From Halogranum rubrum (GTDB lineage: Archaea; Halobacteriota; Halobacteria; Halobacteriales; Haloferacaceae), in contig NZ_FOTC01000005.1 in assembly GCF_900114455.1 (NCBI RefSeq), positions 1 to 64,000 of the forward strand: 64,000 nucleotides of DNA, written 5' to 3'. The notes beneath the pieces were generated by a model that saw nothing but the letters and a program-made list of their open reading frames with translations, searched no databases and was not told the DNA's origin. Each line of letters opens with the position of its first letter. The stretch's first letter is position 1. Of the stretch, positions 1 through 64,000 are shown in pieces. The position numbers and the translations under genes were made by a program.

Positions 1-8
1 AACAGAGG

Positions 9-229
9 CGAGTTAGTACCTTAAAGGCACCGAACTTCGCTCGTTCAGGGCTCCGATCGCGGACCGAGTTGAACGGCCCGCAGTCGCAGTGTGTCTGTAT
101 TACGTCCGAGTGCACTTAACCACTTAAGGGCACCGGAACGAGCTCGGCGTCGTCGTGTGATTTCGCCGAGTTCTGCGTACTTCAATCCGAGTGCCGTTTC
201 CCACTTAAGGGATTCGGATTTAGGCTCGG
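9..229. repeat. Three degenerate direct repeats with CTTAA core
   Basis: Copies lie at about 9-43, 105-147 and 186-229. Copies 2 and 3 share TCCGAGTGC, then CCACTTAAGGG (120-130 and 201-211, 81 bp apart), then CGG and a closing GCTCGG. Copy 1 is more diverged, with ACCTTAAAGGCACCG and GCTCG. The T/A-rich cores could act as tandem TATA elements, as in multi-promoter RNA operons, but no transcript is evident from the sequence. Confidence 0.5.
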
Positions 230-239
230 AGAGACGGAC

Positions 240-360
240 GGTGACTCGTGGGGTACACGAGTCATCGCACGTCTGGGACGCCCGGGTGACCCGGGCGCCC
301 TTCACATTGCATTCGATGGGAGTGATACGTAAAACGGTGCCGAAGAAAGTCGGCTTCGGC
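240..360 (+). repeat. Cluster of three hairpin-forming inverted repeats
   Basis: Hairpin 1 pairs TGACTCGTG (242-250) with CACGAGTCA (256-264) across a 5-nt loop, extended by two further pairs (one G-U). Hairpin 2 is a perfect 9+1+9 palindrome, CGCCCGGGT-G-ACCCGGGCG (279-297). Hairpin 3 pairs GCCGAAG (339-345) with CTTCGGC (354-360). They fall within 120 bp in DNA with no gene, so a structured RNA or transcript end is possible. No U-tract follows any of them. Confidence 0.55.
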
Positions 361-595
361 ATGCGGTTTCATACCCTACGAGAGAGGCTCACGGAGCTGA
401 TGCTGTTGTGCTCGGCTCAAGTGTTCGAGAGAATGTCGCGCGGCTGGAGGCCGGACAGTCATCCCACGCATCTTGCGTCTGGTCTGACCGGGTGTCGGCC
501 GCGCACACGAACGTGCTCGGAGCCGATGGAAAACCCTGTCGAGTGCTGCTTCACGCACGTGCGCGATGAGAAAATGTTTGGCCGGACTCTCGACG

Positions 596-904
596 CTACT
601 CTTCGAGGTGTTCGATACCCTTCTTCGAGACGTTCGCTTCGGTGATCGTGTCGGGCATCCAGTCGGGTTTGTTGTCCGGCGACGTCTCGTGCCACGCCCA
701 GCCCTCGTAGATGTGGACCTTGTCGGTACCCTTCTCTCGAAGACGAAGTTCGACACGGTCAGTCTCTTCTTCGGACGAGCCAGGTTCCAAACGGCGGGCA
801 GCCTTCAACGCTGCCTGCCGAGGAGTGTTCCCCGAGAACACGCTCGACTCATCACCGTTCGACTCTCGCAGCGCAAAGTTTCGTTTACCGTCGTCGCGTA
901 CCAT
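596..904 (-). CDS. MC1 family chromosomal protein
   Basis: This is a 102-residue member of the archaeal MC1 family of non-histone DNA-binding proteins, which bend and compact DNA. The family core is clear: NFALR near the N-terminus, a PRQAALKAA helix, LRLREKGTDKVHIYEGW, then PDWMPDTI and a C-terminal KKGIEHLEE. I chose the ATG at 904 because the MC1 fold starts right after it and GAGGGT lies 6 nt upstream. A TATA box (TATATTTATG, 942-951) gives a leader of about 16 nt. The extra 18 upstream in-frame residues run through this promoter. Monocistronic and divergent from the AbrB-like gene. Confidence 0.93.
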   Translation of the reverse strand: MVRDDGKRNFALRESNGDESSVFSGNTPRQAALKAARRLEPGSSEEETDRVELRLREKGTDKVHIYEGWAWHETSPDNKPDWMPDTITEANVSKKGIEHLEE

Positions 905-1158
905 GATTTTACCCTCTATGGCAAGTGACCACATGCCGAGGCATAAATATATCGGCAAAATGAGGACAATAGAGCCAAACGCTTATATACCACAACGCCG
1001 CTCTCGGGTGGTTTTCGGACCGACCGAAGCGAAAACCGGACAAAATCAGCGTCGCCAGACGATTGCGCGCACACAGAACAGGCCCAAAATAGCTCAAAAT
1101 AGGGGAGGTAAACAACACTTATGTATTTGCTACGGTGAACTCTCGATAGACAACCCCG
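905..1158. promoter_or_regulatory. Divergent promoter region, MC1 and AbrB-like genes
   Basis: The MC1 side has its TATA at 942-951. The + side has two TATA-like boxes: GCTTATATACC (981-991) and CTTATGTATTTG (1119-1130). The first predicts a start near 1011, exactly where an inverted repeat begins (GGTTTTCG 1010-1017 with CGAAAACC 1030-1037). Between the two lies GGAGGT (1104-1109) followed by a five-codon frame, MYLLR (1121-1138), ending 20 nt before the AbrB-like gene. The second box gives a leader of only about 12 nt. Confidence 0.5.
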
Positions 1159-1356
1159 ATGGTTCGGAAAAAGAAGCTCAGCCCGAGTGGTGCAAAAGAC
1201 AAGAACGGCGAGTACCACAACGTCCACCTCAACCTCCACGAAGACGAGCTCGCTGTCGCCGGGATGGAGATCGGCGACGAAGTGTTCGTTCGAGTCCGTG
1301 ACGGCAAGATCATCATTCAGAAAGCCGACCCGGACGACGTCGAGCACGACTTCTGA
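1159..1356 (+). CDS. AbrB-like (SpoVT-AbrB fold) small protein
   Basis: This is a 65-residue acidic protein with a basic head (MVRKKKLSPSG). It is followed by a beta-rich core, HNVHLNLHEDEL, then IGDEVFVRVRDGKIIIQKA, a pattern typical of swapped-hairpin AbrB/MazE DNA-binding domains. The acidic tail ends DDVEHDF. Such proteins usually bind DNA as dimers, either as transition-state regulators or as antitoxins, but no toxin gene is adjacent. It is flanked by the MC1 gene and pyrD and transcribed alone. Function beyond probable DNA binding is unknown. Confidence 0.8.
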   Translation: MVRKKKLSPSGAKDKNGEYHNVHLNLHEDELAVAGMEIGDEVFVRVRDGKIIIQKADPDDVEHDF

Positions 1357-1438
1357 ACCGCGAGTTCGCTTCGTCGCGACGAGAGCGACAGCGCCCGCTC
1401 CGTCGGGTTAATACCGGTTCGGTGATTCTCCACGCGCA

Positions 1439-2494
1439 ATGAGCCTCTACGACGTCGCGAAGCCGCTACTGTTCGCCCTCCCACCCGAGACGGCGCACCT
1501 CACGGTCAGCCGCCTCCTCCGCACCGCCCAACACACCCGCCTCGAAGACGTGCTTCGTCGACGATATCTCGTCGACGACGAACGACTGGCCGTCGACCGC
1601 TTCGGCCTGTCTTTCGACAACCCCGTCGGCGTCGCCGCCGGCTTCGACAAGAACGCCGAACTTCCCTCGATACTCACGGCGCTCGGCTTCAGTCACATCG
1701 AGGTCGGGGCCGTCACCGCGAAGCGACAGCCCGGAAACCCTCGCCCGCGCATGTTCCGCCTCCGCGACGACGAGGCACTCGTCAACCGAATGGGGTTCAA
1801 CAACGAGGGTGCCGACCGAATCGGTGACCGACTCGACACCCAATCGCTCCCTGACGCGCCCGTCGGCATCAACATCGGGAAGTCGAAAGTCACCCCGCTC
1901 GAAGACGCCGCGGAGGACTATCTCTACACCTACGAACGCGTCGCCGACGCCGGGGACTACTTCGTCGTCAACGTCTCCAGTCCGAACACTCCCGGTCTCC
2001 GTTCGCTCCAGAACCGCGAGTCACTGGAACAGATTTTCGGGACCCTCCAAGACGCCGGTGCCTCCCCACTCCTCGTGAAACTCTCGCCGGACCTCTCGGA
2101 GGGGGCTATCGAGGACGCACTGGCCGTCGTCGACGACTTGGGCCTCGACGGCGTCATCGCCACCAACACCACCACCGAACGACCCGACTCCCTACAGAGT
2201 CCCGAGAAAGCAGAGCGCGGCGGCCTCTCCGGGAAGCCACTCGAAGAGCGTGCGACGGGGATGGTCCGGTTCATCGCCGAGCGGACGGACGTCCCCATCG
2301 TCGGCGTCGGCGGTATCACGGACGCCGAGGGTGCCTACGCGAAGATTCGTGCGGGAGCCAGCGTCGTCCAACTCTACACGGGACTCGTCTACGAGGGTCC
2401 GGGGCTCGCCCGCGACATCAACGAAGGCCTCCTCGACTTGCTCGAACGTGACGGGTTCGACAGTATCGAAGACGCCGTCGGTGTTGACCGCTGA
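1439..2494 (+). CDS. pyrD: Dihydroorotate dehydrogenase (quinone), PyrD
   Basis: Membrane-associated FMN enzyme of de novo pyrimidine synthesis that oxidises dihydroorotate to orotate and passes electrons to quinone. The 351 residues match class 2 length. The N-terminal helical segment (MSLYDVAKPLLFALPPETAH) is the quinone-tunnel and membrane part. FNNEGAD, NVSSPNTPGLRSLQ (which includes the class 2 catalytic Ser), VIATNTT and the phosphate-binding VGVGGI...GASVVQLYTG motif follow in order. A TATA-like GGTTAATACC at 1406-1415 lies about 27 bp before the ATG, fitting a leaderless transcript. Confidence 0.96.
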   Translation: MSLYDVAKPLLFALPPETAHLTVSRLLRTAQHTRLEDVLRRRYLVDDERLAVDRFGLSFDNPVGVAAGFDKNAELPSILTALGFSHIEVGAVTAKRQPGNPRPRMFRLRDDEALVNRMGFNNEGADRIGDRLDTQSLPDAPVGINIGKSKVTPLEDAAEDYLYTYERVADAGDYFVVNVSSPNTPGLRSLQNRESLEQIFGTLQDAGASPLLVKLSPDLSEGAIEDALAVVDDLGLDGVIATNTTTERPDSLQSPEKAERGGLSGKPLEERATGMVRFIAERTDVPIVGVGGITDAEGAYAKIRAGASVVQLYTGLVYEGPGLARDINEGLLDLLERDGFDSIEDAVGVDR

Positions 2495-2556
2495 GTACCG
2501 CACTCGTTCCCGAGTCGACACTGCACTTTTCTCGTTCTCCGCTGTCTGACAGAGCC

Positions 2557-3924
2557 ATGGAACGAGCGTCGGCGAATACGACGGCCGGTGAGTCGAACAG
2601 GAGTCGAACGGACGGAGGGGCCACCACAGAGCAGACGCCGAGTGACTCGACACGTGAACTCGCCGTCGACGTCGTCGTCGTCGGTGCCGGACCGGGTGGC
2701 TGCGTCCTCAGTTACTTGCTCGCCCGAAGCGGCGTCGAGGTAGCACTCCTCGAACGGCACGCCGACTTGGACCGCGAGTTCAGAGGGTTCGGCTTCCAAC
2801 CCGACGTGCTCCGACTGTTCGACGGGATGGGGCTGCTGAAGGAGGTACTCGACCTCGACCACGAGCGAATCGAGACGGGCGAACTCTACATCTACGGCGA
2901 CCCCTGCGAGATATTCGACTTCGACGACGTTCCCGGCCCGTACAACTACGGCATCCTGATGGAACAGCCGCCACTGCTGGAACTCCTCATCGAGGAGGCG
3001 TCGGCCTACGAGAACTTCACCTACTACCCGAGCACGCCGGTCCGTGACCTCGTCGTCGAAGGCGGACAGGCCGTCGGCGTCGACGCCACCGACCGCGTGG
3101 CCGACGAGGACCTAACCATTCGAAGCAGACTCGTGGTCGGTGCCGACGGGCGGTTTTCGACTGTGCGGAAGGCCGCCGGTATCGACCCCGGACTGCTCGA
3201 CTCGGACATCGAACTCCTCTGGTTCAAACTCCCCGACACGGTCGCCCATAGCGCCGCACAGTCACGACTCAACGAACACGGACTCCTCCTCTACTTCGGA
3301 CTCGGCGGTGGCGAGGTACAACTCGGCTGGTTCGTCGAGAGCGGAACGTATCCGGACCTCCGCGCCGAGGGCATCGAATCGTTCCGAAAGCGACTCGCCG
3401 CCGTCGACCCGTCGCTGTCCGCGGCGTTCCCCGGCGCACTGCCTGACTTCGAGCACTGCTCGCTCCTCCACATCGCGCCGGGACTCAGTACGACGTGGGT
3501 CGACGACGGACTCTTACTCCTCGGTGACGCGGCCCACGTCGCCTCACCCGTCGGCGCACAGGGAAACGCACTCGCGATTCAGGACGCCGTCGTCGCGCAC
3601 GCGACGGTGATGAACGCACTCGACCGAGAGCGCGGACGGGATACACCACTTCCGGAGGAACTCCTCCGGCGGTACGTCGACCGCCGTCGCCCGGACGTGA
3701 AGCGAGTCATGCGCGCCCAACGACGGGGCGAGAAGATGCTCTCGCTGTACGTCCGCCACGGCGACGCAGTTCCGGAGGCGGTGAAGCGTCCGCTCCTGAA
3801 AGCGATGTTCGGGGTCGCCTCGAAGGTTCCCTTCGCCCGGACGCGCGTGGGGCAGAAACTCGTCGAGACGTTCATGTTCGGCCCCGACCCCGTGACCGTC
3901 GATACGACGTGGTTCACCGATTGA
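2557..3924 (+). CDS. FAD-dependent oxidoreductase, PHBH/UbiH type
   Basis: A 455-residue flavoprotein. After an acidic, low-complexity head of about 38 residues come the Rossmann FAD motif VVGAGPGGCVLSYLLARSG, a GADGR signature (LVVGADGRFSTVRKAAGI) and the second FAD motif LLLGDAAHVASPVGAQGNALAIQDA. These three in this order define the aromatic hydroxylase / geranylgeranyl reductase superfamily. The substrate cannot be read from the sequence. A TATA-like CTTTTCTC lies about 27 bp before the ATG, so it probably has its own leaderless transcript rather than being co-transcribed with pyrD. Its 3' end overlaps the convergent acetyltransferase gene by 11 bp. Confidence 0.85.
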   Translation: MERASANTTAGESNRSRTDGGATTEQTPSDSTRELAVDVVVVGAGPGGCVLSYLLARSGVEVALLERHADLDREFRGFGFQPDVLRLFDGMGLLKEVLDLDHERIETGELYIYGDPCEIFDFDDVPGPYNYGILMEQPPLLELLIEEASAYENFTYYPSTPVRDLVVEGGQAVGVDATDRVADEDLTIRSRLVVGADGRFSTVRKAAGIDPGLLDSDIELLWFKLPDTVAHSAAQSRLNEHGLLLYFGLGGGEVQLGWFVESGTYPDLRAEGIESFRKRLAAVDPSLSAAFPGALPDFEHCSLLHIAPGLSTTWVDDGLLLLGDAAHVASPVGAQGNALAIQDAVVAHATVMNALDRERGRDTPLPEELLRRYVDRRRPDVKRVMRAQRRGEKMLSLYVRHGDAVPEAVKRPLLKAMFGVASKVPFARTRVGQKLVETFMFGPDPVTVDTTWFTD

Positions 3925-4390
3925 GACGAGGAGTCGCCGAACACGACATCGCCACGAACTCGTACGCTCCGCCGTTAGTCTCCTGTTGAAACGTCGCCTC
4001 CTTCTCGAAGCCGACGGACTCGTAGACGCGGATAGCCCGTTCGTTGAACGTCGCGACGGCGAGTCGGAACTCCTGTGGGTCGTATCGCTCGCGGGCGAAG
4101 TCGAGTCCGGCCTCGACGAACGTCACTCCTCGCCCCCTTCCAGTTCGACTCGGCTCCATCCCGAGACCGAGTTCGACGACGTCGTCGACGACGGCGAAGG
4201 TGAAGAATCCGGCCAGTCCGTCGTCGTCGTAGACGGCGAACGACCGGTTCTCCCACTTCGATTCGTCGAGAAAGAGGTCGCGGTCTTCGGGGTCGCTCGC
4301 CACGTCGTAGAACGAGTACGGCCCCTCGTACGACCAGTCGACGATGACGTGGGCGTCTTCGTGGGTCATGGGGACGAACTGATAGCTCAT
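3914..4390 (-). CDS. GNAT family N-acetyltransferase
   Basis: 158 residues. An N-terminal MTHEDAHVIVDWSYEGPYSFYD segment is followed by strands GFFTFAVV and VELGLGMEPSRTGRGRGVTFVEAGLDF, which carry the acetyl-CoA pyrophosphate loop (R-x-G-R-G). The motif B region is AVATFNERAIRVYESVGFEKEATF. The family moves an acetyl group from acetyl-CoA to an amine; the target here is unknown. The start at 4390 follows a T-rich box (about 4417-4425) at the leaderless promoter distance. Longer in-frame extensions upstream look non-coding. It overlaps the flavoprotein gene by 11 bp, tail to tail. Confidence 0.85.
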   Translation of the reverse strand: MSYQFVPMTHEDAHVIVDWSYEGPYSFYDVASDPEDRDLFLDESKWENRSFAVYDDDGLAGFFTFAVVDDVVELGLGMEPSRTGRGRGVTFVEAGLDFARERYDPQEFRLAVATFNERAIRVYESVGFEKEATFQQETNGGAYEFVAMSCSATPRLNR

Positions 4391-4436
4391 GGATGTGCAG
4401 ACGACGAACCGAGAGAAAACAGCGGCGACCGTGAGA

Positions 4437-7034
4437 TTAGTTCTGGACGATGACGAGCGCACCCTCGGCTTCGAGCATCTCGCCCTCGCCGGAGTACTTA
4501 CGCTCGCGGTTGACCTCGAACAGGTCCGCACCGAGTTCGACGTCGGCGGCGTGGAGCACGCCGTCTTCGATGACGTAGTCGTCCGCTTCGAGCGCGGCCT
4601 CGATGTCCGGCACCTTGCTGCCGAACTGCGGGCCGACCTGTGCGTAGTCGAGGTCGATACCCGTGACGACCGACTCGATTTCGGGTTCCTCTTCTAAGGT
4701 TTCCAGCGTGTCGACGTGCATCACGCGGCTGATGTCTTCCTCCAGACCGGCGATGTTGCCGTAGACCTGCACCGTGTCGACTTCGGCGTTCATCGACAGT
4801 TGGTTGTCGGTCTTGTACTTCCGGAGCACGCTCACGACGGCCATCGCCGTCTCGCCGGCTTCGAGGTCGGCCTCCACACCGACCGGTTCGGGCCAGTCGG
4901 CGCGGTGGACGCTCGTCTCGGCGTCGTACATGTCCCGCCACAGTTCCTCCGTGATGTGTGCGAGGAACGGCGCGAACAGTTTCAGGAACGTCTGGTGGGC
5001 GGTCCGGAGCGTATAGGCCGCAGACACGTCGCCACCGTCCTGCAGTCGCTGTTTGGCGATTTCGAGGTAGTCGTCACAGAACGTGTGCCAGAAGAAACTC
5101 CGCAGGCTGTCGCGAGCCTTCGAGAACTCCCGGTTGTCGAGTTTCTCGGTGACGAACTCGACTTCGGCGTCGAGTTCGGCGAGAAGCCACTTGTCGATGG
5201 GTTTGAGGTCTGGCTCGTCGGGCGTCTCGTCGGCGAGATGCTCGACGAGTTTCGACGCGTTCCACAGCTTCCGCATCAGTTTCTCGCCCGCGACGAGTCC
5301 CTTCTCTTGGTACGGCAGGTCGTCGCCGATAGCACTGCCGGCGGCCCAGTAACGCGCGGCGTCGACAGGGTACTTCTCCATGACCTCGTCGGGCGAGACG
5401 ATGTTGCCGAGCGACTTCGACATCTTCACTCGGTTCTCGTCGAGCACCATCCCGTTGATCATCACGGAGTCGAACGGCACCTCGCCGGTGTGCTCGTAGC
5501 ACTTCACGACGGTGTGGAACAGCCAGAAGGAGATGATGTCGTGGCCCTGCGGGCGCATGTCGAACGGGTAGATTTCGGGGAACTCCATCTGGAACTCCTC
5601 TCCGTTCCAGTCCCACCCGGCGTTGATGAGCGGCGTGAGCGAGGACGTCGCCCATGTGTCGAACACGTCGTCTTCCGGGACGAGTTCGCCGTGTCCGCAC
5701 TCGGGACACGAGTCGACCGGCGGGTCGTCCGAGAGCGGGTCGACCGGCAGGTCCTCGCGTTCGGCCATCACGGGGTGGTCGCAGTCTTCACAGTACCAGA
5801 CCGGGAACGGAATCCCCGACGAGCGCTGTCGGGAGATGGCCCAGTCCCACTGGAGGCCTTCGATCCAGTTTTTGTACCGCGTGAACATCTTCTCCGGGAA
5901 CCACTCCATCTGCCGACCGGCTTCCAGATACTCGTCGGTCTTGTCGAGGAGTTTGATGTACCACTGGTCTTTGACGAGGAACTCGACGCTCGTCCCACAG
6001 CGTTCGTGGACGTTCACGGTGTGGGTGATAGCGCGCTTGTCGAGCAGGACATCCGCGTCGTCGAGGTCCGAGACGATGGCTTCGCGGGCTTCGGTCGAGG
6101 CGTGCAGACCGTCGTACTCGCCCGCGACTTCCGTCATCGTACCGGATTCGTCGATGGCGATACGGAGCGGCAGGTCGTGTGCTTGGTACCACTCGATGTC
6201 GGTCTGGTCGCCGAACGTACAGCACATGACGAGGCCCGTCCCCGTCTCCAGGTCGACGCGTTCGTCTTCGAGGATGGGAACGGTCTGGCCGAACAGCGGC
6301 ACTTCGGCCTCTTCGCCGACCAGATGCTGGTTCTCGTCGTCGTCGGGGTGGACGAAGACGGCGACACAGGCGGGCAGCAGTTCGGGGCGCGTCGTCGAGA
6401 TGACGAACGACTCGTCCGAATCAGCCACCTCGAAGGCGATGTCGTGGAAGTGCGACGCCTGTTCGTCGTCTTCGGTCTCCACTTGCGAGATGGCCGTCTC
6501 ACACTCGGGACACCAAATCGCCGGAGCACGCTGACGGTACTCGCGGCCTTGGTCGTAGAGTTCGATGAAGGAGAGCTGAGAGATGCGCTGGACGCGTGGC
6601 TCGATGGTCTGGTAGGTCTGGTCCCAGTCGATGGAGACGCCGATGCCCTGCATCTTCTCGTTGAAGTCGGCCTCGTACTCGGCGGTGACCTCGCGGCACA
6701 TCTCCTGGAACTCGCGGCGGCCGAAGTCCTGATGACGAACGTCGAGTTCGTCTTCAGTCAGACGTTCGGAGGCGATTCCGTTGTCGTCGTAGCCGAAGGG
6801 GAAGAAGACGTCTTTCCCCTGCATCCGGTTGAACCGGGCGACGACGTCCTGCAGAATCGAGCCGTAGACGTGGCCCCAGTGGAGGCTGCCGGATACCGTC
6901 GGCGGCGGCGTGTCGATCGAGAAGACGGTGTTCGGGTCGACGGCTTCACCTTGGTAGGCGTAGGTGTCTTCGGACACCCACCGGTCTTGCCACTTGGATT
7001 CGACGGTCTCAGAGTCGTATTCTCCACTCGGCAT
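4437..7034 (-). CDS. valS: Valyl-tRNA synthetase
   Basis: Class I synthetase charging tRNA-Val with valine, 865 residues. The HIGH-type signature is SGSLHWGHVYG near residue 50, and the KMSKS loop is VKMSKSLGN. The CP1 editing domain between them includes the TTRPELLPACVAVFVHP stretch. Two zinc-type cysteine pairs occur (WCPECETA and YCEDCDHP with CPECGHG). The anticodon-binding helical domain and a C-terminal domain end the protein. A TATTTAA box at about 7061-7067 fits a near-leaderless start. Confidence 0.97.
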   Translation of the reverse strand: MPSGEYDSETVESKWQDRWVSEDTYAYQGEAVDPNTVFSIDTPPPTVSGSLHWGHVYGSILQDVVARFNRMQGKDVFFPFGYDDNGIASERLTEDELDVRHQDFGRREFQEMCREVTAEYEADFNEKMQGIGVSIDWDQTYQTIEPRVQRISQLSFIELYDQGREYRQRAPAIWCPECETAISQVETEDDEQASHFHDIAFEVADSDESFVISTTRPELLPACVAVFVHPDDDENQHLVGEEAEVPLFGQTVPILEDERVDLETGTGLVMCCTFGDQTDIEWYQAHDLPLRIAIDESGTMTEVAGEYDGLHASTEAREAIVSDLDDADVLLDKRAITHTVNVHERCGTSVEFLVKDQWYIKLLDKTDEYLEAGRQMEWFPEKMFTRYKNWIEGLQWDWAISRQRSSGIPFPVWYCEDCDHPVMAEREDLPVDPLSDDPPVDSCPECGHGELVPEDDVFDTWATSSLTPLINAGWDWNGEEFQMEFPEIYPFDMRPQGHDIISFWLFHTVVKCYEHTGEVPFDSVMINGMVLDENRVKMSKSLGNIVSPDEVMEKYPVDAARYWAAGSAIGDDLPYQEKGLVAGEKLMRKLWNASKLVEHLADETPDEPDLKPIDKWLLAELDAEVEFVTEKLDNREFSKARDSLRSFFWHTFCDDYLEIAKQRLQDGGDVSAAYTLRTAHQTFLKLFAPFLAHITEELWRDMYDAETSVHRADWPEPVGVEADLEAGETAMAVVSVLRKYKTDNQLSMNAEVDTVQVYGNIAGLEEDISRVMHVDTLETLEEEPEIESVVTGIDLDYAQVGPQFGSKVPDIEAALEADDYVIEDGVLHAADVELGADLFEVNRERKYSGEGEMLEAEGALVIVQN

Positions 7035-7121
7035 TCTTGGGTTGTGCTCGGCCTGCGTCGCTGTTAAATACCTCGGTTAGCCGGAGCGAAGCGAGCGAGG
7101 CCGTCGAACGTGGACGCGGAC

Positions 7122-8186
7122 TCACCGCTGGGAGTCTCGCAGGATGAGTGGGCCGATAGCGAGCGTCCGCTTCGCGACGGTGGCGACGCGGAAGATGTAC
7201 GAGATGAAGATGAAGAAGGGGAGGAGCGTGAGCGTAAACGCTCCTACCGTGACCCACGTGATGTCGTCGACGCCGAGCGTCGTCCCCGGGAACGACCCAT
7301 CTCCGACGAACATGAACATCGCGCCGGCGACGACGAGGGCCGGAACCGCCGCGTAGAGGATGTACTGTGAGAGGTTGACGAGCGCCCACTCGAAGTACAG
7401 CGTCTTGATGTGTTCCCGCGCCGGCCCGAACATCGTCAGCGAGGTCTTCAGGTCGTGGAACGCCTCTTCTTCCTCCCGAGAGAGGCTGTCTCCGAACTCG
7501 TTCACCATCCGGTCGACCTGAAACACCTTCCACGAGTAGTTGTAGTCGAGCGCCGCATAGACCACGTCGAAGGTGCCGAACTGCGACCCGTCGAGTTTCT
7601 CGCGCACCGTCTCGGCGTTCCCGTCCAGACTGTCGACGAACTCCTCGAGTTGCTCCTGTAACTCGTCGGGAGCGGAGTCACTCTCGTGGATGAGTCGGTC
7701 GAGTCTCTCCGCTCGGTCCTGGCTCTCGGCGACGAGCGCCCGGAGGAAGTTCGAGGGGTCCGAGGGAGCGGTCGACCCGAGCATCTCCTCGGTGTACGTT
7801 CGGAAGTCCTCGGCGTTGCTCATCCGTCGCCGTTGGTCGCCGAGCGGACCGTTCTCCTGCGAGAGGACGAGTTGGTTGATACTGACGACGAGCGTCGTCC
7901 CAGTGACGATGACGCTTATCATCGTCGTGAACCCCGTCTCGATGGTGTCGCCGCGCTGGATGCTCAACTGTAACGAGGGGTAGAGGACGACGGAGAAGAC
8001 TATCAGACTCGCGAAGACGAGGACCGACAGGAGCGCGACGAGACCCAGTCGGTTGGCGCTGAGGAGCACCCAGACCTTCAGGCGACTCTCGTCGGCGCGG
8101 GCGCGCATCGTGTTCTCCGTCCCGATAGAGTCGCCTTCACCGTCGTCGTTGTCGTCGTCGTCGCTCCCGCCCTGACGGTCAGTCAC
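7122..8186 (-). CDS. Four-TM haloarchaeal membrane protein, copy A
   Basis: A 354-residue protein of unknown function. An acidic Asp-rich N-terminus precedes TM segments at about 41-68 and 82-105. Then comes a long soluble helical region (about 110-265, probably coiled coil: QDRAERLDRLIHESDS, LQEQLEEFVDSLDG). Two TM segments follow at about 275-298 and 310-336. Signature stretches are VVSINQLVLSQENGPL after TM2 and FISYIFRVATVAKRTL after TM4. Both recur in the protein at 13775-14827, so the window carries two paralogues. It overlaps the upstream DUF4177-like gene by 8 bp, indicating an operon. Confidence 0.75.
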   Translation of the reverse strand: MTDRQGGSDDDDNDDGEGDSIGTENTMRARADESRLKVWVLLSANRLGLVALLSVLVFASLIVFSVVLYPSLQLSIQRGDTIETGFTTMISVIVTGTTLVVSINQLVLSQENGPLGDQRRRMSNAEDFRTYTEEMLGSTAPSDPSNFLRALVAESQDRAERLDRLIHESDSAPDELQEQLEEFVDSLDGNAETVREKLDGSQFGTFDVVYAALDYNYSWKVFQVDRMVNEFGDSLSREEEEAFHDLKTSLTMFGPAREHIKTLYFEWALVNLSQYILYAAVPALVVAGAMFMFVGDGSFPGTTLGVDDITWVTVGAFTLTLLPFFIFISYIFRVATVAKRTLAIGPLILRDSQR

Positions 8187-8430
8187 GGTGTCTCCGTTCT
8201 ACGCTGTCGGGGGCGTCGTCCGTCGACTCGTCGCGATACGGCCGTTCGAACACGAGGTACTTCGTCCCGCCGCCGACGTACTCGACCGTCTCGACCAGTC
8301 GCCACCCCTCTGCGGCGAGGTCGTTCAGTTCGTCACTCGGGTCGCGGGCCTCCTTCTTCGCCGCTTCGCGAGGCGGACGAATCGCCCGATACTCCCATCG
8401 GTCCGTCGAATCGCCGGCGTCGTCGGTCAT
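8179..8430 (-). CDS. DUF4177-like small protein
   Basis: 83 residues. The core WEYRAIRPPRE...DELNDLAAEGWRLVETVEYVGGGTKYLVFERPY matches the DUF4177 pattern, where the GW(R/E)L turn follows a short helix and a beta strand ends the domain. No enzymatic motif is visible and the function is unknown. It is the first gene of a two-gene operon with the four-TM protein, whose start codon overlaps this gene's end, so the two are likely translationally coupled and may work together. Confidence 0.75.
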   Translation of the reverse strand: MTDDAGDSTDRWEYRAIRPPREAAKKEARDPSDELNDLAAEGWRLVETVEYVGGGTKYLVFERPYRDESTDDAPDSVERRHRD

Positions 8431-8483
8431 GTCTCATCGTCCACGTCGATTGTCGATAAGCGTACTTGCCGAGCGTGTCGCAC

Positions 8484-9731
8484 TCAGTCCGACGCCGAAG
8501 GGGTCGTCTGTGTCGCACCGGACGCATCCAGCGCGTCGAACCCGCGGTCCAAGTCCGCGAGCAGGTCGTCGACGTGTTCGACACCGACCGACATCCGAAG
8601 CAACGAGTTCGAGATACCGAGTAAGTCGCGGGCCGTCTGCGTCAGCGGCGAGTGCGTCATCGTCGCCGGATGTTCGACGAGCGACTCGACGCCGCCGAGA
8701 CTCACCGCCAGCGGGAACTCTCGAAGCGCACCGAGGAACTGCTCGACGCCGTCGAGGTCCGCGTCGAGCGAGAACGAGAGCACGCCGCCGTACCCCGACA
8801 TCTGCCTCCGCGCGAGGTCGTGTTGCGGGTGGCTCTCCAAGCCGGGGTAGTGGACCGCCGTCACCGACTCGTGGGCCTCCAGATACTCGGCGACGGCCAT
8901 CGCGTTCTCCTGGTGGCGCTCCATCCGAAGCGGGAGCGTCTTCGTCCCGCGAAGGACCATGTAGGCGTCGAACGGCGAGAGCATGTTCCCCATCCCGACC
9001 TGTTGGAGGAACCCAATCTCGCCGGCGAGTTCCTCGTCGTTCGTGACGACGGCGCCGCCGACGGAGTCGCTGTGACCGTTGAGATATTTCGTCGTACTGT
9101 GGACGACGACGTCGGCCCCGAGTGCGAGCGGTTGCTGGAAGTACGGGCTGACGAACGTGTTGTCGACGCCGAGTTTCGCTCCCGCGTCGTGGGCGACGTC
9201 GGCCAACGCCTCGATGTCACAGAGATGCATCAGCGGGTTCGTCGGCGTCTCCATCCACAGCAACGTCGTCTCGGGCCGCACCGCGTCGACGACGGCGTCG
9301 ACGTCGCGGGCGTCGACCAGCGTCACGTCGACGTTCAACCGCTCCTCGAACAACCGCGAGAGCATCGTCTTCGTCCCGCCGTAGAGGTCGTCGAAGGCGA
9401 CGACGTGGTCGCCGGGTTGGACCGTCGCCATGACCGTCGAGACGATTGCGGCCGTCCCAGAGGCGAACGCCATCCCGAACTCGCCGCCCTCCATGGCCGC
9501 CAACCGATGTTCAAGCGCGTTCCGCGTCGGGTTCGAGAGACGAGAGTAGAGGTACTCGCCCGCGTCGGGGTCCAAGCATTCGAGGTCCGCGTCCGGGTTC
9601 AGGCCGCCGACGGCGTACGTCGAGGTCAGGTGGAGGGGGACGACGACGTCCTCGGCGACGTCGCTCATCGTCGACCCGTGCTCACCGTGGGTCACGCTCA
9701 GCGTCTCGAACCGTTTATCGTGAATATCCAT
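8484..9731 (-). CDS. Cys/Met metabolism PLP enzyme (CGS/CGL type)
   Basis: 415 residues of the cystathionine gamma-synthase / gamma-lyase family. The PLP Schiff-base lysine is K215 in VVVHSTTKYLNGHSD. Other family marks are YSRLSNPTRNALE, FASGTAA, DDLYGGT, METPTNP, GVDNTF, and the C-terminal SLGGVESLVEHPATMTH. The family builds or cleaves cystathionine or related sulfur amino acids, and sequence alone does not separate synthase from lyase. It stands alone, ending 53 bp before the DUF4177-like gene and divided from pheT by about 180 bp. Confidence 0.9.
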   Translation of the reverse strand: MDIHDKRFETLSVTHGEHGSTMSDVAEDVVVPLHLTSTYAVGGLNPDADLECLDPDAGEYLYSRLSNPTRNALEHRLAAMEGGEFGMAFASGTAAIVSTVMATVQPGDHVVAFDDLYGGTKTMLSRLFEERLNVDVTLVDARDVDAVVDAVRPETTLLWMETPTNPLMHLCDIEALADVAHDAGAKLGVDNTFVSPYFQQPLALGADVVVHSTTKYLNGHSDSVGGAVVTNDEELAGEIGFLQQVGMGNMLSPFDAYMVLRGTKTLPLRMERHQENAMAVAEYLEAHESVTAVHYPGLESHPQHDLARRQMSGYGGVLSFSLDADLDGVEQFLGALREFPLAVSLGGVESLVEHPATMTHSPLTQTARDLLGISNSLLRMSVGVEHVDDLLADLDRGFDALDASGATQTTPSASD

Positions 9732-9862
9732 TATAGAAACAGATGAGAACGCGTGTGGTAAGCGTTTCGCAAGTATTGCCGATATTATTCGAGAGAATGC
9801 TGTATCGGCTGGACATTCACTCCAGTTATTCGAGCGAGCATTCGGTGTATCCGGTATCGAGC

Positions 9863-9892
9863 GAAAAGAGGGCAGAAGGGAGAAAGAGAGAA
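9863..9892 (-). terminator. Pyrimidine-rich tract downstream of pheT
   Basis: On the minus strand this reads as a nearly unbroken C/T run with several T triplets and one TTTT, starting about 22 nt after the pheT stop codon. Archaeal transcription often ends at such tracts without a hairpin. It is the only obvious termination signal before the divergent upstream region of the PLP enzyme gene. Confidence 0.45.
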
Positions 9893-9913
9893 CGACGGTG
9901 TCGGCTGTGTCGA

Positions 9914-11632
9914 CTACTCGCCGGCCAGCGCGTCCAGTCGGAACTCGAAGGCGGCGACAGGGAGTTCCAAGTCGTGTTCGACGAGCACCTTCGGGTGGAG
10001 TTCGCCGACGACACCCACCTCGTCGCCGTCGACGACGACGCTCGCGACGCGACCCGAGATGAACGACGGATGCTCCGTCGCGGGCGTCTCCAGTTCCACG
10101 TCGAAGTCGCGACAGAGCGCCTGCAGGCGACCCTTCGCGTCCTCGTACGTCGCGTCGTAGCGAGCGAGCACGCCGGCCACGGTGCGGTGTTCGGCGACGT
10201 TCGTGTTCTCAGAGTCGTCGCGTTCGGCCGCGAGGCCGATTTCCGCGAGGTCCTGCGGGTACGCTCGGTGCGTGTTGTTTTCGAGGACCATCATGAGCGA
10301 CGGGAGCGCCCACGAGCGGAGTTGGGTGTAGTCCTCGGAGTACGGTTCCGTGATGTCGATGGGGTCGCCGCCGCCGACTACGTCCGACCCGGCCTCGACG
10401 TTCATCCGCTCGTAGTTCTCCTCGCCCGAAATCATGTGGAAGTTCAGCAGGTCTTCGAAACCGAGTCCGACGAGACTCCGGCGCGCGGCGTCTTCGAGTG
10501 TCGAACGCTCGTGTCGGCCGCCGACGGTACCCACGTCGGGGTATCGCGGCACGAGGTCGTTGAACCCGTAGGCGCGGCCCACGTCGTCGACGAGGTCCAC
10601 GGGGTGCAGCACGTCGACGCGGTACGGCGGAATCGACACCTCGTAGGCCGTCTCCTCGGCCTCGTCGTCGAGTCGGGCATCGAGACCGCTTCGCTCGAAC
10701 AGGTCGATGGTCTCGCGCTCGTCGAGGTCGATGCCGAGCATCGTCTCGATGCGCTCGTGCGTGACCGTCTTGGTCCGCACGTCGAAGTCCGGTTTGACAG
10801 TGGTGCCGTCCGGGTAGTCGACCTCGACCTGCTCGATCGTCGCCCCGCGGGCGTCCAGCGCGTAGCAGATGATGTTGCACATGTGGTCGATGGTCCACTG
10901 GTCGGTGCCCGTGAGTTCGACGAACAGGTCGCGAGAGTCCGTCGAGACTTCCGTTCGGCGGCCGTTGATGACCGGCGGGAACGAGAACAGACCCAGTTCG
11001 TCGTAGATGGCGGGAAGTTTGTCGTAGTCGGCGACGACGTCGGCGTACTTCCGTCCAGTCGGATGCTCCTCCAGCACCTGTCCGGGCGTCAGTTCGCGGT
11101 CGGAGTCGAGTGCGACGAACGTGTCGCCGTCCGGGTCGATGCCCTTGTAAGTGATGGAGTTGCCACCCTCCTCGTTGAGCATCTCGCCTTTCAGCATCGT
11201 CAGGTCGTGGATGCCGATTGCGCCCTTGACGCGCTTGCGACCCATCGTCGCGTGCAGTTTCTCCTGTAACTGGATGATAGAGTCCAGTCCCTTCTCCGAG
11301 AGGTTGGCTCCGCGAATCACCGCGCCGGTGACGTACGGGCGTTCCTCGGGGACGGACTCGTCGACTTCGATGGTCCAGTCGGGGTCGTTCGTCTTCGGGA
11401 CGGCGACACCGCGGTCGTCGCCGTAGTGGTAGCGCAGCGACCGAGCGACGCCTTCGACAGAGAGTCGGTCGAGTCTGTCGGGACCGAACTCCAGTTGCAT
11501 CAGGCCGTCCTCGGTGTCGCCCTCGTACTCGAGGCCGAGACCGAACAGGTCCTGTTTGAGTTGGTCGTCGCTCTTCTCCTCTTTGCCGGTGAGTCGGCGC
11601 AGTTCGTCAGGGTCGACGTCTACGACAGGCAT
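9914..11632 (-). CDS. pheT: Phenylalanyl-tRNA synthetase beta subunit
   Basis: 572 residues, the archaeal/eukaryal-type PheRS beta chain. It lacks the N-terminal OB domain and C-terminal ferredoxin-like domain of bacterial PheT. Visible parts are the N-terminal MPVVDVDPDELRRLTG, the B3/4-type region (VKGAIGIHDL..., TGRKYADVVADYDKLPAIYDE), and the B5 region (DVLHPVDLVDDVGRAYGFNDLVPRYP). A catalytic-like domain (PSLMMVLENNTHRAYPQDLAEIG) ends the protein. It forms an alpha2-beta2 enzyme with PheS. Its ATG overlaps the pheS stop by one base (TGATG), so translation is coupled. Confidence 0.96.
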   Translation of the reverse strand: MPVVDVDPDELRRLTGKEEKSDDQLKQDLFGLGLEYEGDTEDGLMQLEFGPDRLDRLSVEGVARSLRYHYGDDRGVAVPKTNDPDWTIEVDESVPEERPYVTGAVIRGANLSEKGLDSIIQLQEKLHATMGRKRVKGAIGIHDLTMLKGEMLNEEGGNSITYKGIDPDGDTFVALDSDRELTPGQVLEEHPTGRKYADVVADYDKLPAIYDELGLFSFPPVINGRRTEVSTDSRDLFVELTGTDQWTIDHMCNIICYALDARGATIEQVEVDYPDGTTVKPDFDVRTKTVTHERIETMLGIDLDERETIDLFERSGLDARLDDEAEETAYEVSIPPYRVDVLHPVDLVDDVGRAYGFNDLVPRYPDVGTVGGRHERSTLEDAARRSLVGLGFEDLLNFHMISGEENYERMNVEAGSDVVGGGDPIDITEPYSEDYTQLRSWALPSLMMVLENNTHRAYPQDLAEIGLAAERDDSENTNVAEHRTVAGVLARYDATYEDAKGRLQALCRDFDVELETPATEHPSFISGRVASVVVDGDEVGVVGELHPKVLVEHDLELPVAAFEFRLDALAGE

Positions 11633-13140
11633 CAGTGAAGCACCTCGGTTTCCCGCAGCAGTTCGAGGTCACACAACGTCCCGTGGACGTCACGGATGTC
11701 CTCGAAGCCGTACATCAGCATCAACAGGCGTTCGAGCGCGAGACCCCACGCCATCACGTCGCACTCGACGCCAAGCGGTTCGAGCACCTCGGGGCGGAAC
11801 ATCCCCGAGTTGCCGATTTCTATCATCTCGCCCGTCTCCGGATGTCGACCGAACAGTTCGAACGACGGCTCCGTGTAGGGGTTGTAGTGCGGCTTGAACT
11901 GGATGTCCGTGATGCCGAACTGCCGGTAGAACTCCTCGAAGGTACCCATCAGGTCACGCACCGACAGGTCCTCGGCCATCACCCACCCCTCTATCTGGAA
12001 GAACTCCAGTAGGTGCGTCGGGTCGAGCGTGTCGTTGCGGTACACCTTCTCGACCGAGAAGTACCGCTGTGGCGGTTCTAACTCGCCCTGTGCATAGCCT
12101 GAGAGGTAGCGCATCGACAGCGACGTGGTGTGCCCGCGCAGGGCGACCTGTCGCGCGAAGTCTTCGGACCACGGCGAGTGGTAGCCGTCGCCGTCCTCGC
12201 CGACGCCGTTTCGGTGGGCGTCTTCGACTCTGTCGACGAGGTCTTCGGGAACCTCGTGAATCGGCGGGACGTCCAGTGCGAAGCGGTCCCAGTGGGTTCG
12301 CGCCGGGTGGTCCTGCGGCATGAACAGACAGTCGTTGATCCAGAAGTCCGCGTCGGCGTGCGGCCCTTCCATCTCCTTGAACCCCATCCCGACGAGCGTG
12401 TCCTTGACTCGGTCAGCCGTCTGCCGGAGGATGTGCGTCTTGCCGCCCTGCGCCGTCGGCGCGTCGGCCTCGACGTTGTACTCGGTGAATTCTACATCCT
12501 GCCACTCGCCCGTCGTCAGCATCTCGGGCGTCAGGCGGTCGACGGTCTGAGCGGCTTCGACGCCCTCCATCAGTGCCGTCACGCCGTCTTCGGTCAGCGT
12601 CACCGAGCGAACGGTCCGCTCGTCGCGAGCGACGAGGCCTCGACTCTCCAGTTGGTCGAGGACCGCGTCGTCGACACTCCCTGCATCACCGTCGGCGACG
12701 GCGGCGAGTGCGGCGGCCTCCTCGTCTGCGTCGGGGTCAGCGTCCGGGTCGGCGTCGACCTTTCCGCCGTCGATGACGCCGTAGCCCTTGCGTGCGAAGT
12801 TCGAGAGGGCAATCTGTACCTTCGGGCCACCGAGACCCGAGGCACCGATGAGTTGGCCCATCTCGACGGGGTCCTCGTCGGCCCCGGCGTCGAGAGCAGC
12901 GCGGTAGAGACGAACCTCCGGGAGACCGTCTGCGAGGTACTCCTCGCCCTCGTCGGTGAGCGTCGCGCTCGTCTCGACGGTCTCTTCGACGGCGACGAGA
13001 CCGTCGTCTCGGAGGTCGAACGCCGCGCCCGTCACCGTCTCGGGTTTCAGACTAGTTGCCTCCGCCAGTTGGTCGATTGTCTGTGCGTCTGTCGCGCTCG
13101 CGGCTTCTAACACCGCGACTTGTGATTCCGGAAGTCGCAT
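11632..13140 (-). CDS. pheS: Phenylalanyl-tRNA synthetase alpha subunit
   Basis: 502 residues, class II catalytic subunit of PheRS. The N-terminus has tandem winged-helix tRNA-binding domains (residues about 1-100 and 170-200), as in archaeal and eukaryal PheS. An Asp/Ala-rich linker separates them. The catalytic core has motif 2 (YFSVEKVYRNDTLDPTHLLEFFQIEGWV), the Phe pocket (PHYNPYTEPSFELFGRHPETG) and motif 3 (MAWGLALERLLMLMYG). There is no TATA-like box at the usual distance from its ATG. Transcription therefore probably begins about 326 nt upstream at the leader described next. Confidence 0.96.
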   Translation of the reverse strand: MRLPESQVAVLEAASATDAQTIDQLAEATSLKPETVTGAAFDLRDDGLVAVEETVETSATLTDEGEEYLADGLPEVRLYRAALDAGADEDPVEMGQLIGASGLGGPKVQIALSNFARKGYGVIDGGKVDADPDADPDADEEAAALAAVADGDAGSVDDAVLDQLESRGLVARDERTVRSVTLTEDGVTALMEGVEAAQTVDRLTPEMLTTGEWQDVEFTEYNVEADAPTAQGGKTHILRQTADRVKDTLVGMGFKEMEGPHADADFWINDCLFMPQDHPARTHWDRFALDVPPIHEVPEDLVDRVEDAHRNGVGEDGDGYHSPWSEDFARQVALRGHTTSLSMRYLSGYAQGELEPPQRYFSVEKVYRNDTLDPTHLLEFFQIEGWVMAEDLSVRDLMGTFEEFYRQFGITDIQFKPHYNPYTEPSFELFGRHPETGEMIEIGNSGMFRPEVLEPLGVECDVMAWGLALERLLMLMYGFEDIRDVHGTLCDLELLRETEVLH

Positions 13141-13322
13141 GTGGTCGTTGATTCGGATACCGTGTGGTCGTCAGTTAGCAGTTCCGGGACAGTCGTCCGC
13201 GGGTCCGCCGTCAGTCGGCGACTCGTTCGGACTGCCGCGCCGAGTCGAACGGGTTCGCACGTCGGGTCGCTGTGCGGGAAGTGAGTCCAGCACCGCGACG
13301 GCGACGAGGTCCACCGTCCGTC

Positions 13323-13389
13323 CTAAGAACGGTTGTAAGTCGGTCCGGTCTGTCGGCGACTACCGGACCACGGGTACAACCGTCCTTAG
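13323..13389 (-). promoter_or_regulatory. Large RNA hairpin overlapping leader-peptide stop
   Basis: In the pheST-sense RNA, 13389-13375 pairs with 13337-13323 over 15 bp, including one G-U. After a small internal loop, 13369-13362 (GGUCCGGU) pairs with 13349-13342 over 8 bp, closing a 12-nt loop. On the opposite strand the G-U becomes an A-C mismatch, so the structure suits the sense RNA. The leader stop codon TAA (13388-13386) lies within the 5' arm. A ribosome at the stop would cover the whole lower arm. One stalled on the Phe codons about 10-24 nt earlier would leave most of it free. Confidence 0.7.
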
Positions 13390-13466
13390 CAGACGCCGAA
13401 GAAGAACCCGAACCCATCGGTCGTCAGTTCGCGAACTGGCCTCACAACGTCGGGTTCGGACGTCAT
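13386..13466 (-). CDS. Phe-rich leader peptide upstream of pheST
   Basis: A 26-codon frame starts ATG ACG TCC GAA and ends GFGFFFGVC-TAA. Four of its last eight residues are Phe, all TTC. Codon third positions are about 77 percent G/C, as in real genes here. A TATA-like box at the leaderless distance would start the mRNA at this ATG. This layout resembles amino-acid-sensing leader peptides such as PheM ahead of E. coli pheST, but I know of no characterised archaeal equivalent. It could also be a chance frame; comparison with related genomes would decide. Confidence 0.6.
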   Translation of the reverse strand: MTSEPDVVRPVRELTTDGFGFFFGVC

Positions 13467-13521
13467 ACACGAAAGATACCTGTGAGACCTGAAAACGGTT
13501 GCGGACTCGTGAGAGACGGTC

Positions 13522-13794
13522 TCACGCTCGACGCTGGAGTCTCCACCCGGCGACCGCACCGTCGTCGAGACCGGAGACGACGACGAAGAGGAGGGACGCG
13601 ACGAGCGCGGCACCGGCCATCGCGTAGCCAGCGGCGACGGCGTGCGACTCGCCGCGAGAGAGAGACTCTCGGGTCGGAAAAGGAGGGGGGAGGGCCACAG
13701 TCGAAGTTGGCGAGAGCAGACGATAGGCGTTCTGCTCCAGCAGAGAGTGTGTCTGCCAGGTCGGCGGCGCTTGGTTAGTCGAACTTCGGGCCAT
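13522..13794 (-). CDS. Possible small membrane protein
   Basis: A 90-codon frame whose ATG lies 20 nt inside the end of the upstream membrane protein gene. The last 35 residues (AMAGAALVASLLFVVVSGLDDG, then WRLQRRA) look like one transmembrane segment with a basic tail. The first 50 residues are rich in Pro, Ser and Thr and are not convincing, so a shorter protein from an internal start is possible. No family recognised. It could also be a chance frame in the spacer before the pheST leader. Confidence 0.3.
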   Translation of the reverse strand: MARSSTNQAPPTWQTHSLLEQNAYRLLSPTSTVALPPPFPTRESLSRGESHAVAAGYAMAGAALVASLLFVVVSGLDDGAVAGWRLQRRA

Positions 13795-14827
13795 CCTCGG
13801 CGAACAACTCCTCTTCGTTGAGGGTGAACCCGGTCGACTCCAGCGAGTACTTCGAGACGGTGACGATGCGGAGCATGTACGAACTCAAGAGGACGTACGG
13901 CGAGAGCGCGACGACGAACGCGAGGCTGATGTAGAGCAGGCGTGGTTGGATACCGAAGGCCGACAACGTCGGAAAGAGGCCAGCATCGATAGCGAGCAAT
14001 ACGTAGGACGTGAAGACGATGACGGGAAGCGAGAGGACGAGCAGGTCACTCGAGAGGTTACGCAGTTCTCGCTTGAAGTAGAGCGTCGCGTAGTACTCCC
14101 GTCCGGACGCGAAGAACGTGAGAATCTCGGTGAGGTTCTGTAGGAGTCTGGACTCCGTCTCGCTCAGATGCTCTCCGTGTTCGACTTGAATCCGCCGTGT
14201 CGCGTTGATGTCGCGAGCGTAGTCGTACTCGAGACTGGCGAGGAGCAGCGTCGATATCCGCTGGTTCTCCGTCCGGAGGCGAGCCTCTATCTCGGACACC
14301 TCGGCTTCGAGTCGGTCGGCCAGCGACAGCAGTTCGTCGCGCAGCGGTCGGTTCGTGGTCGTCGACGCACTGGTCCGGAGTTTCTCCGTCTCCGCACGGA
14401 TAGCCTGCAGGATGAACCAGAAGAACGCTCGCAGACCCGCCGGACTCACGCCCGACCGTGCGAGTTTCTCTAACTCGATTTGGAACCCGATGGAGTCCTC
14501 GATTTGGGCTTGCTTCACTTGCAGCGGCGCGAACTCCTGAGACAGCGCGGCGATGTTGATAGAGAGGACGACAGAGACGAACAGGATGACGCCACCGAGC
14601 AGCGTGTTGAACAGCGTCTGGACGGCACGCGTCTCTCTGACCAGCGTCTCCATCTCGAACTGCCACGCCGTGCCGACGGCGAGAAGCCAACAGAAGATGA
14701 CCGCCGAGAGAAGCAGTGTGAGACTGCGACGACTCCCGTACAGGAGGACCCACTGCACGGGCCGTCGGACAGCACGGTGTGACCAACTCCGTCGAGACGC
14801 GACGGTTCCCGTCTGGTGACGGCTCAT
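13775..14827 (-). CDS. Four-TM haloarchaeal membrane protein, copy B
   Basis: 350 residues, a paralogue of the protein at 7122-8186. It has the same plan: a basic N-terminus, TM1-TM2 (RSLTLLLSAVIFCWLLAVG, then LFNTLLGGVILFVSVVLSI), and the shared motif VVLSINIAALSQEFAPL. A soluble helical region follows, then TM3-TM4 and SSYMLRIVTVSKYSLESTGF, which matches the other copy's SYIFRVATVAKRTL. An ATG 14 codons further upstream (14869) is possible. I prefer 14827 because an A/T-rich box (GGAAAATCA) sits near -27 and the basic SRHQTG start resembles a normal cytoplasmic end. Function unknown. Confidence 0.72.
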   Translation of the reverse strand: MSRHQTGTVASRRSWSHRAVRRPVQWVLLYGSRRSLTLLLSAVIFCWLLAVGTAWQFEMETLVRETRAVQTLFNTLLGGVILFVSVVLSINIAALSQEFAPLQVKQAQIEDSIGFQIELEKLARSGVSPAGLRAFFWFILQAIRAETEKLRTSASTTTNRPLRDELLSLADRLEAEVSEIEARLRTENQRISTLLLASLEYDYARDINATRRIQVEHGEHLSETESRLLQNLTEILTFFASGREYYATLYFKRELRNLSSDLLVLSLPVIVFTSYVLLAIDAGLFPTLSAFGIQPRLLYISLAFVVALSPYVLLSSYMLRIVTVSKYSLESTGFTLNEEELFAEDGPKFD

Positions 14828-14942
14828 GAAAACGACCTCAGAACAGTACTCATTGATTTTCCTGACCACTGAGACGGCGTTCTACGATATCAGTCCCTCG
14901 GCCAAGCGAACGGCCCAAGAGTGTCGGATTCGGCTACCGTCT

Positions 14943-15107
14943 TCACTCCCACGTGGCGTGCTGGAAGACGACGCGGTATCCATCGGGGTCTTCGAACGAC
15001 CCGAGTACGTCGAACCCGCGACCGTCGCGGTAGAAGGTGACGACTGCATCGAGGTTGTCTGTGGGACGAGCGACACGGAAGTGCGCAGTAGACAGCGGTG
15101 TCGACAT
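14943..15107 (-). pseudogene. VOC/glyoxalase gene with internal in-frame deletion
   Basis: The 54-codon frame reads MSTPLSTAHFRVARPTDNL, then VVTFYRDGRGFDVLGSFED, which is the first strand and helix of a haloarchaeal VOC (glyoxalase/bleomycin-resistance) protein. It runs straight into PDGYRVVFQHATWE, the final strand of the same family. The middle, about 65-75 residues with several metal ligands and the cleft, is missing, but the frame is kept. Full-length relatives carry FEDxDG-like motifs at both places, so recombination between short repeats is likely. It lies 68 bp downstream of trpS on the same strand. A complete fold is not possible from one such chain. Confidence 0.75.
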
Positions 15108-15175
15108 ACGAATACGAACAGTACCGCGTGAGCGCGAGAAAACAGTTCGGTCAGGTGGAGTCGGTCGAAAATCGC

Positions 15176-16825
15176 TTACTCGCCGTTCGGGGCGACACCG
15201 CGACGGTCGGACTCCAGCGAGAAGTCCAGATTCTCCAGAAGCTCCTCGGCTTCCTCGCGTTTCTCTTGATGGTCTTCGAGGAACTCCTCCATCAACTCGG
15301 CGGCCTGTTCCTTACAGCCACCACAGAGCCGTTCGCCGCCGACACACTCGTCGTAGACTTTCTTGGCGAACTCGTCGTCGTCGCCCGAGAGGAGGTAGGC
15401 GTAGAGTTCGTAGACGGGGCACTTGTCGGCCTCGCCGCCGAGTTCGCGCTGTTCTTCGGCCGTCGAGCGGCCACCTGTCGTCGCCGACTTCACCTTGTCG
15501 TAGCCGTCTTCGGGGTCGTCGAGCAGGCTGATGTGACTCGCCGGAATCGACGAAGACATCTTCCCGCCGGTCAGGCCGGTCATGAATCGGTGGTAGATAG
15601 AGGACGGCGGGATGAAGCCGTAGCCGTCGTTGTCGAGTTCTATCTCGCGTGCCAACTCGTCGGCTTCGGTGCGTGAGAGGTCGAAGGCGTCGACGTGCTC
15701 GTCGAAGACGCGCTTCTCGCCCTCGACGGCTTCGACGAGTGCGTCGAACGCCCCCTCGGTCGCGTTCCTGTCGAGGAAGCGCGTCCGGGGCCGGAGCGGT
15801 TCCATCCCGGCGTTCTTCAGCTTCACAATCGCGCGTGCCGTCGGCGTCGCGTCGGCGGCAGCGCCGAACGTGTCGTCGTACCGTGGCCGGTCCTCGAAGT
15901 CGACCGCGTCTGTACCCGATTCGAGGAGAACGGCGGCGTCGACACACCGGACGTCGTGGTCGTCGTCGACGAGTTCGCGCAACTGGTCGTAGGCGTCGGC
16001 GACGACGAGTCGCTCGGCCGTGTCGAGTTCGAAACTCGCGTACGCCTCGGTGACTTTGAAGAAGCGCATCCGAGTCGCGAGGTCACGCGCGAACCGGACG
16101 TGGGGGTCCTGGTCGGGGCCGACCGGAATGACCGTCGGTTTCGGTTTCTCTACCTGCGGGTAGAGGATGTCCGCCATCTGGGTGACGACCGACTGCATGT
16201 GCGAGACGTTGGTCTCGCCGTCGAAGCCGTAGATGGCCTGAAACTCCGAGAAGTTGGCCTTCCCGCCGAGTTCGAACGCGAGGTCCTGCAACTCGCGGTT
16301 CTGACTCTGCCGGTACAGGGTGCCGTCGTCGACGTCGAAGCCGAGTGCGACGAGCGAGAGGAGGTAGTCGCGGGCGTGTTCGTCTATCTCGTCCCACGTC
16401 AGGCCGCGGGCGGAGTGCGCCTCCAAGTCGGCGATGAGCCCGTAGGCGTCGCCGCCCTGCTGTTGGTGCCAGATTATCTCGTCGAATACCAACTTGTGAC
16501 CGATGTGCGGGTCGCCCGTGGGCATGAATCCCGAGAGGACGGCGAAGTCGTCGCCGTCGCGCATCGCCTCGGCGACGGGGCGGTAGTCGCGGTGGCCGAA
16601 GATGACGCCGCGACGCATCAAGTAGTGCGGGTTGGGGACCTCGTCGAGCAGTTCGTCGAACTCCTCGATACCGAACTCCTCGAACAGTTTGCGGTAGTCC
16701 GAGACGGTCGACGACCCCCACGGGTCGAGTTGGACGTCGTCGGCGCCAGCGGTGTCCGTCTCGCCGCCGTCGGTCCGCATCTCTTCGTCTTGCACGTCAG
16801 TCTCAGAGTCCGTGTCTCGGGTCAT
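15176..16825 (-). CDS. trpS: Tryptophanyl-tRNA synthetase
   Basis: 549 residues, archaeal/eukaryal-type TrpRS (class I). An acidic N-terminal extension precedes the catalytic domain. The HIGH motif is TGDPHIGHKLVFDE and the KMSKS-type loop is GGKMSSSIPASH. A late cysteine pair (CVGGERLCGGCKEQ) is near the C-terminus. The product charges tRNA-Trp. The ATG overlaps the endA stop codon (ATGA), so the two are coupled. The pairing makes sense because haloarchaeal pre-tRNA-Trp commonly carries an intron that EndA removes. Confidence 0.96.
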   Translation of the reverse strand: MTRDTDSETDVQDEEMRTDGGETDTAGADDVQLDPWGSSTVSDYRKLFEEFGIEEFDELLDEVPNPHYLMRRGVIFGHRDYRPVAEAMRDGDDFAVLSGFMPTGDPHIGHKLVFDEIIWHQQQGGDAYGLIADLEAHSARGLTWDEIDEHARDYLLSLVALGFDVDDGTLYRQSQNRELQDLAFELGGKANFSEFQAIYGFDGETNVSHMQSVVTQMADILYPQVEKPKPTVIPVGPDQDPHVRFARDLATRMRFFKVTEAYASFELDTAERLVVADAYDQLRELVDDDHDVRCVDAAVLLESGTDAVDFEDRPRYDDTFGAAADATPTARAIVKLKNAGMEPLRPRTRFLDRNATEGAFDALVEAVEGEKRVFDEHVDAFDLSRTEADELAREIELDNDGYGFIPPSSIYHRFMTGLTGGKMSSSIPASHISLLDDPEDGYDKVKSATTGGRSTAEEQRELGGEADKCPVYELYAYLLSGDDDEFAKKVYDECVGGERLCGGCKEQAAELMEEFLEDHQEKREEAEELLENLDFSLESDRRGVAPNGE

Positions 16826-17886
16826 GGTGTAAGTCGGGCGACCGAAAGCCAGTCTATGCCTTCGTTGGCGTCGGTCAGCGCAAAAACCATTCGCTTCCGT
16901 ACCCCACCGGCGAGGCGCACGTCGAGCGCCAAATCGCGCGGTGCGAACACGTGCTCTGGAGGAAGGACGCGAATCAAGTGCTCGGAGTGCGAGAGATTGG
17001 AGACCGACTCCACCTCGTCGTAGGTTCGGAAGTCCGCGCCGAACTTGTAGCCCGTCTTGGGAACGACCTGTCGGTCCCGCAGGGTCGAATAGACCGCCAG
17101 TCGCCGGTCGAACCGCTCGCCTTCGACCTCGCGGCCGCGTTCGACGATTGCCTCGTAGTCCTGGGACTCGTCGACCGAGAGCACGCCGTCGTCTGCGAGC
17201 GACGCCGCCTCGACCAGCGAGAGTTGAATCGCCCCCTCGATGTCGGCGTCGCGGCCCGTCAGCGGTTGGCCGTAGAAGCCGTACTCGTAGAGCGACTCGG
17301 GCGCGTTCCAGACGACGACGCGGTCGTCGAGCAGTACACCAGACAGCGACTGCGACGGCGTGAAGTCGGTCGCCCCGTCCAATTTCGGCGTCGTCGCTTC
17401 GAGATACGTCAGTTCACTCTCCTCGTCGACGACGGCGAGCACGAGTTCCTCGTCGAGCAACTCGTCCGCCGGAACGGATTGTCGTTCGCCGACGACCCGG
17501 ACCCGGTGTTCGACCCGTCCCTCGTCCGGTCCCGTCCCGCGCGGATGGACCACGAAGTCGTAATCCGCCTGCCCGGATGCGTCGCTCACGCCGGGCCACC
17601 CCTCGCGCGTCGGTGAGATGTAGAACCCTCGCCCGCGTAGGTCGATGTAGACCAGAAACCGGAGCGCGAAGCGCTCGCCCGCTTCCGTGGAGGCGACGAA
17701 GAACTCCTCGAACCCCATCCCGTCGACGGTGTCGACGTCGCCGCGAAAGAGGAGGTGGGCCGCCTCGACACGCGAGAGGTCGATGTCGTTGCCGCCGGCC
17801 GGTCGGCCGTAGCCCCGCGAGTCGTGGAACCGCTGGCGCGCGTCGCCGCCGACCCGCACGACGTCGCCCTGTAAGTGTCCGTCCAT
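16822..17886 (-). CDS. endA: tRNA-splicing endonuclease EndA
   Basis: 354 residues, the length of the fused two-repeat form that works as a homodimer and cuts bulge-helix-bulge motifs in pre-tRNA introns. The C-terminal catalytic repeat shows the triad regions: YKFGADFRTYDEV (Tyr), NLSHSEHLIRVL (His) and GGVRKRMVFAL (Lys). The N-terminal half is the degenerate repeat. I chose the ATG at 17886 (MDGHLQGDVVRVGG), not the GTG nine codons earlier, because CTTTGTC lies at -28 to -22. First gene of the endA-trpS operon. A tandem palindrome array begins 58 bp upstream. Confidence 0.94.
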   Translation of the reverse strand: MDGHLQGDVVRVGGDARQRFHDSRGYGRPAGGNDIDLSRVEAAHLLFRGDVDTVDGMGFEEFFVASTEAGERFALRFLVYIDLRGRGFYISPTREGWPGVSDASGQADYDFVVHPRGTGPDEGRVEHRVRVVGERQSVPADELLDEELVLAVVDEESELTYLEATTPKLDGATDFTPSQSLSGVLLDDRVVVWNAPESLYEYGFYGQPLTGRDADIEGAIQLSLVEAASLADDGVLSVDESQDYEAIVERGREVEGERFDRRLAVYSTLRDRQVVPKTGYKFGADFRTYDEVESVSNLSHSEHLIRVLPPEHVFAPRDLALDVRLAGGVRKRMVFALTDANEGIDWLSVARLTP

Positions 17887-17943
17887 GGTGGAGGAACCGG
17901 GAGAGACGGACAAAGGGGCGTCGGTGTCCCGTGGCGACCTCCT

Positions 17944-18078
17944 ACCGTGGGACGAGACAGTGTCTCACGGTGATGTCCCTACCGTGAGACGACTCGGTGT
18001 CTCACGGCAATTCACTGCCGTGGGACGACACAGTGTCTCGCGGCGACTACCTGCCGTGAGACGACTCGGTGTCACCCC
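17944..18078. repeat. Tandem array of four palindromic 36-bp units
   Basis: Units start at 17944, 17981, 18017 and 18053 (periods 37, 36, 36). Each is a dyad of the form CCGTGAGAC-(8 nt)-GTCTCACGG followed by an 8-9 nt spacer. Units 1 and 3 resemble each other most, as do units 2 and 4, so a 73-bp pair was probably duplicated. A worn half-unit lies at about 17922-17943. Unit 4 runs into the last codons of the NucS-like gene. On the minus strand the array would form serial hairpins at the 3' end of that gene and just before the endA promoter. Confidence 0.85.
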
Positions 18079-18815
18079 TCGAATCGCTCGCACGTCCCGT
18101 CGAGACAGCGCCGTCCGGCGGCCGTCTCGAACACGGGCAGCCCGCAGTCACAGTCGTCGACGACGACGCCCGTCGGAAGCGAGAACGCCGTCTCGCAGTC
18201 GGGGTAGGCGTCACAGCCGGCGACGAGGTGACCGCCTTTGCCGCGGACGATTCGGAGGTCCGAGCCACAGTCCGGACAGGTCCACTCGCCGTCGAACCGC
18301 TCGGTGACGTGTTCCGGCAGCGAGTCACAGCGGTAGTCGGTACACACCTCGAAGACGGCGCCGCGTTCGACACGCAAGAGGGGGAGTCCGCAGTCGTCGC
18401 AGGTCCGGTCGAGCACCGTCGCACCCGCGGGAAGTCCGTACCTCGCCTCGCAGTCTAGACACCGGACGTCGCCGCCGGTTCGGACGAGCGCACTGTCGCA
18501 GTCGGGGCAGGTGCCGACGGGGACACCGGCCGCGGAGACGGGAACATCTCGCCGCGTCGTCGTCGCGTGGGAGACGACGCGGAGCATCTGGTCACCCGCT
18601 TGTGCGGTGACCCCGAACCCGTCGTCGTCGGCTTCGATGGTCACGCTGTCGGCGCGGGTCAGCCACGCGACCGGTTGGTAGCCGTCGGCGTCGTGGACGA
18701 GGACCGTCTTGTCGGGTTTGACGACGACCACGACGTGGCCTCGCTGGGTTCGGTCGCGCGCGCCTTCGAACGTGACGGTACAGTCGCCGGCAAAGAGTCG
18801 CATCGTCTCGGTCAC
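18072..18815 (-). CDS. NucS-like N-domain fused to topoisomerase-type zinc ribbons
   Basis: 247 residues. The first half (MRLFAGDCTVTFEGARDRTQRGHVV..., VLVHDADGYQPVAWLTRADSV) matches the N-terminal DNA-binding domain of the NucS/DUF91 endonucleases. The nuclease domain is absent. Instead there are about four C4 zinc ribbons of the topoisomerase I C-terminal kind (CPDCDSALV...CLDC, CDDCGLPLL...C, CPDCGSDLR...C, CDCGLPVF...C). DNA binding is likely; catalysis is not visible. The GTG at 18815 is favoured because a TTTAAC box sits about 29 bp upstream. Divergent from the HAD gene. Confidence 0.82.
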   Translation of the reverse strand: MTETMRLFAGDCTVTFEGARDRTQRGHVVVVVKPDKTVLVHDADGYQPVAWLTRADSVTIEADDDGFGVTAQAGDQMLRVVSHATTTRRDVPVSAAGVPVGTCPDCDSALVRTGGDVRCLDCEARYGLPAGATVLDRTCDDCGLPLLRVERGAVFEVCTDYRCDSLPEHVTERFDGEWTCPDCGSDLRIVRGKGGHLVAGCDAYPDCETAFSLPTGVVVDDCDCGLPVFETAAGRRCLDGTCERFEG

Positions 18816-18913
18816 GAGAGGCGGTGGTCCCGTCTTCGGTGTTAAACTTCGAGGACGCCCAGGTGTCGAAGTCGCCAGAGACGCTTTGTGGCTGGGGTGC
18901 GGCCGTCAACACG

Positions 18914-19573
18914 ATGACTGCGATGCCCGACACTCCGACCGCCGTGCTGTTCGACATGGACGGCGTCATCGTCAACTCCGAGGACTACTGGCACATCTTC
19001 GAAGAGGAGACGCTCTTCCCCGAGACGCTGGGAGATATTCGCCCCGAGAACGACGAGATTACGGGGATGAACTACCGCGAAATCTACGACTACCTCGACG
19101 AGACGTACGGAACGACCGTCACGAAAGCCGAGTTCATCGACCTCTACAACGAGACGTCGAAGACCATCTACGGCGAGCAAGTCGAGATAATGGACGGCTT
19201 CGACAGACTGACCGGAACGCTCCGAGACCGAGGGACGAAACTCGCCATCGTCTCGTCGGCGCCCAAGTCGTGGATTCAGACGACCATCGACCGCTTCGAA
19301 CTCGGCCCGTTCGACCTCGTGTTGAGCGCCGAGGATATCGACGCACCCGGCAAGCCCGAACCGCACATCTACGAACACGCCGCCGCCGAAGTCGACACCG
19401 ACCCCGAAGACTGCACCGTCGTCGAGGACTCCGAACACGGCGCGACGTCGGCCGCCCGCGCCGGAACCTACGTCGTCGGCTACCGAACCGAGGCGAACGC
19501 CGAGACGGACCTGTCGATGGCGGACGTCGTCGTGAACGGACCGCAGGAACTTCGCGCCGAACTGCTAGACTAA
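18914..19573 (+). CDS. HAD superfamily phosphatase (PGM-like)
   Basis: 219 residues. Motif 1 is LFDMDGVIVNSEDYW (nucleophile D14 and D16), followed by a helical cap domain (residues about 25-90), motif 2 IVSSA, motif 3 lysine in GKPEPHIYEHAA, and motif 4 VVEDSEHGATSAARAGTYVVGY. This is the beta-phosphoglucomutase/phosphoglycolate phosphatase group, acting on small phosphorylated metabolites. The substrate cannot be told. The ATG at 18914 has CTTTGTG at -27, and the 30 upstream in-frame codons overlap the divergent promoter. Its end overlaps the convergent receiver gene by 4 bp. Confidence 0.88.
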   Translation: MTAMPDTPTAVLFDMDGVIVNSEDYWHIFEEETLFPETLGDIRPENDEITGMNYREIYDYLDETYGTTVTKAEFIDLYNETSKTIYGEQVEIMDGFDRLTGTLRDRGTKLAIVSSAPKSWIQTTIDRFELGPFDLVLSAEDIDAPGKPEPHIYEHAAAEVDTDPEDCTVVEDSEHGATSAARAGTYVVGYRTEANAETDLSMADVVVNGPQELRAELLD

Positions 19574-20241
19574 GTTCGAGTCGACCGACCAAGAGCTTCG
19601 CGCACGAGGCGGAACAGTTCCGTCGGAATCGCGGTGGCACCGACCGCACCTCGTCGGCGTGCCTCTCGCTTGTGCTCTGGCTTGTTTGATCCGGAATAGA
19701 TGACGAAAGGAGTCCTGTCTCCTGATTCTTGCTTCTCTTCGAGCAGGTTATACCCCGCCCGATCACTTTCAGGTCGGCCCATGTCCGAGATGACGACATC
19801 GTACTCCCGCTGTGAGAGTTGGTCAAGTGCCTCATCGGTCGATGTGCACGTCTCGACCGAGATCCCCAGTGCTTCGAGCGCTTCACGCTCGTAGCTGTTG
19901 TTTTCTGGTTGATCGTCGACCCAAAGCAGAGAACGACCACCGAGCGTAGTCCCACCGTGTTCCGAGAGAAGGCGGCTTAGTTTGCGGATTTCTTTTGGAA
20001 CCGAGTCTGTAGAGTCACCCCGCTTTGACCCAACGGCAGCACCTGCGTACGCTGCGGCATCCGCCTCCCGTACGGCTCTTGCTTCGACACCTGCTCCGAA
20101 GAACCGGAGTTCGCTTAGATCTTCGAGGAAGTCTCGCACTGGTGGGCCAAACTGGTAGATGAGATACGCCCCGATAATAGGCCACGCGGCCACTTTCAAC
20201 AACGAAACGAAGAGTTCTAGCCAAGCGAAGAAAGCCGGCAT
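19570..20241 (-). CDS. Membrane-anchored receiver-domain protein
   Basis: 223 residues. An N-terminal hydrophobic segment (about 1-30, FFAWLELFVSLLKVAAWPIIGAY...) is followed by a linker and then a response-regulator receiver fold (104-215). The acidic pair D109/D110 (LLWVDD), phosphoacceptor D153 (VVISDMG) and Ser183 (VIYSGSN) are present. The conserved lysine after strand 5 is missing (GATAIPTELF), so phosphosignalling may differ or be lost. No output domain or partner kinase is nearby. GTTTTGTC lies about 27 bp before this ATG. The gene is visibly less G/C-rich at third codon positions than its neighbours, hinting at transfer. Next gene upstream is a helicase, same strand. Confidence 0.75.
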   Translation of the reverse strand: MPAFFAWLELFVSLLKVAAWPIIGAYLIYQFGPPVRDFLEDLSELRFFGAGVEARAVREADAAAYAGAAVGSKRGDSTDSVPKEIRKLSRLLSEHGGTTLGGRSLLWVDDQPENNSYEREALEALGISVETCTSTDEALDQLSQREYDVVISDMGRPESDRAGYNLLEEKQESGDRTPFVIYSGSNKPEHKREARRRGAVGATAIPTELFRLVREALGRSTRT

Positions 20242-20286
20242 TACAACCGAGTTGTGTGGTTGCCGACAAAACGGTTCTGACAACGA

Positions 20287-22620
20287 CTACTGTACGTCCA
20301 CGACACGGGACTCGCGGTACGGGAGCAACGGAAGGTCCGGGAACGTGACTTCGACGGTGAACTCCAGTTCGTCTTTCGCGCCGAAGACGCCGACTGGAAC
20401 GGTCGTCGCGTCCGAGAGGTAGGTCGTCGTCTCGCTCATCTCGACGTCGTTGACCGTCACGCGCAGGCCGACTCGGGCCGACCCGCCGCGGTTCCGGACC
20501 GAGACGTCGCACATCTCGTTTTTGCCTAGTTCGATGGTCGTCGGGAACTCGCCCCAGTCGACGTCGATTCGCGGCAGCGACCGCGCCGCCTCGACGACGC
20601 GCTCTGCGACGCCGGCGCTCATCCCCGCGCGAGTGAGTTCCGAGACGCCCGCGTCGACGACCTGGGTGGGAGACGTGATGCCGCCGGTCGCGAGCGTGCT
20701 CGCCCGACGCGACCCGATGCCGTCGATGGCAGTCAGTCCGACCGCGTCCCGGCCGACGCCGTGTTCGACTCGCGCCTCCACGCGGGAGGCGAGGTTCGCG
20801 GCCCGCGGACCGGTGAACCGGTCGAGGAACTCGCGGAGGGCGGCGAGCAGGCGGAGCGCGTTCTGCCGGATGACCCACGCGTCGCTCCGGAGTTCGGAAG
20901 GCGTCGACCCGGTCATACTGGCTTCGAGGATGGCCAGCACCTTCCGGTGGCCGTCTTCGAGACTCGTCTCGCCCGTCAGCACCGACTCGACGGCGTCGCT
21001 CTCCGACTGTCGGGAAGAGACGGAGTCGAACTCGGCGGCCGCGGCGACCGTCTCCAGAATCGCGTCGACGGTGATGGTCTCGCGCGCACAGAGGTCGCGG
21101 AATCGTCGGGCGGTGTCGAGACGGAGGTAGTACTTCGAGGCCAGATTTCCGAGCGGCGTCGCGTCGACGCCGAGGTTCTCGTCGGTGGCGACGAACTCCC
21201 GAGAGACGAGCGTCTCCAAGGTGCCGCGCACGCGCTCGCGGAGGTCTTCGAAGTCGTAGCGGTCGGGTTTGTTGCGGGCGCGGACGTAGTAGAACGTCGT
21301 CTCCAGCCACGACATCACGTCGTCCAAGTCGCCGATGGTCCCCATCGCGATTTCGGCGTTGAGATGTGAGTCGAGGTCCTCGGCGAGTCGGGACTCTATC
21401 TCTTTGCCCTCCTTGAGCAGGCGACGATACTTGTCGGCCTCAGAGCGGTCGCAGACGACCCAGCCGTAGCCGACGTCGTCGTATCCCGGTCGCCCGGCGC
21501 GGCCGAGCATCTGGAGCACGTCGAGTGGACTGATGTCGACGTCGCCCTCCAGGGGGTCGTGGTGTTTCGTGTCCCGGATGACGACACAGCGGGCAGGGAG
21601 GTTGACGCCCCACGCCAGCGTCGACGTGGAGAAGAGCAACTGAATCTTCCCCTCTTTGAACCACTGTTCGACCTTGTCGCGGTCGGCTTTCGCCAACCCG
21701 GCGTGGTGGAACGCGACGCCGTCGAGTACGGACTTCCGGAGGGTGTCGTTCGAGAGTTCCTTGGCGTCGTTGTGGAAGTCGTAGTCGCCGCGTGCGCCGA
21801 CCGGGATGTCGCGTTGGGCGATTTCGTCTCGGGCTTTCTGGGCGGCCATCACGGAGTCCTGTCGCGAGGCGACGAAGACGAGCGACTGGCCGCCGTCGCG
21901 GATGTGTGGTTCGGCGAGGTCGAGTGCACGATAGAGTCGCCGGTACTTGTCGGCGAAGGAGTTCTCGCCGTGCGTGTAGGTCTTGACACCGGCGTGGAGG
22001 TCGACGGGTCGATACTCGTCGCCGAACTCGAACGTCGCCTCGGGCGGGGAATCGAGCCACTCGGCGACGTCTTCGACGTTGGGCATCGTCGCCGACAGGG
22101 CGACGATTCGAGGGTCGCAGATGCGGCGGAGTCGCGAGACGGTGACTTCGAGGACGCCACCGCGCTTCTCGGAGTCGAGGAGGTGGACCTCGTCGATGAC
22201 ACAGCAGTCGACCTGCGTGATGAACGAGTAGCGTGGCGAGTCGTGCTTTCGCGTGGCCGAGTCCGTCTTCTCCGGCGTCATCACGAGGATATCTGCGCGT
22301 TCGGCGCGACGCGGGTTCAAGTCGCGTTCGCCGGTGACGACGTAGACGGAGTAGCCGAGGCTCTCGAAGCGCTCCCACTCGCTCTCCTTCTCGTTGGTCA
22401 GCGCGCGCATCGGTGCGATAAACAGTGCGGTGCCCCCGTCGCGCAGGCAGCGACAGATGGCGAGTTCGGCGAGCGCCGTCTTCCCGCTGGCAGTCGGTGC
22501 GCTGGCGACGATGTTGTCGTCGCCGTCGAGAATCGCGGGCAGCGCCTCCCGCTGCATCCGGTTGAACTCCTCGAAGCCGAACGCGTCGGCGAACTCGGGG
22601 ACGGCGTCGGCGACCTTCAC
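20287..22620 (-). CDS. Ski2-like superfamily 2 helicase
   Basis: 777 residues. Walker A is APTASGKTALAE (41-52), Walker B is VIDEVHLL (DEVH at 143-146), motif III is ALSATMPN, and motif VI is QMLGRAGRPGYDDVG. Downstream come a winged-helix region, a ratchet-like helical domain and a helix-hairpin-helix (LTAIDGIGSRRASTLATGGI). The last 90 residues form a beta-rich domain (DVSVRNRGGSARVGLRVTVNDVE...). Its architecture is close to Hel308/Mer3-type enzymes but with this added tail. It presumably unwinds branched DNA or RNA; the substrate is inferred from family. Ends 45 bp before the receiver gene starts. Confidence 0.9.
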   Translation of the reverse strand: MKVADAVPEFADAFGFEEFNRMQREALPAILDGDDNIVASAPTASGKTALAELAICRCLRDGGTALFIAPMRALTNEKESEWERFESLGYSVYVVTGERDLNPRRAERADILVMTPEKTDSATRKHDSPRYSFITQVDCCVIDEVHLLDSEKRGGVLEVTVSRLRRICDPRIVALSATMPNVEDVAEWLDSPPEATFEFGDEYRPVDLHAGVKTYTHGENSFADKYRRLYRALDLAEPHIRDGGQSLVFVASRQDSVMAAQKARDEIAQRDIPVGARGDYDFHNDAKELSNDTLRKSVLDGVAFHHAGLAKADRDKVEQWFKEGKIQLLFSTSTLAWGVNLPARCVVIRDTKHHDPLEGDVDISPLDVLQMLGRAGRPGYDDVGYGWVVCDRSEADKYRRLLKEGKEIESRLAEDLDSHLNAEIAMGTIGDLDDVMSWLETTFYYVRARNKPDRYDFEDLRERVRGTLETLVSREFVATDENLGVDATPLGNLASKYYLRLDTARRFRDLCARETITVDAILETVAAAAEFDSVSSRQSESDAVESVLTGETSLEDGHRKVLAILEASMTGSTPSELRSDAWVIRQNALRLLAALREFLDRFTGPRAANLASRVEARVEHGVGRDAVGLTAIDGIGSRRASTLATGGITSPTQVVDAGVSELTRAGMSAGVAERVVEAARSLPRIDVDWGEFPTTIELGKNEMCDVSVRNRGGSARVGLRVTVNDVEMSETTTYLSDATTVPVGVFGAKDELEFTVEVTFPDLPLLPYRESRVVDVQ

Positions 22621-22887
22621 CGGTCATCACCGTCGCAGACTGGGGACACGCTCATCGGATACAAACGGGGGGTACGTAGTCAAAGGCGTTTCCGTCCGGG
22701 TTCCAGAAGCGAGTGAACCGGTCAGTCGAGCGAACCGGCCTCGGTGCGTGAAGACTACCTCGGCCGCCGGAGGGTCCGACGCTACCGAATCTCCAATCAC
22801 GGGGCCAGAATGGTTAATATTCAAACAAGCGTCCGCATACCGTCGGACGAACCGAAATACTGCCATCGTCTCGACCGGAATGCCAAC

Positions 22888-23079
22888 GTGAAACAACCAA
22901 AGACGATACTCTCGGAGTGGTGCGAACCGTGCGGTGGTGAAACCGACCACGACGTCTCGCTCAGAATAGTTACCGAGAGCAAGAAACCAGTGAACGCGCA
23001 GTTCTCACGAGAACCGTACCGAATCACGACGTGTCTGACCTGCGGAGCGAACGAGTCGACACGGATGAACAACCGATAG
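22888..23079 (+). CDS. Small zinc beta-ribbon protein (DUF7835-like)
   Basis: The conserved part is EWCEPCGGETDHDVSLRIVTESKK, then AQFSREPYRITTCLTCGANESTRMNN, with two CxxC knuckles that would bind one zinc. This matches a short haloarchaeal zinc-ribbon family about 60-65 residues long, so I favour the GTG at 22888 (63 residues). In-frame ATGs at 22744 and 22810 would add N-terminal residues with poor coding character, and an A/T box (GGTTAATATTC, about 22812-22822) lies inside that extension. Function unknown; nucleic acid or protein binding is plausible. Confidence 0.75.
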   Translation: MKQPKTILSEWCEPCGGETDHDVSLRIVTESKKPVNAQFSREPYRITTCLTCGANESTRMNNR

Positions 23080-23113
23080 CGACGCCCGAATTCGGGCACC
23101 GAATTTTCTGTAT

Positions 23114-24517
23114 TCAATCCGCCGCCGTCGAACTCGCCTGTTCTGCCGCCCGTTCCAGCATCCCATCGCGCGTCGAGTACCAGTAGTACCCACCCAACCA
23201 GAGCGCGGCAGCGACGTTCGAGAGCGTGACGGCCCAGAACGCCGCCTCGACACCCTGTCCGAGGACGAACGCACCGCCAGCAGCGATGGGAAGGCGGACG
23301 CCCCAGTACTGCGCCATCGTCGACCACATGCTCACGTTCGTCCGACTCGCGCCGTTGAACCCGGCTTCGAGCGTGTAGATGGCACCGAGTGCCCAGTAGC
23401 CGAAGACGAGAATCTGGAGGTAGCGGACCGTCGACTCTAGCGCCGCCGCCGAGATGTCCCGGACGAACAGGTGCGCGATGGCAGCAGGAAAGAGATACTG
23501 GACGACACCGACGGCGGACAGACCGACGACGGCGACGGCGACGCCGACCCACGTCGTCCGTTCGGCCCGGTCCGGATAGTCCGCACCGAGATTCTGCCCG
23601 ATGACGCTCGTCGCCGCCTGTCCGAGACCGCTCGCGGGGACGAAGGCGAGAGTCGCGATACGTGCGCCGATGGTGTAGGCGGCCAGCCCTGCGGCCCCGC
23701 CGGCCAGGGAGACGATAGAGACCATCAGGACGCGAGCGAGATGCCGACCCGCGTTCTGGACGGCGATGGGGTAGCCGACTTCGACGAGGTCACGAAAGAG
23801 GTCGGGTTGCAACGAGAGCGCATCACGCGTGAGCGTGAACTCGGTCGTATCGCGAGTCGTGTACCAGAGTGCGACGAGTGCACCGACGGTGTACCCGACG
23901 CCCGTGGCGACGGCCGCACCGTAAATCTCCCACCGAGGGAACACCCACCACCCGAGGATGAGAAACGGGTCGAGGACGAGGTTGACGACGATGGCCGAGA
24001 CGTTGACGATGAAGGCGATACGGGTGGCACCCCACGCGGTGAACCCGCTTTCGAGGGTGTCGCTGAGCACCGACGGAACGAGCGCATAGAGCGCAAACGC
24101 CGTCAGGTACGTCACTGCGAGGTCGAAGACGAGAGGAGACGGGTCGAGGAGAGCGACCAGTTCGTCACCGAAGGCGAGGACGAGACCGATGAGAACGAGC
24201 GAGAGCGGCAGTGCGAGCGCGATGGCGTTGAACGGTACACGTCGTGCGGCCTCGATGTCGCCGGCACCGACGCGTTGGGAGGTGAGAATCTGACTCCCGA
24301 CGAACAGCATGATGAGCGGCACCATGAGTAGCGCCGTGTACGGGATGACGAGGCCGACGGCCGCGACGGCCTCCTCGCCGAGGCGGCCGACCCAGAAGAT
24401 GTCGACGACCGACTGCGCGACCAGCGCGAAGTTCTGTGCGACGAGCGGAGCGGCTAACACGAGGAGTGCACGGGGAATCGAACCCTCGGTGATCTCGTCT
24501 TTCGCGAGGTCGAACAT
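23114..24517 (-). CDS. MATE family efflux transporter
   Basis: 467 residues with 12 predicted transmembrane helices in two related halves, the MATE plan. Typical marks are SIPRALLVLAAPLVAQNFALVAQSVVDIFWVGRLGEEAVAAVG in the first helices and the matching second-half stretch with GRHLARVLMVSIVSLAGGAAGLAAYTIG. The family exports cationic drugs or metabolites using ion gradients; the substrate is unknown. The ATG at 24517 is chosen because TTTATTG (about 24545-24551) predicts transcription starting near 24522, past the alternative ATG at 24535. Ends 34 bp from the convergent zinc-ribbon gene. Confidence 0.9.
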   Translation of the reverse strand: MFDLAKDEITEGSIPRALLVLAAPLVAQNFALVAQSVVDIFWVGRLGEEAVAAVGLVIPYTALLMVPLIMLFVGSQILTSQRVGAGDIEAARRVPFNAIALALPLSLVLIGLVLAFGDELVALLDPSPLVFDLAVTYLTAFALYALVPSVLSDTLESGFTAWGATRIAFIVNVSAIVVNLVLDPFLILGWWVFPRWEIYGAAVATGVGYTVGALVALWYTTRDTTEFTLTRDALSLQPDLFRDLVEVGYPIAVQNAGRHLARVLMVSIVSLAGGAAGLAAYTIGARIATLAFVPASGLGQAATSVIGQNLGADYPDRAERTTWVGVAVAVVGLSAVGVVQYLFPAAIAHLFVRDISAAALESTVRYLQILVFGYWALGAIYTLEAGFNGASRTNVSMWSTMAQYWGVRLPIAAGGAFVLGQGVEAAFWAVTLSNVAAALWLGGYYWYSTRDGMLERAAEQASSTAAD

Positions 24518-24625
24518 TACTATGAATTTGTCCAAACAAACCTACAATAAATGCTTGCCGGTGTTTGTCACCCACACCACGCGATACCAGACACTGACCG
24601 CCAGCGACGCACAACGACCAGCAGT

Positions 24626-25288
24626 TCAGGAACCGATGGTCGACTCGTCGGGACGAAGCGCGCTGTTGATGAGCGCGCGGTGGCCTCGGCGGAGTCGCTC
24701 GGAGACGGCCTGTTGGGAGATGCCGAGCGAGTCGGCCAGTTCTTCCATCGTGACCGACCGAGGGACGTCGAAGTAGCCCTTTTCGGCGGCGACGACGAGC
24801 GTCTCGTACTGGTCTTCCGAGAGGCCGAACCCGCCTCGACCGGCCGACTGCTGGAGGTCGTACACGTTCCGGACGGTGAAGCTCAGTTCGTTTTCCTCGC
24901 AGAAGGAACTCGTCGACGAGAGCGACGCTCGGTTGGGAAAGAGGATACGGAGTTGCCAGTGCGTGTCGCGGCCGTGCATCTCGACGACGGCCGCTGCCTC
25001 CTCGCCGACCATGTGGAGGACGACGTCGACGTTGCCCTCCCAGTTCATCCGGAACAGTTTCTCTTTCTCCAAGTCGTCGACGAGATGGGCCTCGGAGACG
25101 GTCGGGTCCGCTTCTAGGGCGGTCGTGATACCACTCAGGTCGTCGCCGGAGACCTGCACGTACGGGGTCAACTTCTCTTCGTGGGCAGCCATACGGACCA
25201 CCTCGAAATGTGCGTCGGGAAAGGCCGTGAGCGTCTCGTACAGTGCGAACTCCTCGGCCGGCAGTTCGATTTCGGCAATCGTGCTCAT
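24626..25288 (-). CDS. Bat-type (HTH_10) transcriptional regulator
   Basis: 220 residues of the haloarchaeal bacterio-opsin-activator family. The N-terminal region (STIAEIELPAEEFALYETLTAFPDAHFEVVRMAAH...) is the usual ligand or sensory part. The C-terminal HTH_10 domain reads LSEDQYETLVVAAEKGYFDVPRSVTMEELADSLGISQQAVSERLRRGHRALI. The ATG at 25288 has TTAAAT at about -27, so the transcript is leaderless. It lies just upstream of the MATE exporter gene on the same strand (108 bp apart) and may control it; that link is inferred from position only. Confidence 0.88.
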   Translation of the reverse strand: MSTIAEIELPAEEFALYETLTAFPDAHFEVVRMAAHEEKLTPYVQVSGDDLSGITTALEADPTVSEAHLVDDLEKEKLFRMNWEGNVDVVLHMVGEEAAAVVEMHGRDTHWQLRILFPNRASLSSTSSFCEENELSFTVRNVYDLQQSAGRGGFGLSEDQYETLVVAAEKGYFDVPRSVTMEELADSLGISQQAVSERLRRGHRALINSALRPDESTIGS

Positions 25289-25481
25289 ATAGTAGACAGC
25301 GACCGTGATAGGATTTAAGCTAGTGGCCGCGTTCGCGACCACACTCAATTAATCCAGAAAGTTCTGATTTTGATGATGAAAATTGAGAACAACTGACACA
25401 CCGTTGCTCGACGCCGTCTTGCGGTTCTGAATATACAGGCAAAACCTGTTTTCCCTATCCGGTTGACCGACTAGTTGTATC
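25289..25481. promoter_or_regulatory. Divergent promoter region, Bat-type regulator and otsAB operon
   Basis: The minus-side TATA (GCTTAAATCC) lies at about 25310-25322. On the + side, GAATATAC (about 25428-25435) precedes a compact dyad: AAAAC-CT-GTTTT at 25441-25452, overlapped by CAGG-CAAAA-CCTG. The dyad lies 30-41 bp before the ATG of the first gene of the otsAB operon, at or just after the expected transcription start. It is a candidate operator. The stretch between the two promoters is A/T-rich. Confidence 0.45.
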
Positions 25482-25931
25482 ATGAGCACGATTCGGCCGA
25501 CCGATCGGGAGTTCACCCCCGTCGGGTGGGTACAGACGTCGCAGACGGACCCACTACAGTTTACCCACCAACAGACGGGGCTGTGTATCGAGGCCATCCG
25601 TGGTGTCTCCACACCACGACCGGGAATCGAGGACTGTACTGGCTGGACACTCCGCTACCGGAAACCAGTCGGTGAGATGGAGACGACCGCGACTATCGGT
25701 CACGCCGTGACGAAGGAGCGAGCGAAGCGTCTCATCTTCGATGGGATGCAGGCGTACAACCGAATGCGAAGCTACGCCGATAGTGACGGTGCGAACAGTG
25801 CAGACGACACCATCGACATCGACACGCTGGCCCGGAAGTTGGCGGCGGTGTGCGAACGCGGTGTCGGGTCCGACGTACACGCTGACGCTGACGCCGACGC
25901 CACGAGCGACGACGCGGACAGGAGGTGGTGA
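25482..25931 (+). CDS. Haloarchaeal protein of unknown function, otsAB operon
   Basis: 149 residues. A folded-looking first two-thirds (PVGWVQTSQTDPLQFTHQQTG, WTLRYRKPVGEME, then GHAVTKERAKRLIFDGMQAYNRMR) is followed by an acidic Asp/Ala tail. I recognise no domain. The Trp/Tyr-rich strands and single long helix suggest a small alpha/beta fold. It is the first gene of a three-gene run with otsA and otsB. Its last codons include GGAGGTGG, which can serve as the otsA ribosome-binding site, so expression is linked to trehalose synthesis. Confidence 0.7.
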   Translation: MSTIRPTDREFTPVGWVQTSQTDPLQFTHQQTGLCIEAIRGVSTPRPGIEDCTGWTLRYRKPVGEMETTATIGHAVTKERAKRLIFDGMQAYNRMRSYADSDGANSADDTIDIDTLARKLAAVCERGVGSDVHADADADATSDDADRRW

Positions 25932-25939
25932 CCCGACAG

Positions 25940-27466
25940 ATGTCAGGGACGCTACAGCCACCGAACGAATCCGACGCACCGGCCGACCGACTCATCGGTG
26001 ACCGAAACCTCCTCGTCGTCTCGAACCGCGAACCGTACCAGCACCGTTACCGCGACGACGGAGACGGAGACAAGCGAATCGTCGTCGACGAACCAATCGG
26101 TGGCCTCACCGCCGGCCTCGACCGAGTCATGCAACGCACGGGCGGGACGTGGATCGCGTGGGGCGACGGCGACGCCGACCCCGACGTCGTCAACACCGCA
26201 AACTGCGTCGAGGTACCACCGGAGGACCCCCAGTACACGCTCAAGCGGGTGTGGCTCGGCGAGCAAGAGATGCGCGAGTACTACTACGGGTTCAGCAACC
26301 AGGTACTCTGGCCGCTCTGTCACGACCTCGTCGGGAAGGCGAACTTCGAGGGGTCGTTCTGGCAGCGGTATCAGGCGGTCAACGAGACGTTCACCGACAT
26401 CGTCACCGACCGGGCCGACGACGACACCGTCGTCTGGTTCCAAGATTACCACCTCGCGCTCGCCCCACGGATGGCCCGAGAAGAGCTACCGGAAGCGACG
26501 TTCCTCCAGTTCTGGCACATCCCGTGGCCCGCGTGGGACACCTTCCGGGTCTGCCCGCAACGGCGGGAGTTGCTCGAAGGACTGCTCGGCAACGACCTGC
26601 TCGGGTTCCACATCGAGCGCTACTGTCAACAGTTCCTCGACTGCGTCGAGGGCTGTCTGGACGACGCCGTCGTCGACCGAGAGGCGGGGACAGTCCACTA
26701 CGACGGGCGGACCACGCGCGTCGCCGCCTTCCCGATGAACGTCGACGCCGACCGAATCGAGCGGTTGAGCAACACGTGTGACGAGGACGCGTGGGCCGAC
26801 TTCCGGGAGCAGTACGGCGTCGGCGACGACGTGAAAGTCGCCATCGGTGTCGAGCGTCTCGACTACACGAAGGGAATACCCGAGCGACTGGACGCCTTAG
26901 AGACCTTCTGGGACGAACATCCCGAGTGGCGAGGGGAGCTCACCTACGTCCAGAAGGCCAGCAAGAGCAGAATCGAGATACCCGAGTACCAAACGCTCGT
27001 CGAGACGGTCCACGAGAAGATAGCCCACCTCAACGACCGGTTCGGCACCGACGACTGGACCCCAGTCGTCTACGTCGACGAGATGCTCTCGGACGAGGAA
27101 CTGTACGGGCTCTACCGTCACAGTGACCTCGCACTCGTGACCCCCATTCGAGACGGGATGAACCTCGTCGCCAAGGAGTACGTCGCCGCGCAGACGGGTG
27201 ACGCCGGCGTGTTGCTCCTGAGCGAACTCGCCGGTGCCGACGAGAGTCTCGGCGGCGACGCACTCACGGTCGAACCGTACGACACCGCAGCGTTCGCAGA
27301 CCAGATAGTTCGAGCACTCACGATGCCGACTGAAGAGCGCGTGCGTCGGATGACCAGTCTCCGAGAGACGGTTGGCACGAACGACCTCGAAGCGTGGATT
27401 GGCGCCCTGTTCGAGGCGGTTCGCGAACAGAGTGCCTCGACCGATGGATTCGAAACCGATGGGTGA
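25940..27466 (+). CDS. otsA: Trehalose-6-phosphate synthase
   Basis: 508 residues, glycosyltransferase family 20. It joins UDP-glucose (or another NDP-glucose) to glucose-6-phosphate. Visible motifs are NLLVVSNREPYQH, GGLTAGLDRVM, VWFQDYHLALAPRM, FWHIPWPAWDTFRVCP, the catalytic GVERLDYTKGIPERLDALE and TPIRDGMNLVAKEYVAAQ. I chose the ATG at 25940: GGAGGTGG (25921-25928) is 11 nt upstream, while the GTGs at 25925 and 25928 lie within that site. Trehalose is a known compatible solute in many haloarchaea. otsB follows with an 8-bp overlap. Confidence 0.94.
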   Translation: MSGTLQPPNESDAPADRLIGDRNLLVVSNREPYQHRYRDDGDGDKRIVVDEPIGGLTAGLDRVMQRTGGTWIAWGDGDADPDVVNTANCVEVPPEDPQYTLKRVWLGEQEMREYYYGFSNQVLWPLCHDLVGKANFEGSFWQRYQAVNETFTDIVTDRADDDTVVWFQDYHLALAPRMAREELPEATFLQFWHIPWPAWDTFRVCPQRRELLEGLLGNDLLGFHIERYCQQFLDCVEGCLDDAVVDREAGTVHYDGRTTRVAAFPMNVDADRIERLSNTCDEDAWADFREQYGVGDDVKVAIGVERLDYTKGIPERLDALETFWDEHPEWRGELTYVQKASKSRIEIPEYQTLVETVHEKIAHLNDRFGTDDWTPVVYVDEMLSDEELYGLYRHSDLALVTPIRDGMNLVAKEYVAAQTGDAGVLLLSELAGADESLGGDALTVEPYDTAAFADQIVRALTMPTEERVRRMTSLRETVGTNDLEAWIGALFEAVREQSASTDGFETDG

Positions 27467-28289
27467 CGCTCGAACACCGCCCGACGACGGTGGTCTCGAA
27501 CACACCACCGCGGTCGTCGGCGCACGACTCGAAGCGGCCGACCGAGTCCTCCTCTGTGCGGACTTCGACGGTGCGCTCACGGCGAACGAGGGTCGACTCC
27601 CCCCAGTGTGCAGACGACAGCTCGAACAGCTACAGGCGACAGAACGGATGACTGTCGCCGTCGTCAGCGACAGAGAACTCGTCGACCTGCGTTCGCGGGT
27701 CGGCCTCGACGACATCAGCTACAGTGGAAGCGACGGGGTCGAACGCCACGCCGACGGCGAGACGCAGGTCCATCCACGAGTCCACGGCGTGCTGGATGAC
27801 ACGAGACGCGTCCGGACGGCGCTGGTCGACGCGTACCGCACGGAGATGGGTCTCCACGTCGAGGACAGGGGCTGGAGTGTCACCGTCCACTACGGACCTG
27901 CGGACGCCGACCGTGCGTCCGAACTCGCCGACGAAGTCGCAGCGCTCGTCAAGCACGTCGGAGACGAACGTCTCGACGTCGTCCACGAGAATCACGCCAT
28001 CGACGTTCGTCCGACAGTCGAGTGGGACAGAGGCGTGTGCGTGGAGACACTCGTCGACGACGCGCCCGACGACTACCTCCCCGTCTATCTCGGTGCCGGC
28101 GAGACTGACCGACCGGCGTTCCAGGCGGTCGAGCGACACGACGGCGTCAGCGTCGGTGTCGACTGTGAGGGTGCACAGACCCGGCTCGACGGTCCGAAAG
28201 AGAGTGTGGCGTTTCTGCGCTGGTTGGCAGAGAGTCGGGGCGGTCAGCATCGTCGCGACGCGACGACACACCGACCGCACTCGGCGTAA
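27459..28289 (+). CDS. otsB: Trehalose-6-phosphate phosphatase (OtsB-like)
   Basis: 276 residues of the HAD-type trehalose-phosphatase family, acting after OtsA to release trehalose. Motif 1 is LLCADFDGALTANEG with the DxD pair, then VAVVSDRELVDLR and YSGSDGVERH. The final metal motif, usually GDDxTDEDAF, reads GAGETDRPAFQAV here. Two of the usual acidic residues are replaced, so activity could be altered. The ATG at 27459 overlaps the otsA stop region by 8 bp; an ATG five codons earlier is also possible. The basic C-terminal tail (RRDATTHRPHSA) is non-conserved in appearance. Confidence 0.85.
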   Translation: MGDARTPPDDGGLEHTTAVVGARLEAADRVLLCADFDGALTANEGRLPPVCRRQLEQLQATERMTVAVVSDRELVDLRSRVGLDDISYSGSDGVERHADGETQVHPRVHGVLDDTRRVRTALVDAYRTEMGLHVEDRGWSVTVHYGPADADRASELADEVAALVKHVGDERLDVVHENHAIDVRPTVEWDRGVCVETLVDDAPDDYLPVYLGAGETDRPAFQAVERHDGVSVGVDCEGAQTRLDGPKESVAFLRWLAESRGGQHRRDATTHRPHSA

Positions 28290-28326
28290 TCCTCACGTTT
28301 TTGCCCTCCCGGACGAAGAGAGAGCT

Positions 28327-29259
28327 ATGAGCAGCAGGCGCAAGCCGGACTGGCTGAAGATGCGCCCGCCGGCGGGCCAGCGATTTACGGAGATCAAACA
28401 GACACTACGGGACCGGAACCTCCACACGGTCTGTGAGGAGGCCAACTGTCCGAATCTCGGCGAGTGTTGGAGCGGCCGGGACGGCCCGGGGACGGCGACG
28501 TTCATGCTGATGGGCGACCGCTGTTCGCGCGGGTGTAACTTCTGTGACGTCCAGACGGGCGGGATGGAGCCACTGGACCCCGACGAACCGGCGAACGTCG
28601 CCGAGGCGGTGGCCGAAATCGGCCTCGACTACGTCGTCCTCACCTCCGTCGACCGCGACGACCTGCCGGACCAAGGCGCGGCACACTTCGCCGAGACGAT
28701 TCGCGAGATAAAGCAGCGCGACTCGTCGATTCTCGTCGAAGTACTCATTCCGGACTTCCAGGGCCGACCCGACTGCGTTCGCCAGATTATCGAGGCCGAA
28801 CCCGACGTCGTCGCCCACAACATCGAGACGGTCGAACGCCTCCAGTGGCCCGTCCGTGACCGGCGCGCGCGCTACGACCAGTCGCTGTCGGTACTCGAAC
28901 AGGTGGAGGCAGAGTCGGACATCTACACCAAGACGAGCATCATGCTCGGACTGGGCGAGTACGACCACGAGATTTACCAGACGCTCTCGGACCTCCGCGA
29001 GGCCGACGTCGACATCGTGACGCTCGGGCAGTATCTCCAACCGTCTCGCTCTCATCTCGACGTGTTCGAGTACGTGCATCCGGACTCCTTCGAGACGTGG
29101 CGGCGAGTGGCGGAAGACGAGTTGGGATTCCTCTACTGTGCCTCGGGGCCGATGGTCCGCTCGTCGTACAAAGCGGGCGAGTTGTTCGTCGACGCCCTCC
29201 TCCGCGATGGCAAGGGCGTCGAACAGGCCCGTGTCGAAGCCCGCGCCGCGAGCAACTGA
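28327..29259 (+). CDS. lipA: Lipoyl synthase
   Basis: 310 residues, radical SAM enzyme that inserts two sulfurs into octanoyl-lysine to make lipoate. The auxiliary cluster cysteines are C36, C41 and C47 (CEEANCPNLGEC), and the radical SAM cluster is C66, C70 and C73 (CSRGCNFC). Further family marks are TSVDRDDLPDQGA, EVLIPDFQGR, HNIETV, KTSIMLGLGE and the closing RSSYKAGELF. A T-rich box (CGTTTTTG) at about -27 suggests a leaderless start. It lies directly upstream of the lipoate-dependent dehydrogenase operon, whose E2 subunit is its likely target. Confidence 0.97.
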   Translation: MSSRRKPDWLKMRPPAGQRFTEIKQTLRDRNLHTVCEEANCPNLGECWSGRDGPGTATFMLMGDRCSRGCNFCDVQTGGMEPLDPDEPANVAEAVAEIGLDYVVLTSVDRDDLPDQGAAHFAETIREIKQRDSSILVEVLIPDFQGRPDCVRQIIEAEPDVVAHNIETVERLQWPVRDRRARYDQSLSVLEQVEAESDIYTKTSIMLGLGEYDHEIYQTLSDLREADVDIVTLGQYLQPSRSHLDVFEYVHPDSFETWRRVAEDELGFLYCASGPMVRSSYKAGELFVDALLRDGKGVEQARVEARAASN

Positions 29260-29587
29260 GTCGAAACGCTCGAACGTCTCTCGCCGCTGTGCGCCGCCTC
29301 CGTGCCGTTTGCTGGTTCTCGCGTGGATTCCTACGTCCTGCCACTTGTTCACGTAGCACACCGGTGACAGCAATTGTTCCCGTACGTCCATTAACGACCG
29401 TAGAACGCGCGGTCCGATTACCGATTCGTCCAGATACTTCACAACGTCAGAAAATTCGTCCGATTATCGGGGTGAAAGTGGACAGATTTCGAGTCGAGTG
29501 GCAAGAATCCTAACTATAGTAAACTATTTACGAAAATCATTTAATGCGGGCGAGAGTGGGTTCGTCCATGCAACGGAGGGTTGGACT
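29260..29587 (+). promoter_or_regulatory. Long upstream region of the 2-oxoacid dehydrogenase operon
   Basis: 328 bp without a gene. The last 80 bp are strikingly A/T-rich and hold several TATA-like boxes (AACTATAG, ACTATTTAC, CATTTAATG at about 29539-29547). The last box predicts a leader of about 20 nt containing GGAGGG, 8 nt before the pdhA ATG. This is a leadered, Shine-Dalgarno start, unlike most genes here. The direct repeat GTCCGATTAyCG occurs at 29412-29423 and 29458-29469 (46 bp apart) and may be a regulator site. Confidence 0.5.
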
Positions 29588-30691
29588 ATGAGTACGCTGC
29601 AACGGGACCCCGAAGAGCAGGTACAGGTTCTCGACGAGAACGGTGGTGTCGTCGGCGAGGTACCGGACCTCGGGGACGACGAACTCGTGGAGATGTACCG
29701 GGCGATGCGACTCGCCCGACATTTCGACAAACGCGCCGTCAGCCTCCAACGACAGGGGCGGATGGGGACGTATCCCCCGCTCTCTGGGCAGGAAGGAGCC
29801 CAGATTGGGAGCACTATGGCGCTCGACGACGACGACTGGATGTTTCCTAGCTATCGTGAACACGGTGGGGCAGTCGTCCGCGGCGTCCCGCTGACCCAGA
29901 CGCTCCTCTACTGGATGGGTCACGAGGACGGCAACAAGATGACACCCGACACCAACGTCTTCCCCGTCGCCGTCCCCATCTCGACGCAGATTCTCCACGC
30001 CACCGGCGCGGCGTGGGCGTCGAAATTGAAGGGCGACGACGAGAAGGCGTTCATCTGTTACTTCGGCGACGGCGGCACCAGCGAGGGTGACTTCCACGAG
30101 GGACTCAACTTCGCGGGCGTCTTCGACACGCCGAACGTCTTCTTCTGTAACAACAACCAGTGGGCGATTTCGGTCCCCCGAGAGCGACAGACCGCCTCGA
30201 AGACCATCGCACACAAGGCCGTCGCCTACGGCTTCGACGGCGTGCAGGTCGACGGGATGGACCCACTGGCCGTCTACAAGGTCACTCGCGACGCCGTCGA
30301 GAAGGCGAAGAACCCCGGCGACCGACGTCGGCCGACGCTCATCGAGGCCGTCCAGTACCGTTTCGGCGCGCACACCACCGCGGACGACCCGACGGTCTAC
30401 CGCGACGACGACGAAGTCGAGAAGTGGAAGGCCAAGGACCCGATTCCGCGACTGGAGAAGTTCCTCCGCGAGACGGGACGACTCGACGACGAGTCCGTCG
30501 ACGCCGTCACGCAGTCCGTCGAAGAGCAAGTGGCCGACGCCATCGACGAGGCAGAGTCCGTCCCACGACCGGAACCGTCGGAGATGTTCGAGTCCGTCTA
30601 CGCAGAGATGCCCGACCACCTGCGCGAGCAGATGGAGGACTTCGAGCAACTTCGCGAACAGGTCGGCGACGAAGCATTCCTGAGAGAGTAA
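29588..30691 (+). CDS. pdhA: 2-oxoacid dehydrogenase E1 alpha subunit
   Basis: 367 residues, thiamine-diphosphate-dependent alpha subunit of a pyruvate/branched-chain-type dehydrogenase. The N-terminal part reads DLGDDELVEMYRAMRLARHFDKRAVSLQRQGRMGTYPPLSGQEGAQIG. The ThDP-binding motif is GDGGTSEGDFHEGLNFAGVFDTPNVFFCNNNQWAIS. The phosphorylation-loop region FGAHTTADDPTVYR follows. The start at 29588 has GGAGGG upstream; a 30-codon in-frame extension runs through A/T-rich promoter DNA and is rejected. First gene of a four-gene operon, with the next ATG directly after the stop codon. Confidence 0.95.
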   Translation: MSTLQRDPEEQVQVLDENGGVVGEVPDLGDDELVEMYRAMRLARHFDKRAVSLQRQGRMGTYPPLSGQEGAQIGSTMALDDDDWMFPSYREHGGAVVRGVPLTQTLLYWMGHEDGNKMTPDTNVFPVAVPISTQILHATGAAWASKLKGDDEKAFICYFGDGGTSEGDFHEGLNFAGVFDTPNVFFCNNNQWAISVPRERQTASKTIAHKAVAYGFDGVQVDGMDPLAVYKVTRDAVEKAKNPGDRRRPTLIEAVQYRFGAHTTADDPTVYRDDDEVEKWKAKDPIPRLEKFLRETGRLDDESVDAVTQSVEEQVADAIDEAESVPRPEPSEMFESVYAEMPDHLREQMEDFEQLREQVGDEAFLRE

Positions 30692-31675
30692 ATGAGTACA
30701 CAAAACCTCACCCTGGTCCAAGCAGTACGAGACGGTCTCTACACCGAAATGAAGCAGGACGACGACGTGCTCGTCATGGGCGAAGACGTCGGCAAGAACG
30801 GCGGCGTCTTCCGCGCGACGGAAGGACTCTACAACGAGTTCGGTGACGACCGCGTCATCGACACGCCGTTGGCCGAGTCCGGTATCGTCGGCACCGCCAT
30901 CGGGATGGCCGCCTACGGTCTCAAGCCGGTTCCCGAAATGCAGTTCTCGGGGTTCATGTACCCCGCGTTCGACCAAATCGTCTCGCACGCCGCGCGCCTC
31001 CGAAACCGGAGTCGTGGGCGGTTCACCTGCCCGCTCGTCGTCCGCGCACCCTACGGCGGCGGCATCCGCGCACCCGAACACCACTCCGAGTCGAAAGAGG
31101 CGTTCTACGCCCACGAAGCGGGCCTGAAGGTGGTCATTCCCTCGACACCGTACGACACGAAGGGACTGCTCATCTCGGCCATCCGCGACCCCGACCCGGT
31201 CATCTTCCTCGAACCGAAACTCATCTACCGCGCGTTCCGCGGTGAAGTTCCCGAAGAGGACTACACGGTGCCACTCGGCGAGGCCGCCGTCCGCCGCGAG
31301 GGCACGGACATCTCCGTGTTCACCTACGGCGCGATGAGTCGGCCGACCCAAGAGGCCGCAGAGAACCTGAGCGAGGAGGGAATCGACGTGGAAGTCGTCG
31401 ACCTGCGGACCGTCTCCCCGCTGGACGAGGCGGCAATCGTCGAGTCGTTCAAGAAGACCGGCCGCGCGGCCGTCGTCCACGAGGCACCCCGGAAGGGCGG
31501 CCTCGCAGGCGAGATTACGGCCGTCATCCAAGAGGAGGCGCTCCTCTATCAGGAGGCACCGGTCGAGCGCATCACCGGGTTCGACGTCCCGTTCCCGCTG
31601 TACGCGCTGGAAGACTACTACCTGCCCTCTGTCGCTCGCATCGAGGAAGGCATCCGCAACGCGGTGGAGTTCTAA
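30692..31675 (+). CDS. pdhB: 2-oxoacid dehydrogenase E1 beta subunit
   Basis: 327 residues, beta partner of the E1 heterotetramer that decarboxylates the 2-oxoacid and reductively acetylates lipoate on E2. Family marks: VLVMGEDVGKNGGVFRATEGL, DTPLAESGIVGTAIGMAAYGLKPVPEMQF, CPLVVRAPYGGGIRAPEHHS, FLEPKLIYR, and the transketolase C-terminal region DVEVVDLRTVSPLDEAAIVES...EAPRKGGLAGE. The ATG follows the pdhA stop with no spacing (TAAATG). Confidence 0.96.
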   Translation: MSTQNLTLVQAVRDGLYTEMKQDDDVLVMGEDVGKNGGVFRATEGLYNEFGDDRVIDTPLAESGIVGTAIGMAAYGLKPVPEMQFSGFMYPAFDQIVSHAARLRNRSRGRFTCPLVVRAPYGGGIRAPEHHSESKEAFYAHEAGLKVVIPSTPYDTKGLLISAIRDPDPVIFLEPKLIYRAFRGEVPEEDYTVPLGEAAVRREGTDISVFTYGAMSRPTQEAAENLSEEGIDVEVVDLRTVSPLDEAAIVESFKKTGRAAVVHEAPRKGGLAGEITAVIQEEALLYQEAPVERITGFDVPFPLYALEDYYLPSVARIEEGIRNAVEF

Positions 31676-31676
31676 C

Positions 31677-33257
31677 ATGGGTTCGAAAGACTTCAAACTC
31701 CCAGACGTCGGCGAAGGTGTCGCAGAGGGTGAACTCGTCTCGTGGCTCGTCGGCCCCGGCGACACCGTCGAAGAGGACCAACCCGTCGCCGAAGTGGAGA
31801 CGGACAAGGCGCTCGTCGAGGTGCCGTCGCCGTACAACGGCACGGTCAAAGAACTCCACGTCGAGGAGGGCACGATGGTCCCCGTCGGCGACGTCATCAT
31901 CACCTACGAAGTCGAGGGTGAAGGCGACGAGTCCGCAGAAGCCGAACCGGAGCCTGAGGTCGAGGAGACGGCCGAAGCGGACGCAGAAGCGTCTGCAGAG
32001 GCTGAAACGGCCGAATCCGAACAGGCCGAGTCGTCGGCGAAAGGTGGCCGCGTCTTCGCGGCCCCGAGCGCCCGACGCCTCGCGCGCGAACTCGGTGTCG
32101 ACATCGCCGCCGTCAGCGGCAGTGGCCCGAGCGGCCGCGTCACCGACGCGGACGTTCGGCAGGCCGCCGAGAGCGAAGCGGGTGCGAGCGCGAGTGCAGA
32201 GACAGAATCCGAAGCGCAAGATGGCGACGGCCCCCGCGACGTCGACGTCGACAGGAAGTCCTCGGTGACGAAGCGCGGCGAGGCAGGTAACGGCCAGCAA
32301 CCGAGTGACGTCGAGGCCGCAGGCCGCGACCGGACGCTGGCCGCACCGGCGACTCGGCGCACGGCGAAAGAGCAGGGCGTCGACCTGAACGACGTGCCCG
32401 CGACCGAGATGCGCGACGGCGAGGCGTTCGTCTCCGCCGCCGCAGTGACAGAGTACGCCGAGGCCCAACAGGCCGCACAGGAAGCCGACGCGCAAGCCGT
32501 CGCCGAGGCCGGCGCAGTCGCCGACGAAGAGACCGCATCCGCCACGAGCGAGGGAGGTATCTCCGGCGAGCGCATCCCGTATCGAGGGGTTCGCCGCACC
32601 ATCGGCGAAGCGATGCAGAACTCGAAGTTCACCGCGCCGCACGTCACCCACCACGACAGCACCGACGTGAGTGCGCTGGTCGAACTCCGCGCCGAGTTGA
32701 AGGAAGTCGCCGCCGAACGCGACGTCCGTCTGAGCTACATGCCGTTCGTGATGAAGGCCATCGCGGCGGCCCTCAAGCAGTATCCGTACATGAACGCGAC
32801 GCTCGACGAGGAGAACGAGGAGATCGTCCTCCGCGACGAGTACCACATCGGTGTCGCCACCGCGACGGATGCGGGTCTGATGGTTCCGGTCGTCGAGAAC
32901 GTCGACCAGAAGGGTCTCCTCCAAATCGCCGAGGAGATGAACGACAAGATCGAGCGCGCTCGTGACCGCTCTATCGGCCGCGACGAACTCCGTGGCAGTA
33001 CGTTCACCATCACCAACTTCGGCGTCGTCGGCGGCGAGTACGCCACGCCCATCATCAACTACCCCGAGGTAGGTATCATGGGTCTCGGCGAGTTGAAAGA
33101 GCGCGCCGTCGTCGAAGACGGCGACGTCGTCGCCCGCCACACGCTGCCGCTGTCGCTGTCTATCGACCACCGCATCCTCGACGGCGCGGTGGCCGCCCAG
33201 TTCGCGAACAAGGTCATGGAGTACCTGCAACACCCCAAACTGCTGCTACTCGAATAA
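31677..33257 (+). CDS. pdhC: Dihydrolipoamide acyltransferase (E2)
   Basis: 526 residues, core of the complex. Residues 1-80 are a lipoyl domain with the lipoylated K44 in ETDKALVEV. A flexible acidic linker follows. A subunit-binding domain lies at 127-163 (AAPSARRLARELGVDIAAVSGSGPSGRVTDADV). A second, looser copy is at 221-260 (AAPATRRTAKEQGVDLNDV...). The catalytic CAT domain (about 290-526) has the active-site DHRILDGA near the end. Overall order is lipoyl, two binding modules, catalytic. The gene starts 1 nt after the pdhB stop. Confidence 0.95.
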   Translation: MGSKDFKLPDVGEGVAEGELVSWLVGPGDTVEEDQPVAEVETDKALVEVPSPYNGTVKELHVEEGTMVPVGDVIITYEVEGEGDESAEAEPEPEVEETAEADAEASAEAETAESEQAESSAKGGRVFAAPSARRLARELGVDIAAVSGSGPSGRVTDADVRQAAESEAGASASAETESEAQDGDGPRDVDVDRKSSVTKRGEAGNGQQPSDVEAAGRDRTLAAPATRRTAKEQGVDLNDVPATEMRDGEAFVSAAAVTEYAEAQQAAQEADAQAVAEAGAVADEETASATSEGGISGERIPYRGVRRTIGEAMQNSKFTAPHVTHHDSTDVSALVELRAELKEVAAERDVRLSYMPFVMKAIAAALKQYPYMNATLDEENEEIVLRDEYHIGVATATDAGLMVPVVENVDQKGLLQIAEEMNDKIERARDRSIGRDELRGSTFTITNFGVVGGEYATPIINYPEVGIMGLGELKERAVVEDGDVVARHTLPLSLSIDHRILDGAVAAQFANKVMEYLQHPKLLLLE

Positions 33258-33258
33258 T

Positions 33259-34686
33259 ATGGTCGTCGGAGACATCTCAACCGGAACCGAAGTACTGGTC
33301 ATCGGCGCGGGACCGGGCGGCTACGTCGCCGCCATCCGCGCCGCACAGAACGGTCTCGACACGACGCTCGTCGAGAAGGACGCCTACGGCGGCACCTGCC
33401 TGAATCACGGCTGTATCCCTTCGAAGGCCTACATCACGGGCGCGAACCTCGCCTACGACGCGGGCCACGCCGAAGAGATGGGAATCCACGCCGACCCTGT
33501 CGTCGACATGGCGGGCATGCGCGAGTGGAAGAACGGCATCGTCGACCAACTGACCGGGGGCGTCGAGAAACTCTGCAAGGCCAACGGCGTCAACCTCGTG
33601 AAGGGGACGGCGACGTTCAAAGACGATTCGAGCGTTCGAGTCGCCCACGGCGGCGAAGGCCAGGGGTCGGAGACCATCACGTTCGAACACTGTATCGTCG
33701 CTACTGGGAGTCGGCCGATGCAGATTCCCGGCTTCGACTTCGCGGACGAGCACGTCCTCTCGTCGCGTGATGCGCTCGCACTGGAGTACGTTCCCGACCG
33801 CCTCGTCGTCGTCGGCGCGGGCTACATCGGGATGGAACTCTCCACCGTGTTCGCCAAACTCGACTGCGAGGTGACGGTCGTCGAGATGCTCGACGACGTA
33901 CTGCCGGGTTACGAAGACGACGTTGCACGCGTCGTTAAGAAGCGCGCCGAGTCGTTAGGAATCGACTTCCACTTCGGCGAAGGAGCCTCCGAGTGGCGCG
34001 AGGGCAACGACGGCGGCATCGTCGTCGCTACCGAGACGGAAGACGGCGAGGAGTCGACCTACGCCGCCGACGAGGTGCTCGTCGCCGTCGGTCGTCGGCC
34101 GGTTACGGACACGTTGAACCTCGAAAAGGCCGGTCTCGAACCGAACGAGAAGGGGTTCTTGGAGACGGACGAGCAGGCCCGAACCGACGTCGACCACATC
34201 TACGCCGTCGGCGACGTCGCCGGCGAACCGATGCTCGCCCACAAGGGGAGCAAAGAAGGGATGGTCGCCGCCGAAGTCATCGCCGGCGAACCCGCCGCCC
34301 TCGACTATCAGGCTATCCCCGCTGCCGTCTTCACCGACCCCGAAATCGGGACGGTCGGCATGACAGAAGGCGAGGCCGAGGAGATGGGCTTCGACCCCAT
34401 CGTCGGGAAGTTCCCGTTCAACGCCAGCGGTCGCGCCATGACGACGGGCCACACCGACGGCTTCGTCCGCATCGTCGCCGACGAGGAGAGCGGGTTCGTC
34501 CTCGGCGGCCAAATCGTCGGCCCCGAGGCCTCCGAACTCGTCGCCGAAGTCGCACTCGCCATCGAGATGGGCGCGACGCTCGAAGACCTCACCGCGACCA
34601 TCCACACCCACCCCACGCTCGCCGAGTCGGTCTTAGAGGCCGCAGAGAACGCGCTGGGACAGGCGATTCACACGCTGAACCGGTAA
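33259..34686 (+). CDS. lpdA: Dihydrolipoamide dehydrogenase (E3)
   Basis: 475 residues, flavoprotein disulfide reductase that reoxidises E2 lipoate and reduces NAD+. FAD motif VIGAGPGGYVAAIRAAQ, redox-active C47/C52 in GGTCLNHGCIPSKA, NAD-binding VVGAGYIGMELSTVFAKL, the second FAD motif YAVGDVAGEPMLAHKG, and the interface base HTHPTLAESVLEAA near the C-terminus. The start lies 1 nt after the pdhC stop. Convergent with the lipoprotein gene, 12 bp apart. In Haloferax volcanii E3 is active although whole-complex activity has been hard to detect. Confidence 0.96.
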   Translation: MVVGDISTGTEVLVIGAGPGGYVAAIRAAQNGLDTTLVEKDAYGGTCLNHGCIPSKAYITGANLAYDAGHAEEMGIHADPVVDMAGMREWKNGIVDQLTGGVEKLCKANGVNLVKGTATFKDDSSVRVAHGGEGQGSETITFEHCIVATGSRPMQIPGFDFADEHVLSSRDALALEYVPDRLVVVGAGYIGMELSTVFAKLDCEVTVVEMLDDVLPGYEDDVARVVKKRAESLGIDFHFGEGASEWREGNDGGIVVATETEDGEESTYAADEVLVAVGRRPVTDTLNLEKAGLEPNEKGFLETDEQARTDVDHIYAVGDVAGEPMLAHKGSKEGMVAAEVIAGEPAALDYQAIPAAVFTDPEIGTVGMTEGEAEEMGFDPIVGKFPFNASGRAMTTGHTDGFVRIVADEESGFVLGGQIVGPEASELVAEVALAIEMGATLEDLTATIHTHPTLAESVLEAAENALGQAIHTLNR

Positions 34687-34698
34687 GCGAAGGCGTCG

Positions 34699-35586
34699 TT
34701 AGTCGTCTTCGTCTCCGTTTTCGTCGTCGTCCTCGTTTTCGTCTTCGTCGTCGTCCTCGTCTTCGTTTTCGTCACGACCGGATCGCCGCTCGTTCGACTC
34801 TTCTCGCGAACGCTCGCGAAGTTCCTCCATGCGCTCTTGGGCGGTCTGTCGCATGTCGGCGAACAGTCGAGGTGCGTCGTCGGAGTCGTCGAACTGGTCG
34901 GTGTCGTCAGAGTCGTCGGTGTCGTCAGAATCGTCGTCGGCGTCGTCGGTCGAGGGCGTCTCCGTCTCCTCGTCCGGCGTGTTTGGTGTGTTCGGCGTCT
35001 CTTCGGCCGTTGGTGGTTCGGGTTCCGGCGTCGGTTCTGCAGTCCTTGGTTCGGCAGTCGTCGGCGTCTCCGGAGTCTCCGGAATGTCTGGCGTCTCGGG
35101 CGTCTCTGACGTGTCCGGAGTGTCGGGAGTGTTTGGGGCCTCTGGTGTCTCCGAAGTGTCTAGCGACTCTGGCGACTCAGGCGTCTCTGGTGATTCTGGC
35201 GTCTCTGGTGACGCTGGTGTTTCAGGTGTCTCTGGGGTCTCTGGCGTCGACGGTGACGAGTCGGCGTCGGTGTCAGAGTCGTCGGACGACGATGACGAGT
35301 CTCTGGAGGACTTCGAAGATTTCGACTTCGAGCGTGTATCCGGTCTCTGCGTCGTCGCAGTCGGCGAGTCGGGCGCGTCCGAGACGGTCGTAGTGACCGC
35401 CGAGTCGGTCGGTTCGGGAGCAGGCGATGTCACTGGTGTCTCGGCACCGTCGGCCGTTTCGGAGGTCGCAGTCGCTGGTCCAGAGATGTTGTCGACGATG
35501 GGTGCGGGAGGAGCAGATGACGTCGTTCCGCCACAGCCAGCGAGCAGCACGAGCACGGCGACTAGCACTGCAGTGGCGCGCTTCAT
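34699..35586 (-). CDS. Low-complexity secreted lipoprotein with Pro-Glu-Thr repeats
   Basis: 295 residues. The signal peptide MKRATAVLVAVLVLLAGCGG has a lipobox (LAGC), so the mature N-terminal Cys would carry lipid. It has no twin arginine, which points to Sec export. Residues about 110-190 are repeats of TPETP/SPE type, giving an extended, acidic, probably glycosylated stalk. A Thr/Ser/Asp-rich region and a charged helix (LFADMRQTAQERMEELRERSREESN) follow. The tail is almost pure Asp/Glu with Asn. No enzyme domain. It probably spans from the membrane through the S-layer. An A/T box (GGTTTATCG, about 35616-35624) precedes it. Confidence 0.8.
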   Translation of the reverse strand: MKRATAVLVAVLVLLAGCGGTTSSAPPAPIVDNISGPATATSETADGAETPVTSPAPEPTDSAVTTTVSDAPDSPTATTQRPDTRSKSKSSKSSRDSSSSSDDSDTDADSSPSTPETPETPETPASPETPESPETPESPESLDTSETPEAPNTPDTPDTSETPETPDIPETPETPTTAEPRTAEPTPEPEPPTAEETPNTPNTPDEETETPSTDDADDDSDDTDDSDDTDQFDDSDDAPRLFADMRQTAQERMEELRERSREESNERRSGRDENEDEDDDEDENEDDDENGDEDD

Positions 35587-35764
35587 ATTGCAGAGGACTA
35601 CCGCAGAAGCGTCGATAAACCGCGTAGATCGTTCTGAACGGACAGTGTGTGACTAGCGACGGAGTGTCTGGGTAAACCGGACGTGTTTGCAGAGTGTCCG
35701 ATTCGGTCGAAAGCCCGAAACGGGGAGGCGAGGTCGAAACGGCGAAACAGCCGACAGAAACGAG

Positions 35765-36820
35765 TTATTGCTCTTCTTCGAACGGCGACTGTGCGCCGTC
35801 GGGTTCGTGGCCGGGCAGCGCAACCATGTTTTCGCGCCCGAGGGTGATCTTCCTGATGCGCCCTTCCTCTTCGAGTGTCGAGAGACGGCGACTCACCTTC
35901 GACTTCGACCAGTCGGTGAGTTCGACGAGTCGACTCTGCATCAGTCGGCCGCCGTTTTCGGAGAGAATCTGGAGGATACGGTCCTCGTCGGTGATGAAGT
36001 CGGCGTCGGACGACGTCGACGGACCAGCGCCACCGTTGGCCGTCGGTGTCCCGGCAGTCGCGCCGTTGGAGGCGATACCGTCCCCGAAACCACCACGCGA
36101 AGAGAGGCGACGGTAGGCGAGGAAGGAGAGGACACCTAGGAGGACGAGGCCAGCGACGTAGAATGGCACGGCAGACTGTCTCGGGTTCAGACCGACACTC
36201 GCTTCGAGTCCATCTCGGAGGCCATCGCCGTCGGTGTCGGCTGTGACCGGATTCGTTCCGAGGTCGACCTCGTCTCCGTCGGAGAGCGTGTCGTTGTCCG
36301 TGTCGGCGACGTCGAACCGCGTGCCGCGCTGTATTTCCTCTCGGTTGAGGAGTCCGTCGTTGTCGAGGTCACCCTCGGGTCGAAGGAACGTCACCGTCGT
36401 GATGTTCGTGGCGACGGGGCCGCCACCTCGGAGAGCGTCGTCGACGACGACGGTGAGGTCGTACTCGCCTGTCGCGTTGTTCGGAGCCCTGAGTTCGGTG
36501 AACGTGAGATTCGTCGTCTCGTTGGACTCGAAAGTGACGGGTCGACAGTCCAACTCCTTGGGTTCGACGCTCTCGTTCTCGACCGGTTGCGCGAGGACAC
36601 ACGTCCGATAGTTCCCACTCGCGTTCCCCGTCTCGATGGTTGCGTTGGCGTTGAACCGTTCGGTGTTCCAGAGATAGAGGCTATCGCTGTTCGTCGGGAC
36701 AATCGCATCCCCCCCGTACGTCGTGGTCGTGATGTGCAGGCCTCCATGTGTCGCCATCGCCACGCCACTCGTAGTCGCGAGCAACAGGAGAGACAAGAGA
36801 CCAAGCGTTCTCAGCTCCAT
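35765..36820 (-). CDS. Membrane-spanning sensor with Ca-type repeats and winged helix
   Basis: 351 residues. Parts in order: signal peptide (1-24); an outer beta-type domain (25-148) with many Asn-X-Ser/Thr sites and a likely C74/C92 pair; and Asp-rich calcium-binding style repeats (151-205: DLDNDGLLNREE, DTDNDTLSDGDE, DTDGDGLRDGLE). One TM helix (218-236) and a linker follow. The cytoplasmic winged helix (277-335) is DEDRILQILSENGG, SRLVELTDWSKSKVSRRLSTLEEEG. This suggests a one-component receptor that senses outside and binds DNA inside. GGATATATCC lies at about -27. Confidence 0.85.
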   Translation of the reverse strand: MELRTLGLLSLLLLATTSGVAMATHGGLHITTTTYGGDAIVPTNSDSLYLWNTERFNANATIETGNASGNYRTCVLAQPVENESVEPKELDCRPVTFESNETTNLTFTELRAPNNATGEYDLTVVVDDALRGGGPVATNITTVTFLRPEGDLDNDGLLNREEIQRGTRFDVADTDNDTLSDGDEVDLGTNPVTADTDGDGLRDGLEASVGLNPRQSAVPFYVAGLVLLGVLSFLAYRRLSSRGGFGDGIASNGATAGTPTANGGAGPSTSSDADFITDEDRILQILSENGGRLMQSRLVELTDWSKSKVSRRLSTLEEEGRIRKITLGRENMVALPGHEPDGAQSPFEEEQ

Positions 36821-36832
36821 GGTCCGTGGTGG

Positions 36833-36910
36833 GCGTTAGCGCCCGGATATATCCGCAGGTACATCGTTGGTGCGTATGTAGTTTTTGTCCTAGCACGGGC
36901 GCGCTAACGC
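36833..36910. promoter_or_regulatory. Promoter of the sensor gene flanked by inverted 10-mers
   Basis: GCGTTAGCGC at 36833-36842 and its exact reverse complement GCGCTAACGC at 36901-36910 bracket the TATA box GGATATATCC (36848-36857). The near arm lies 13 bp before the sensor's start codon. The arms are 58 bp apart, about 6-7 helical turns centre to centre. This fits a looped operator or two sites for a dimeric DNA-binding protein. The adjacent gene encodes a winged helix, so autoregulation is a natural guess. Confidence 0.5.
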
Positions 36911-37023
36911 GTCGCTCGGTTCGACAAATCGGAGCGGTGAAAACGGAACGTTTCCTCCGAGAGAGCGCAACTCCGAACAGCACGAGGCGAATCTGTCACA
37001 AAACTCGGAGGAAGAGTGACCGA

Positions 37024-37374
37024 TCACGCAGATGCGTCTTCGGTCGTGGTTGCCGAGGCGTTCGCAGTGGCGGCGGTGTCCTCGGTGGTGGTCACTTCGT
37101 CGTCAGTCGTCTCGTCGTCTGTTGTCTCGGTAGCGTTCATTCCGTCGTCGGTCGTCTCGGTAGCGTTCGTATCGTCTGCCGTCGTCGTTTCGTCCGTCGC
37201 CGACTCCTCGGTGGTGGTCGGTTCGGCCGTGGCAGTGTCAGTCGCTTCTGCCGTCATCTCTTCGCCTGTGGTGTCTCCCGTGGTCGTGGTGGCGTTACCA
37301 CCGGTATCGTCACCGGCACAGCCAGCAATCAAGAGCATCGTCACGGCAACGAGGGTGAGTGTGAGTGTTCTCAT
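37024..37374 (-). CDS. Small Thr/Asp-rich secreted lipoprotein
   Basis: 116 residues. The signal MRTLTLTLVAVTMLLIAGCAG has a lipobox (IAGC). The mature protein is almost entirely Thr, Glu, Asp and Ala, including the duplicated stretch NATETTDD. No folded domain is visible, so it is probably an O-glycosylated surface stalk. It lies upstream of the sensor gene on the same strand with 203 bp between them. It resembles the larger lipoprotein on the other side in plan, not in sequence. Confidence 0.75.
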   Translation of the reverse strand: MRTLTLTLVAVTMLLIAGCAGDDTGGNATTTTGDTTGEEMTAEATDTATAEPTTTEESATDETTTADDTNATETTDDGMNATETTDDETTDDEVTTTEDTAATANASATTTEDASA

Positions 37375-37579
37375 GTGTATCGGCAGTGTCAGGAGACGAC
37401 TGAACGGTGAATAAACGAAGCTGTCCGTCGCGTATCGTTCCGTACCATCTCACTCGGTTAGAGATAGTTGTAGATTGTATAGCGCTTCGAGAGAGGTTGG
37501 TACTCGCCGGGACAGTAACGGATGAACGACCGCGTGTAGGACAGAGCAAAATAAGTGTACCCGCCGGTCATGTCCACAC

Positions 37580-38731
37580 GTGCTCTCACTCCTGCTCGTC
37601 GTCGGACTTCTCGTTGCGGTCTTCGTCGGATTCAACATCGGTGGCTCTTCTACCGGTGTCGCGTTCGGACCGGCAGTCGGGAGTAACGTCGTCAGCAAAC
37701 TCACTGCGGCCGGACTGATGACGGCGTTCGCCCTCCTCGGCGGGTGGACCGTCGGGCGCAACGTCATCGAGACGATGGGAGGAGAAATCGTCCCCCGAAG
37801 CGAGTTCACCCTCATCGCCAGCGTCGGCGTCCTCTTCTTCGTCGGTCTCGCTCTCCTCGTCTCCAACACGTTCGGCGTGCCCGCGTCGACGTCGATGACG
37901 GCCGTCGGCGCGATTGCCGGTCTCGGCGTCGCCACCGGAACGCTCAACGACGGCGTCATGCTCGAAATCATCTCGTGGTGGATCGTCGCCCCCATCCTCG
38001 CCTTCTGGGTGTGCGCCGTCATCGGCCGCTACGTCTACCCGTATCTCGACGCCCGCTTCGCCATCGACCGCTCGGACGGCCCGCTCGTCGAACTCCGAAC
38101 CGACGGCGGATTTCCGCGGCCGCGACTCGCGGAGTCGACGACGCGGCGAGAACTCGTCGGGATGGTGCTCGTCGTCGCCATCGCCTGTTACATGGCGTTC
38201 TCTGCGGGTGCGTCGAACGCCGCCAACGCCGTCGCACCCCTCGTCGGCAACGGCGCAATCGACGTCGAGACGGGCATCCTCCTCGCCAGCGCCGCCATCG
38301 GCGTCGGCGCGTTCACTATCGCCCGCCGGACACTGGACACCGTCGGCAACGACCTCACTGACCTGCCTATCCTCGCCGCACTCATCGTCGAAATCGTGAG
38401 CGCGAGCATCATCACGTTTCTCTCGTATCTCGGGATTCCGGCCAGTCTCGCCGTCAGCGCGACGATGTGTATTGTGGGACTGGGCTGGGGTCGGGCGACC
38501 CGGACGGTCAAACTCGGCGACGCCGTCCGCGGCGAGGGACCGGAGGTGTCGGTCAACGCACTGGCCGCCGAGACTCGAGAGGTCCGCCCGATGGGCGAAC
38601 GCGAAGACGACCTGCTCGCCGACGACCTGTTCAACCCCGGCACGACGGGGCGCGTCATCTTTTTCTGGATTCTGACGCCGTCGCTGTCGGCGCTGGCCTC
38701 GTACCTGCTGTTCGCGTTCGTCCCGCTCTAA
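37580..38731 (+). CDS. Inorganic phosphate transporter, PiT family
   Basis: 383 residues with about 9-10 transmembrane helices. The two PiT signature halves are FVGFNIGGSSTGVAFGPAVGSNVVS with VSNTFGVPASTSMTAVGAIAG, and MAFSAGASNAANAVAPLVGNGAID with GNDLTDL. These proteins take up phosphate by cation symport. The start is a GTG at 37580; AAAATAAG at about 37548-37556 lies at the leaderless promoter distance. No PhoU-like partner is adjacent. Confidence 0.92.
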   Translation: MLSLLLVVGLLVAVFVGFNIGGSSTGVAFGPAVGSNVVSKLTAAGLMTAFALLGGWTVGRNVIETMGGEIVPRSEFTLIASVGVLFFVGLALLVSNTFGVPASTSMTAVGAIAGLGVATGTLNDGVMLEIISWWIVAPILAFWVCAVIGRYVYPYLDARFAIDRSDGPLVELRTDGGFPRPRLAESTTRRELVGMVLVVAIACYMAFSAGASNAANAVAPLVGNGAIDVETGILLASAAIGVGAFTIARRTLDTVGNDLTDLPILAALIVEIVSASIITFLSYLGIPASLAVSATMCIVGLGWGRATRTVKLGDAVRGEGPEVSVNALAAETREVRPMGEREDDLLADDLFNPGTTGRVIFFWILTPSLSALASYLLFAFVPL

Positions 38732-38842
38732 TAAACGGTTCGGCCGTTCGTGTGGCTGACAGGGCGACAGATGGCGAGACGAGACGGTGGTCCCCCGACA
38801 GAACAGCAAAGCCTAATGAGGAGGGAACCGAACCGTGTCGTG

Positions 38843-39232
38843 ATGCCCACGGTAGAATACCTTAACTACGAAGTGCTCGACGACCAGGGTTGGGATATCG
38901 ACGACGACGACCTCTTCGACACCGCGGCCGACGCCGGCCTCGACGAAGAGGACTACGGTAGTCTCGACGTGAACGAAGGCGAGTACATCCTGGAAGCCGC
39001 AGAGGCGCAGGGATACGACTGGCCGTTCTCGTGCCGCGCTGGTGCCTGTGCAAACTGCGCAGCCATCATCAAGGAGGGCGAAATCGAGATGGACATGCAG
39101 CAGATCCTCTCGGACGAGGAAGTCGACGAGAAGGGCGTTCGCCTGACCTGCATCGGTTCGCCGGCAGCCGACAACGTCCAGATCGTCTACAACGCGAAGC
39201 ATCTCGACTACCTCCAGAACCGCGTCATCTAA
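38843..39232 (+). CDS. Halophilic 2Fe-2S ferredoxin
   Basis: 129 residues, plant-type ferredoxin of the haloarchaeal kind. The cluster ligands are C64, C69 and C72 (CRAGACANC) and C103 (LTCIGSP). The acidic N-terminal insertion ([27 protein letters not shown]) is the known salt-adapted surface domain. It carries electrons for pyruvate and 2-oxoglutarate:ferredoxin oxidoreductases in these organisms. The ATG at 38843 is the known family start. A TATA-like CCTAATG lies about 27 bp upstream. Monocistronic, with a T7 terminator after it. Confidence 0.96.
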
Positions 39233-39247
39233 GTCGAGCACATCCCG

Positions 39248-39254
39248 TTTTTTT
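39248..39254 (+). terminator. T7 terminator after ferredoxin gene
   Basis: An uninterrupted run of seven Ts, 15 nt after the ferredoxin stop codon and 78 bp before the prepilin peptidase gene. Archaeal RNA polymerase stops efficiently at such runs without a hairpin. Confidence 0.7.
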
Positions 39255-39332
39255 GCGCTCAGCCGTCGAGCGACAGCGTTCGTCACCTAGAATATCCGAA
39301 AAGTTGAACAGCCTCCACCGCACGTCGTCTGT

Positions 39333-40334
39333 ATGCTCGGTTCGCTCTCCGACCTCCTTCGGCTTCTCGTGGTTCCCGTCTTCGCGTGGGCGGCCTACCG
39401 CGACATCCAGACCAGGCGGCTTCCGAACGCGCTCTGGTACCCGCTCGTCGCACTCGGCGCGGTGCTTCTCCTCTGGGACGTCGTCGCTCGCTGGCCGCTG
39501 ACCGGGTTCGACGGCCGACTGTTCCTCGTCCGGGTCGCCTTCAGCCTCGGCTTCGTCGTCCCGCTGAGCTACGCCTTCTGGTGGCTCGGGGGGTTCGGCG
39601 GGGCCGACGCGAAGGCGCTCATGGCGCTCGCCGTCGTCTTTCCGACCTTCCCGGCGTACACCCTCGGAGACCTCCGTCTTCCCCTCGTCGAACCGCTGCT
39701 CGGCGTCTTCTCGATGACCATCCTCACGAACACCGTCGTCCTCGCACTCGCGTACCCGCTCGTCCTCCTCGTTCGAAACCTCGTCGCGGGCGACGTCGCA
39801 CCGGTGATGTTCCTCGGTCGGCAGACAGCTATCGAGAACCTCCGGACGGAACACGGTCGGTTGCTGGAGACGCCGAACGGATTCACTCGCAGCGGACTGG
39901 ACCTCGACGCCCTCCGGATGTATCTCCGCTGGCGCGGCAGCACGCTCGCGGACCTCAGAGCACGACCGGTCGACCACCGTAACCCCACGAGCGTCGGCCA
40001 GACGTTCGACCCGACCGACGGTGCAGTCCACGACGGCCCGGCGACCGACGGCGGTGTCGCAGTCGAGCGTGCAGCGGTCGATGGCGACGACGCCGACGAC
40101 GGCGACGGCGTCGACGACCCCTGGGCGGCGGCACGGTTTCTCGACGACATCGACGGGACCGCCTACGGCACCTCACCGGAGTCGCTCCGTGCGGGTCTCG
40201 AACTCGTCGCCGAACGCGACCAGGTGTGGATTTCGCCCGGTCTCCCGTTCGTCGTCCCGATGTTCGCGGGACTCGTCGTCGCACTCACCGTCGGCGACCT
40301 CCTGTTCGCGTCTCTGTCGCTCTTCGGCCTCTAG
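39333..40334 (+). CDS. pibD: Prepilin/preflagellin peptidase
   Basis: 333 residues, A24-type aspartyl protease that removes class III signal peptides from archaeal pilins and archaellins. The catalytic aspartates are D24 (YRDIQTRRLPN) and D92 (GGFGGADAKAL, the GxGD-type motif). About six TM helices are visible. A large soluble acidic insertion (about residues 160-290) sits between the fifth and last helices and is longer than in many relatives. Monocistronic between the ferredoxin and hisI; no pilin gene nearby. Confidence 0.92.
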   Translation: MLGSLSDLLRLLVVPVFAWAAYRDIQTRRLPNALWYPLVALGAVLLLWDVVARWPLTGFDGRLFLVRVAFSLGFVVPLSYAFWWLGGFGGADAKALMALAVVFPTFPAYTLGDLRLPLVEPLLGVFSMTILTNTVVLALAYPLVLLVRNLVAGDVAPVMFLGRQTAIENLRTEHGRLLETPNGFTRSGLDLDALRMYLRWRGSTLADLRARPVDHRNPTSVGQTFDPTDGAVHDGPATDGGVAVERAAVDGDDADDGDGVDDPWAAARFLDDIDGTAYGTSPESLRAGLELVAERDQVWISPGLPFVVPMFAGLVVALTVGDLLFASLSLFGL

Positions 40335-40373
40335 ACGCAAGACCTATCGGGAGGAGTCGCCTCGTTTTCGACG

Positions 40374-40736
40374 ATGACAGTCGACGTCGACTTCGGCGAC
40401 GACGGCCTCGTACCGGCCGTCGCACAGGACGCCGAGACGGGCGAGGTACTGATGCTCGCGTACGTCTCGCCGGCGGCACTGGACCGGACGCGCGAGACTG
40501 GCTACGCCCACTACTACTCACGAAGCCGTGACGAACTCTGGAAGAAAGGTGGGTCGAGCGGCCATCTCCAGACGGTACAGGAAGTCCGTGTCGACTGCGA
40601 CGCCGACACCCTCCTCTATCTCGTCGACCAGGAGGGCGGGGCCTGCCACACCGGCCACCGCTCGTGTTTCTACCGGACCGTCGACGGTGACGAAGTCGGT
40701 GAGAAAGTGTTCGACCCCGACGACGTCTACGAGTAA
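40374..40736 (+). CDS. hisI: Phosphoribosyl-AMP cyclohydrolase
   Basis: 120 residues, third step of histidine synthesis, opening the adenine ring of PR-AMP. The zinc and metal motifs are present: [63 protein letters not shown], then [14 protein letters not shown]. It is not fused to HisE, as is normal in haloarchaea. No other his genes are in the window. Seven bp separate it from the following coiled-coil gene, so they are probably co-transcribed. Confidence 0.96.
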
Positions 40737-40743
40737 TCCAGCC

Positions 40744-41856
40744 ATGAGTGACCCCGTTTCGAACCTCCAGACGGCCTACGAACGACTCGAATCGGTCGAA
40801 CAACAGGTCGACGACGTCGGCGAAGCGCGTGTCGAAGCCGTCGCCGACGCCCACCGAAAGGCGACGCGACTGCTCGACCGCTACGCGGACTCGGCGACCG
40901 GAAGTGGCGACTTCCAATCCTACCTCCAGTTCCAAAACGAGTTCATCGGTCTCGTCGACGAGTTGCCCGAAGATCTCCCGCACCGCGAGGCGTTCGAGGC
41001 GGCGAGCGACCGGATGGACAAACGTCGCCTGAACGAGGGTGATTTCGCCTTCGCGCGCGAGACACTCGAACCGGCGGCTGAGACGGCCGCGCTCCTCTCG
41101 AAGCGCGAGGAGGCACGAGACGACTACCACGTCGCCCGGCGAGCGGCCCACCGCCGGAAGACGGAGTTAGACGAGCGACTCGACGAACTGGACCGACTCC
41201 AGCGACTCGGCGAGGTGGACTTGGACGCGCCCGTCGAACTCCTGCGCGACCCTATCGAGTCGTACAACGAGAGCGTGAACGCATCGTTCCAGCGGTTCCG
41301 ACGCGAGGCGAGTGCTCGCGACTTTCTCGACTTCGTGGCGGTGACAGACCGGTATCCGTTCGTCGAGTTCGAGACGCCGCCGAGCGACCTGCGCGAGTAC
41401 GTCGACAGCCATGCCGCAGGCGATGAGTCGGTGACGCAGTTGCTGGAGTACGCGGACTACTCCGCCTCGAAACTGGCTCACTACGTCGACGACGCGGGTG
41501 CGCTACAGACGAACGTCGCCGTCCACCGGACCTATCTCGAACGAGTGGACGCCGACCCGCTGACCGTCGCGTGGCCGCCCGAGTCGGCGGGCGTGCTCCG
41601 CCACCGGAGCGAAGAACTCGTCACCGTCGTCGGACGGTTCGCAGACGAAGAGACGGTGGCGCTGGCACGCGAGATTCGCGACCTGACCGAGCGTGACGAC
41701 TACGAGCGGTTGCGGACGGCCGCGGCGGCACAGAGCGAGTTGACCGACGACGAGCGAGAACGCGTGACGAGCGGTGCCGTCGCCGACGAGCGTGCCGAGG
41801 CGGAGGCCGAACGCGAGCGACTCACCGAGGTGCTGTCGTCGACGCCGAGTCGGTGA
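40744..41856 (+). CDS. Coiled-coil protein of DUF7118 type
   Basis: 370 residues, almost entirely alpha-helical and charged. There are heptad-like stretches near the start (NLQTAYERLESVEQQVDDVGEARVEAVADAHRKATRLLDRYAD), the middle (RRAAHRRKTELDERLDELDRLQRL) and the end (DERAEAEAERERLTEVL). A folded helical centre (RFRREASARDFLDFVAVTDRYPFVEF) separates them. No enzymatic motif. This resembles a haloarchaea-only family that follows hisI. Function unknown; a structural or scaffolding role is plausible. Confidence 0.85.
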   Translation: MSDPVSNLQTAYERLESVEQQVDDVGEARVEAVADAHRKATRLLDRYADSATGSGDFQSYLQFQNEFIGLVDELPEDLPHREAFEAASDRMDKRRLNEGDFAFARETLEPAAETAALLSKREEARDDYHVARRAAHRRKTELDERLDELDRLQRLGEVDLDAPVELLRDPIESYNESVNASFQRFRREASARDFLDFVAVTDRYPFVEFETPPSDLREYVDSHAAGDESVTQLLEYADYSASKLAHYVDDAGALQTNVAVHRTYLERVDADPLTVAWPPESAGVLRHRSEELVTVVGRFADEETVALAREIRDLTERDDYERLRTAAAAQSELTDDERERVTSGAVADERAEAEAERERLTEVLSSTPSR

Positions 41857-41867
41857 GTGCAGACTGA

Positions 41868-42503
41868 TTAGCGAGACGACGACGACGAGAGCGACTTCCG
41901 GTAGACGACGGTCGGATGTGACTCGCCGTCGACGTCGAAGGCCCGTTCGTCGACGAGTTCGAACCCACGTGCCTCGTAGAAGCGCCTCCCAGTTTCGTTC
42001 TCGGAGAACGTCTCGACGGCGAGCGCCGTCGTCCCGTCCGGAAGCGCGTCGGCGACTGCGTCGAGGAGCGCCGTCCCGATGCCCTGTCGCCAGCGGTCCG
42101 GGTCGACGTAGAGCGCTCGCAGTTCGACGGCGTCCTCGGGGACGAACTCCGTTCTCTCCTCGCCCCACACGAACTCCGCGAAACCGTAGATGGTTGTGTC
42201 GGCGTCAGCGGAGTCAGCGTCGACAGCGGAGTCAGTGACAGTGGAGTCTCCACCGGTAGCCTCCGCGTCGACGACGTTCGGGTCACTCGTGCTATCGCCG
42301 TCACAGGCGACGAGGAACGCCGTCTCTCGTCGGTTCGTCACGTCGGCGAACCGTCCTTCGACCGACTCGGCCGACAGCGGTGCGTTCGGTTCGGGCAAGG
42401 TCGACTCCGGGAGGATGTCAGCGTAGGCGACACGCCACGCGGTACGGTTGACTTCGATGGCACCGCGAACGTCGGCGCGTGACTGCGCTGGGCGAACGTC
42501 CAT
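41868..42503 (-). CDS. GNAT acetyltransferase with acidic insertion
   Basis: 211 residues. The fold begins MDVRPAQSRADVRGAIEVNRTAWRVAYADILPES. The acetyl-CoA loop is LRALYVDPDRWRQGIGTALLDAVADALPDG and motif B is VETFSENETGRRFYEARGFELVDERAF. Between strands, residues about 70-105 form an insertion of Asp/Ser/Thr/Ala that looks recently expanded (VDAEATGGDSTVTDSAVDAD). The target is unknown. It lies 11 bp from the convergent coiled-coil gene and 60 bp upstream of nothing on its own strand, so it is monocistronic. Confidence 0.88.
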   Translation of the reverse strand: MDVRPAQSRADVRGAIEVNRTAWRVAYADILPESTLPEPNAPLSAESVEGRFADVTNRRETAFLVACDGDSTSDPNVVDAEATGGDSTVTDSAVDADSADADTTIYGFAEFVWGEERTEFVPEDAVELRALYVDPDRWRQGIGTALLDAVADALPDGTTALAVETFSENETGRRFYEARGFELVDERAFDVDGESHPTVVYRKSLSSSSSR

Positions 42504-42563
42504 GCGAGAGGGTTCACCGGTGGTGAGAAAAAAGAAACTGGCCGACGACGCCGGGTGACGTCG

Positions 42564-43922
42564 TTACGGACGAGCAGTTTCGAGTGCGTCGCGTGCCTCT
42601 TCGGCGAGTGTCTCGGCCCGGTCGGCGTCGCGTGCCTCGGCGTAGATTCGGACCTTCGGTTCGGTGCCGCTGGGGCGGACGAGCACCCACGCGTCGCCGT
42701 AGTCGAGGCGGTAGCCGTCTTTCGTGTTCGGTTCGGCATCGGCCTCGGCGGCGTAGGCCGCCGCGGCGTCGAGCATCGCGTCGAGTTCGGTCTCCGTCTC
42801 GTAGGTCAGGTTGACCCGGACGTTGTGGTAGTCGGTGTAGGGGGAGACCACCTCGCTCGCGGGACGCTCGGCGACGAGTTCGAGGAACTTCGCGCCGATG
42901 AAGCCGCCGTCGCGGACGAGTCGGTAGTTCGGGAAGAAGATTCCGCCGTTGCCCTCGCCCGCGATGGGGATGGTCGCACCGTCGGCCCACAGTTCGCGGA
43001 TGCGGGTGATGATGTTCGTCGACCCGATGGGTGTGAGTTGGAGGTCCGCGCCGACGTCGTCGCAGACGTCGACGAGTCGCTGCGAGACGTTGACGGCGGC
43101 GACGGTGGTGTCACCGGCGTCCAACTGCGAAGCAGCGAGTGCGGCCAACGAGGTGTCGCCCTCGATGTACTGGCCGTGCTCGTCGAAGAAGATGGCCCGG
43201 TCGGCGTCGCCGTCGTGGGCGATGCCGACGTCGGCCTCGGAGACGCGGACGAGGCGGCCGAGGTCAGACAGATTCTTCTCGACCGGTTCGGGTTGTCGAC
43301 CGGGAAAGTGGCCGTCGGGCTGAGCGTTGACGGTGATGACTTTGCACCCCAGTTCGCGGTAGAAGTCGGGGCTGGTGAGTACGCCCGCGCCGTGGCCGGG
43401 GTCGAGTGCGACCGTCAGATTCGCGTCGGCGATGGTGTCGCGGTCGACCGTCGCGAGCATCTCGTCGACGTAGTCGCGGTTCGCCGAGTCGACGCGGCGA
43501 GTCGTGCCGACGCTGTCCCATGCGGCGACGGCGAACTCCTCGGCGAGGATGTGTTCTTCTATCTTCTCGAGTCGGTGGACGGGGAGTTCGACGCCGTCGG
43601 CACCGACGAGTTTCACGCCGTTGTACTCCGGCGGGTTGTGCGAGGCGGTGATGAGGACGGCCGGGATACTCTCGGCGTCGCAGTACCGCACGACTGCTGG
43701 GGTAGGGGCGACACCGAGTCGGTCGACGTCGGTTCCGACACTGGCCAGTCCACTGGCGGCGGCGTTGGTGAACATCTCGCCCGTCGTCCGGGTGTCACGT
43801 GCCACCACTGCCCGATCGGTCTCCCACACCGTTCCGGCGGCCTTCGCGACGCGGAGAACGAACTCGGGGGTGAGTTGCTCACCCGCGACACCGCGCGTGC
43901 CGCTCGACCCGAATAGCTTCAT
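42564..43922 (-). CDS. glmM: Phosphoglucosamine/phosphomannomutase
   Basis: 452 residues of the alpha-D-phosphohexomutase family. The start motif is KLFGSSGTRGVAGEQLTPE, the phosphoserine loop ITASHNPPEYNG (S94), the metal-binding loop HDGDADRAIF, the sugar-binding GEGNGGIFF, and the phosphate-binding RPSGTEPKVRIYAEA. GlmM versus phosphomannomutase cannot be settled from sequence alone; it feeds UDP-GlcNAc or GDP-mannose for surface glycans. The ATG at 43922 has GGCTTTCACC about 27-34 bp upstream, so the 29-codon extension is rejected. Confidence 0.92.
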   Translation of the reverse strand: MKLFGSSGTRGVAGEQLTPEFVLRVAKAAGTVWETDRAVVARDTRTTGEMFTNAAASGLASVGTDVDRLGVAPTPAVVRYCDAESIPAVLITASHNPPEYNGVKLVGADGVELPVHRLEKIEEHILAEEFAVAAWDSVGTTRRVDSANRDYVDEMLATVDRDTIADANLTVALDPGHGAGVLTSPDFYRELGCKVITVNAQPDGHFPGRQPEPVEKNLSDLGRLVRVSEADVGIAHDGDADRAIFFDEHGQYIEGDTSLAALAASQLDAGDTTVAAVNVSQRLVDVCDDVGADLQLTPIGSTNIITRIRELWADGATIPIAGEGNGGIFFPNYRLVRDGGFIGAKFLELVAERPASEVVSPYTDYHNVRVNLTYETETELDAMLDAAAAYAAEADAEPNTKDGYRLDYGDAWVLVRPSGTEPKVRIYAEARDADRAETLAEEARDALETARP

Positions 43923-44017
43923 TACGTTCTGTTCCTCGTTCCGGGGTGAAAGCCGTTCCGAAGGCGAGAACGTTCGCGGGAGCGTGACAGGGCCTCGTTC
44001 GAAGGCCAAAACGGGAA

Positions 44018-44668
44018 CTACTCGTCGGCCGCTCGTAGTAGATTCCGCTCTTCGAAGACCCGTGCGAGGCGGTCCATGGAGGCGACGACGACGTCACAGG
44101 ACGAGCGAACGGCGTCTTTGGGGACGAATCCGACCGCGAGACCGGCGACTTCGAGCATCGGGAGGTCGTTCGCGCCGTCGCCGACGGCGACGGTGTGGGC
44201 CATCTTCACGTCGAGTTCGTCGGCCAGACGCTCCAGTTCGCGGTCTTTGGTCCCCTCGATGAGCGGTCCGTCGACGTCGCCGGTCAGGCGACCACCCTTC
44301 ACCGGGAGACGGTTGGAGACGATGTGGTCGACCTCCACGCCCTCGGCTTCGAGTGCACGTTCGACACCGCGGTCGAACCCACCGGTGAGGATGGCAGTGG
44401 CGTGGCCGTAGTCGTTCAGTCGCTGGATGAGTTCGGCCGCACCGGGGCGGAGTTCGACCTCGCCGTAGGCCTCCTCGGCCGACTCTTCTTCGAGCCCTTC
44501 CAACAGAGACGCACGCTTGCGGAGACTCTCCGCGTAGCTCATCTCGTCGTTCATCGCACGTTCGGTGATGTCGGCCATCTCGTCGGCGACGCCCATCCGC
44601 TCGCCGAGCAAGACGGTCATCTCCGAGTCCGAGAGCGTTCCGTCGAAGTCGAAGGCAACGAGTTTCAC
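44018..44668 (-). CDS. serB: Phosphoserine phosphatase
   Basis: 216 residues, HAD family, final step of serine synthesis. Motif 1 is AFDFDGTLSDSE (D7, D9), motif 2 ILTGGFDRGVE, motif 3 lysine in GTKDRELERLAD, and motif 4 VAVGDGANDLPMLEVAGLAVGF, which is highly characteristic of SerB. The start is a GTG at 44668 with TGGTTTGAAA about 27 bp upstream. serA lies 950 bp away on the opposite strand, so the two serine genes are neighbours but not an operon. Confidence 0.95.
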   Translation of the reverse strand: MKLVAFDFDGTLSDSEMTVLLGERMGVADEMADITERAMNDEMSYAESLRKRASLLEGLEEESAEEAYGEVELRPGAAELIQRLNDYGHATAILTGGFDRGVERALEAEGVEVDHIVSNRLPVKGGRLTGDVDGPLIEGTKDRELERLADELDVKMAHTVAVGDGANDLPMLEVAGLAVGFVPKDAVRSSCDVVVASMDRLARVFEERNLLRAADE

Positions 44669-44733
44669 AGTTCACTCTCGTCGTCTGCCGGTTTCAAACC
44701 ACCTGAAGGAGTCAGGAATTGGCCAGAAAAGAC

Positions 44734-45387
44734 TCAATCGAGACCGGTCGGCGTCCACGTTCGCGGGCCGATGCTGGCACCGCGAGTGCGAAGTTCTTGT
44801 GTCCCCGCCGGCGTGTCACGGACTTCGACGACGGCGTCGAACGGTTGCATGAGCACGTCCACGCTGGCGTCGTCCACCATCGTATCGTCGAGTGCGAAGA
44901 CACCGACGAACTCCGAGTTCCGGATGCGGCCAGTCATGACGTGGAGGAACTGGAAGATTCGACGCAGGTCCGAGTACATCAACATCGTCGACAACGAGTG
45001 AAGACCGAGACGAGCGGTGAGTCCCTCGTCGTAGTAGCGTCGCATGAACTTCGTGACACCGATTCCGATACCCGTGAGTTCGCCGGGCGTCGAAACGTAC
45101 GACACGGTGGCCGAGTCGCGAGTGTCGCCGAACCCACGGACGGCACCGGTACAGTCGACGACGGAGAGGCGGTCGCCTGGAGACGACTGCGTTACGCGCT
45201 CGAAATCACGAACCGTCTGTGCCGCACTCTTGCGAGTGGTGACCGCGATAGTGCCGCGTTCGTGTGGCTTCCCCTGTGCGAGCAGGGCGTGCATGAGTCG
45301 TCGTTTGCCCGTCATCACTGGACCCGTGACGAGCACGTTCGACCCGGCACGCAACTCGTCGATGGGAAGTGACTCGGCTACCCCCAC
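44734..45387 (-). CDS. RecA/KaiC-like ATPase, DUF7504 type
   Basis: 217 residues. Walker A is LVTGPVMTGKRRLMHALL (22-29). A strand with VVDCTGAVRG and the LGLHSLSTMLMYSDLRRIFQFLHVMTGRI helix follow, then the GVFALDD strand and a C-terminal strand pair ending EVRDTPAG. This fits a family of small haloarchaeal RecA-like proteins usually tied to signalling and chromosome functions; the role is not established. The start is a GTG with GGAGGT about 4 nt upstream and an A/T box (GTTTCAAATA) further up. A leadered Shine-Dalgarno start is rare here. Confidence 0.8.
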   Translation of the reverse strand: MGVAESLPIDELRAGSNVLVTGPVMTGKRRLMHALLAQGKPHERGTIAVTTRKSAAQTVRDFERVTQSSPGDRLSVVDCTGAVRGFGDTRDSATVSYVSTPGELTGIGIGVTKFMRRYYDEGLTARLGLHSLSTMLMYSDLRRIFQFLHVMTGRIRNSEFVGVFALDDTMVDDASVDVLMQPFDAVVEVRDTPAGTQELRTRGASIGPRTWTPTGLD

Positions 45388-45617
45388 AGGTACCTCCGTC
45401 CCCGCATGATTCGCTCGTTTGCACTACCCCTATTTGAAACCCGAGAACACGGGACGCACACGGGTCGCTGGGAAGCCACACGACAGCGGCAGTTTCACCG
45501 GCAACAGAAGCAGAGAATATGCACGCATGTGTATAGAACCCATGTGACAACCCCAAGAACGCGGCATGTTCGGCACAGGAAGAAAGCATTAACCACCGGG
45601 CATGGCTCACACGACGT

Positions 45618-47213
45618 ATGAAGGTACTCGTCACGGACCCCATCGCCGACGCCGGCCTCGACCGGTTGCGTGATGCGGGCTACGAGGTAGAGACCGCCTA
45701 CGACGTCGAAGGCGACGCACTCTTGGACGCCGTCTCCGACGCGAACGCGCTCGTCGTCCGCTCCGGAACAGAAGTCACCGAGGAGCTGTTCGAGGCCGCA
45801 CCGAATCTCGTCATGGTGGGCCGCGCCGGTATCGGTGTCGACAACATCGACATCGACGCCGCCACCGACTACGGTGTCATCGTCGCCAACGCCCCCGAAG
45901 GGAACGTCCGTGCCGCCGCCGAACACACCGTCGCGATGGCGTTCGCCGCCGCCCGCTCTATCCCGCAGGCACACGTTCGCCTCAAGAACGGCGAGTGGGC
46001 CAAATCCGACTACTTGGGGACCGAAGTCAACGGCAAGACCCTCGGCGTCGTCGGTCTCGGCCGCGTCGGCCAAGAGGTCGCCAAGAAACTCGGGAACCTG
46101 GGAATGGACCTCGTCGCGTTCGACCCCTACATCAGCGAGGAACGCGCCGACCAGTTGGGCGCCGAACTCGTCGACTTCGAGGCGTGTCTCGAACGCGCCG
46201 ACTTCCTGACCGTCCACACGCCGCTGACGCCGGAGACGGAGGGGATGATTTCGCTCGACGAACTCGAACTGATGGGCGGCGGCTATCTCGTCAACTGCGC
46301 CCGCGGCGGCGTCGTCGACGAGGCGGCGCTCGCCGAAGCAGTCGACGCCGGCATCCTCGACGGGGCCGCAATCGACGTCTTCGCCGACGAACCGGTCACT
46401 GAAGACAACCCGCTTCTCGGTGTAGAAGACGTCGTCGTCACACCGCATCTCGGCGCATCGACCTCGGCAGCACAGGAGAACGTCGCGACGAGCATCGCCG
46501 ACCAGATAATCGCCGCGCTCAACGACGAACCGGTGATGAACGCGCTGAACGCACCGTCTGTCGACGAGAGCGCCTTCCCCCGCATTCGTCCGTACATCGG
46601 TCTCGCCGAGACGGCCGGCAAAATCGCCGCCCAGGTGTTCGACGGCCGTATCTCGGAGGTCGAAGTCCGCTACGAGGGCGACATCGCCGCCGAGGGTATC
46701 GAACTCGTCACCGCCAGCGCGCTGAAGGGCGTCTTCGAACCGCTGGAGTGGCAGGTCAACGCGGTCAACGCACCGCGAATCGCCGAGGAGCGCGGTATCG
46801 AGGTCAGCGAGACGAAGACCCGACAGGCCGAGGACTTCCAGAGTCTCATCACCGTCCGCGTCGGCAACGACGAAGGGTCGCTCGGCGTCTGCGGGACGCT
46901 GTTCGCCGGCGACGACCCGCGTATCGTCCGCATCGACGGCTACCGCGTCGACGCCATCCCACACGGCCACATGCTCGTCGCCCGCAACTACGACAAACCG
47001 GGCGTCATCGGCCTCATCGGGACGGTCCTCGGCGACCACGGTGTCAACATCGCCGGGATGTTCAACGCTCGCCGCGCCGGCACGCAGAGTGGTGGCGAGG
47101 CGCTGACCGTCTACAACCTCGACGCGCCCGTCACCGACGAGGTGGTCGAGCAACTCCTCTCGGACGACCGCATCGCAGATGTGAAACGCATCACGTTGAA
47201 CGGCGACGAGTAG
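45618..47213 (+). CDS. serA: D-3-phosphoglycerate dehydrogenase
   Basis: 531 residues, first enzyme of phosphorylated serine synthesis. The substrate domain (1-100) includes VGRAGIGVDNID. The NAD domain has VVGLGRVGQEVAKKL, the arginine of NCARGGVVDEAAL, the catalytic acid in DVFADEP and the His of VVTPHLGASTSAAQ. An intervening domain (about 320-450) and a C-terminal ACT domain (NYDKPGVIGLIGTVLGDHGVNIAGM...) make it the long, serine-regulated type. A TATA-like GCATTAACC sits at -27, so the transcript is leaderless. Confidence 0.97.
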   Translation: MKVLVTDPIADAGLDRLRDAGYEVETAYDVEGDALLDAVSDANALVVRSGTEVTEELFEAAPNLVMVGRAGIGVDNIDIDAATDYGVIVANAPEGNVRAAAEHTVAMAFAAARSIPQAHVRLKNGEWAKSDYLGTEVNGKTLGVVGLGRVGQEVAKKLGNLGMDLVAFDPYISEERADQLGAELVDFEACLERADFLTVHTPLTPETEGMISLDELELMGGGYLVNCARGGVVDEAALAEAVDAGILDGAAIDVFADEPVTEDNPLLGVEDVVVTPHLGASTSAAQENVATSIADQIIAALNDEPVMNALNAPSVDESAFPRIRPYIGLAETAGKIAAQVFDGRISEVEVRYEGDIAAEGIELVTASALKGVFEPLEWQVNAVNAPRIAEERGIEVSETKTRQAEDFQSLITVRVGNDEGSLGVCGTLFAGDDPRIVRIDGYRVDAIPHGHMLVARNYDKPGVIGLIGTVLGDHGVNIAGMFNARRAGTQSGGEALTVYNLDAPVTDEVVEQLLSDDRIADVKRITLNGDE

Positions 47214-47469
47214 CCGAACACCGTCCCAGTCCTATCGCATAAACCAGGTTTTAATCGCTGGACAGCGGTACGACGTGAAGTGAGACGAGTCAATTCTTGC
47301 GGCGCACTAACTATCGCGAGCGACACTCACAAGCTAGCGAAAGTCCGAGCGTACCCTAGGTTAAGCTGACGTAAAATGACGAGTAACTAATGTGACACCT
47401 GGCCATGGTCATCTCGTCAGGGCGACTTCAGTAGTCGATGCGAGAAGGGGCCCTGACGGATGATACACC
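47214..47469 (+). promoter_or_regulatory. Upstream region of the curlin-like gene, with 5' stem-loop
   Basis: 256 bp after serA. Candidate TATA boxes are GGTTAAGC (about 47360) and AACTAATG (about 47386). The latter predicts a leader of roughly 50 nt. Within that leader GTCAGGG (47416-47422) can pair with CCCTGAC (47451-47457), closing a 28-nt loop that ends 12 nt before the ATG. GGATGA between the stem and the ATG is a weak ribosome-site match. A leader with such a stem is unusual in this organism and suggests control after transcription. Confidence 0.45.
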
Positions 47470-48135
47470 ATGTCAAGAAAATTCGGACGGCAAGTGCTAG
47501 TCGTGTTCGTAGTTGCTACAATCGCGCTCAGCGGGTTCGCCGGGATGGCGTCCGCGTGGAGTTGGGACGAGAAGAACGACGCGGACCAAGACCAGAAGAG
47601 CGAGCAGTCGAGTTGGGCGGACCAGTGGGGCTACGACAACGACGCTGACCAGGAGCAGAAGAACGACCAGCGCCAGGGCGTCAGCCAGGAGGGCGACCGT
47701 AACGACGCCGACCAAGAGCAGAAGAACGACCAAGACCAGTGGGCCGACCAATGGGGCGCACACAACGACGCTGACCAAGAGCAGAAGAACGACCAAGAGC
47801 AGGGTGCCGAGCAGAAGGGCTACAAGAACGACGCCGACCAAGAGCAGAAGAACGACCAGTACCAAGAGTCCGAGCAGAAGGGCTACGACAACGACGCTGA
47901 GCAAGAGCAGAAGAACGAGCAGGACCAGGACTCCTCGCAGAAGGGCGCATACAACGACGCTGACCAAGAACAGAAGAACGACCAGTACCAGCGCTCCGAG
48001 CAGAAGGGCGCACACAACGACGCCGACCAAGACCAGAAGAGCGAGCAGGACCAGGACTCGACGCAGAAGGGCTACAACAACGACGCCGACCAAGACCAGT
48101 CCAGCAGTCAGACCCAGGTCGTCTACCAGGGCTGA
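47470..48135 (+). CDS. Secreted curlin-like 21-residue repeat protein
   Basis: 221 residues. The signal peptide (1-29, ...GFAGMASA) is followed by WSWDEK and then eight exact-length 21-residue repeats (36-203) plus a partial ninth. The unit is NDADQEQKNDQ-x-Q-x3-QKG-xx. Across each junction it reads Q-x-G-x2-N-x-A-x3-Q, the consensus of bacterial curlin (CsgA) repeats. Odd positions are N, A, Q, Q, N/S, Q, Q, x, Q, G, while even ones are charged, as expected for a beta-solenoid with an inner amide ladder. No CsgG/E/F-like gene is nearby. Function unknown; an extracellular amyloid or matrix fibre is inferred. Confidence 0.85.
   Translation: MSRKFGRQVLVVFVVATIALSGFAGMASAWSWDEKNDADQDQKSEQSSWADQWGYDNDADQEQKNDQRQGVSQEGDRNDADQEQKNDQDQWADQWGAHNDADQEQKNDQEQGAEQKGYKNDADQEQKNDQYQESEQKGYDNDAEQEQKNEQDQDSSQKGAYNDADQEQKNDQYQRSEQKGAHNDADQDQKSEQDQDSTQKGYNNDADQDQSSSQTQVVYQG
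47575..48132 (+). repeat. 63-bp tandem repeats coding for curlin-like units
   Basis: Eight units of 63 bp (47575-48078) and a partial ninth. The first third of each unit, coding NDADQEQKN, is the best conserved at DNA level (AACGACGC, then GACCA and AGCAGAAGAACGA). The last third varies. Equal length and in-frame repetition indicate growth by unequal recombination or slippage. Confidence 0.9.
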
Positions 48136-48254
48136 ACGAGTTCCTACCGATTCACGATTGAACACCGACTCGACCGCTGACCGTGTGCCATCGTTTCGGT
48201 CGTCGAGTCAGGTACGAGGCCGAGTCGAGAAGTGATTCGACCTCGACTGCGTTC

Positions 48255-48260
48255 TTTTTT
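48255..48260 (+). terminator. T6 terminator after curlin-like gene
   Basis: TTCTTTTTTCC about 120 nt after the stop codon is the first T-run downstream of the repeat gene and lies before the convergent coiled-coil gene. It probably ends that transcript, which would have a 3' untranslated tail of about 120 nt. Confidence 0.55.
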
Positions 48261-48350
48261 CCGTCACCTCGTCAGAGCCAGCAGCGCCGCTGGGAGCGGC
48301 ATCGACCGACGAAAAGCGTGCGCGTCAGTGCCGACTCGCGGGTCGGCGAG

Positions 48351-48824
48351 TCACCGCCACGGCAACAGTTGAAGGAGACGCTCTCGAAGCGGGCGCGTAT
48401 CGGCTTGTCTCTTCGCGTCTGTCGTCCGTGAGACGGAGACGGCACGTTCCGCACGGTCGAAGACGGCGGTGACGCGCGAACGGACGGGATGGACGTCCGT
48501 CTGCTGTTGTTTCGGTGTGACGTTCGTCTCGGCGAGGACGTGCTCGTACCGGTGGATGATCTCTTGGTGGTCGGCGTCGCGTCGCGCGAGTTCGCGTTCG
48601 AGGGCGGCGACTTCGGCCTCCAGTTCGGTGATTCGCTGGGCCGCCTCGTCGGCGTCGTCGGGCGAGTTTCGTGAGTCTCGTGCGTCTCGCGAGGGGTCAG
48701 GGCGAGACTGCGACCCGCCGTCGTGAACGGCGAGACGTTGGTCGCGCACCGTCGGCGGGTGAGGGGCGTCCACGTCGCTGTCGCTGTCGGTTGGTCGCGT
48801 CCGGTCGCCGCGAGCGTGACTCAC
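48351..48824 (-). CDS. Haloarchaeal protein with central coiled coil
   Basis: 157 residues from the GTG at 48824. Residues 1-55 are disordered-looking (Arg, Asp, Ser, Pro). A strong coiled coil follows (AAQRITELEAEVAALERELARRDADHQEIIHRYEHVLAE), then a basic C-terminal region ending RLLQLLPWR, a possible amphipathic membrane anchor. I chose the GTG because the A/T box CTTATTCAC (about 48861-48869) lies downstream of the alternative ATG at 48875. No family recognised. Convergent with the curlin-like gene. Confidence 0.65.
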   Translation of the reverse strand: MSHARGDRTRPTDSDSDVDAPHPPTVRDQRLAVHDGGSQSRPDPSRDARDSRNSPDDADEAAQRITELEAEVAALERELARRDADHQEIIHRYEHVLAETNVTPKQQQTDVHPVRSRVTAVFDRAERAVSVSRTTDAKRQADTRPLRERLLQLLPWR

Positions 48825-48929
48825 GGTCCCGGTCGGCAGGCTACTCGAAGGCACACACGTGAATAAGTAACACACCGTGAAAAGCGTGCGTCAGACACCC
48901 GTCACGCGGGGGGAGACGAGGAGACGCGC

Positions 48930-50234
48930 TTACCGGCCGAGCAGTCGCTTCAGGATACCGCCACGACCCGACGACTGACCTTCGAGATGTGACAGTACCT
49001 CGTCGGTGTCGTTCGGGACCGGTTCGGGTTCGTTGCCGGCCTCGAACGCCGCATCGGGGTCTTTCAGCAGGTGGCCCGTCGTGAGACAGACGACGTCTTC
49101 GTCCTCGTCGACGACGCCACGGTTGGCGAGTTTCTGGAGGCCTGCTACGGAGGCCGCAGAGGCGGGTTCGACGCCGATGCCTTCCTTGGCGAGTGCGCGT
49201 TGCGCCGACGTGATGGCGTCGTCGGAGACGGCGACGGCCGTCCCGTTCGTCTCGCGGATACCGGGCAGTGCTTTCGGCGCGTTGACCGGGTTGCCGATGC
49301 GGATGGCCGTCGCCTTCGTCTCTACCTCCTCCCAGCGACGGACTTCGTCGGCGTCGTTCTCGATGGCCTCGACCATCGGCGCGGCCCCCTCGGCCTGGAC
49401 GCCGGTGAGTTTCGGCACGTCACGGGGGTGGAGTGCGCCGGCCTGGACGAGTTCTCGGAACGCCTTGTACAGCGCAGCAGTGTTGCCCGCGTTGCCGACG
49501 GGCAGGACGATACGGTCCGGGTAGCGGCCGTGGTCCTGACGGAACTCTTCGAGAATCTCCAGGCCGATGGTCTTCTGGCCCTCCAGTCGGAAGGGGTTCA
49601 GCGAGTTGAGCAGGTAGGCCTCGCCGCGGGCGGCGAGTTCCTGGACGATGTCGAGACACTCGTCGAAGTTGCCGTCGACTTCGAGGATACGCGCGTCGTG
49701 GAGCGCCGCCTGCGCAATCTTTCCGGCGGCGACTTTGCCTTCGGGCAAGAGGACGAGCGTTTCGAGACCGGCACGCGACCCGTAGGCGGCGAGTGCGGCC
49801 GAGGTGTTCCCGGTCGACGCACACGCGAGTCGGTCGACACCGAGTTCTCGGGCGACGGTGACGCCGACGGTCATGCCTCGGTCTTTGAACGACCCCGTCG
49901 GGTTCATCCCCTCGTGTTTGATTCGGAGGCGGTTGACGCCGACGCCCTTCTCCAGTCGAGGGACGTAGTGCAGCGGCGTCGACCCCTCCGGGATGGAGAC
50001 GGCATCGTCGAACGGGAGTGCCGCCGAGTAGCGCCAGACGCCGTCTCCGTCGAAGTCGTCCCACGTCGGGAGAGTCGAGTAACGGACTTCGAGCAGGCTG
50101 TCACAGTCGTCGCAGGTGTAGCGGACGGCTTCGAACGGGGCGAACGTCTCGCCGCACTCGATACACTCCAGCCACATCCCGTCGACGGCGTTCTCCGGTG
50201 CTTCCGGAGCCTCCGTCGAGAGTTCGAGACTCAT
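48930..50234 (-). CDS. thrC: Threonine synthase
   Basis: 434 residues, PLP enzyme converting phosphohomoserine to threonine. An N-terminal zinc ribbon (CIECGETFAPF...CDDC) is followed by KHEGMNPTGSFKDRGM with the PLP lysine K117. CASTGNTSAALAAYG, LLPVGNAGNTAALYKAF (the PLP phosphate loop) and EPASAASVAGLQKL follow in order. The last 40 residues are a linker and a basic end (GGILKRLLGR). CTTTTGA sits about 27 bp before the ATG. No other thr genes nearby. Confidence 0.96.
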   Translation of the reverse strand: MSLELSTEAPEAPENAVDGMWLECIECGETFAPFEAVRYTCDDCDSLLEVRYSTLPTWDDFDGDGVWRYSAALPFDDAVSIPEGSTPLHYVPRLEKGVGVNRLRIKHEGMNPTGSFKDRGMTVGVTVARELGVDRLACASTGNTSAALAAYGSRAGLETLVLLPEGKVAAGKIAQAALHDARILEVDGNFDECLDIVQELAARGEAYLLNSLNPFRLEGQKTIGLEILEEFRQDHGRYPDRIVLPVGNAGNTAALYKAFRELVQAGALHPRDVPKLTGVQAEGAAPMVEAIENDADEVRRWEEVETKATAIRIGNPVNAPKALPGIRETNGTAVAVSDDAITSAQRALAKEGIGVEPASAASVAGLQKLANRGVVDEDEDVVCLTTGHLLKDPDAAFEAGNEPEPVPNDTDEVLSHLEGQSSGRGGILKRLLGR

Positions 50235-50316
50235 TGGTTCGGTGGTCGTCGCGGTCCGTCAAAAGGAGGGCGGTTTGGGGAAATTTGGCGACGGGTGACG
50301 AGATGTAGCGGTAGGG

Positions 50317-50691
50317 TCAGGAGTCCTCGCCGAACCCGTCGATTGCCGCGTGGACCGTCTCGACCCACTCGTCGAGTGCCTCGTGGAGCATCTCCTTCGC
50401 TTCGTCGAGCGGCGTCGCAGTGTACTGATAGACGTAGCCGCCGGGGTCGAGCAGGCGTCGACGACGTTCGACCAGCCCTTTCTCCAGCAGGGTCGTGAGC
50501 GACCGGTTCACGTTGCTTCGGTCCCGGTCGAGTTTCTGGGCCAACTCGGCGACGGTGCTTCCGGGGTTGTCGCGGAGGACGAGATACGTTCGGCTCTCGT
50601 GGTCCTGAATCCCGAAAACACACGCGAGTACGTGCTGGAAGCTGGGGTCCTCGGTCTGCAGGAGGTCCTCCATATCCGACCGGTCTGTCAT
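50317..50691 (-). CDS. Small winged-helix transcription factor
   Basis: 124 residues. The winged helix reads FGIQDHESRTYLVLRDNPGSTVAELAQKLDRDRSNVNRSLTTLLEKGLVERRRRLLDPGGYVYQYTATP. This is a TrmB/MarR-like layout with the recognition helix at DRSNVNRSLTTLL. A C-terminal helix (LDEAKEMLHEALDEWVETVHAAIDGF) would form the dimer. There is no ligand domain. Its target is unknown; thrC lies 82 bp downstream on the same strand. Confidence 0.85.
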   Translation of the reverse strand: MTDRSDMEDLLQTEDPSFQHVLACVFGIQDHESRTYLVLRDNPGSTVAELAQKLDRDRSNVNRSLTTLLEKGLVERRRRLLDPGGYVYQYTATPLDEAKEMLHEALDEWVETVHAAIDGFGEDS

Positions 50692-50769
50692 GGCACACCA
50701 TTTGCGACGACCGGAATTAAAACTCTGCGTTGGCGAGGTGCGTGCAGTCTGGGTGAGAGGTTCGGGGAG

Positions 50770-51012
50770 CTACTCGTCGCGCCGGCCGTATCCCATCCTG
50801 TCGATACACGTACGCATCCCCTCTTCGTCGGGATGTCTGTGGAGCGTCGTCGGCGTGTCACAGTAGTAGACGTCGCCGTCGATGCGGAGCGTCACCTTGT
50901 GGACGCCGCCGAGCATCTCCGTTTCGATGACGACACGCCGTCCCTCACGAAGTGCGTCCAGAATCTCGTCGGCGGACAGTTCACCCGCTTTCGCGTGCAA
51001 CGGTTCCGGCAT
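50770..51012 (-). CDS. Small haloarchaeal protein of unknown function
   Basis: 80 residues. A helix (LSADEILDALREGRRVVIETEM) precedes three strands (GGVHKVTLRIDGDVYYCDTPTTLHRHPDEEGMRTCIDRMGY). Codon use is normal for the region and the sequence looks folded. It resembles a short conserved haloarchaeal family without known role. It lies between the winged-helix gene and the DUF7519-type membrane protein on the same strand (28 bp after the latter's end). Confidence 0.75.
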   Translation of the reverse strand: MPEPLHAKAGELSADEILDALREGRRVVIETEMLGGVHKVTLRIDGDVYYCDTPTTLHRHPDEEGMRTCIDRMGYGRRDE

Positions 51013-51039
51013 CGACTCGAAGCTAGTGAGCCGTCGTTA

Positions 51040-52554
51040 TCACTCTTGACGTTCGTGACCCTCCGTTCGGTCGATAGCAGCGACGAACGCCAGCAGCGCG
51101 ACGAGTGCCAACACGAGTGCGAGGAGTGCGCGACCGCCGCTCGGCACCGACAGCGGGCCGAGTCCGTACATGGCGACGACGGCGACGACGATACCCACAC
51201 CGACGGCGAGGGCGCTCCCCGTCGTGTGGACGACTTCGCCTCGCCGCGTCTCTGCGTCGACGCCGAGTTGTCGACCCAGACCGACCGCGTTCTCACCGAG
51301 GTCCCAGACGAGCAGCGCCGCGCCGACGGCGACGAACGTCACGAACGGCGGGACGCTGCTGACGGTTCCCACGAGAGCCGCGACGAACAGTAGACCGCTG
51401 CCGATGGCGAACCCACCCGCTTCGGGCGGGATGTACCGACTGTTCGTCACCGACAGCGCCGTTCCGACGACGGCGAGGACGGCGACGAGTGCGGCGACGA
51501 GACTACCGAGTAGCGTCGTCCCGAGTCCGAACACCTGCGTCAGCGCCGCTGCCGACGACTCGGGGTGGAACGGAGCGGTGACGAGCGTGGCGACCATCGG
51601 CACCGCAGTGAGTACACCGAGAGCGACGCCGACAGCGACACCCCCACTGGCGTGTGCGAGCGTCTCCGGCGGGTCGTCGCCCGCCCAGACGACGAGCACT
51701 CCACGGAGGTAGTCCGCGAGGACGATGCCACCGAGGACGGCGAGCACGACGGCGAGCGGGACGTGGACGACACCGGAGTGCAGGAGGAACCGGAACACGT
51801 CGCCGAACACGGCAGTCAGGTCGAGGAGCGTCGCGAACAGATGACCGCCACCGTCGCCGAGTGCGACGACGACTTGTACGCCGAGCAGTCCCAACACCCA
51901 CCGCGGAACCTCCCACGGTTCGGTCGCGAGGTGGCCGAGCAGTTCGCGCTGCTCGGGAAGCCACGCGTCGGGCGTCCAGCGGTCGAGTCGCGGCAGCGCA
52001 CGGGCGAGCAAGAGCGAGACGAGGAGGACACCGATTTGGACGGAGACGAACGCCGCGAAGTCGCTCGACCGGACGACCGTCTCACCAACCTCGGCCACCC
52101 ACGCGACGAGCGCGGCGGGCAGACCGAGTGCGATGCTCGCCGTGACGACGGTGAGTATACCGACCGCGACACTGGAGTGGATGAGCGTTCGGAACAGGTT
52201 CTGTCCGGTGTCTTCGTCGAGACCGGTCGTCGCGTCGAGGGCGACGGCCATCACTGCGAACGCGGCGACGGCGACGAGTACCGAGGCGACGTCGGTGACG
52301 GCGACGGCCCCGACGAGGAGCGCCGAACCGACGACGACGCCGAGACTCCCGACCGCACGCTGTTCGTTCGACCGCGTGTCGAGCGTCTTCGCGCTTCGAC
52401 CGACGAGCACCGCACCGCCGACGCCGACGAGGCCACGAAGGAGTTCACCGGTGCTGGCGACGAGGACGAACGCCGCGACGGCCGCGACGACGAGCGCCAG
52501 CGACGCGCCGAACCGACTGGCGGTCGTCTCGAACTCCCGTGAACCGCGGGTCAC
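51040..52554 (-). CDS. Multi-pass membrane protein, DUF7519 type
   Basis: 504 residues from the GTG at 52554, with about 12 hydrophobic helices, for example LALVVAAVAAFVLVAS, AVGSLGVVVGSALLVGAVAV, ALVVAALLAFVAAI. No enzyme motifs. The GTG overlaps the stop of the DUF58 gene (GTGA), so I reject the ATG 20 codons earlier. It is the last gene of a coupled four-gene operon (DUF4129, DUF7269, DUF58, DUF7519). Operons of this kind are thought to act on the cell surface or membrane protein assembly; the exact role is unknown. Confidence 0.8.
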   Translation of the reverse strand: MTRGSREFETTASRFGASLALVVAAVAAFVLVASTGELLRGLVGVGGAVLVGRSAKTLDTRSNEQRAVGSLGVVVGSALLVGAVAVTDVASVLVAVAAFAVMAVALDATTGLDEDTGQNLFRTLIHSSVAVGILTVVTASIALGLPAALVAWVAEVGETVVRSSDFAAFVSVQIGVLLVSLLLARALPRLDRWTPDAWLPEQRELLGHLATEPWEVPRWVLGLLGVQVVVALGDGGGHLFATLLDLTAVFGDVFRFLLHSGVVHVPLAVVLAVLGGIVLADYLRGVLVVWAGDDPPETLAHASGGVAVGVALGVLTAVPMVATLVTAPFHPESSAAALTQVFGLGTTLLGSLVAALVAVLAVVGTALSVTNSRYIPPEAGGFAIGSGLLFVAALVGTVSSVPPFVTFVAVGAALLVWDLGENAVGLGRQLGVDAETRRGEVVHTTGSALAVGVGIVVAVVAMYGLGPLSVPSGGRALLALVLALVALLAFVAAIDRTEGHERQE

Positions 52555-54041
52555 GGCGACCACCTTACGGCGGCCCGGTCGACGGCAGTGTAGAGCGGTT
52601 CGTCGGGCGACCACTCCACCACCCGAATCTCGCGGCGTCTGAGCTCTGAGAGCCGTCGTTTTCGGCCCATCCGGGAGACGGTTCCGCCGAGCGTGTCACC
52701 CGAGAGGTCAGGCGTGACGACGGTGACGGCGTGGCCGTGTGCCTGCAGTCGCCGGACGGCCGTCGTCGGGTCGTCGTCGACGAACGGCGAGAGGAACACC
52801 ACCTGCGCGTCACTCGGGAGGCGTTTCAACAGCGCGTCGAAACCCCAGTCGGCCGTCCGAGAGCCGAAGAAGTCCGTCTCCTCGGCGGGCGATTCGATGG
52901 TCTCGAAGAACTGTCCGACGCGAAGCGCCTGGTCGCGGCCGGTTCCGGGCGTGAGATACGACTCCTCCGGCCCGTAGAGGGCGGCCCCGACGCGGTTGCT
53001 GGCGTTCAACAGCGCCTCGGTGAGACGCTCGCCAGCGTAAGCCGAGAGCCACACGGCGTCGGGTTCGCCTTCCTCGCGCACGACGTGTGCGTCGGGTCGG
53101 GTGTCGACGACGACGACCACCGTGGCGGCGCGCTCCTGTCGGAAGAGCACCGTCGTCAACTCGCCCGTCCGGGCGAATCGCTTCCAGTCGACGCGACTCA
53201 TCGGGTCCGAGGGTTGGTGTTTGCGGGTCGCGTAGAACTCCAACCCGTGACCACCGGAGTTCGTCGCGACACGGCCGCTGCTGGTGATTGTTTGACTCGT
53301 CAACGAGACGTGTTCGAGACCGGCCTCGCAGGTCAGCGTCGTCGGGACGGTCACCGTCGCACGGCGTTCGGCCGCGCCGCTGACGTTGCGGGCGGCGACG
53401 ACGGTGTCGCCGAAGGCGTGACTGCCGCGGTAGGCGCGGACGGTGTAGACGACCACGTCGGACTCGCCGGGGCGGAGACTCGTACACACGCGCGGACTGC
53501 CGTCGACGACGGTGACCTTCTCCGGAACGCCGTCGACGACGCGGAGGTCGGCGACCGAGTTCTCGTCTTCGTTCGTCACCGTGAGCGTGACTTCGACTGT
53601 CGACCCCGGCGACGGCGAGGTGTCGCTCAGGGTTCGCTCGAACGTGAGGTCGAGCGTCGGCGGCCGAGTCGCGTAGCGATAGCCCGCGTAGGTCAGTCCG
53701 ACCACGGCCGAGAGGAAGACGGCCGGGTTGCCGACGAGGACACCGGTCGCTCCCGCGAGCAGGCCGACCGTCAAGCCGACGTCCCAGCGAACGGGACTCG
53801 TCGCCGTCGACGACTCGGTCGTTACCCTCGCGCTGGTCGAATCCGGCCGACGGGGCGACCCGTCCGAACCGTCCGAACCGTCTGCAGACGAGGAGACGTC
53901 GGCTGGCGAGTCGGATGCTGGCTGCACGTCCGACTCGACTCCGTCAGACGCCGCCGGAGAGTCGTCGTCCGCATCCTGCGCTGTCTTCGGGACGTGCGTC
54001 GTCGGGTCGCGGGTCATCTGGCCGTAGTCCGTCCAACTCAT
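52551..54041 (-). CDS. DUF58 domain protein
   Basis: 496 residues. An acidic, Ser-rich N-terminus (1-80) precedes two TM helices (about 85-125). A beta-sandwich (LDLTFERTLSDTSPSPGSTVEVTLTVTNEDEN...) follows, then the DUF58 signature GLEFYATRKHQPSDPMSRVDWKRFARTGELTTVLFRQERAATVVVVVD, which begins a von Willebrand A-like fold. DUF58 proteins usually partner a MoxR AAA+ ATPase, but none is in the window. Its ATG overlaps the DUF7269 stop (ATGA). Confidence 0.9.
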   Translation of the reverse strand: MSWTDYGQMTRDPTTHVPKTAQDADDDSPAASDGVESDVQPASDSPADVSSSADGSDGSDGSPRRPDSTSARVTTESSTATSPVRWDVGLTVGLLAGATGVLVGNPAVFLSAVVGLTYAGYRYATRPPTLDLTFERTLSDTSPSPGSTVEVTLTVTNEDENSVADLRVVDGVPEKVTVVDGSPRVCTSLRPGESDVVVYTVRAYRGSHAFGDTVVAARNVSGAAERRATVTVPTTLTCEAGLEHVSLTSQTITSSGRVATNSGGHGLEFYATRKHQPSDPMSRVDWKRFARTGELTTVLFRQERAATVVVVVDTRPDAHVVREEGEPDAVWLSAYAGERLTEALLNASNRVGAALYGPEESYLTPGTGRDQALRVGQFFETIESPAEETDFFGSRTADWGFDALLKRLPSDAQVVFLSPFVDDDPTTAVRRLQAHGHAVTVVTPDLSGDTLGGTVSRMGRKRRLSELRRREIRVVEWSPDEPLYTAVDRAAVRWSP

Positions 54042-54712
54042 CGGCGCTCACCGCCGTCGAGTGCGGCGATTTCGTCGACCGTCGCTTCGACGTGTCGCCG
54101 GTAGGAGTCACCGCTGGCCCAGTCGCGGATACGAACGCTGAGCGGCAGGTCCGCGGCGTCGGTGCCACCGAGGAAGCGCGCGGCACGCGGCGAGTCGGTC
54201 CACGTCCCCACCGCAATCGCGTCGCGGGCGACCTGCGGCGAACACCCCTCGCGTTCGGTGATGACCGCGACGGCGGCGTCGTGGAGTTGCGTCCGCGTAT
54301 CGCGGCGGGAACGACCGGCCTTCCAGTCGGGGAGGTCCTCGTCGCTCGTCGCGAGGTCGATGGCCCCGCCGACCGTCCGACGCTCGTCGTAGTAGGCGAA
54401 CTCCGGCGGGCGCGTCGGGAACTCGACCGGGTCGGCGTCGTCTTCGCCAGCAGAGCCACGGTACAGTGCCCAGACACCGAACCCACCGGCGACGGCACCC
54501 GCGAAGAGTACCGTCGACCGGTTGGCGACGAGCGTCCCGGCGGTCCACGTGACCGCCGCGGGAACGTACGCGGCCGGGAGAAGGGCGACGGCGACGGCGA
54601 GCAGGAACGACAGTGTGCCGACGGCGAGCAGCAGTTCGCGCGTCGAGACGAGACGCTCGGCACGGCCGACGAGGCGGCCGACCAACCGGCCAGCACTCCG
54701 AGTCACCTTCAT
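54038..54712 (-). CDS. Membrane protein, DUF7269 type
   Basis: 224 residues. Two TM helices (about 25-50 and 60-85: LLLAVGTLSFLLAVAVALL, TVLFAGAVAGGFGVWALYRG) are followed by a soluble helical domain (RPPEFAYYDERRTVGGAIDLATSDEDLPDW...). That region includes TQLHDAAVAVITEREGCSPQVARDAIAVGTWTDSPRAARFLGG. Found in the same operon as DUF4129 and DUF58 genes in haloarchaea. Both ends overlap neighbours by 4 bp (ATGA), so all are translationally coupled. Confidence 0.8.
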   Translation of the reverse strand: MKVTRSAGRLVGRLVGRAERLVSTRELLLAVGTLSFLLAVAVALLPAAYVPAAVTWTAGTLVANRSTVLFAGAVAGGFGVWALYRGSAGEDDADPVEFPTRPPEFAYYDERRTVGGAIDLATSDEDLPDWKAGRSRRDTRTQLHDAAVAVITEREGCSPQVARDAIAVGTWTDSPRAARFLGGTDAADLPLSVRIRDWASGDSYRRHVEATVDEIAALDGGERR

Positions 54713-55764
54713 CGGTCTTCACCTCTGTCGAGAATCGAGCGAAGCGCCGCCCGCGCAGACTGGACCCGGTCGGCCGTCGACGGCCGGTCACCGTATCGCG
54801 TCTCTTCGAACAGCGCGGTCAACCGCTGGACCGGCGTGGCCGGCAGTCCGGCGTCGATGGCGGCGCGAGCGTACTCGCCCGGTGTCGTACTGCGCCGGTC
54901 GCGAATCGGGACGAGTTCGACCATCGCCGTCCACGCCTCCTCGACGGAGCGCGGGAGGCGGGGGCCGTCGTCTTCGTCTCCGCCGACGGGCGGCGAGGCC
55001 ACGGATGTAGCGTCGTCGGCGTCGTCGCTGGAGCGGCGGCGGAACGACCCGCCGGTCCGCGAGAGACCGTCGAAGACCGAGAACAGGCCGCCGAAAGCAC
55101 GCGGAAGCGTGACGAACAGGCCGCCGAGACCGGCCGTCAGGAGGCGCGCGGAGTTCGCAACTGCGCTGGCCAGTCCGGAGGCGACGGTGCCGAGGCCGCT
55201 GCCGACCTGTGCGAGTGTGCTGCCGAGACTGTCGAGGAGTCCCGGTACCGACGCCGAGAGGCCGACGACGAACGTCATCGTCCGGCGCGGAATCGCGCCG
55301 ACGATGGAGCGCAGACGCGATTGGAGTGCGGGAAGTTCGACACCGGCGATAGAGAGGTTGGTGTTACTGCCGAGCGGGACGAGGAGGAAGCCCGCGAAGC
55401 CGACGAGCACGACGAAACCGGCACCGACGATGGCGACGACGATGTCACCACCGCCTCCGCCGTCACCACCGTCACCGACCGACGTGGAGTTCGACTCGTC
55501 GGGCGTTTCGGTCTGTGTCGTCGGCGTCGCTGTCTGTGGTGCCGCCGTCGGGGTGTCGTCTGCACTGGACGGTCCGGAGTCGACCGCGTCGGGGTCGGTG
55601 ATTCCCGGCGAGTCGAGCGAGCTATCGATTGGGCCGCCACTGCCGGTCCCGGTGGGGTACGCGCCGAACCCCGTCGCGGGAAACAGCGACGCGGCGAAGG
55701 CGACCACCAGGACACAGAGGAGGGCGAGGGCAGCGCGAGCGGGGTCGTATGCCACGATTTCCAT
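54709..55764 (-). CDS. DUF4129 domain membrane protein
   Basis: 351 residues. An N-terminal TM helix (ALALLCVLVVAFAASLF), an outer Thr/Asp/Pro-rich and Gly-rich linker, a second TM (IVVAIVGAGFVVLVGFAGFLLV), and a helical hydrophobic middle come first. The C-terminal DUF4129 segment is VEEAWTAMVELV...TTPGEYARAAIDAGLPATPVQRLTALFEETRYG. The ATG at 55764 has GATTTTAACG at -27, so the 19-codon extension that reaches into the divergent M48 gene is rejected. First gene of the four-gene operon. Confidence 0.85.
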   Translation of the reverse strand: MEIVAYDPARAALALLCVLVVAFAASLFPATGFGAYPTGTGSGGPIDSSLDSPGITDPDAVDSGPSSADDTPTAAPQTATPTTQTETPDESNSTSVGDGGDGGGGGDIVVAIVGAGFVVLVGFAGFLLVPLGSNTNLSIAGVELPALQSRLRSIVGAIPRRTMTFVVGLSASVPGLLDSLGSTLAQVGSGLGTVASGLASAVANSARLLTAGLGGLFVTLPRAFGGLFSVFDGLSRTGGSFRRRSSDDADDATSVASPPVGGDEDDGPRLPRSVEEAWTAMVELVPIRDRRSTTPGEYARAAIDAGLPATPVQRLTALFEETRYGDRPSTADRVQSARAALRSILDRGEDR

Positions 55765-55835
55765 CGGTCGTAATGCGTTAAAATCCTTGTCCCTGAGAAA
55801 ACATTTATGCGAGCATGTCATCGTACCGACTAAGG

Positions 55836-56882
55836 ATGTCCAAGGACACCGCCCTGACCCTCCGAATGCTGGGGACGCTCACACTCGTCCTCGGTGCGAA
55901 CCTCCTCTGTGTCCTCGCGTTCGCGTTCCTCCTCCGACCGTGGGTGAGTCCCGTGACGACGGCACTCACCACGTCGCTTCCCGGCGCGCTCGCGATGCTC
56001 ACAGAGTGGACACTGCTCGTCGTCCCGTTGCTCGTCGCGTTCCTCTGGTTACAGCTTCGCTACGCGCGAAGCGAACTCCTCGACGACGTCGACGCCCTCG
56101 ACGTGACCCGCGAGACTCACCCCGAGTTCGTCACGCGACTGACTCGCTTGTCGTCGCAGATGGACGTCAGCCGACCGACGCCCGCCGTCGTCGACTCGTC
56201 GATTCCGAACAGTTTCACCGTCGGCAGTCCGCGACGGGCCACCGTCGTCGTCAGCACGGGGCTGCTCGATACGCTCGACGGCGACGAACTCGACGCCGTC
56301 CTCGCCCACGAACTCGCGCACGTCCAGAACCGCGACGCCGCCGTGATGACGCTCGCGTCGTTTCTCCCGACGCTCACGAACGGCGACTACGACGTGTTCG
56401 AGCGACTGGACGAACGGTTGGGCGGCGCGTCGATGCTCGCCTTCGGTGCCATCGCCGTCGTCGGCTACGTTCTCAGTCTCCCACACCTGCCCGGCACGCC
56501 GCTGAGCGTCACCTCACTCGTCTCGTTCGTGCTGATGCTCGCGCTGACGGTGCTGCTCGGTGGCGTCGCACTCGGTCTCTTGGCCTCGCCGGTGGTCTTT
56601 CTGAGTCGTCGTCTCTCGCGTCGCCGGGAACTCGTCGCCGACTACGCCGGTGCGCAGGCGACGGGCAACCCGACGGCGATGGTCAGCGCCCTCCAACGAC
56701 TGGAAGATACCGAGTCGACGCCGACGAGCGACCTGCGAGCGACCGAGACGGTCCGCGGTCTCTGTTTCCTGCCACACGGGTTCGAGGCGGGTGGCGAGAC
56801 GGAGTTCCGCGTCTCGGCGCGTTCGCATCCGTCGACGGCAGAGCGAATCGAGAACCTCCGCGAACTGACCGCGTCGGTGTGA
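55836..56882 (+). CDS. htpX: M48 family (HtpX-like) membrane metalloprotease
   Basis: 348 residues. Two N-terminal TM helices precede the zinc site H158-E-L-A-H162 (AHELAHVQNRD). Further TM segments and the third ligand Glu in RRRELVADYAGA follow. The end (SARSHPSTAERIENLREL) is typical of the family. These proteases degrade damaged membrane proteins. CATTTATGC (55801-55809) lies 27-35 bp before the ATG at 55836, so the transcript is leaderless. Divergent from the DUF4129 operon. Confidence 0.93.
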   Translation: MSKDTALTLRMLGTLTLVLGANLLCVLAFAFLLRPWVSPVTTALTTSLPGALAMLTEWTLLVVPLLVAFLWLQLRYARSELLDDVDALDVTRETHPEFVTRLTRLSSQMDVSRPTPAVVDSSIPNSFTVGSPRRATVVVSTGLLDTLDGDELDAVLAHELAHVQNRDAAVMTLASFLPTLTNGDYDVFERLDERLGGASMLAFGAIAVVGYVLSLPHLPGTPLSVTSLVSFVLMLALTVLLGGVALGLLASPVVFLSRRLSRRRELVADYAGAQATGNPTAMVSALQRLEDTESTPTSDLRATETVRGLCFLPHGFEAGGETEFRVSARSHPSTAERIENLRELTASV

Positions 56883-57283
56883 TGGCTGTGACGGTGTCGG
56901 ACCACGCCCGTCAGCACCGCTACCGCGTGATTGCCGCCCTCGTCGTCGCTCTCGGGGTACTTGTCGCCGTGCTCCCGCTCGTTTCGCTCCCCGAATCCAG
57001 TGGACCGATGGCGTTCCTGATCAGTGCGGTGCAAGTCGTCGCAGGCGTCGTCGGAGCCGCCGTCGCCATCGCCGGCGTCTACTCATATCGGACGGGAAAC
57101 CCGCAGGCCGCAGTCGCGGCCGGACTGATGATTGTCGGATTCGTCGCCGTCGGTGCAGTCGGTGGACTCGTCGAGACCAGTGGCGGCCCACTCGTTCCGA
57201 TATGGGTGTGGATGGTGTCGATACTGGCTGTCGTCCTCGGGTCGCTCGCGGTGTCAGACCGGGTCAGAGACGGCGGAGAATAG
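56882..57283 (+). CDS. Small four-TM membrane protein
   Basis: 133 residues. After VSDHARQHR come four hydrophobic helices: VIAALVVALGVLVAVLPLV, FLISAVQVVAGVVGAAVAIAG, VAAGLMIVGFVAVGAVGG and IWVWMVSILAVVLGSLAV, ending in a charged tail. The ATG shares its first base with the last base of the htpX stop (TGATG), so the two are coupled. No family recognised; a role with the protease is suggested only by the coupling. Confidence 0.75.
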   Translation: MAVTVSDHARQHRYRVIAALVVALGVLVAVLPLVSLPESSGPMAFLISAVQVVAGVVGAAVAIAGVYSYRTGNPQAAVAAGLMIVGFVAVGAVGGLVETSGGPLVPIWVWMVSILAVVLGSLAVSDRVRDGGE

Positions 57284-57373
57284 TTCAGTGAATCTGTACC
57301 AGCGCCGGGAGCCCTCTCAGTTTCGAGTCGACTTCTTCGAAATCCACTCCAAAGTACGAGCGCCAAGAGCGCT

Positions 57374-58069
57374 TCAGTTTCGAGTGGATTTCGAGTCCAA
57401 CTTCGACTCCGGTGGTTCGACCCCTTCGACGGCTTCCACCGTCGCCGTCTCCTTCTCGGTGTCGACGTGCCAGCGGTCGATTTCGTTCTCGTACTCGCCG
57501 AGGCGCTTGCTCACTTCGTCTTTCAGGTAGTCGTCGTTGACGTTCACCTCGAAGATGAACGTGTCTTCGCCCTCGCCGCGCGTCGTCTTCTGGATGTTGG
57601 CGCTGACGAGTTCGTTGTCGAAGTAGTAGGGCGCGAGTTGGGTCATCACCTTGCGGTAGACGGTTCCCTCGACGGCGCGAAGCGCCTTGCGCCCGGCGGA
57701 GTCGGCGGCGCGCGCGACGTGGTTGATTGAGTCCTGCCACGATTCGAGCGCACCTTCGTTGTCGCCCTCGCCGACCTTCTCGTACGACTCGGAAATCTTC
57801 TCACCCGCCGTCTGGAGGTCCTCGTCCGGTGCTTTGCCCGCTTTCTCACCTTCACCCTCACCGACGGCGGCCTGTTCGGCCGTCTTGTCGTTGACGTCCT
57901 CGTTCAGCCGTTCGTGCGCCTTGGGTCGCCACTCGTTCCAGTTGTCGAACGCGGCGCCATCTGCTCCCGCGTCGTGGAGCGCGCGAGTGATACGCTCGCC
58001 GTGCTCGACGATGTCGCCCCACGATCCGCGCTGTTTGAAGCCGGAGATGCTCTCTTCCATCCGTTGCAC
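57374..58069 (-). CDS. DUF5828-type protein
   Basis: 231 residues, soluble and acidic. An N-terminal helical part (ISGFKQRGSWGDIVEHGERITRAL...WNEWRPKAHERLNEDVNDKTAEQA) is followed by a charged Gly/Glu/Lys linker. A conserved helical and strand region follows (GRKALRAVEGTVYRKVMTQLAPYYFDNELVSANIQKT, EDTFIFEVNVNDDYLKDEVSKRL). It matches a haloarchaeal family without known function. TTTATAG (58092-58098) is centred 27 bp before the ATG at 58069. The last codons and 3' flank contain an imperfect duplication (TTTCGAGT...GATTTCGA). Confidence 0.8.
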   Translation of the reverse strand: MQRMEESISGFKQRGSWGDIVEHGERITRALHDAGADGAAFDNWNEWRPKAHERLNEDVNDKTAEQAAVGEGEGEKAGKAPDEDLQTAGEKISESYEKVGEGDNEGALESWQDSINHVARAADSAGRKALRAVEGTVYRKVMTQLAPYYFDNELVSANIQKTTRGEGEDTFIFEVNVNDDYLKDEVSKRLGEYENEIDRWHVDTEKETATVEAVEGVEPPESKLDSKSTRN

Positions 58070-58137
58070 TGACTACGTGTTCGCGGCCTATAAAGCGTAA
58101 CCGGCCGAGACTGTGGTATGCTAGCGTCTCTCTGCGT

Positions 58138-58383
58138 CTATCTGCCGTAGATGACCCGCGTCGCCACGTCGTCGAGGCGAGACGTGAGCCCCCCGAACCA
58201 CGCCGCCGGTGACGTCGCTCGCAGTTCGTCGTCGTCGACTTCGATTCGGTCACCACCGAACGGGTTACGGTCGGCGCGGGCGGCGCGGGTGGAAGCCTCT
58301 TCGTCCTCGTCGCCGCCGTTCTCCGTGAAGTCGACGACGGAAGACATCGCACACCGGCCACACTGTTCGGTCTGTTTACCCAT
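58138..58383 (-). CDS. Small acidic protein of unknown function
   Basis: 81 residues. It begins MGKQTEQCGRCAMSSVVDFTENGG with one CxxC. An acidic, Arg-containing middle follows, and then a short conserved-looking end (SPAAWFGGLTSRLDDVATRVIYGR). One CxxC could give a shared zinc site in a dimer. Codon use is normal. No family recognised; it is monocistronic between DUF5828 and the cupin pair. Confidence 0.6.
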   Translation of the reverse strand: MGKQTEQCGRCAMSSVVDFTENGGDEDEEASTRAARADRNPFGGDRIEVDDDELRATSPAAWFGGLTSRLDDVATRVIYGR

Positions 58384-58548
58384 GGGTCGTTCTCACACAG
58401 TCGTTGGAGAACCACACTGGTAAGCGTTGTGACCGTGCAGCGCCGTCCGTTTGGCCGCTCGATACGCGACTGAGAGACGCAACCGGGAGACGACGCCGAG
58501 AGTCGAACCCCGACGGACTTTTGTGTGTTTACTGCTGTCTCACCACAT

Positions 58549-58926
58549 ATGGGATACCGAGTCGTCGACACAGACGCGGTCGAACCGGCACCCGACCGTC
58601 CGTGTGAACAACGTGCGCTGTCCGAGGAAGGCGGGTTGACACAGATGGCCGTCAACCGCTTCGTCGCCGAACCGGGCGAGCAGATTCCGCTGGCCTACCA
58701 CTATCACGACGACCAAGAGGAGGCGTTCTACGTCCTCTCAGGAACGCTCCACGTCGAGACGCCAGACGAGACCTACGAAGTCGGCCCGAACCACCTGTTC
58801 ACGGTCGAACCGGGCAGCCCACAGCGAGCGTTCAACCCCGAAGACGCCGACAGCGCCGTCGACGTCGTCGCCGTCGGCGCACCGCCAAGCGAGGGCGACG
58901 CCCACGCCTACGAACCCGAGCAATGA
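58549..58926 (+). CDS. Cupin domain protein
   Basis: 125 residues, one conserved beta-barrel. Cupin motif 1 is IPLAYHYHDDQEEAFYVLSGTLHVET with the His/Glu metal ligands, and motif 2 is GPNHLFTVEPGSPQRAFNPED. Small cupins bind a metal and a small ligand; the ligand is unknown. The ATG at 58549 has ACTTTTGTG centred at about -27. The stop overlaps the ATG of the next gene (ATGA), so the two products are probably made together. Confidence 0.87.
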   Translation: MGYRVVDTDAVEPAPDRPCEQRALSEEGGLTQMAVNRFVAEPGEQIPLAYHYHDDQEEAFYVLSGTLHVETPDETYEVGPNHLFTVEPGSPQRAFNPEDADSAVDVVAVGAPPSEGDAHAYEPEQ

Positions 58927-59564
58927 GCGCCGACGAGCGGCGTGAAGAGGGAGCGCCCGAACGGGAGAGCAACCGTGTCGACGTCGAACTCCCCGACGAC
59001 GTCCCCGAGTGGGACGACGAGTACTTCGACCGGGTCGGTGCGAACCTCGCGTTCAACTACGACCTCGAACGGGACCGAACCGTCCGCGGCCGGACGTTCG
59101 AGATGTTCGGGACGATGCGCGTCGAGAGCGAGAAGCACTTCTTCCATCCGGCGTTGAACTACGCGAACCACACCTCCGAGGAGTATCTCTTCGCGCAGCG
59201 TCGCACCGCCGTGACCGTCGCCGACCTCGAAGCGCTCGTCGAATTCGCACACGAACTCACCGACCACCCGGAGTGGCTCGTCGCCGACGAAGAGCACTAC
59301 GGCACGGACTTCACCTTCGTCCTCGTCGTGCCGTCGATTCCCGACGACGTCCGCGAGTTCGTCGACGGCTACAGTGACCGAAACCTCCTCAAGTACGGCT
59401 ACTACGGACACTACGAGGTGAACCTCGCGGTGGTCGCACCCGACGACGAGACGGTGGTCGTAAGTGAGAACGCCGACGTCGTCCGCGCGTTCACGCTGTG
59501 GGGTGCGCCGTCGACCGACGAACGCGGTGGCTTTCTCTCTCGACTCTTCGGTCGACTCCGCTGA
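58923..59564 (+). CDS. Haloarchaeal protein of unknown function, coupled to cupin
   Basis: 213 residues, soluble. Conserved-looking stretches are DDVPEWDDEYFDRVGANLAFNYDLERDRTVRGRTFEMFGTMRVESEKHF, YANHTSEEYLFAQRR, VEFAHELTDHPEWLVADEEHYGTDFTFVLVVP and YGYYGHYEVNLAVVAP. The C-terminus is basic and aromatic (GFLSRLFGRLR), possibly membrane-touching. I do not recognise a known domain. Translational coupling to the cupin suggests a shared function. Confidence 0.75.
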   Translation: MSADERREEGAPERESNRVDVELPDDVPEWDDEYFDRVGANLAFNYDLERDRTVRGRTFEMFGTMRVESEKHFFHPALNYANHTSEEYLFAQRRTAVTVADLEALVEFAHELTDHPEWLVADEEHYGTDFTFVLVVPSIPDDVREFVDGYSDRNLLKYGYYGHYEVNLAVVAPDDETVVVSENADVVRAFTLWGAPSTDERGGFLSRLFGRLR

Positions 59565-59570
59565 GACGAC

Positions 59571-59657
59571 CACGAGTCGTCACGAGTCATCACGAGTTCT
59601 CCGAGTTCTCACGAGCTATCACGGGCTATCACTAGTCGCCTCAGTCTCACGAGTTCC
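59571..59657. repeat. Degenerate 10-bp tandem repeats (CACGAGTyAT)
   Basis: Units begin at 59571, 59581, 59591, 59601, 59610, 59620 and 59630, with another at 59648. The consensus is CACGAGTyAT with drift. The period matches one helical turn, so equivalent bases face the same side of the DNA. It lies just after the stop of the preceding gene and before the convergent cstA end. Confidence 0.7.
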
Positions 59658-59753
59658 ACAGTCGACACTCGGAGACGAGTCGCCGTGAGATGTGCAGCGG
59701 ACAGCCGCTAACGAGTGAAAAAACGACGAAAAGAGTCGGACGAAGAGCGACGG

Positions 59754-61580
59754 TCAGTCGTCTCTGGGCGACCCGCCGTCTGCGACGGTGGTTCCGCTAC
59801 CACGACCGCGAGCACTACTGATGCTCTGATAGCCGATGACGACGAGCGCGAGCGCCAGTCCGATGAGCGTGAGTGCCAACACGATCTGGACGACAGCCGA
59901 GAGCTGTGCGAACAGGGTCGGTGCACCACCCCACTCGCCCTGGATGAACTTCACGTAGAGGTTGTCGTGGAACGCCAGCCAGCCGAGACCGAGGACGGTG
60001 ATGAAGACCATCAGCGCCATCGGCACACCGGTGCTGATGAGCTGTTTGCTCTCGTCCCAGTTGGCGAGCCACACCGTCGCGGTGAGCAGTGCAAGGGCCG
60101 CCAGCAGCTGGTTCGCACCGCCGAACAGTTGCCAGAGCGTCAGCCACGACCCGCTGGTGATGAGGATGTACGCCGGAATCCCCTGAACCGCGGCGTTGCT
60201 GTAGCGGTTCGTCGCCGCCTTCTGTATCGACGTCTCGGGCGTGCCGACGATCTCCTCCATCATGTAACGACCGAGACGGACGGCCGTGTCAGTCGACGTG
60301 AGCAGGAAACTCACGAGCACGAGCGCCATGAACGGGCCGCCGAAGGTCGTCGGGATACCGAAACTCGTCAGGATGATACCGCCACCCTGTGCGAACGTCG
60401 GGAGCGCGAGGCCGATACCGCCGCCCACGTCGGGCGAGACGATGGCGACCGTCGAGAGCGCGACGATAGCCAAGAGCCCCTCGCCGAGCATACCCCCGTA
60501 GCCGATGACTCGGGCGTCGGACTCCTTGTTGAGCTGTTTCGACGTCGTCCCCGAGGAGACGAGCGAGTGGAACCCGCTGATGGTCCCGCAGGCGATGGTG
60601 ATGAACAAGAGCGGGAACAGCGGCGCGCCGGAGCGGCCGATGAACCCGTAGAACGGTTCGAGGTTGGTCACGAGCGGTTGGCTCGACGTCCCGAGAACGG
60701 TGCCGACGATGATGGCGAGTAGCGCGCCACCGACACCGGTGTACAGCAGGAACGACGAGAGGTAGTCACGCGGTTGCAAGAGCACCCACACCGGGAGGGC
60801 GCTCGCGAGCGCCCCGTAGAGGATGATGATTGGCACCCACGCGGCGGTGTTGGCTCCGAGCGACGCCGCACCGGGGAGCCACGACCCACTCATACCCTCC
60901 AACAGCACGAACGTCTCGGCAGGTGCGCGCGCCGCCGGTTCGAACAGTGCGAGCGGGTACAGAATCCCGAGGTAGACGCCGACGAACATCGCGACGACGA
61001 ACGCCACGGTACCGGGGATGAAGGGGAGATTCAGTTGGTAGAGATACCCGCCGAACAGGACGGCGAGGCCGATGTAGATGAGGCTGGCCGTCGCGGCCTC
61101 CGGGTACGCGTTGAACACGATGGCCACGACGAGCGCGAACACGGCGACGACGAGGACGATGGTGAGAAAGGCGAACCACAAGAGCATGTTCTTGCCTCGC
61201 TCGCCGACGTACTGGCCGATGATGTAGCCGATGGACTTCCCCTCGTGTCGGAGACTCGCCGACAGCGAGACGAAGTCGTGGGTCGCGCCCAGAAGTGGGT
61301 TACCGATGGCAATCCACAGGAGTGCGGGAAGCCATCCCCACACGACGCCGGCCGTAATCGGGCCGACGATGGGTGCGCCGCCCGCGATACTCGAATAGTG
61401 ATGCCCCAAGAGCACCGGTTTCTTCGCCGGAACGTACTCCTGTCCGTCTTCGTACTTGTGCGCCGGTGTCGTGTTTGCATCGTCGAGTTCGACGAACTGC
61501 GCCAGGTACCGGGAGTAGCCGAAATACCCCAGGCTGAACAGTACGAGTACCGCCGCCACCAGCCAGATGATCTGGACCAT
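59754..61580 (-). CDS. cstA: CstA-family peptide/pyruvate transporter
   Basis: 608 residues with 15 or more TM helices. The CstA core is GHHYSSIAGGAPIVGPITAGVVWGWLPALLWIAIGNPLLGATHDFVSLSASLRHEGKSIG. Other family stretches are FGRSGAPLFPLLFITIACGTISGFHSLVSSGTTSKQL and LTSTDTAVRLGRYMMEEI. The family imports peptides or pyruvate and is raised in starving bacteria. The end is a short Gly/Ser/Asp tail. No LytTR/BtsS-like regulator nearby. Confidence 0.93.
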   Translation of the reverse strand: MVQIIWLVAAVLVLFSLGYFGYSRYLAQFVELDDANTTPAHKYEDGQEYVPAKKPVLLGHHYSSIAGGAPIVGPITAGVVWGWLPALLWIAIGNPLLGATHDFVSLSASLRHEGKSIGYIIGQYVGERGKNMLLWFAFLTIVLVVAVFALVVAIVFNAYPEAATASLIYIGLAVLFGGYLYQLNLPFIPGTVAFVVAMFVGVYLGILYPLALFEPAARAPAETFVLLEGMSGSWLPGAASLGANTAAWVPIIILYGALASALPVWVLLQPRDYLSSFLLYTGVGGALLAIIVGTVLGTSSQPLVTNLEPFYGFIGRSGAPLFPLLFITIACGTISGFHSLVSSGTTSKQLNKESDARVIGYGGMLGEGLLAIVALSTVAIVSPDVGGGIGLALPTFAQGGGIILTSFGIPTTFGGPFMALVLVSFLLTSTDTAVRLGRYMMEEIVGTPETSIQKAATNRYSNAAVQGIPAYILITSGSWLTLWQLFGGANQLLAALALLTATVWLANWDESKQLISTGVPMALMVFITVLGLGWLAFHDNLYVKFIQGEWGGAPTLFAQLSAVVQIVLALTLIGLALALVVIGYQSISSARGRGSGTTVADGGSPRDD

Positions 61581-61625
61581 GTTACGTTACCACATCGTGC
61601 ATGTGTGTATACCACATATAAACAT
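61581..61625 (-). promoter_or_regulatory. Strong TATA promoter of cstA
   Basis: ATGTTTATATGTGG on the minus strand (about 61612-61625) is one of the best TATA matches in the window and predicts a start about 11 nt before the cstA ATG. The spacer holds GTATACACACATGCAC, an alternating purine-pyrimidine run. The rest of the 172-bp gap to the next gene (61626-61752) is A/T-rich with no gene seen. Confidence 0.6.
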
Positions 61626-61752
61626 TAGCTTCCAGCGCCGTGTGTCTACAAGGGACAGACGTGGTCTTCTACACGATTTCGAGAGATACCCTCGACTCGG
61701 GAGCAAAGATGTATGCAATATCGATTAATATTTACCCTCGATATAGTCATCT

Positions 61753-62715
61753 CTATGATTCTGGTTCGACGTCGACGTCTATCTCTGCGGCAACCGTCGT
61801 CAGCAGGTCCCCTTTGACTTCGGCGACGCGAAGCCCGATTTCGGCGACGACCGGAACGTCGAACGTGTCGTGCAGTTCTCGAAGGCGCTCGCGCTCGGTT
61901 GCGACGCGCTGGCGCAAGAACTGTGCGCCGATACCTTCCTCGTCCTCGCCCGGTTCGGGTGAGAGTTTGTTGACGACGAGTCCCTGCACGTCGAGGCCGT
62001 AGTCGTGCAACCTCTCGACGGCGCGGCGCGTCTCGCGGATAGAGAGTTCGTCGGGGTTGACGACGAGGAAGAACGCCGCCTCGTCTCGCAGCACCCGACC
62101 TGCGAACTCGAACTGCTCCTTTCGCGCCTCCAGTCGGGCGATGATGGGGTCGCCGTCCATCATCCGCCGTGGTTCGTTGTTGCCGATGGCGGCGCGCTCG
62201 AACAGTTTGACGCTCTGTTTCCGCTTCATCAGGAGGCGTTCTATCCAGCCTTCGAGGAACTCCGGAAGCGAGAGGAGTCGAAGCGTCCCGCCCGTCGGCG
62301 ACGTGTCGAAGACGACGCGGTCGTACTCGTCGCTCTCTCGCATCACCTCGATGAAGCGGTCGAACAGCGCCGACTCGTACGCACCGGGCGTCTGGTGGGC
62401 CATCTCTATCTGTCTGTCTATCTCGTTGACCATCCCGGCGCTCACCTGGTCGCCGAGTGCGCGCTTGGTCTCCATCAGGTGACGCTCCACCTCGTCGTCG
62501 GGGTCTATCTCCATCGCGTCGAGACCCCCGACGCCGTCGACGGGTTGGGGCGTGTCGCTGAACTGCTGGTCGAACACGTCGGAGGTGCTGTGGGCCGGGT
62601 CGGTGGAGACGACGAGCGTGTCGAGGCCGGCGTTCGCGCACTTGAGCGCGTAGGCGCTGGAGACGGTGGTCTTGCCGACGCCACCTTTCCCGCCGAAGAA
62701 GACGAACTTACGCAT
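61753..62715 (-). CDS. ArsA/Get3-type ATPase
   Basis: 320 residues, a single ArsA domain, which is the length of Get3/TRC40 rather than the doubled arsenite pump subunit. The deviant P-loop is FGGKGGVGKTTVSS (8-17), followed by STDPAHSTSDVF (switch), VFDTSPTGGTLRLL and VVNKLSPEPG. I see no CxxC, so the zinc-linked dimer of eukaryal Get3 is not evident. Likely role: nucleotide-driven targeting of membrane or cofactor proteins. The ATG at 62715 overlaps the stop of the preceding small gene by one base; the long upstream extension is out-of-frame shadow. Confidence 0.9.
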   Translation of the reverse strand: MRKFVFFGGKGGVGKTTVSSAYALKCANAGLDTLVVSTDPAHSTSDVFDQQFSDTPQPVDGVGGLDAMEIDPDDEVERHLMETKRALGDQVSAGMVNEIDRQIEMAHQTPGAYESALFDRFIEVMRESDEYDRVVFDTSPTGGTLRLLSLPEFLEGWIERLLMKRKQSVKLFERAAIGNNEPRRMMDGDPIIARLEARKEQFEFAGRVLRDEAAFFLVVNPDELSIRETRRAVERLHDYGLDVQGLVVNKLSPEPGEDEEGIGAQFLRQRVATERERLRELHDTFDVPVVAEIGLRVAEVKGDLLTTVAAEIDVDVEPES

Positions 62716-63011
62716 CAGAAGTGGTACTGCTGCCCTTTGCGTTCGAGGACCGACCCGCGGTCCCACATCCGCCGCTCCCACGCTTCGAACTCGTCTTCGA
62801 GGTAGGGCAGGAGTTCGGCGGTGTAGTACGAGACGGGACTCGGGATGCCGAAGGCGTCGGGGAAACACGCGAGCATAAACGTGTCCTCGATGTCCTCGGC
62901 CTCCTTCTCTATCTTCTCGTAGGCCGGATGGGAGATGAGGCCGTGATAGAGGCCACGGAGCCACTCGTCAAGGAGTCGGCGGAACTCCTCGATGCGGTCT
63001 GCGGGTGTCAT
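62715..63011 (-). CDS. Small conserved protein paired with ArsA/Get3
   Basis: 98 residues, helical and aromatic-rich: ADRIEEFRRLLDEWLRGLYHGLISHPAYEKIEKEAEDIEDTFMLACFPDAFGIPSPVSYYTAELLPYLEDEFEAWERRMW. I recognise no named domain. Its TGA shares one base with the ATG of the ATPase gene (TGATG), so the two are made in a set ratio and may form a complex. CTTTTGC at about 63039-63045 precedes the ATG at 63011. Divergent from the CobW-type gene. Confidence 0.8.
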   Translation of the reverse strand: MTPADRIEEFRRLLDEWLRGLYHGLISHPAYEKIEKEAEDIEDTFMLACFPDAFGIPSPVSYYTAELLPYLEDEFEAWERRMWDRGSVLERKGQQYHF

Positions 63012-63118
63012 GTGGTGACAACCTCCCCGTCTCGCGGGCAAAAGGGTGTCGGGAATCGGTCAGCGGTTGGCGTACACGACCGGCGAGATTTATTAGCACA
63101 CCTCGACGAACACGGGGT

Positions 63119-64000
63119 ATGGCTCGTGACGCGATTCCGGTGACGATTCTGAGCGGGAGTCTCGGCGCAGGCAAGACGACGCTGCTCAACCACCTCCTGC
63201 ACACCGCCGACCGGGACATCGCCGTCCTCGTCAACGACATGGGCGAGGTCAACATCGACGCCGCCCTCGTGAGCGACAGTTCCGAACTCGACGTCGACGA
63301 CGGCGTGACGGAGTTGTCGAACGGCTGTATCTGCTGTGAGCTACAGGACGACCTGAACACCGCCGTCGTCCGACTGGCGAGAGAGCGCGACTTCGACCAC
63401 CTCGTCGTGGAGTCGTCGGGCATCAGCGAACCCGAACCCGTCGCTCGCCTCTTCACCACCGGGTCGCGGGCGGCGGCGCTGTACGAGGTGGATTCGCTCG
63501 TCACCGTCGTCGACGCTCGTCTCTTCTACGACACCTTCGGCGGCGATGAGCGGGTGGAGCGCCGCGGCACCGCGGACGACGACACTCGCCCGCTCTCGGA
63601 CCTCTTGGTCGAACAGGTAGAGTTCTCGAACGTGGTTCTCCTGAACAAGCGAGATCTGCTCTCCGAAGACGAACTCGACACCGTCGAGGAGTTGGTGCGA
63701 ACGCTCCGACCCGACGCGGTGATACTCCGAAGCGAGTTCGGACAGGTAGCCGCAGGGGAGTTGCTCGGTCGTGGTCTCTACGACCCCGCGACTGCGGCGG
63801 ACGCCGCCGGATGGAAGCAAGCACTGAACGAGGACGACGCAGACGAACGGGAGGATGCACACGGCGACGGCCACACACACGACGACCATAGCCACGGCGA
63901 CAGCCACGATGGTCACGACCACACCGGTCACTCCCACCCTGACGAGATGTACGGCGTCACCTCGTTCGTCTACCGTCGCCGCCGACCGTTCCATCCACAG
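63119..64000 (+). CDS. CobW/COG0523 G3E GTPase (3' end beyond window)
   Basis: At least 294 codons, running off the right edge. Walker A is SGSLGAGKTTLLNHLL (13-20), then VNDMGEVNIDAALV, the metal-binding CxCC at C70, C72, C73 (NGCICCEL), ESSGISEPEPVA, and the guanine motif LLNKRDLL. A His-rich stretch near codons 245-280 (HGDGHTHDDHSHGDSHDGHDH) would bind zinc or nickel. The family hands metals to target proteins using GTP. GATTTATTAG (about 63087-63096) lies 27 bp before the ATG, so the transcript is leaderless. Confidence 0.93.
   Translation, partial: MARDAIPVTILSGSLGAGKTTLLNHLLHTADRDIAVLVNDMGEVNIDAALVSDSSELDVDDGVTELSNGCICCELQDDLNTAVVRLARERDFDHLVVESSGISEPEPVARLFTTGSRAAALYEVDSLVTVVDARLFYDTFGGDERVERRGTADDDTRPLSDLLVEQVEFSNVVLLNKRDLLSEDELDTVEELVRTLRPDAVILRSEFGQVAAGELLGRGLYDPATAADAAGWKQALNEDDADEREDAHGDGHTHDDHSHGDSHDGHDHTGHSHPDEMYGVTSFVYRRRRPFHPQ

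Follow-up and report, generated by a model that had tools for sequence, protein, structure and literature searches.

The window analysed here, a stretch of 64,000 nucleotides of Halogranum rubrum DNA, carries on its minus strand the two genes of phenylalanine–tRNA ligase: pheS, for subunit alpha (11632–13140; NCBIfam NF003210 and TIGR00468 above cut-off), and pheT, for subunit beta (9914–11632; TIGR00471 above cut-off), the start of pheT overlapping the stop of pheS. Ahead of pheS, on the same strand, lies a short frame of 26 codons (13386–13466) which, as a preliminary description of this DNA had read it, translates to MTSEPDVVRPVRELTTDGFGFFFGVC and ends with a run of Phe codons, TTC TTC TTC, at 13398–13406. 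That description took the frame and a 67-nt hairpin behind it for a leader that senses the supply of Phe and controls pheST. The leader, with its Phe codons and its own promoter, has stood up well and is conserved across Halobacteria, whereas the hairpin has not stood up as the switch. The pheST region lies between two paralogous membrane proteins (7122–8186 and 13775–14869, both on the minus strand; 26% identity, E = 6e-30), of which the one beside the leader, at 13775–14869, is without a match to any NCBIfam model.

Of 148 genomes of the family, 146 yielded pheS, as did 80 named genomes; after the removal of duplicates there were 150 distinct upstream regions. Of these, 118 contain a short frame that opens with ATG and has several Phe codons towards its end. 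The leaders are found in Haloferax, Halogranum, Halogeometricum, Halorubrum, Halobaculum and Halorussus, as well as in Haladaptatus, Natrinema, Natrialba, some Natronomonas and other genera. Among 66 representatives they are mostly 24–29 codons long, with the last Phe usually 1–4 codons from the stop; the distance from leader to pheS is 85–250 nt. Some copies are damaged: the upstream region L141, from a metagenome assembly, has a one-base frameshift in the leader, with the stem P0 described below intact, L030 has lost the start codon and L067 the 5' half. Outside Halobacteria, 19 regions upstream of pheS were examined from other families of the same phylum, and none has the leader.

The leader is preceded by a promoter at a fixed distance. 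Column counts over the 118 sequences place a BRE-like CNNAACG and a TTTT box at -37 to -26 from the ATG; in the window this promoter, with the BRE-like CGCAACCG, occupies 13492–13503 (minus strand), its TTTT at -29 to -26 behind a BRE-like CGCAACC, so that the T-rich box noted earlier in front of the leader ATG is indeed there. Such a fixed spacing is the arrangement of leaderless transcripts, which by the figure given in PMC4983044 make up 72% of the protein-coding transcripts of Haloferax volcanii. The accompanying statement that a TATA element is missing at the start of pheS itself has to be qualified, since a conserved BRE/TATA-like element, CGGAACTGCTAACTG, stands at 13172–13186 (minus strand). 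This element, block C (CGGAACYGYTAAC and variants), lies about 37–56 nt before pheS in nearly all lineages, and it is retained where the leader and the hairpin P1 (see below) are missing, as in Halonotius, Halohasta, part of Natronomonas and some Halorubrum and Halobaculum. Block C is probably a basal, pheS-proximal promoter, and the leader module is an add-on to pheS that has been lost as a unit.

Two structures are conserved in the leader RNA, and both are supported by covariation. The first, the stem P0, joins nucleotides 6–16 of the leader (UCCGAACCC and its neighbours) to the Gly-Phe-Gly codons just ahead of the Phe run; in the window its arms are GTCCGAACCCG at 13451–13461 and TGGGTTCGGGT at 13406–13416, both on the minus strand. 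Compensatory arm pairs among the relatives include CCGGACCC:GGGUCCGG, CUCGAACGCG:CGCGUUCGAG and CCGACCCCG:CGGGGUCGG, with further matched changes in UCGAAUCCCG:CGGGAUUCGA, CCGAAUCCC:GGGAUUCGG and GCCCGAACUCG:CGAGUUCGGGU. In a gapless alignment of 57 sequences that covers the four strands of P0 and P1, P0 is 94.2% paired and shows 48 both-side changes, where shuffles give 15.0. The P0 anchor itself had been picked by pairing; a permutation that chose the best stem anew gave z = 10.7.

The second structure, P1, is a CGGYGGA..GAAACCG hairpin that follows just past the leader stop in relatives. Its flanks covary, with 33 both-side changes in the same 57-sequence alignment against 13.4 in shuffles. 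In the window P1 lies at 13247–13319 (minus strand): its lower stem pairs 13319–13314 (GGACGG) with 13252–13247 (CCGTTC), and the internal loop, TGGA at 13313–13310 opposite GAAC at 13256–13253, corresponds to the YGGA/GAAA loop of the relatives. Taken jointly, P0 and P1 were matched on any of five measures in 0 of 500 shuffles, counts that are not to be read as probabilities because the shuffles ignore relatedness, and sliding the partners destroyed the signal. When every pair of segments was tested, the P1 upper stem (z = 11.3), P0 (9.7) and the P1 lower stem (7.2) came out as the top three; the fourth signal, at z = 5.5, was a variable hairpin ahead of block C, and the test gave no conserved, mutually exclusive competitor of P0 or P1. 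A pairing of the P1 3' strand with a downstream GGUCGG is plausible in Haloferax and unsupported across lineages. The spacing between the two loop strands of P1 clusters near 28, 38 and 60 nt. Elsewhere in the genomes P1-like patterns have many matches without discernible pattern, which is uninformative.

The YGGA/GAAA loop of P1 is nearly invariant across Halobacteria; a kink-turn reading of it, checked by hand, does not fit. An almost unchanging loop within stems that covary is what one would expect of a binding site, and P1 could accordingly be an operator, to which PheRS, another protein or a tRNA would bind to repress its own mRNA, the peptide being secondary. The loop contains GAA, which is the anticodon sequence of tRNA-Phe. 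This likeness, however, is a four-letter resemblance, and an operator would leave the in-frame Phe run, P0 and the distance between the leader stop and P1 all unexplained, so we regard it as unlikely.

In the window species P1 is found 69 nt past the leader stop because the 67-nt hairpin (13323–13389, minus strand) intervenes, and this distance counts against reading the leader as an attenuator. The hairpin folds as the preliminary description had it: it has 15 outer pairs, its 5' arm contains the stop codon, and its folding energy of -40.3 kcal/mol corresponds to z = -6.9 relative to 200 dinucleotide-shuffled sequences. It is correct that no U-tract follows; nor was any U-tract found between the leader stop and pheS. 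The hairpin is missing, however, from both congeners (L004 and L005) and is thus species-specific, the conserved elements being P0 and P1. The comparison of regions upstream of pheS, which had been named as a check, therefore divides the proposal: the frame and its Phe codons are conserved, and compensatory changes do occur, but they lie in P0 and P1 and not in the stem first described, which the congeners lack. Sitting where P1 sits elsewhere, the 67-nt hairpin may replace P1 in the window species, since it itself begins at the stop. Two relatives (L025 and L022) have unrelated hairpins at the same place after the leader stop.

Published transcripts from Haloferax bear on this region. A dRNA-seq study of H. 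volcanii enters in its Table 2 (PMC4983044, row 13) a uORF of 26 amino acids and pI 5.9 in a long 5'-UTR of pheS; that table assigns the upstream start to pheS and gives no second start site. The same length and pI are found for several leaders in other species of Haloferax, and row 13 is very probably the Phe-codon leader. A pheS transcript that starts close to the gene, which had been put forward as one observation that would speak against a leader, is thus not what Table 2 records for H. volcanii. In H. mediterranei a 170-nt RNA, HM56_V, has been reported between pheS and its neighbour, with approximate boundaries (PMC5852579). In ten Haloferax genomes the variable hairpin ahead of block C ends 160–169 nt from the leader start, and together the two lengths fit a leader RNA whose 3' end, made by termination or by processing, lies upstream of pheS. 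The variable hairpin often ends 4–9 nt before block C in relatives and has up to 14 perfect pairs (L130); it is terminator-like in behaviour but has no U-tract, and in the window species it is weak. H. mediterranei has more short RNAs beside genes for amino-acid metabolism or synthetases, namely HM28_V by aroA, HM6_V by ilvA-1 and HM3_V by aspS, and these are perhaps further leaders (PMC5852579, Table 2).

The entries of PMC4983044 list these uORFs as small proteins, without discussion there of Phe codons, RNA structure or attenuation, and PMC5852579 reports the RNA as an sRNA. With these reports and with a promoter of its own, the leader could be taken for an ordinary small-protein gene, or a trans-acting small RNA, that has a function of its own and stands upstream of pheS by chance. 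Yet the module is tied to pheS wherever it is found and disappears as a whole, and its codons are those for the very amino acid that the downstream enzyme handles. Moreover, in the middle of the peptide, differences are equal at all three codon positions, so the sequence there is free. An unrelated small gene is on these grounds quite improbable.

Since the leaders had first been picked partly for their Phe codons, the test of these codons was repeated with a definition blind to Phe, which asked for the promoter and P0 only, in any frame, and which 87 regions satisfy. In 86 of the 87 there are, in frame, at least two Phe among the four codons after the stem; the three codons that directly follow P0 encode Phe in 85, 77 and 77 of the 87. 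The one region that departs from this belongs to a metagenome-assembled genome, where the frame is shifted. (An early count of third-position-only changes in the paired Phe codons was discarded as biased by the way leaders were picked.) TTT, the less common Phe codon, makes up 18% of the leader Phe codons as against 5% in pheS. This enrichment, and the place of a U-rich sequence directly after P0, would suit a terminator in which P0 is the hairpin and UUYUUYUUY is kept as a U-tract and not for its Phe codons. Selection for a U-tract alone fits poorly, though, because TTC still dominates (190 of 233 leader Phe codons); the stretch is in frame in 86 of 87 with a stop within a few codons, and such a terminator would produce an RNA of about 75 nt, whereas the short Haloferax RNA measures 170 nt. 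We consider it very improbable.

Only 6 of 8,034 ATG frames of 18–45 codons, in about 2.06 Mb of this genome, have four Phe in six codons, and of these six the pheS leader is the only one that adds a promoter box, a long-range stem and a place before pheS. A degenerate DNA pattern for GFGFFF occurs once in the whole genome of the window species, and over about 45% of that genome no further leader of the same type was found by promoter, stem and codon criteria. A match of 30 bases on contig C6 appears to be fortuitous. That the Phe-rich frame and the hairpin are themselves without meaning, as the lack of conservation of the 67-nt hairpin might suggest, is refuted by the conservation, the covariation and this uniqueness in the scanned part of the genome, and is hardly credible.

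We therefore favour, with a probability of roughly 0.78, the reading of the leader as a pheST attenuator that senses the supply of Phe-tRNA by the position of the ribosome. RNA polymerase would start at the leader ATG, and a ribosome initiating on the leaderless RNA would open P0. When Phe-tRNA is scarce, the ribosome would stall on the Phe run, covering the 3' arm of P0 and leaving P1 free; when it is plentiful, the ribosome would reach the stop, cover the 5' strand of P1 and release the P0 arm, so that P0 could form, and the RNA would mostly end some 160–170 nt from its start, just ahead of the pheS-proximal promoter. Block C would meanwhile provide basal expression of pheS. The geometry agrees with this scheme. 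The footprint is assumed to extend from the first base of the A-site codon by 15 nt on the upstream and 12 nt on the downstream side. A ribosome stalled at any of the Phe codons would then hide the 3' arm of P0 but not the 5' strand of P1, and one at the leader stop would do the reverse; all four geometric conditions hold in 53 of 61 representatives under this footprint. The earlier argument that stalled and terminating ribosomes occupy opposite positions thus survives, transferred to the conserved stems.

Some observations count against the attenuator reading. Unlike in classical attenuators, there is neither a U-tract nor a conserved pair of mutually exclusive structures; P0 and P1 could both form on RNA free of ribosomes; the probable proximal promoter would allow expression of pheS independently of the leader; and the leader has been lost in several lineages. 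As to the output, premature ending of transcription seems to us slightly better than an even bet, the alternatives being an effect on RNA stability or on the translation of pheS. An ending of transcription could be factor-dependent, through aCPSF1/FttA (PMC8116511). The coupling of transcription and translation reported in H. volcanii (PMC8576121) speaks for the attenuator, as does a Trp-codon leader of related design before a plasmid trpS, described below.

It is worth comparing this arrangement with known systems. Amino-acid sensing by ribosomes that stall on a leader peptide is textbook knowledge in bacteria, where the pheST and pheA attenuators have leader peptides, pheM and pheL, with runs of Phe codons. 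The pheS leader is like them in being a short frame with a Phe run before Phe genes, in which the position of the ribosome would decide the folding of the RNA. It is unlike them in its leaderless archaeal start, in control codons that lie between two stems, and in having no conserved competing structures, no U-tract and a probable second promoter. Of the features of a bacterial-type attenuator it thus has the cognate codon run and, under the assumed footprint, stems placed oppositely for a stalled and a terminating ribosome; it lacks any conserved pair of exclusive terminator and antiterminator structures, and the intrinsic terminator with its U-tract. Rfam covariance models for the T-box riboswitch and amino-acid leaders gave no match in the window region (E <= 5) or in five relatives (E <= 1). 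In mycobacteria, leaderless poly-cysteine uORFs stand just ahead of regulated genes, and these too are short frames whose final stretch repeats the amino acid that is sensed. There, however, the uORF and the gene close behind it are coupled in translation, while the gap between leader and pheS is 85–250 nt, which exceeds the range of translational coupling reported in H. volcanii (PMC12548453). In open-access full text, no ribosome-mediated attenuator was found described in archaea. As far as the sequences tell, the pheS leader is very probably an archaeal variant of leader-peptide attenuation in a domain for which we found none described.

A related arrangement stands before the plasmid trpS of Haloferax and Natronorubrum. 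The leader there has 23 amino acids (e.g., MVSTSHANCWRWHVSREVDSIAV) with the cognate codons Trp-Arg-Trp, and a stem, TCCACTTCCC:GGGAAGTGGA, with one compensatory pair. The regions compared were L214, L215 and L257–L259 (about -166 to -92 from plasmid trpS) as well as L260–L262 and L264. Table 2 of PMC4983044 (row 12) has a uORF of 23 amino acids before a tryptophan–tRNA ligase of H. volcanii (HVO_A0127), which is probably this leader. Like that of pheS, the trpS leader is a short frame that has codons for the cognate amino acid and a stem starting, on its 5' side, at codon 3; its control codons, however, lie in the loop of the stem, while those of pheS come after it. Past the stop of the trpS leader, the sequences examined show no P1 motif CGGYGGA..GAAACCG. 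Several Natrinema-type plasmids retain the stem but have a changed frame, and a Haladaptatus halobius plasmid (L256:2501-2591) has a trpS-type copy without trpS behind it, in which stem and frame have decayed. We would, very tentatively and at odds clearly short of even, suggest that haloarchaea have a form of attenuation of their own for aminoacyl-tRNA synthetases (pheST and plasmid trpS), in which two non-competing stems that flank the control codons, one of them with a conserved binding loop, would read the position of the ribosome on a leaderless RNA, and the output would be a factor-dependent ending of transcription with no intrinsic terminator.

Archaea combine coupled transcription and translation with a eukaryote-like RNA polymerase. 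If the attenuator is confirmed, it would mean that archaea use the bacterial logic of attenuation with different parts. The idea is directly testable because Haloferax is a genetic model, and the system would offer a handle on the interplay of archaeal ribosomes, RNA polymerase and termination factors.
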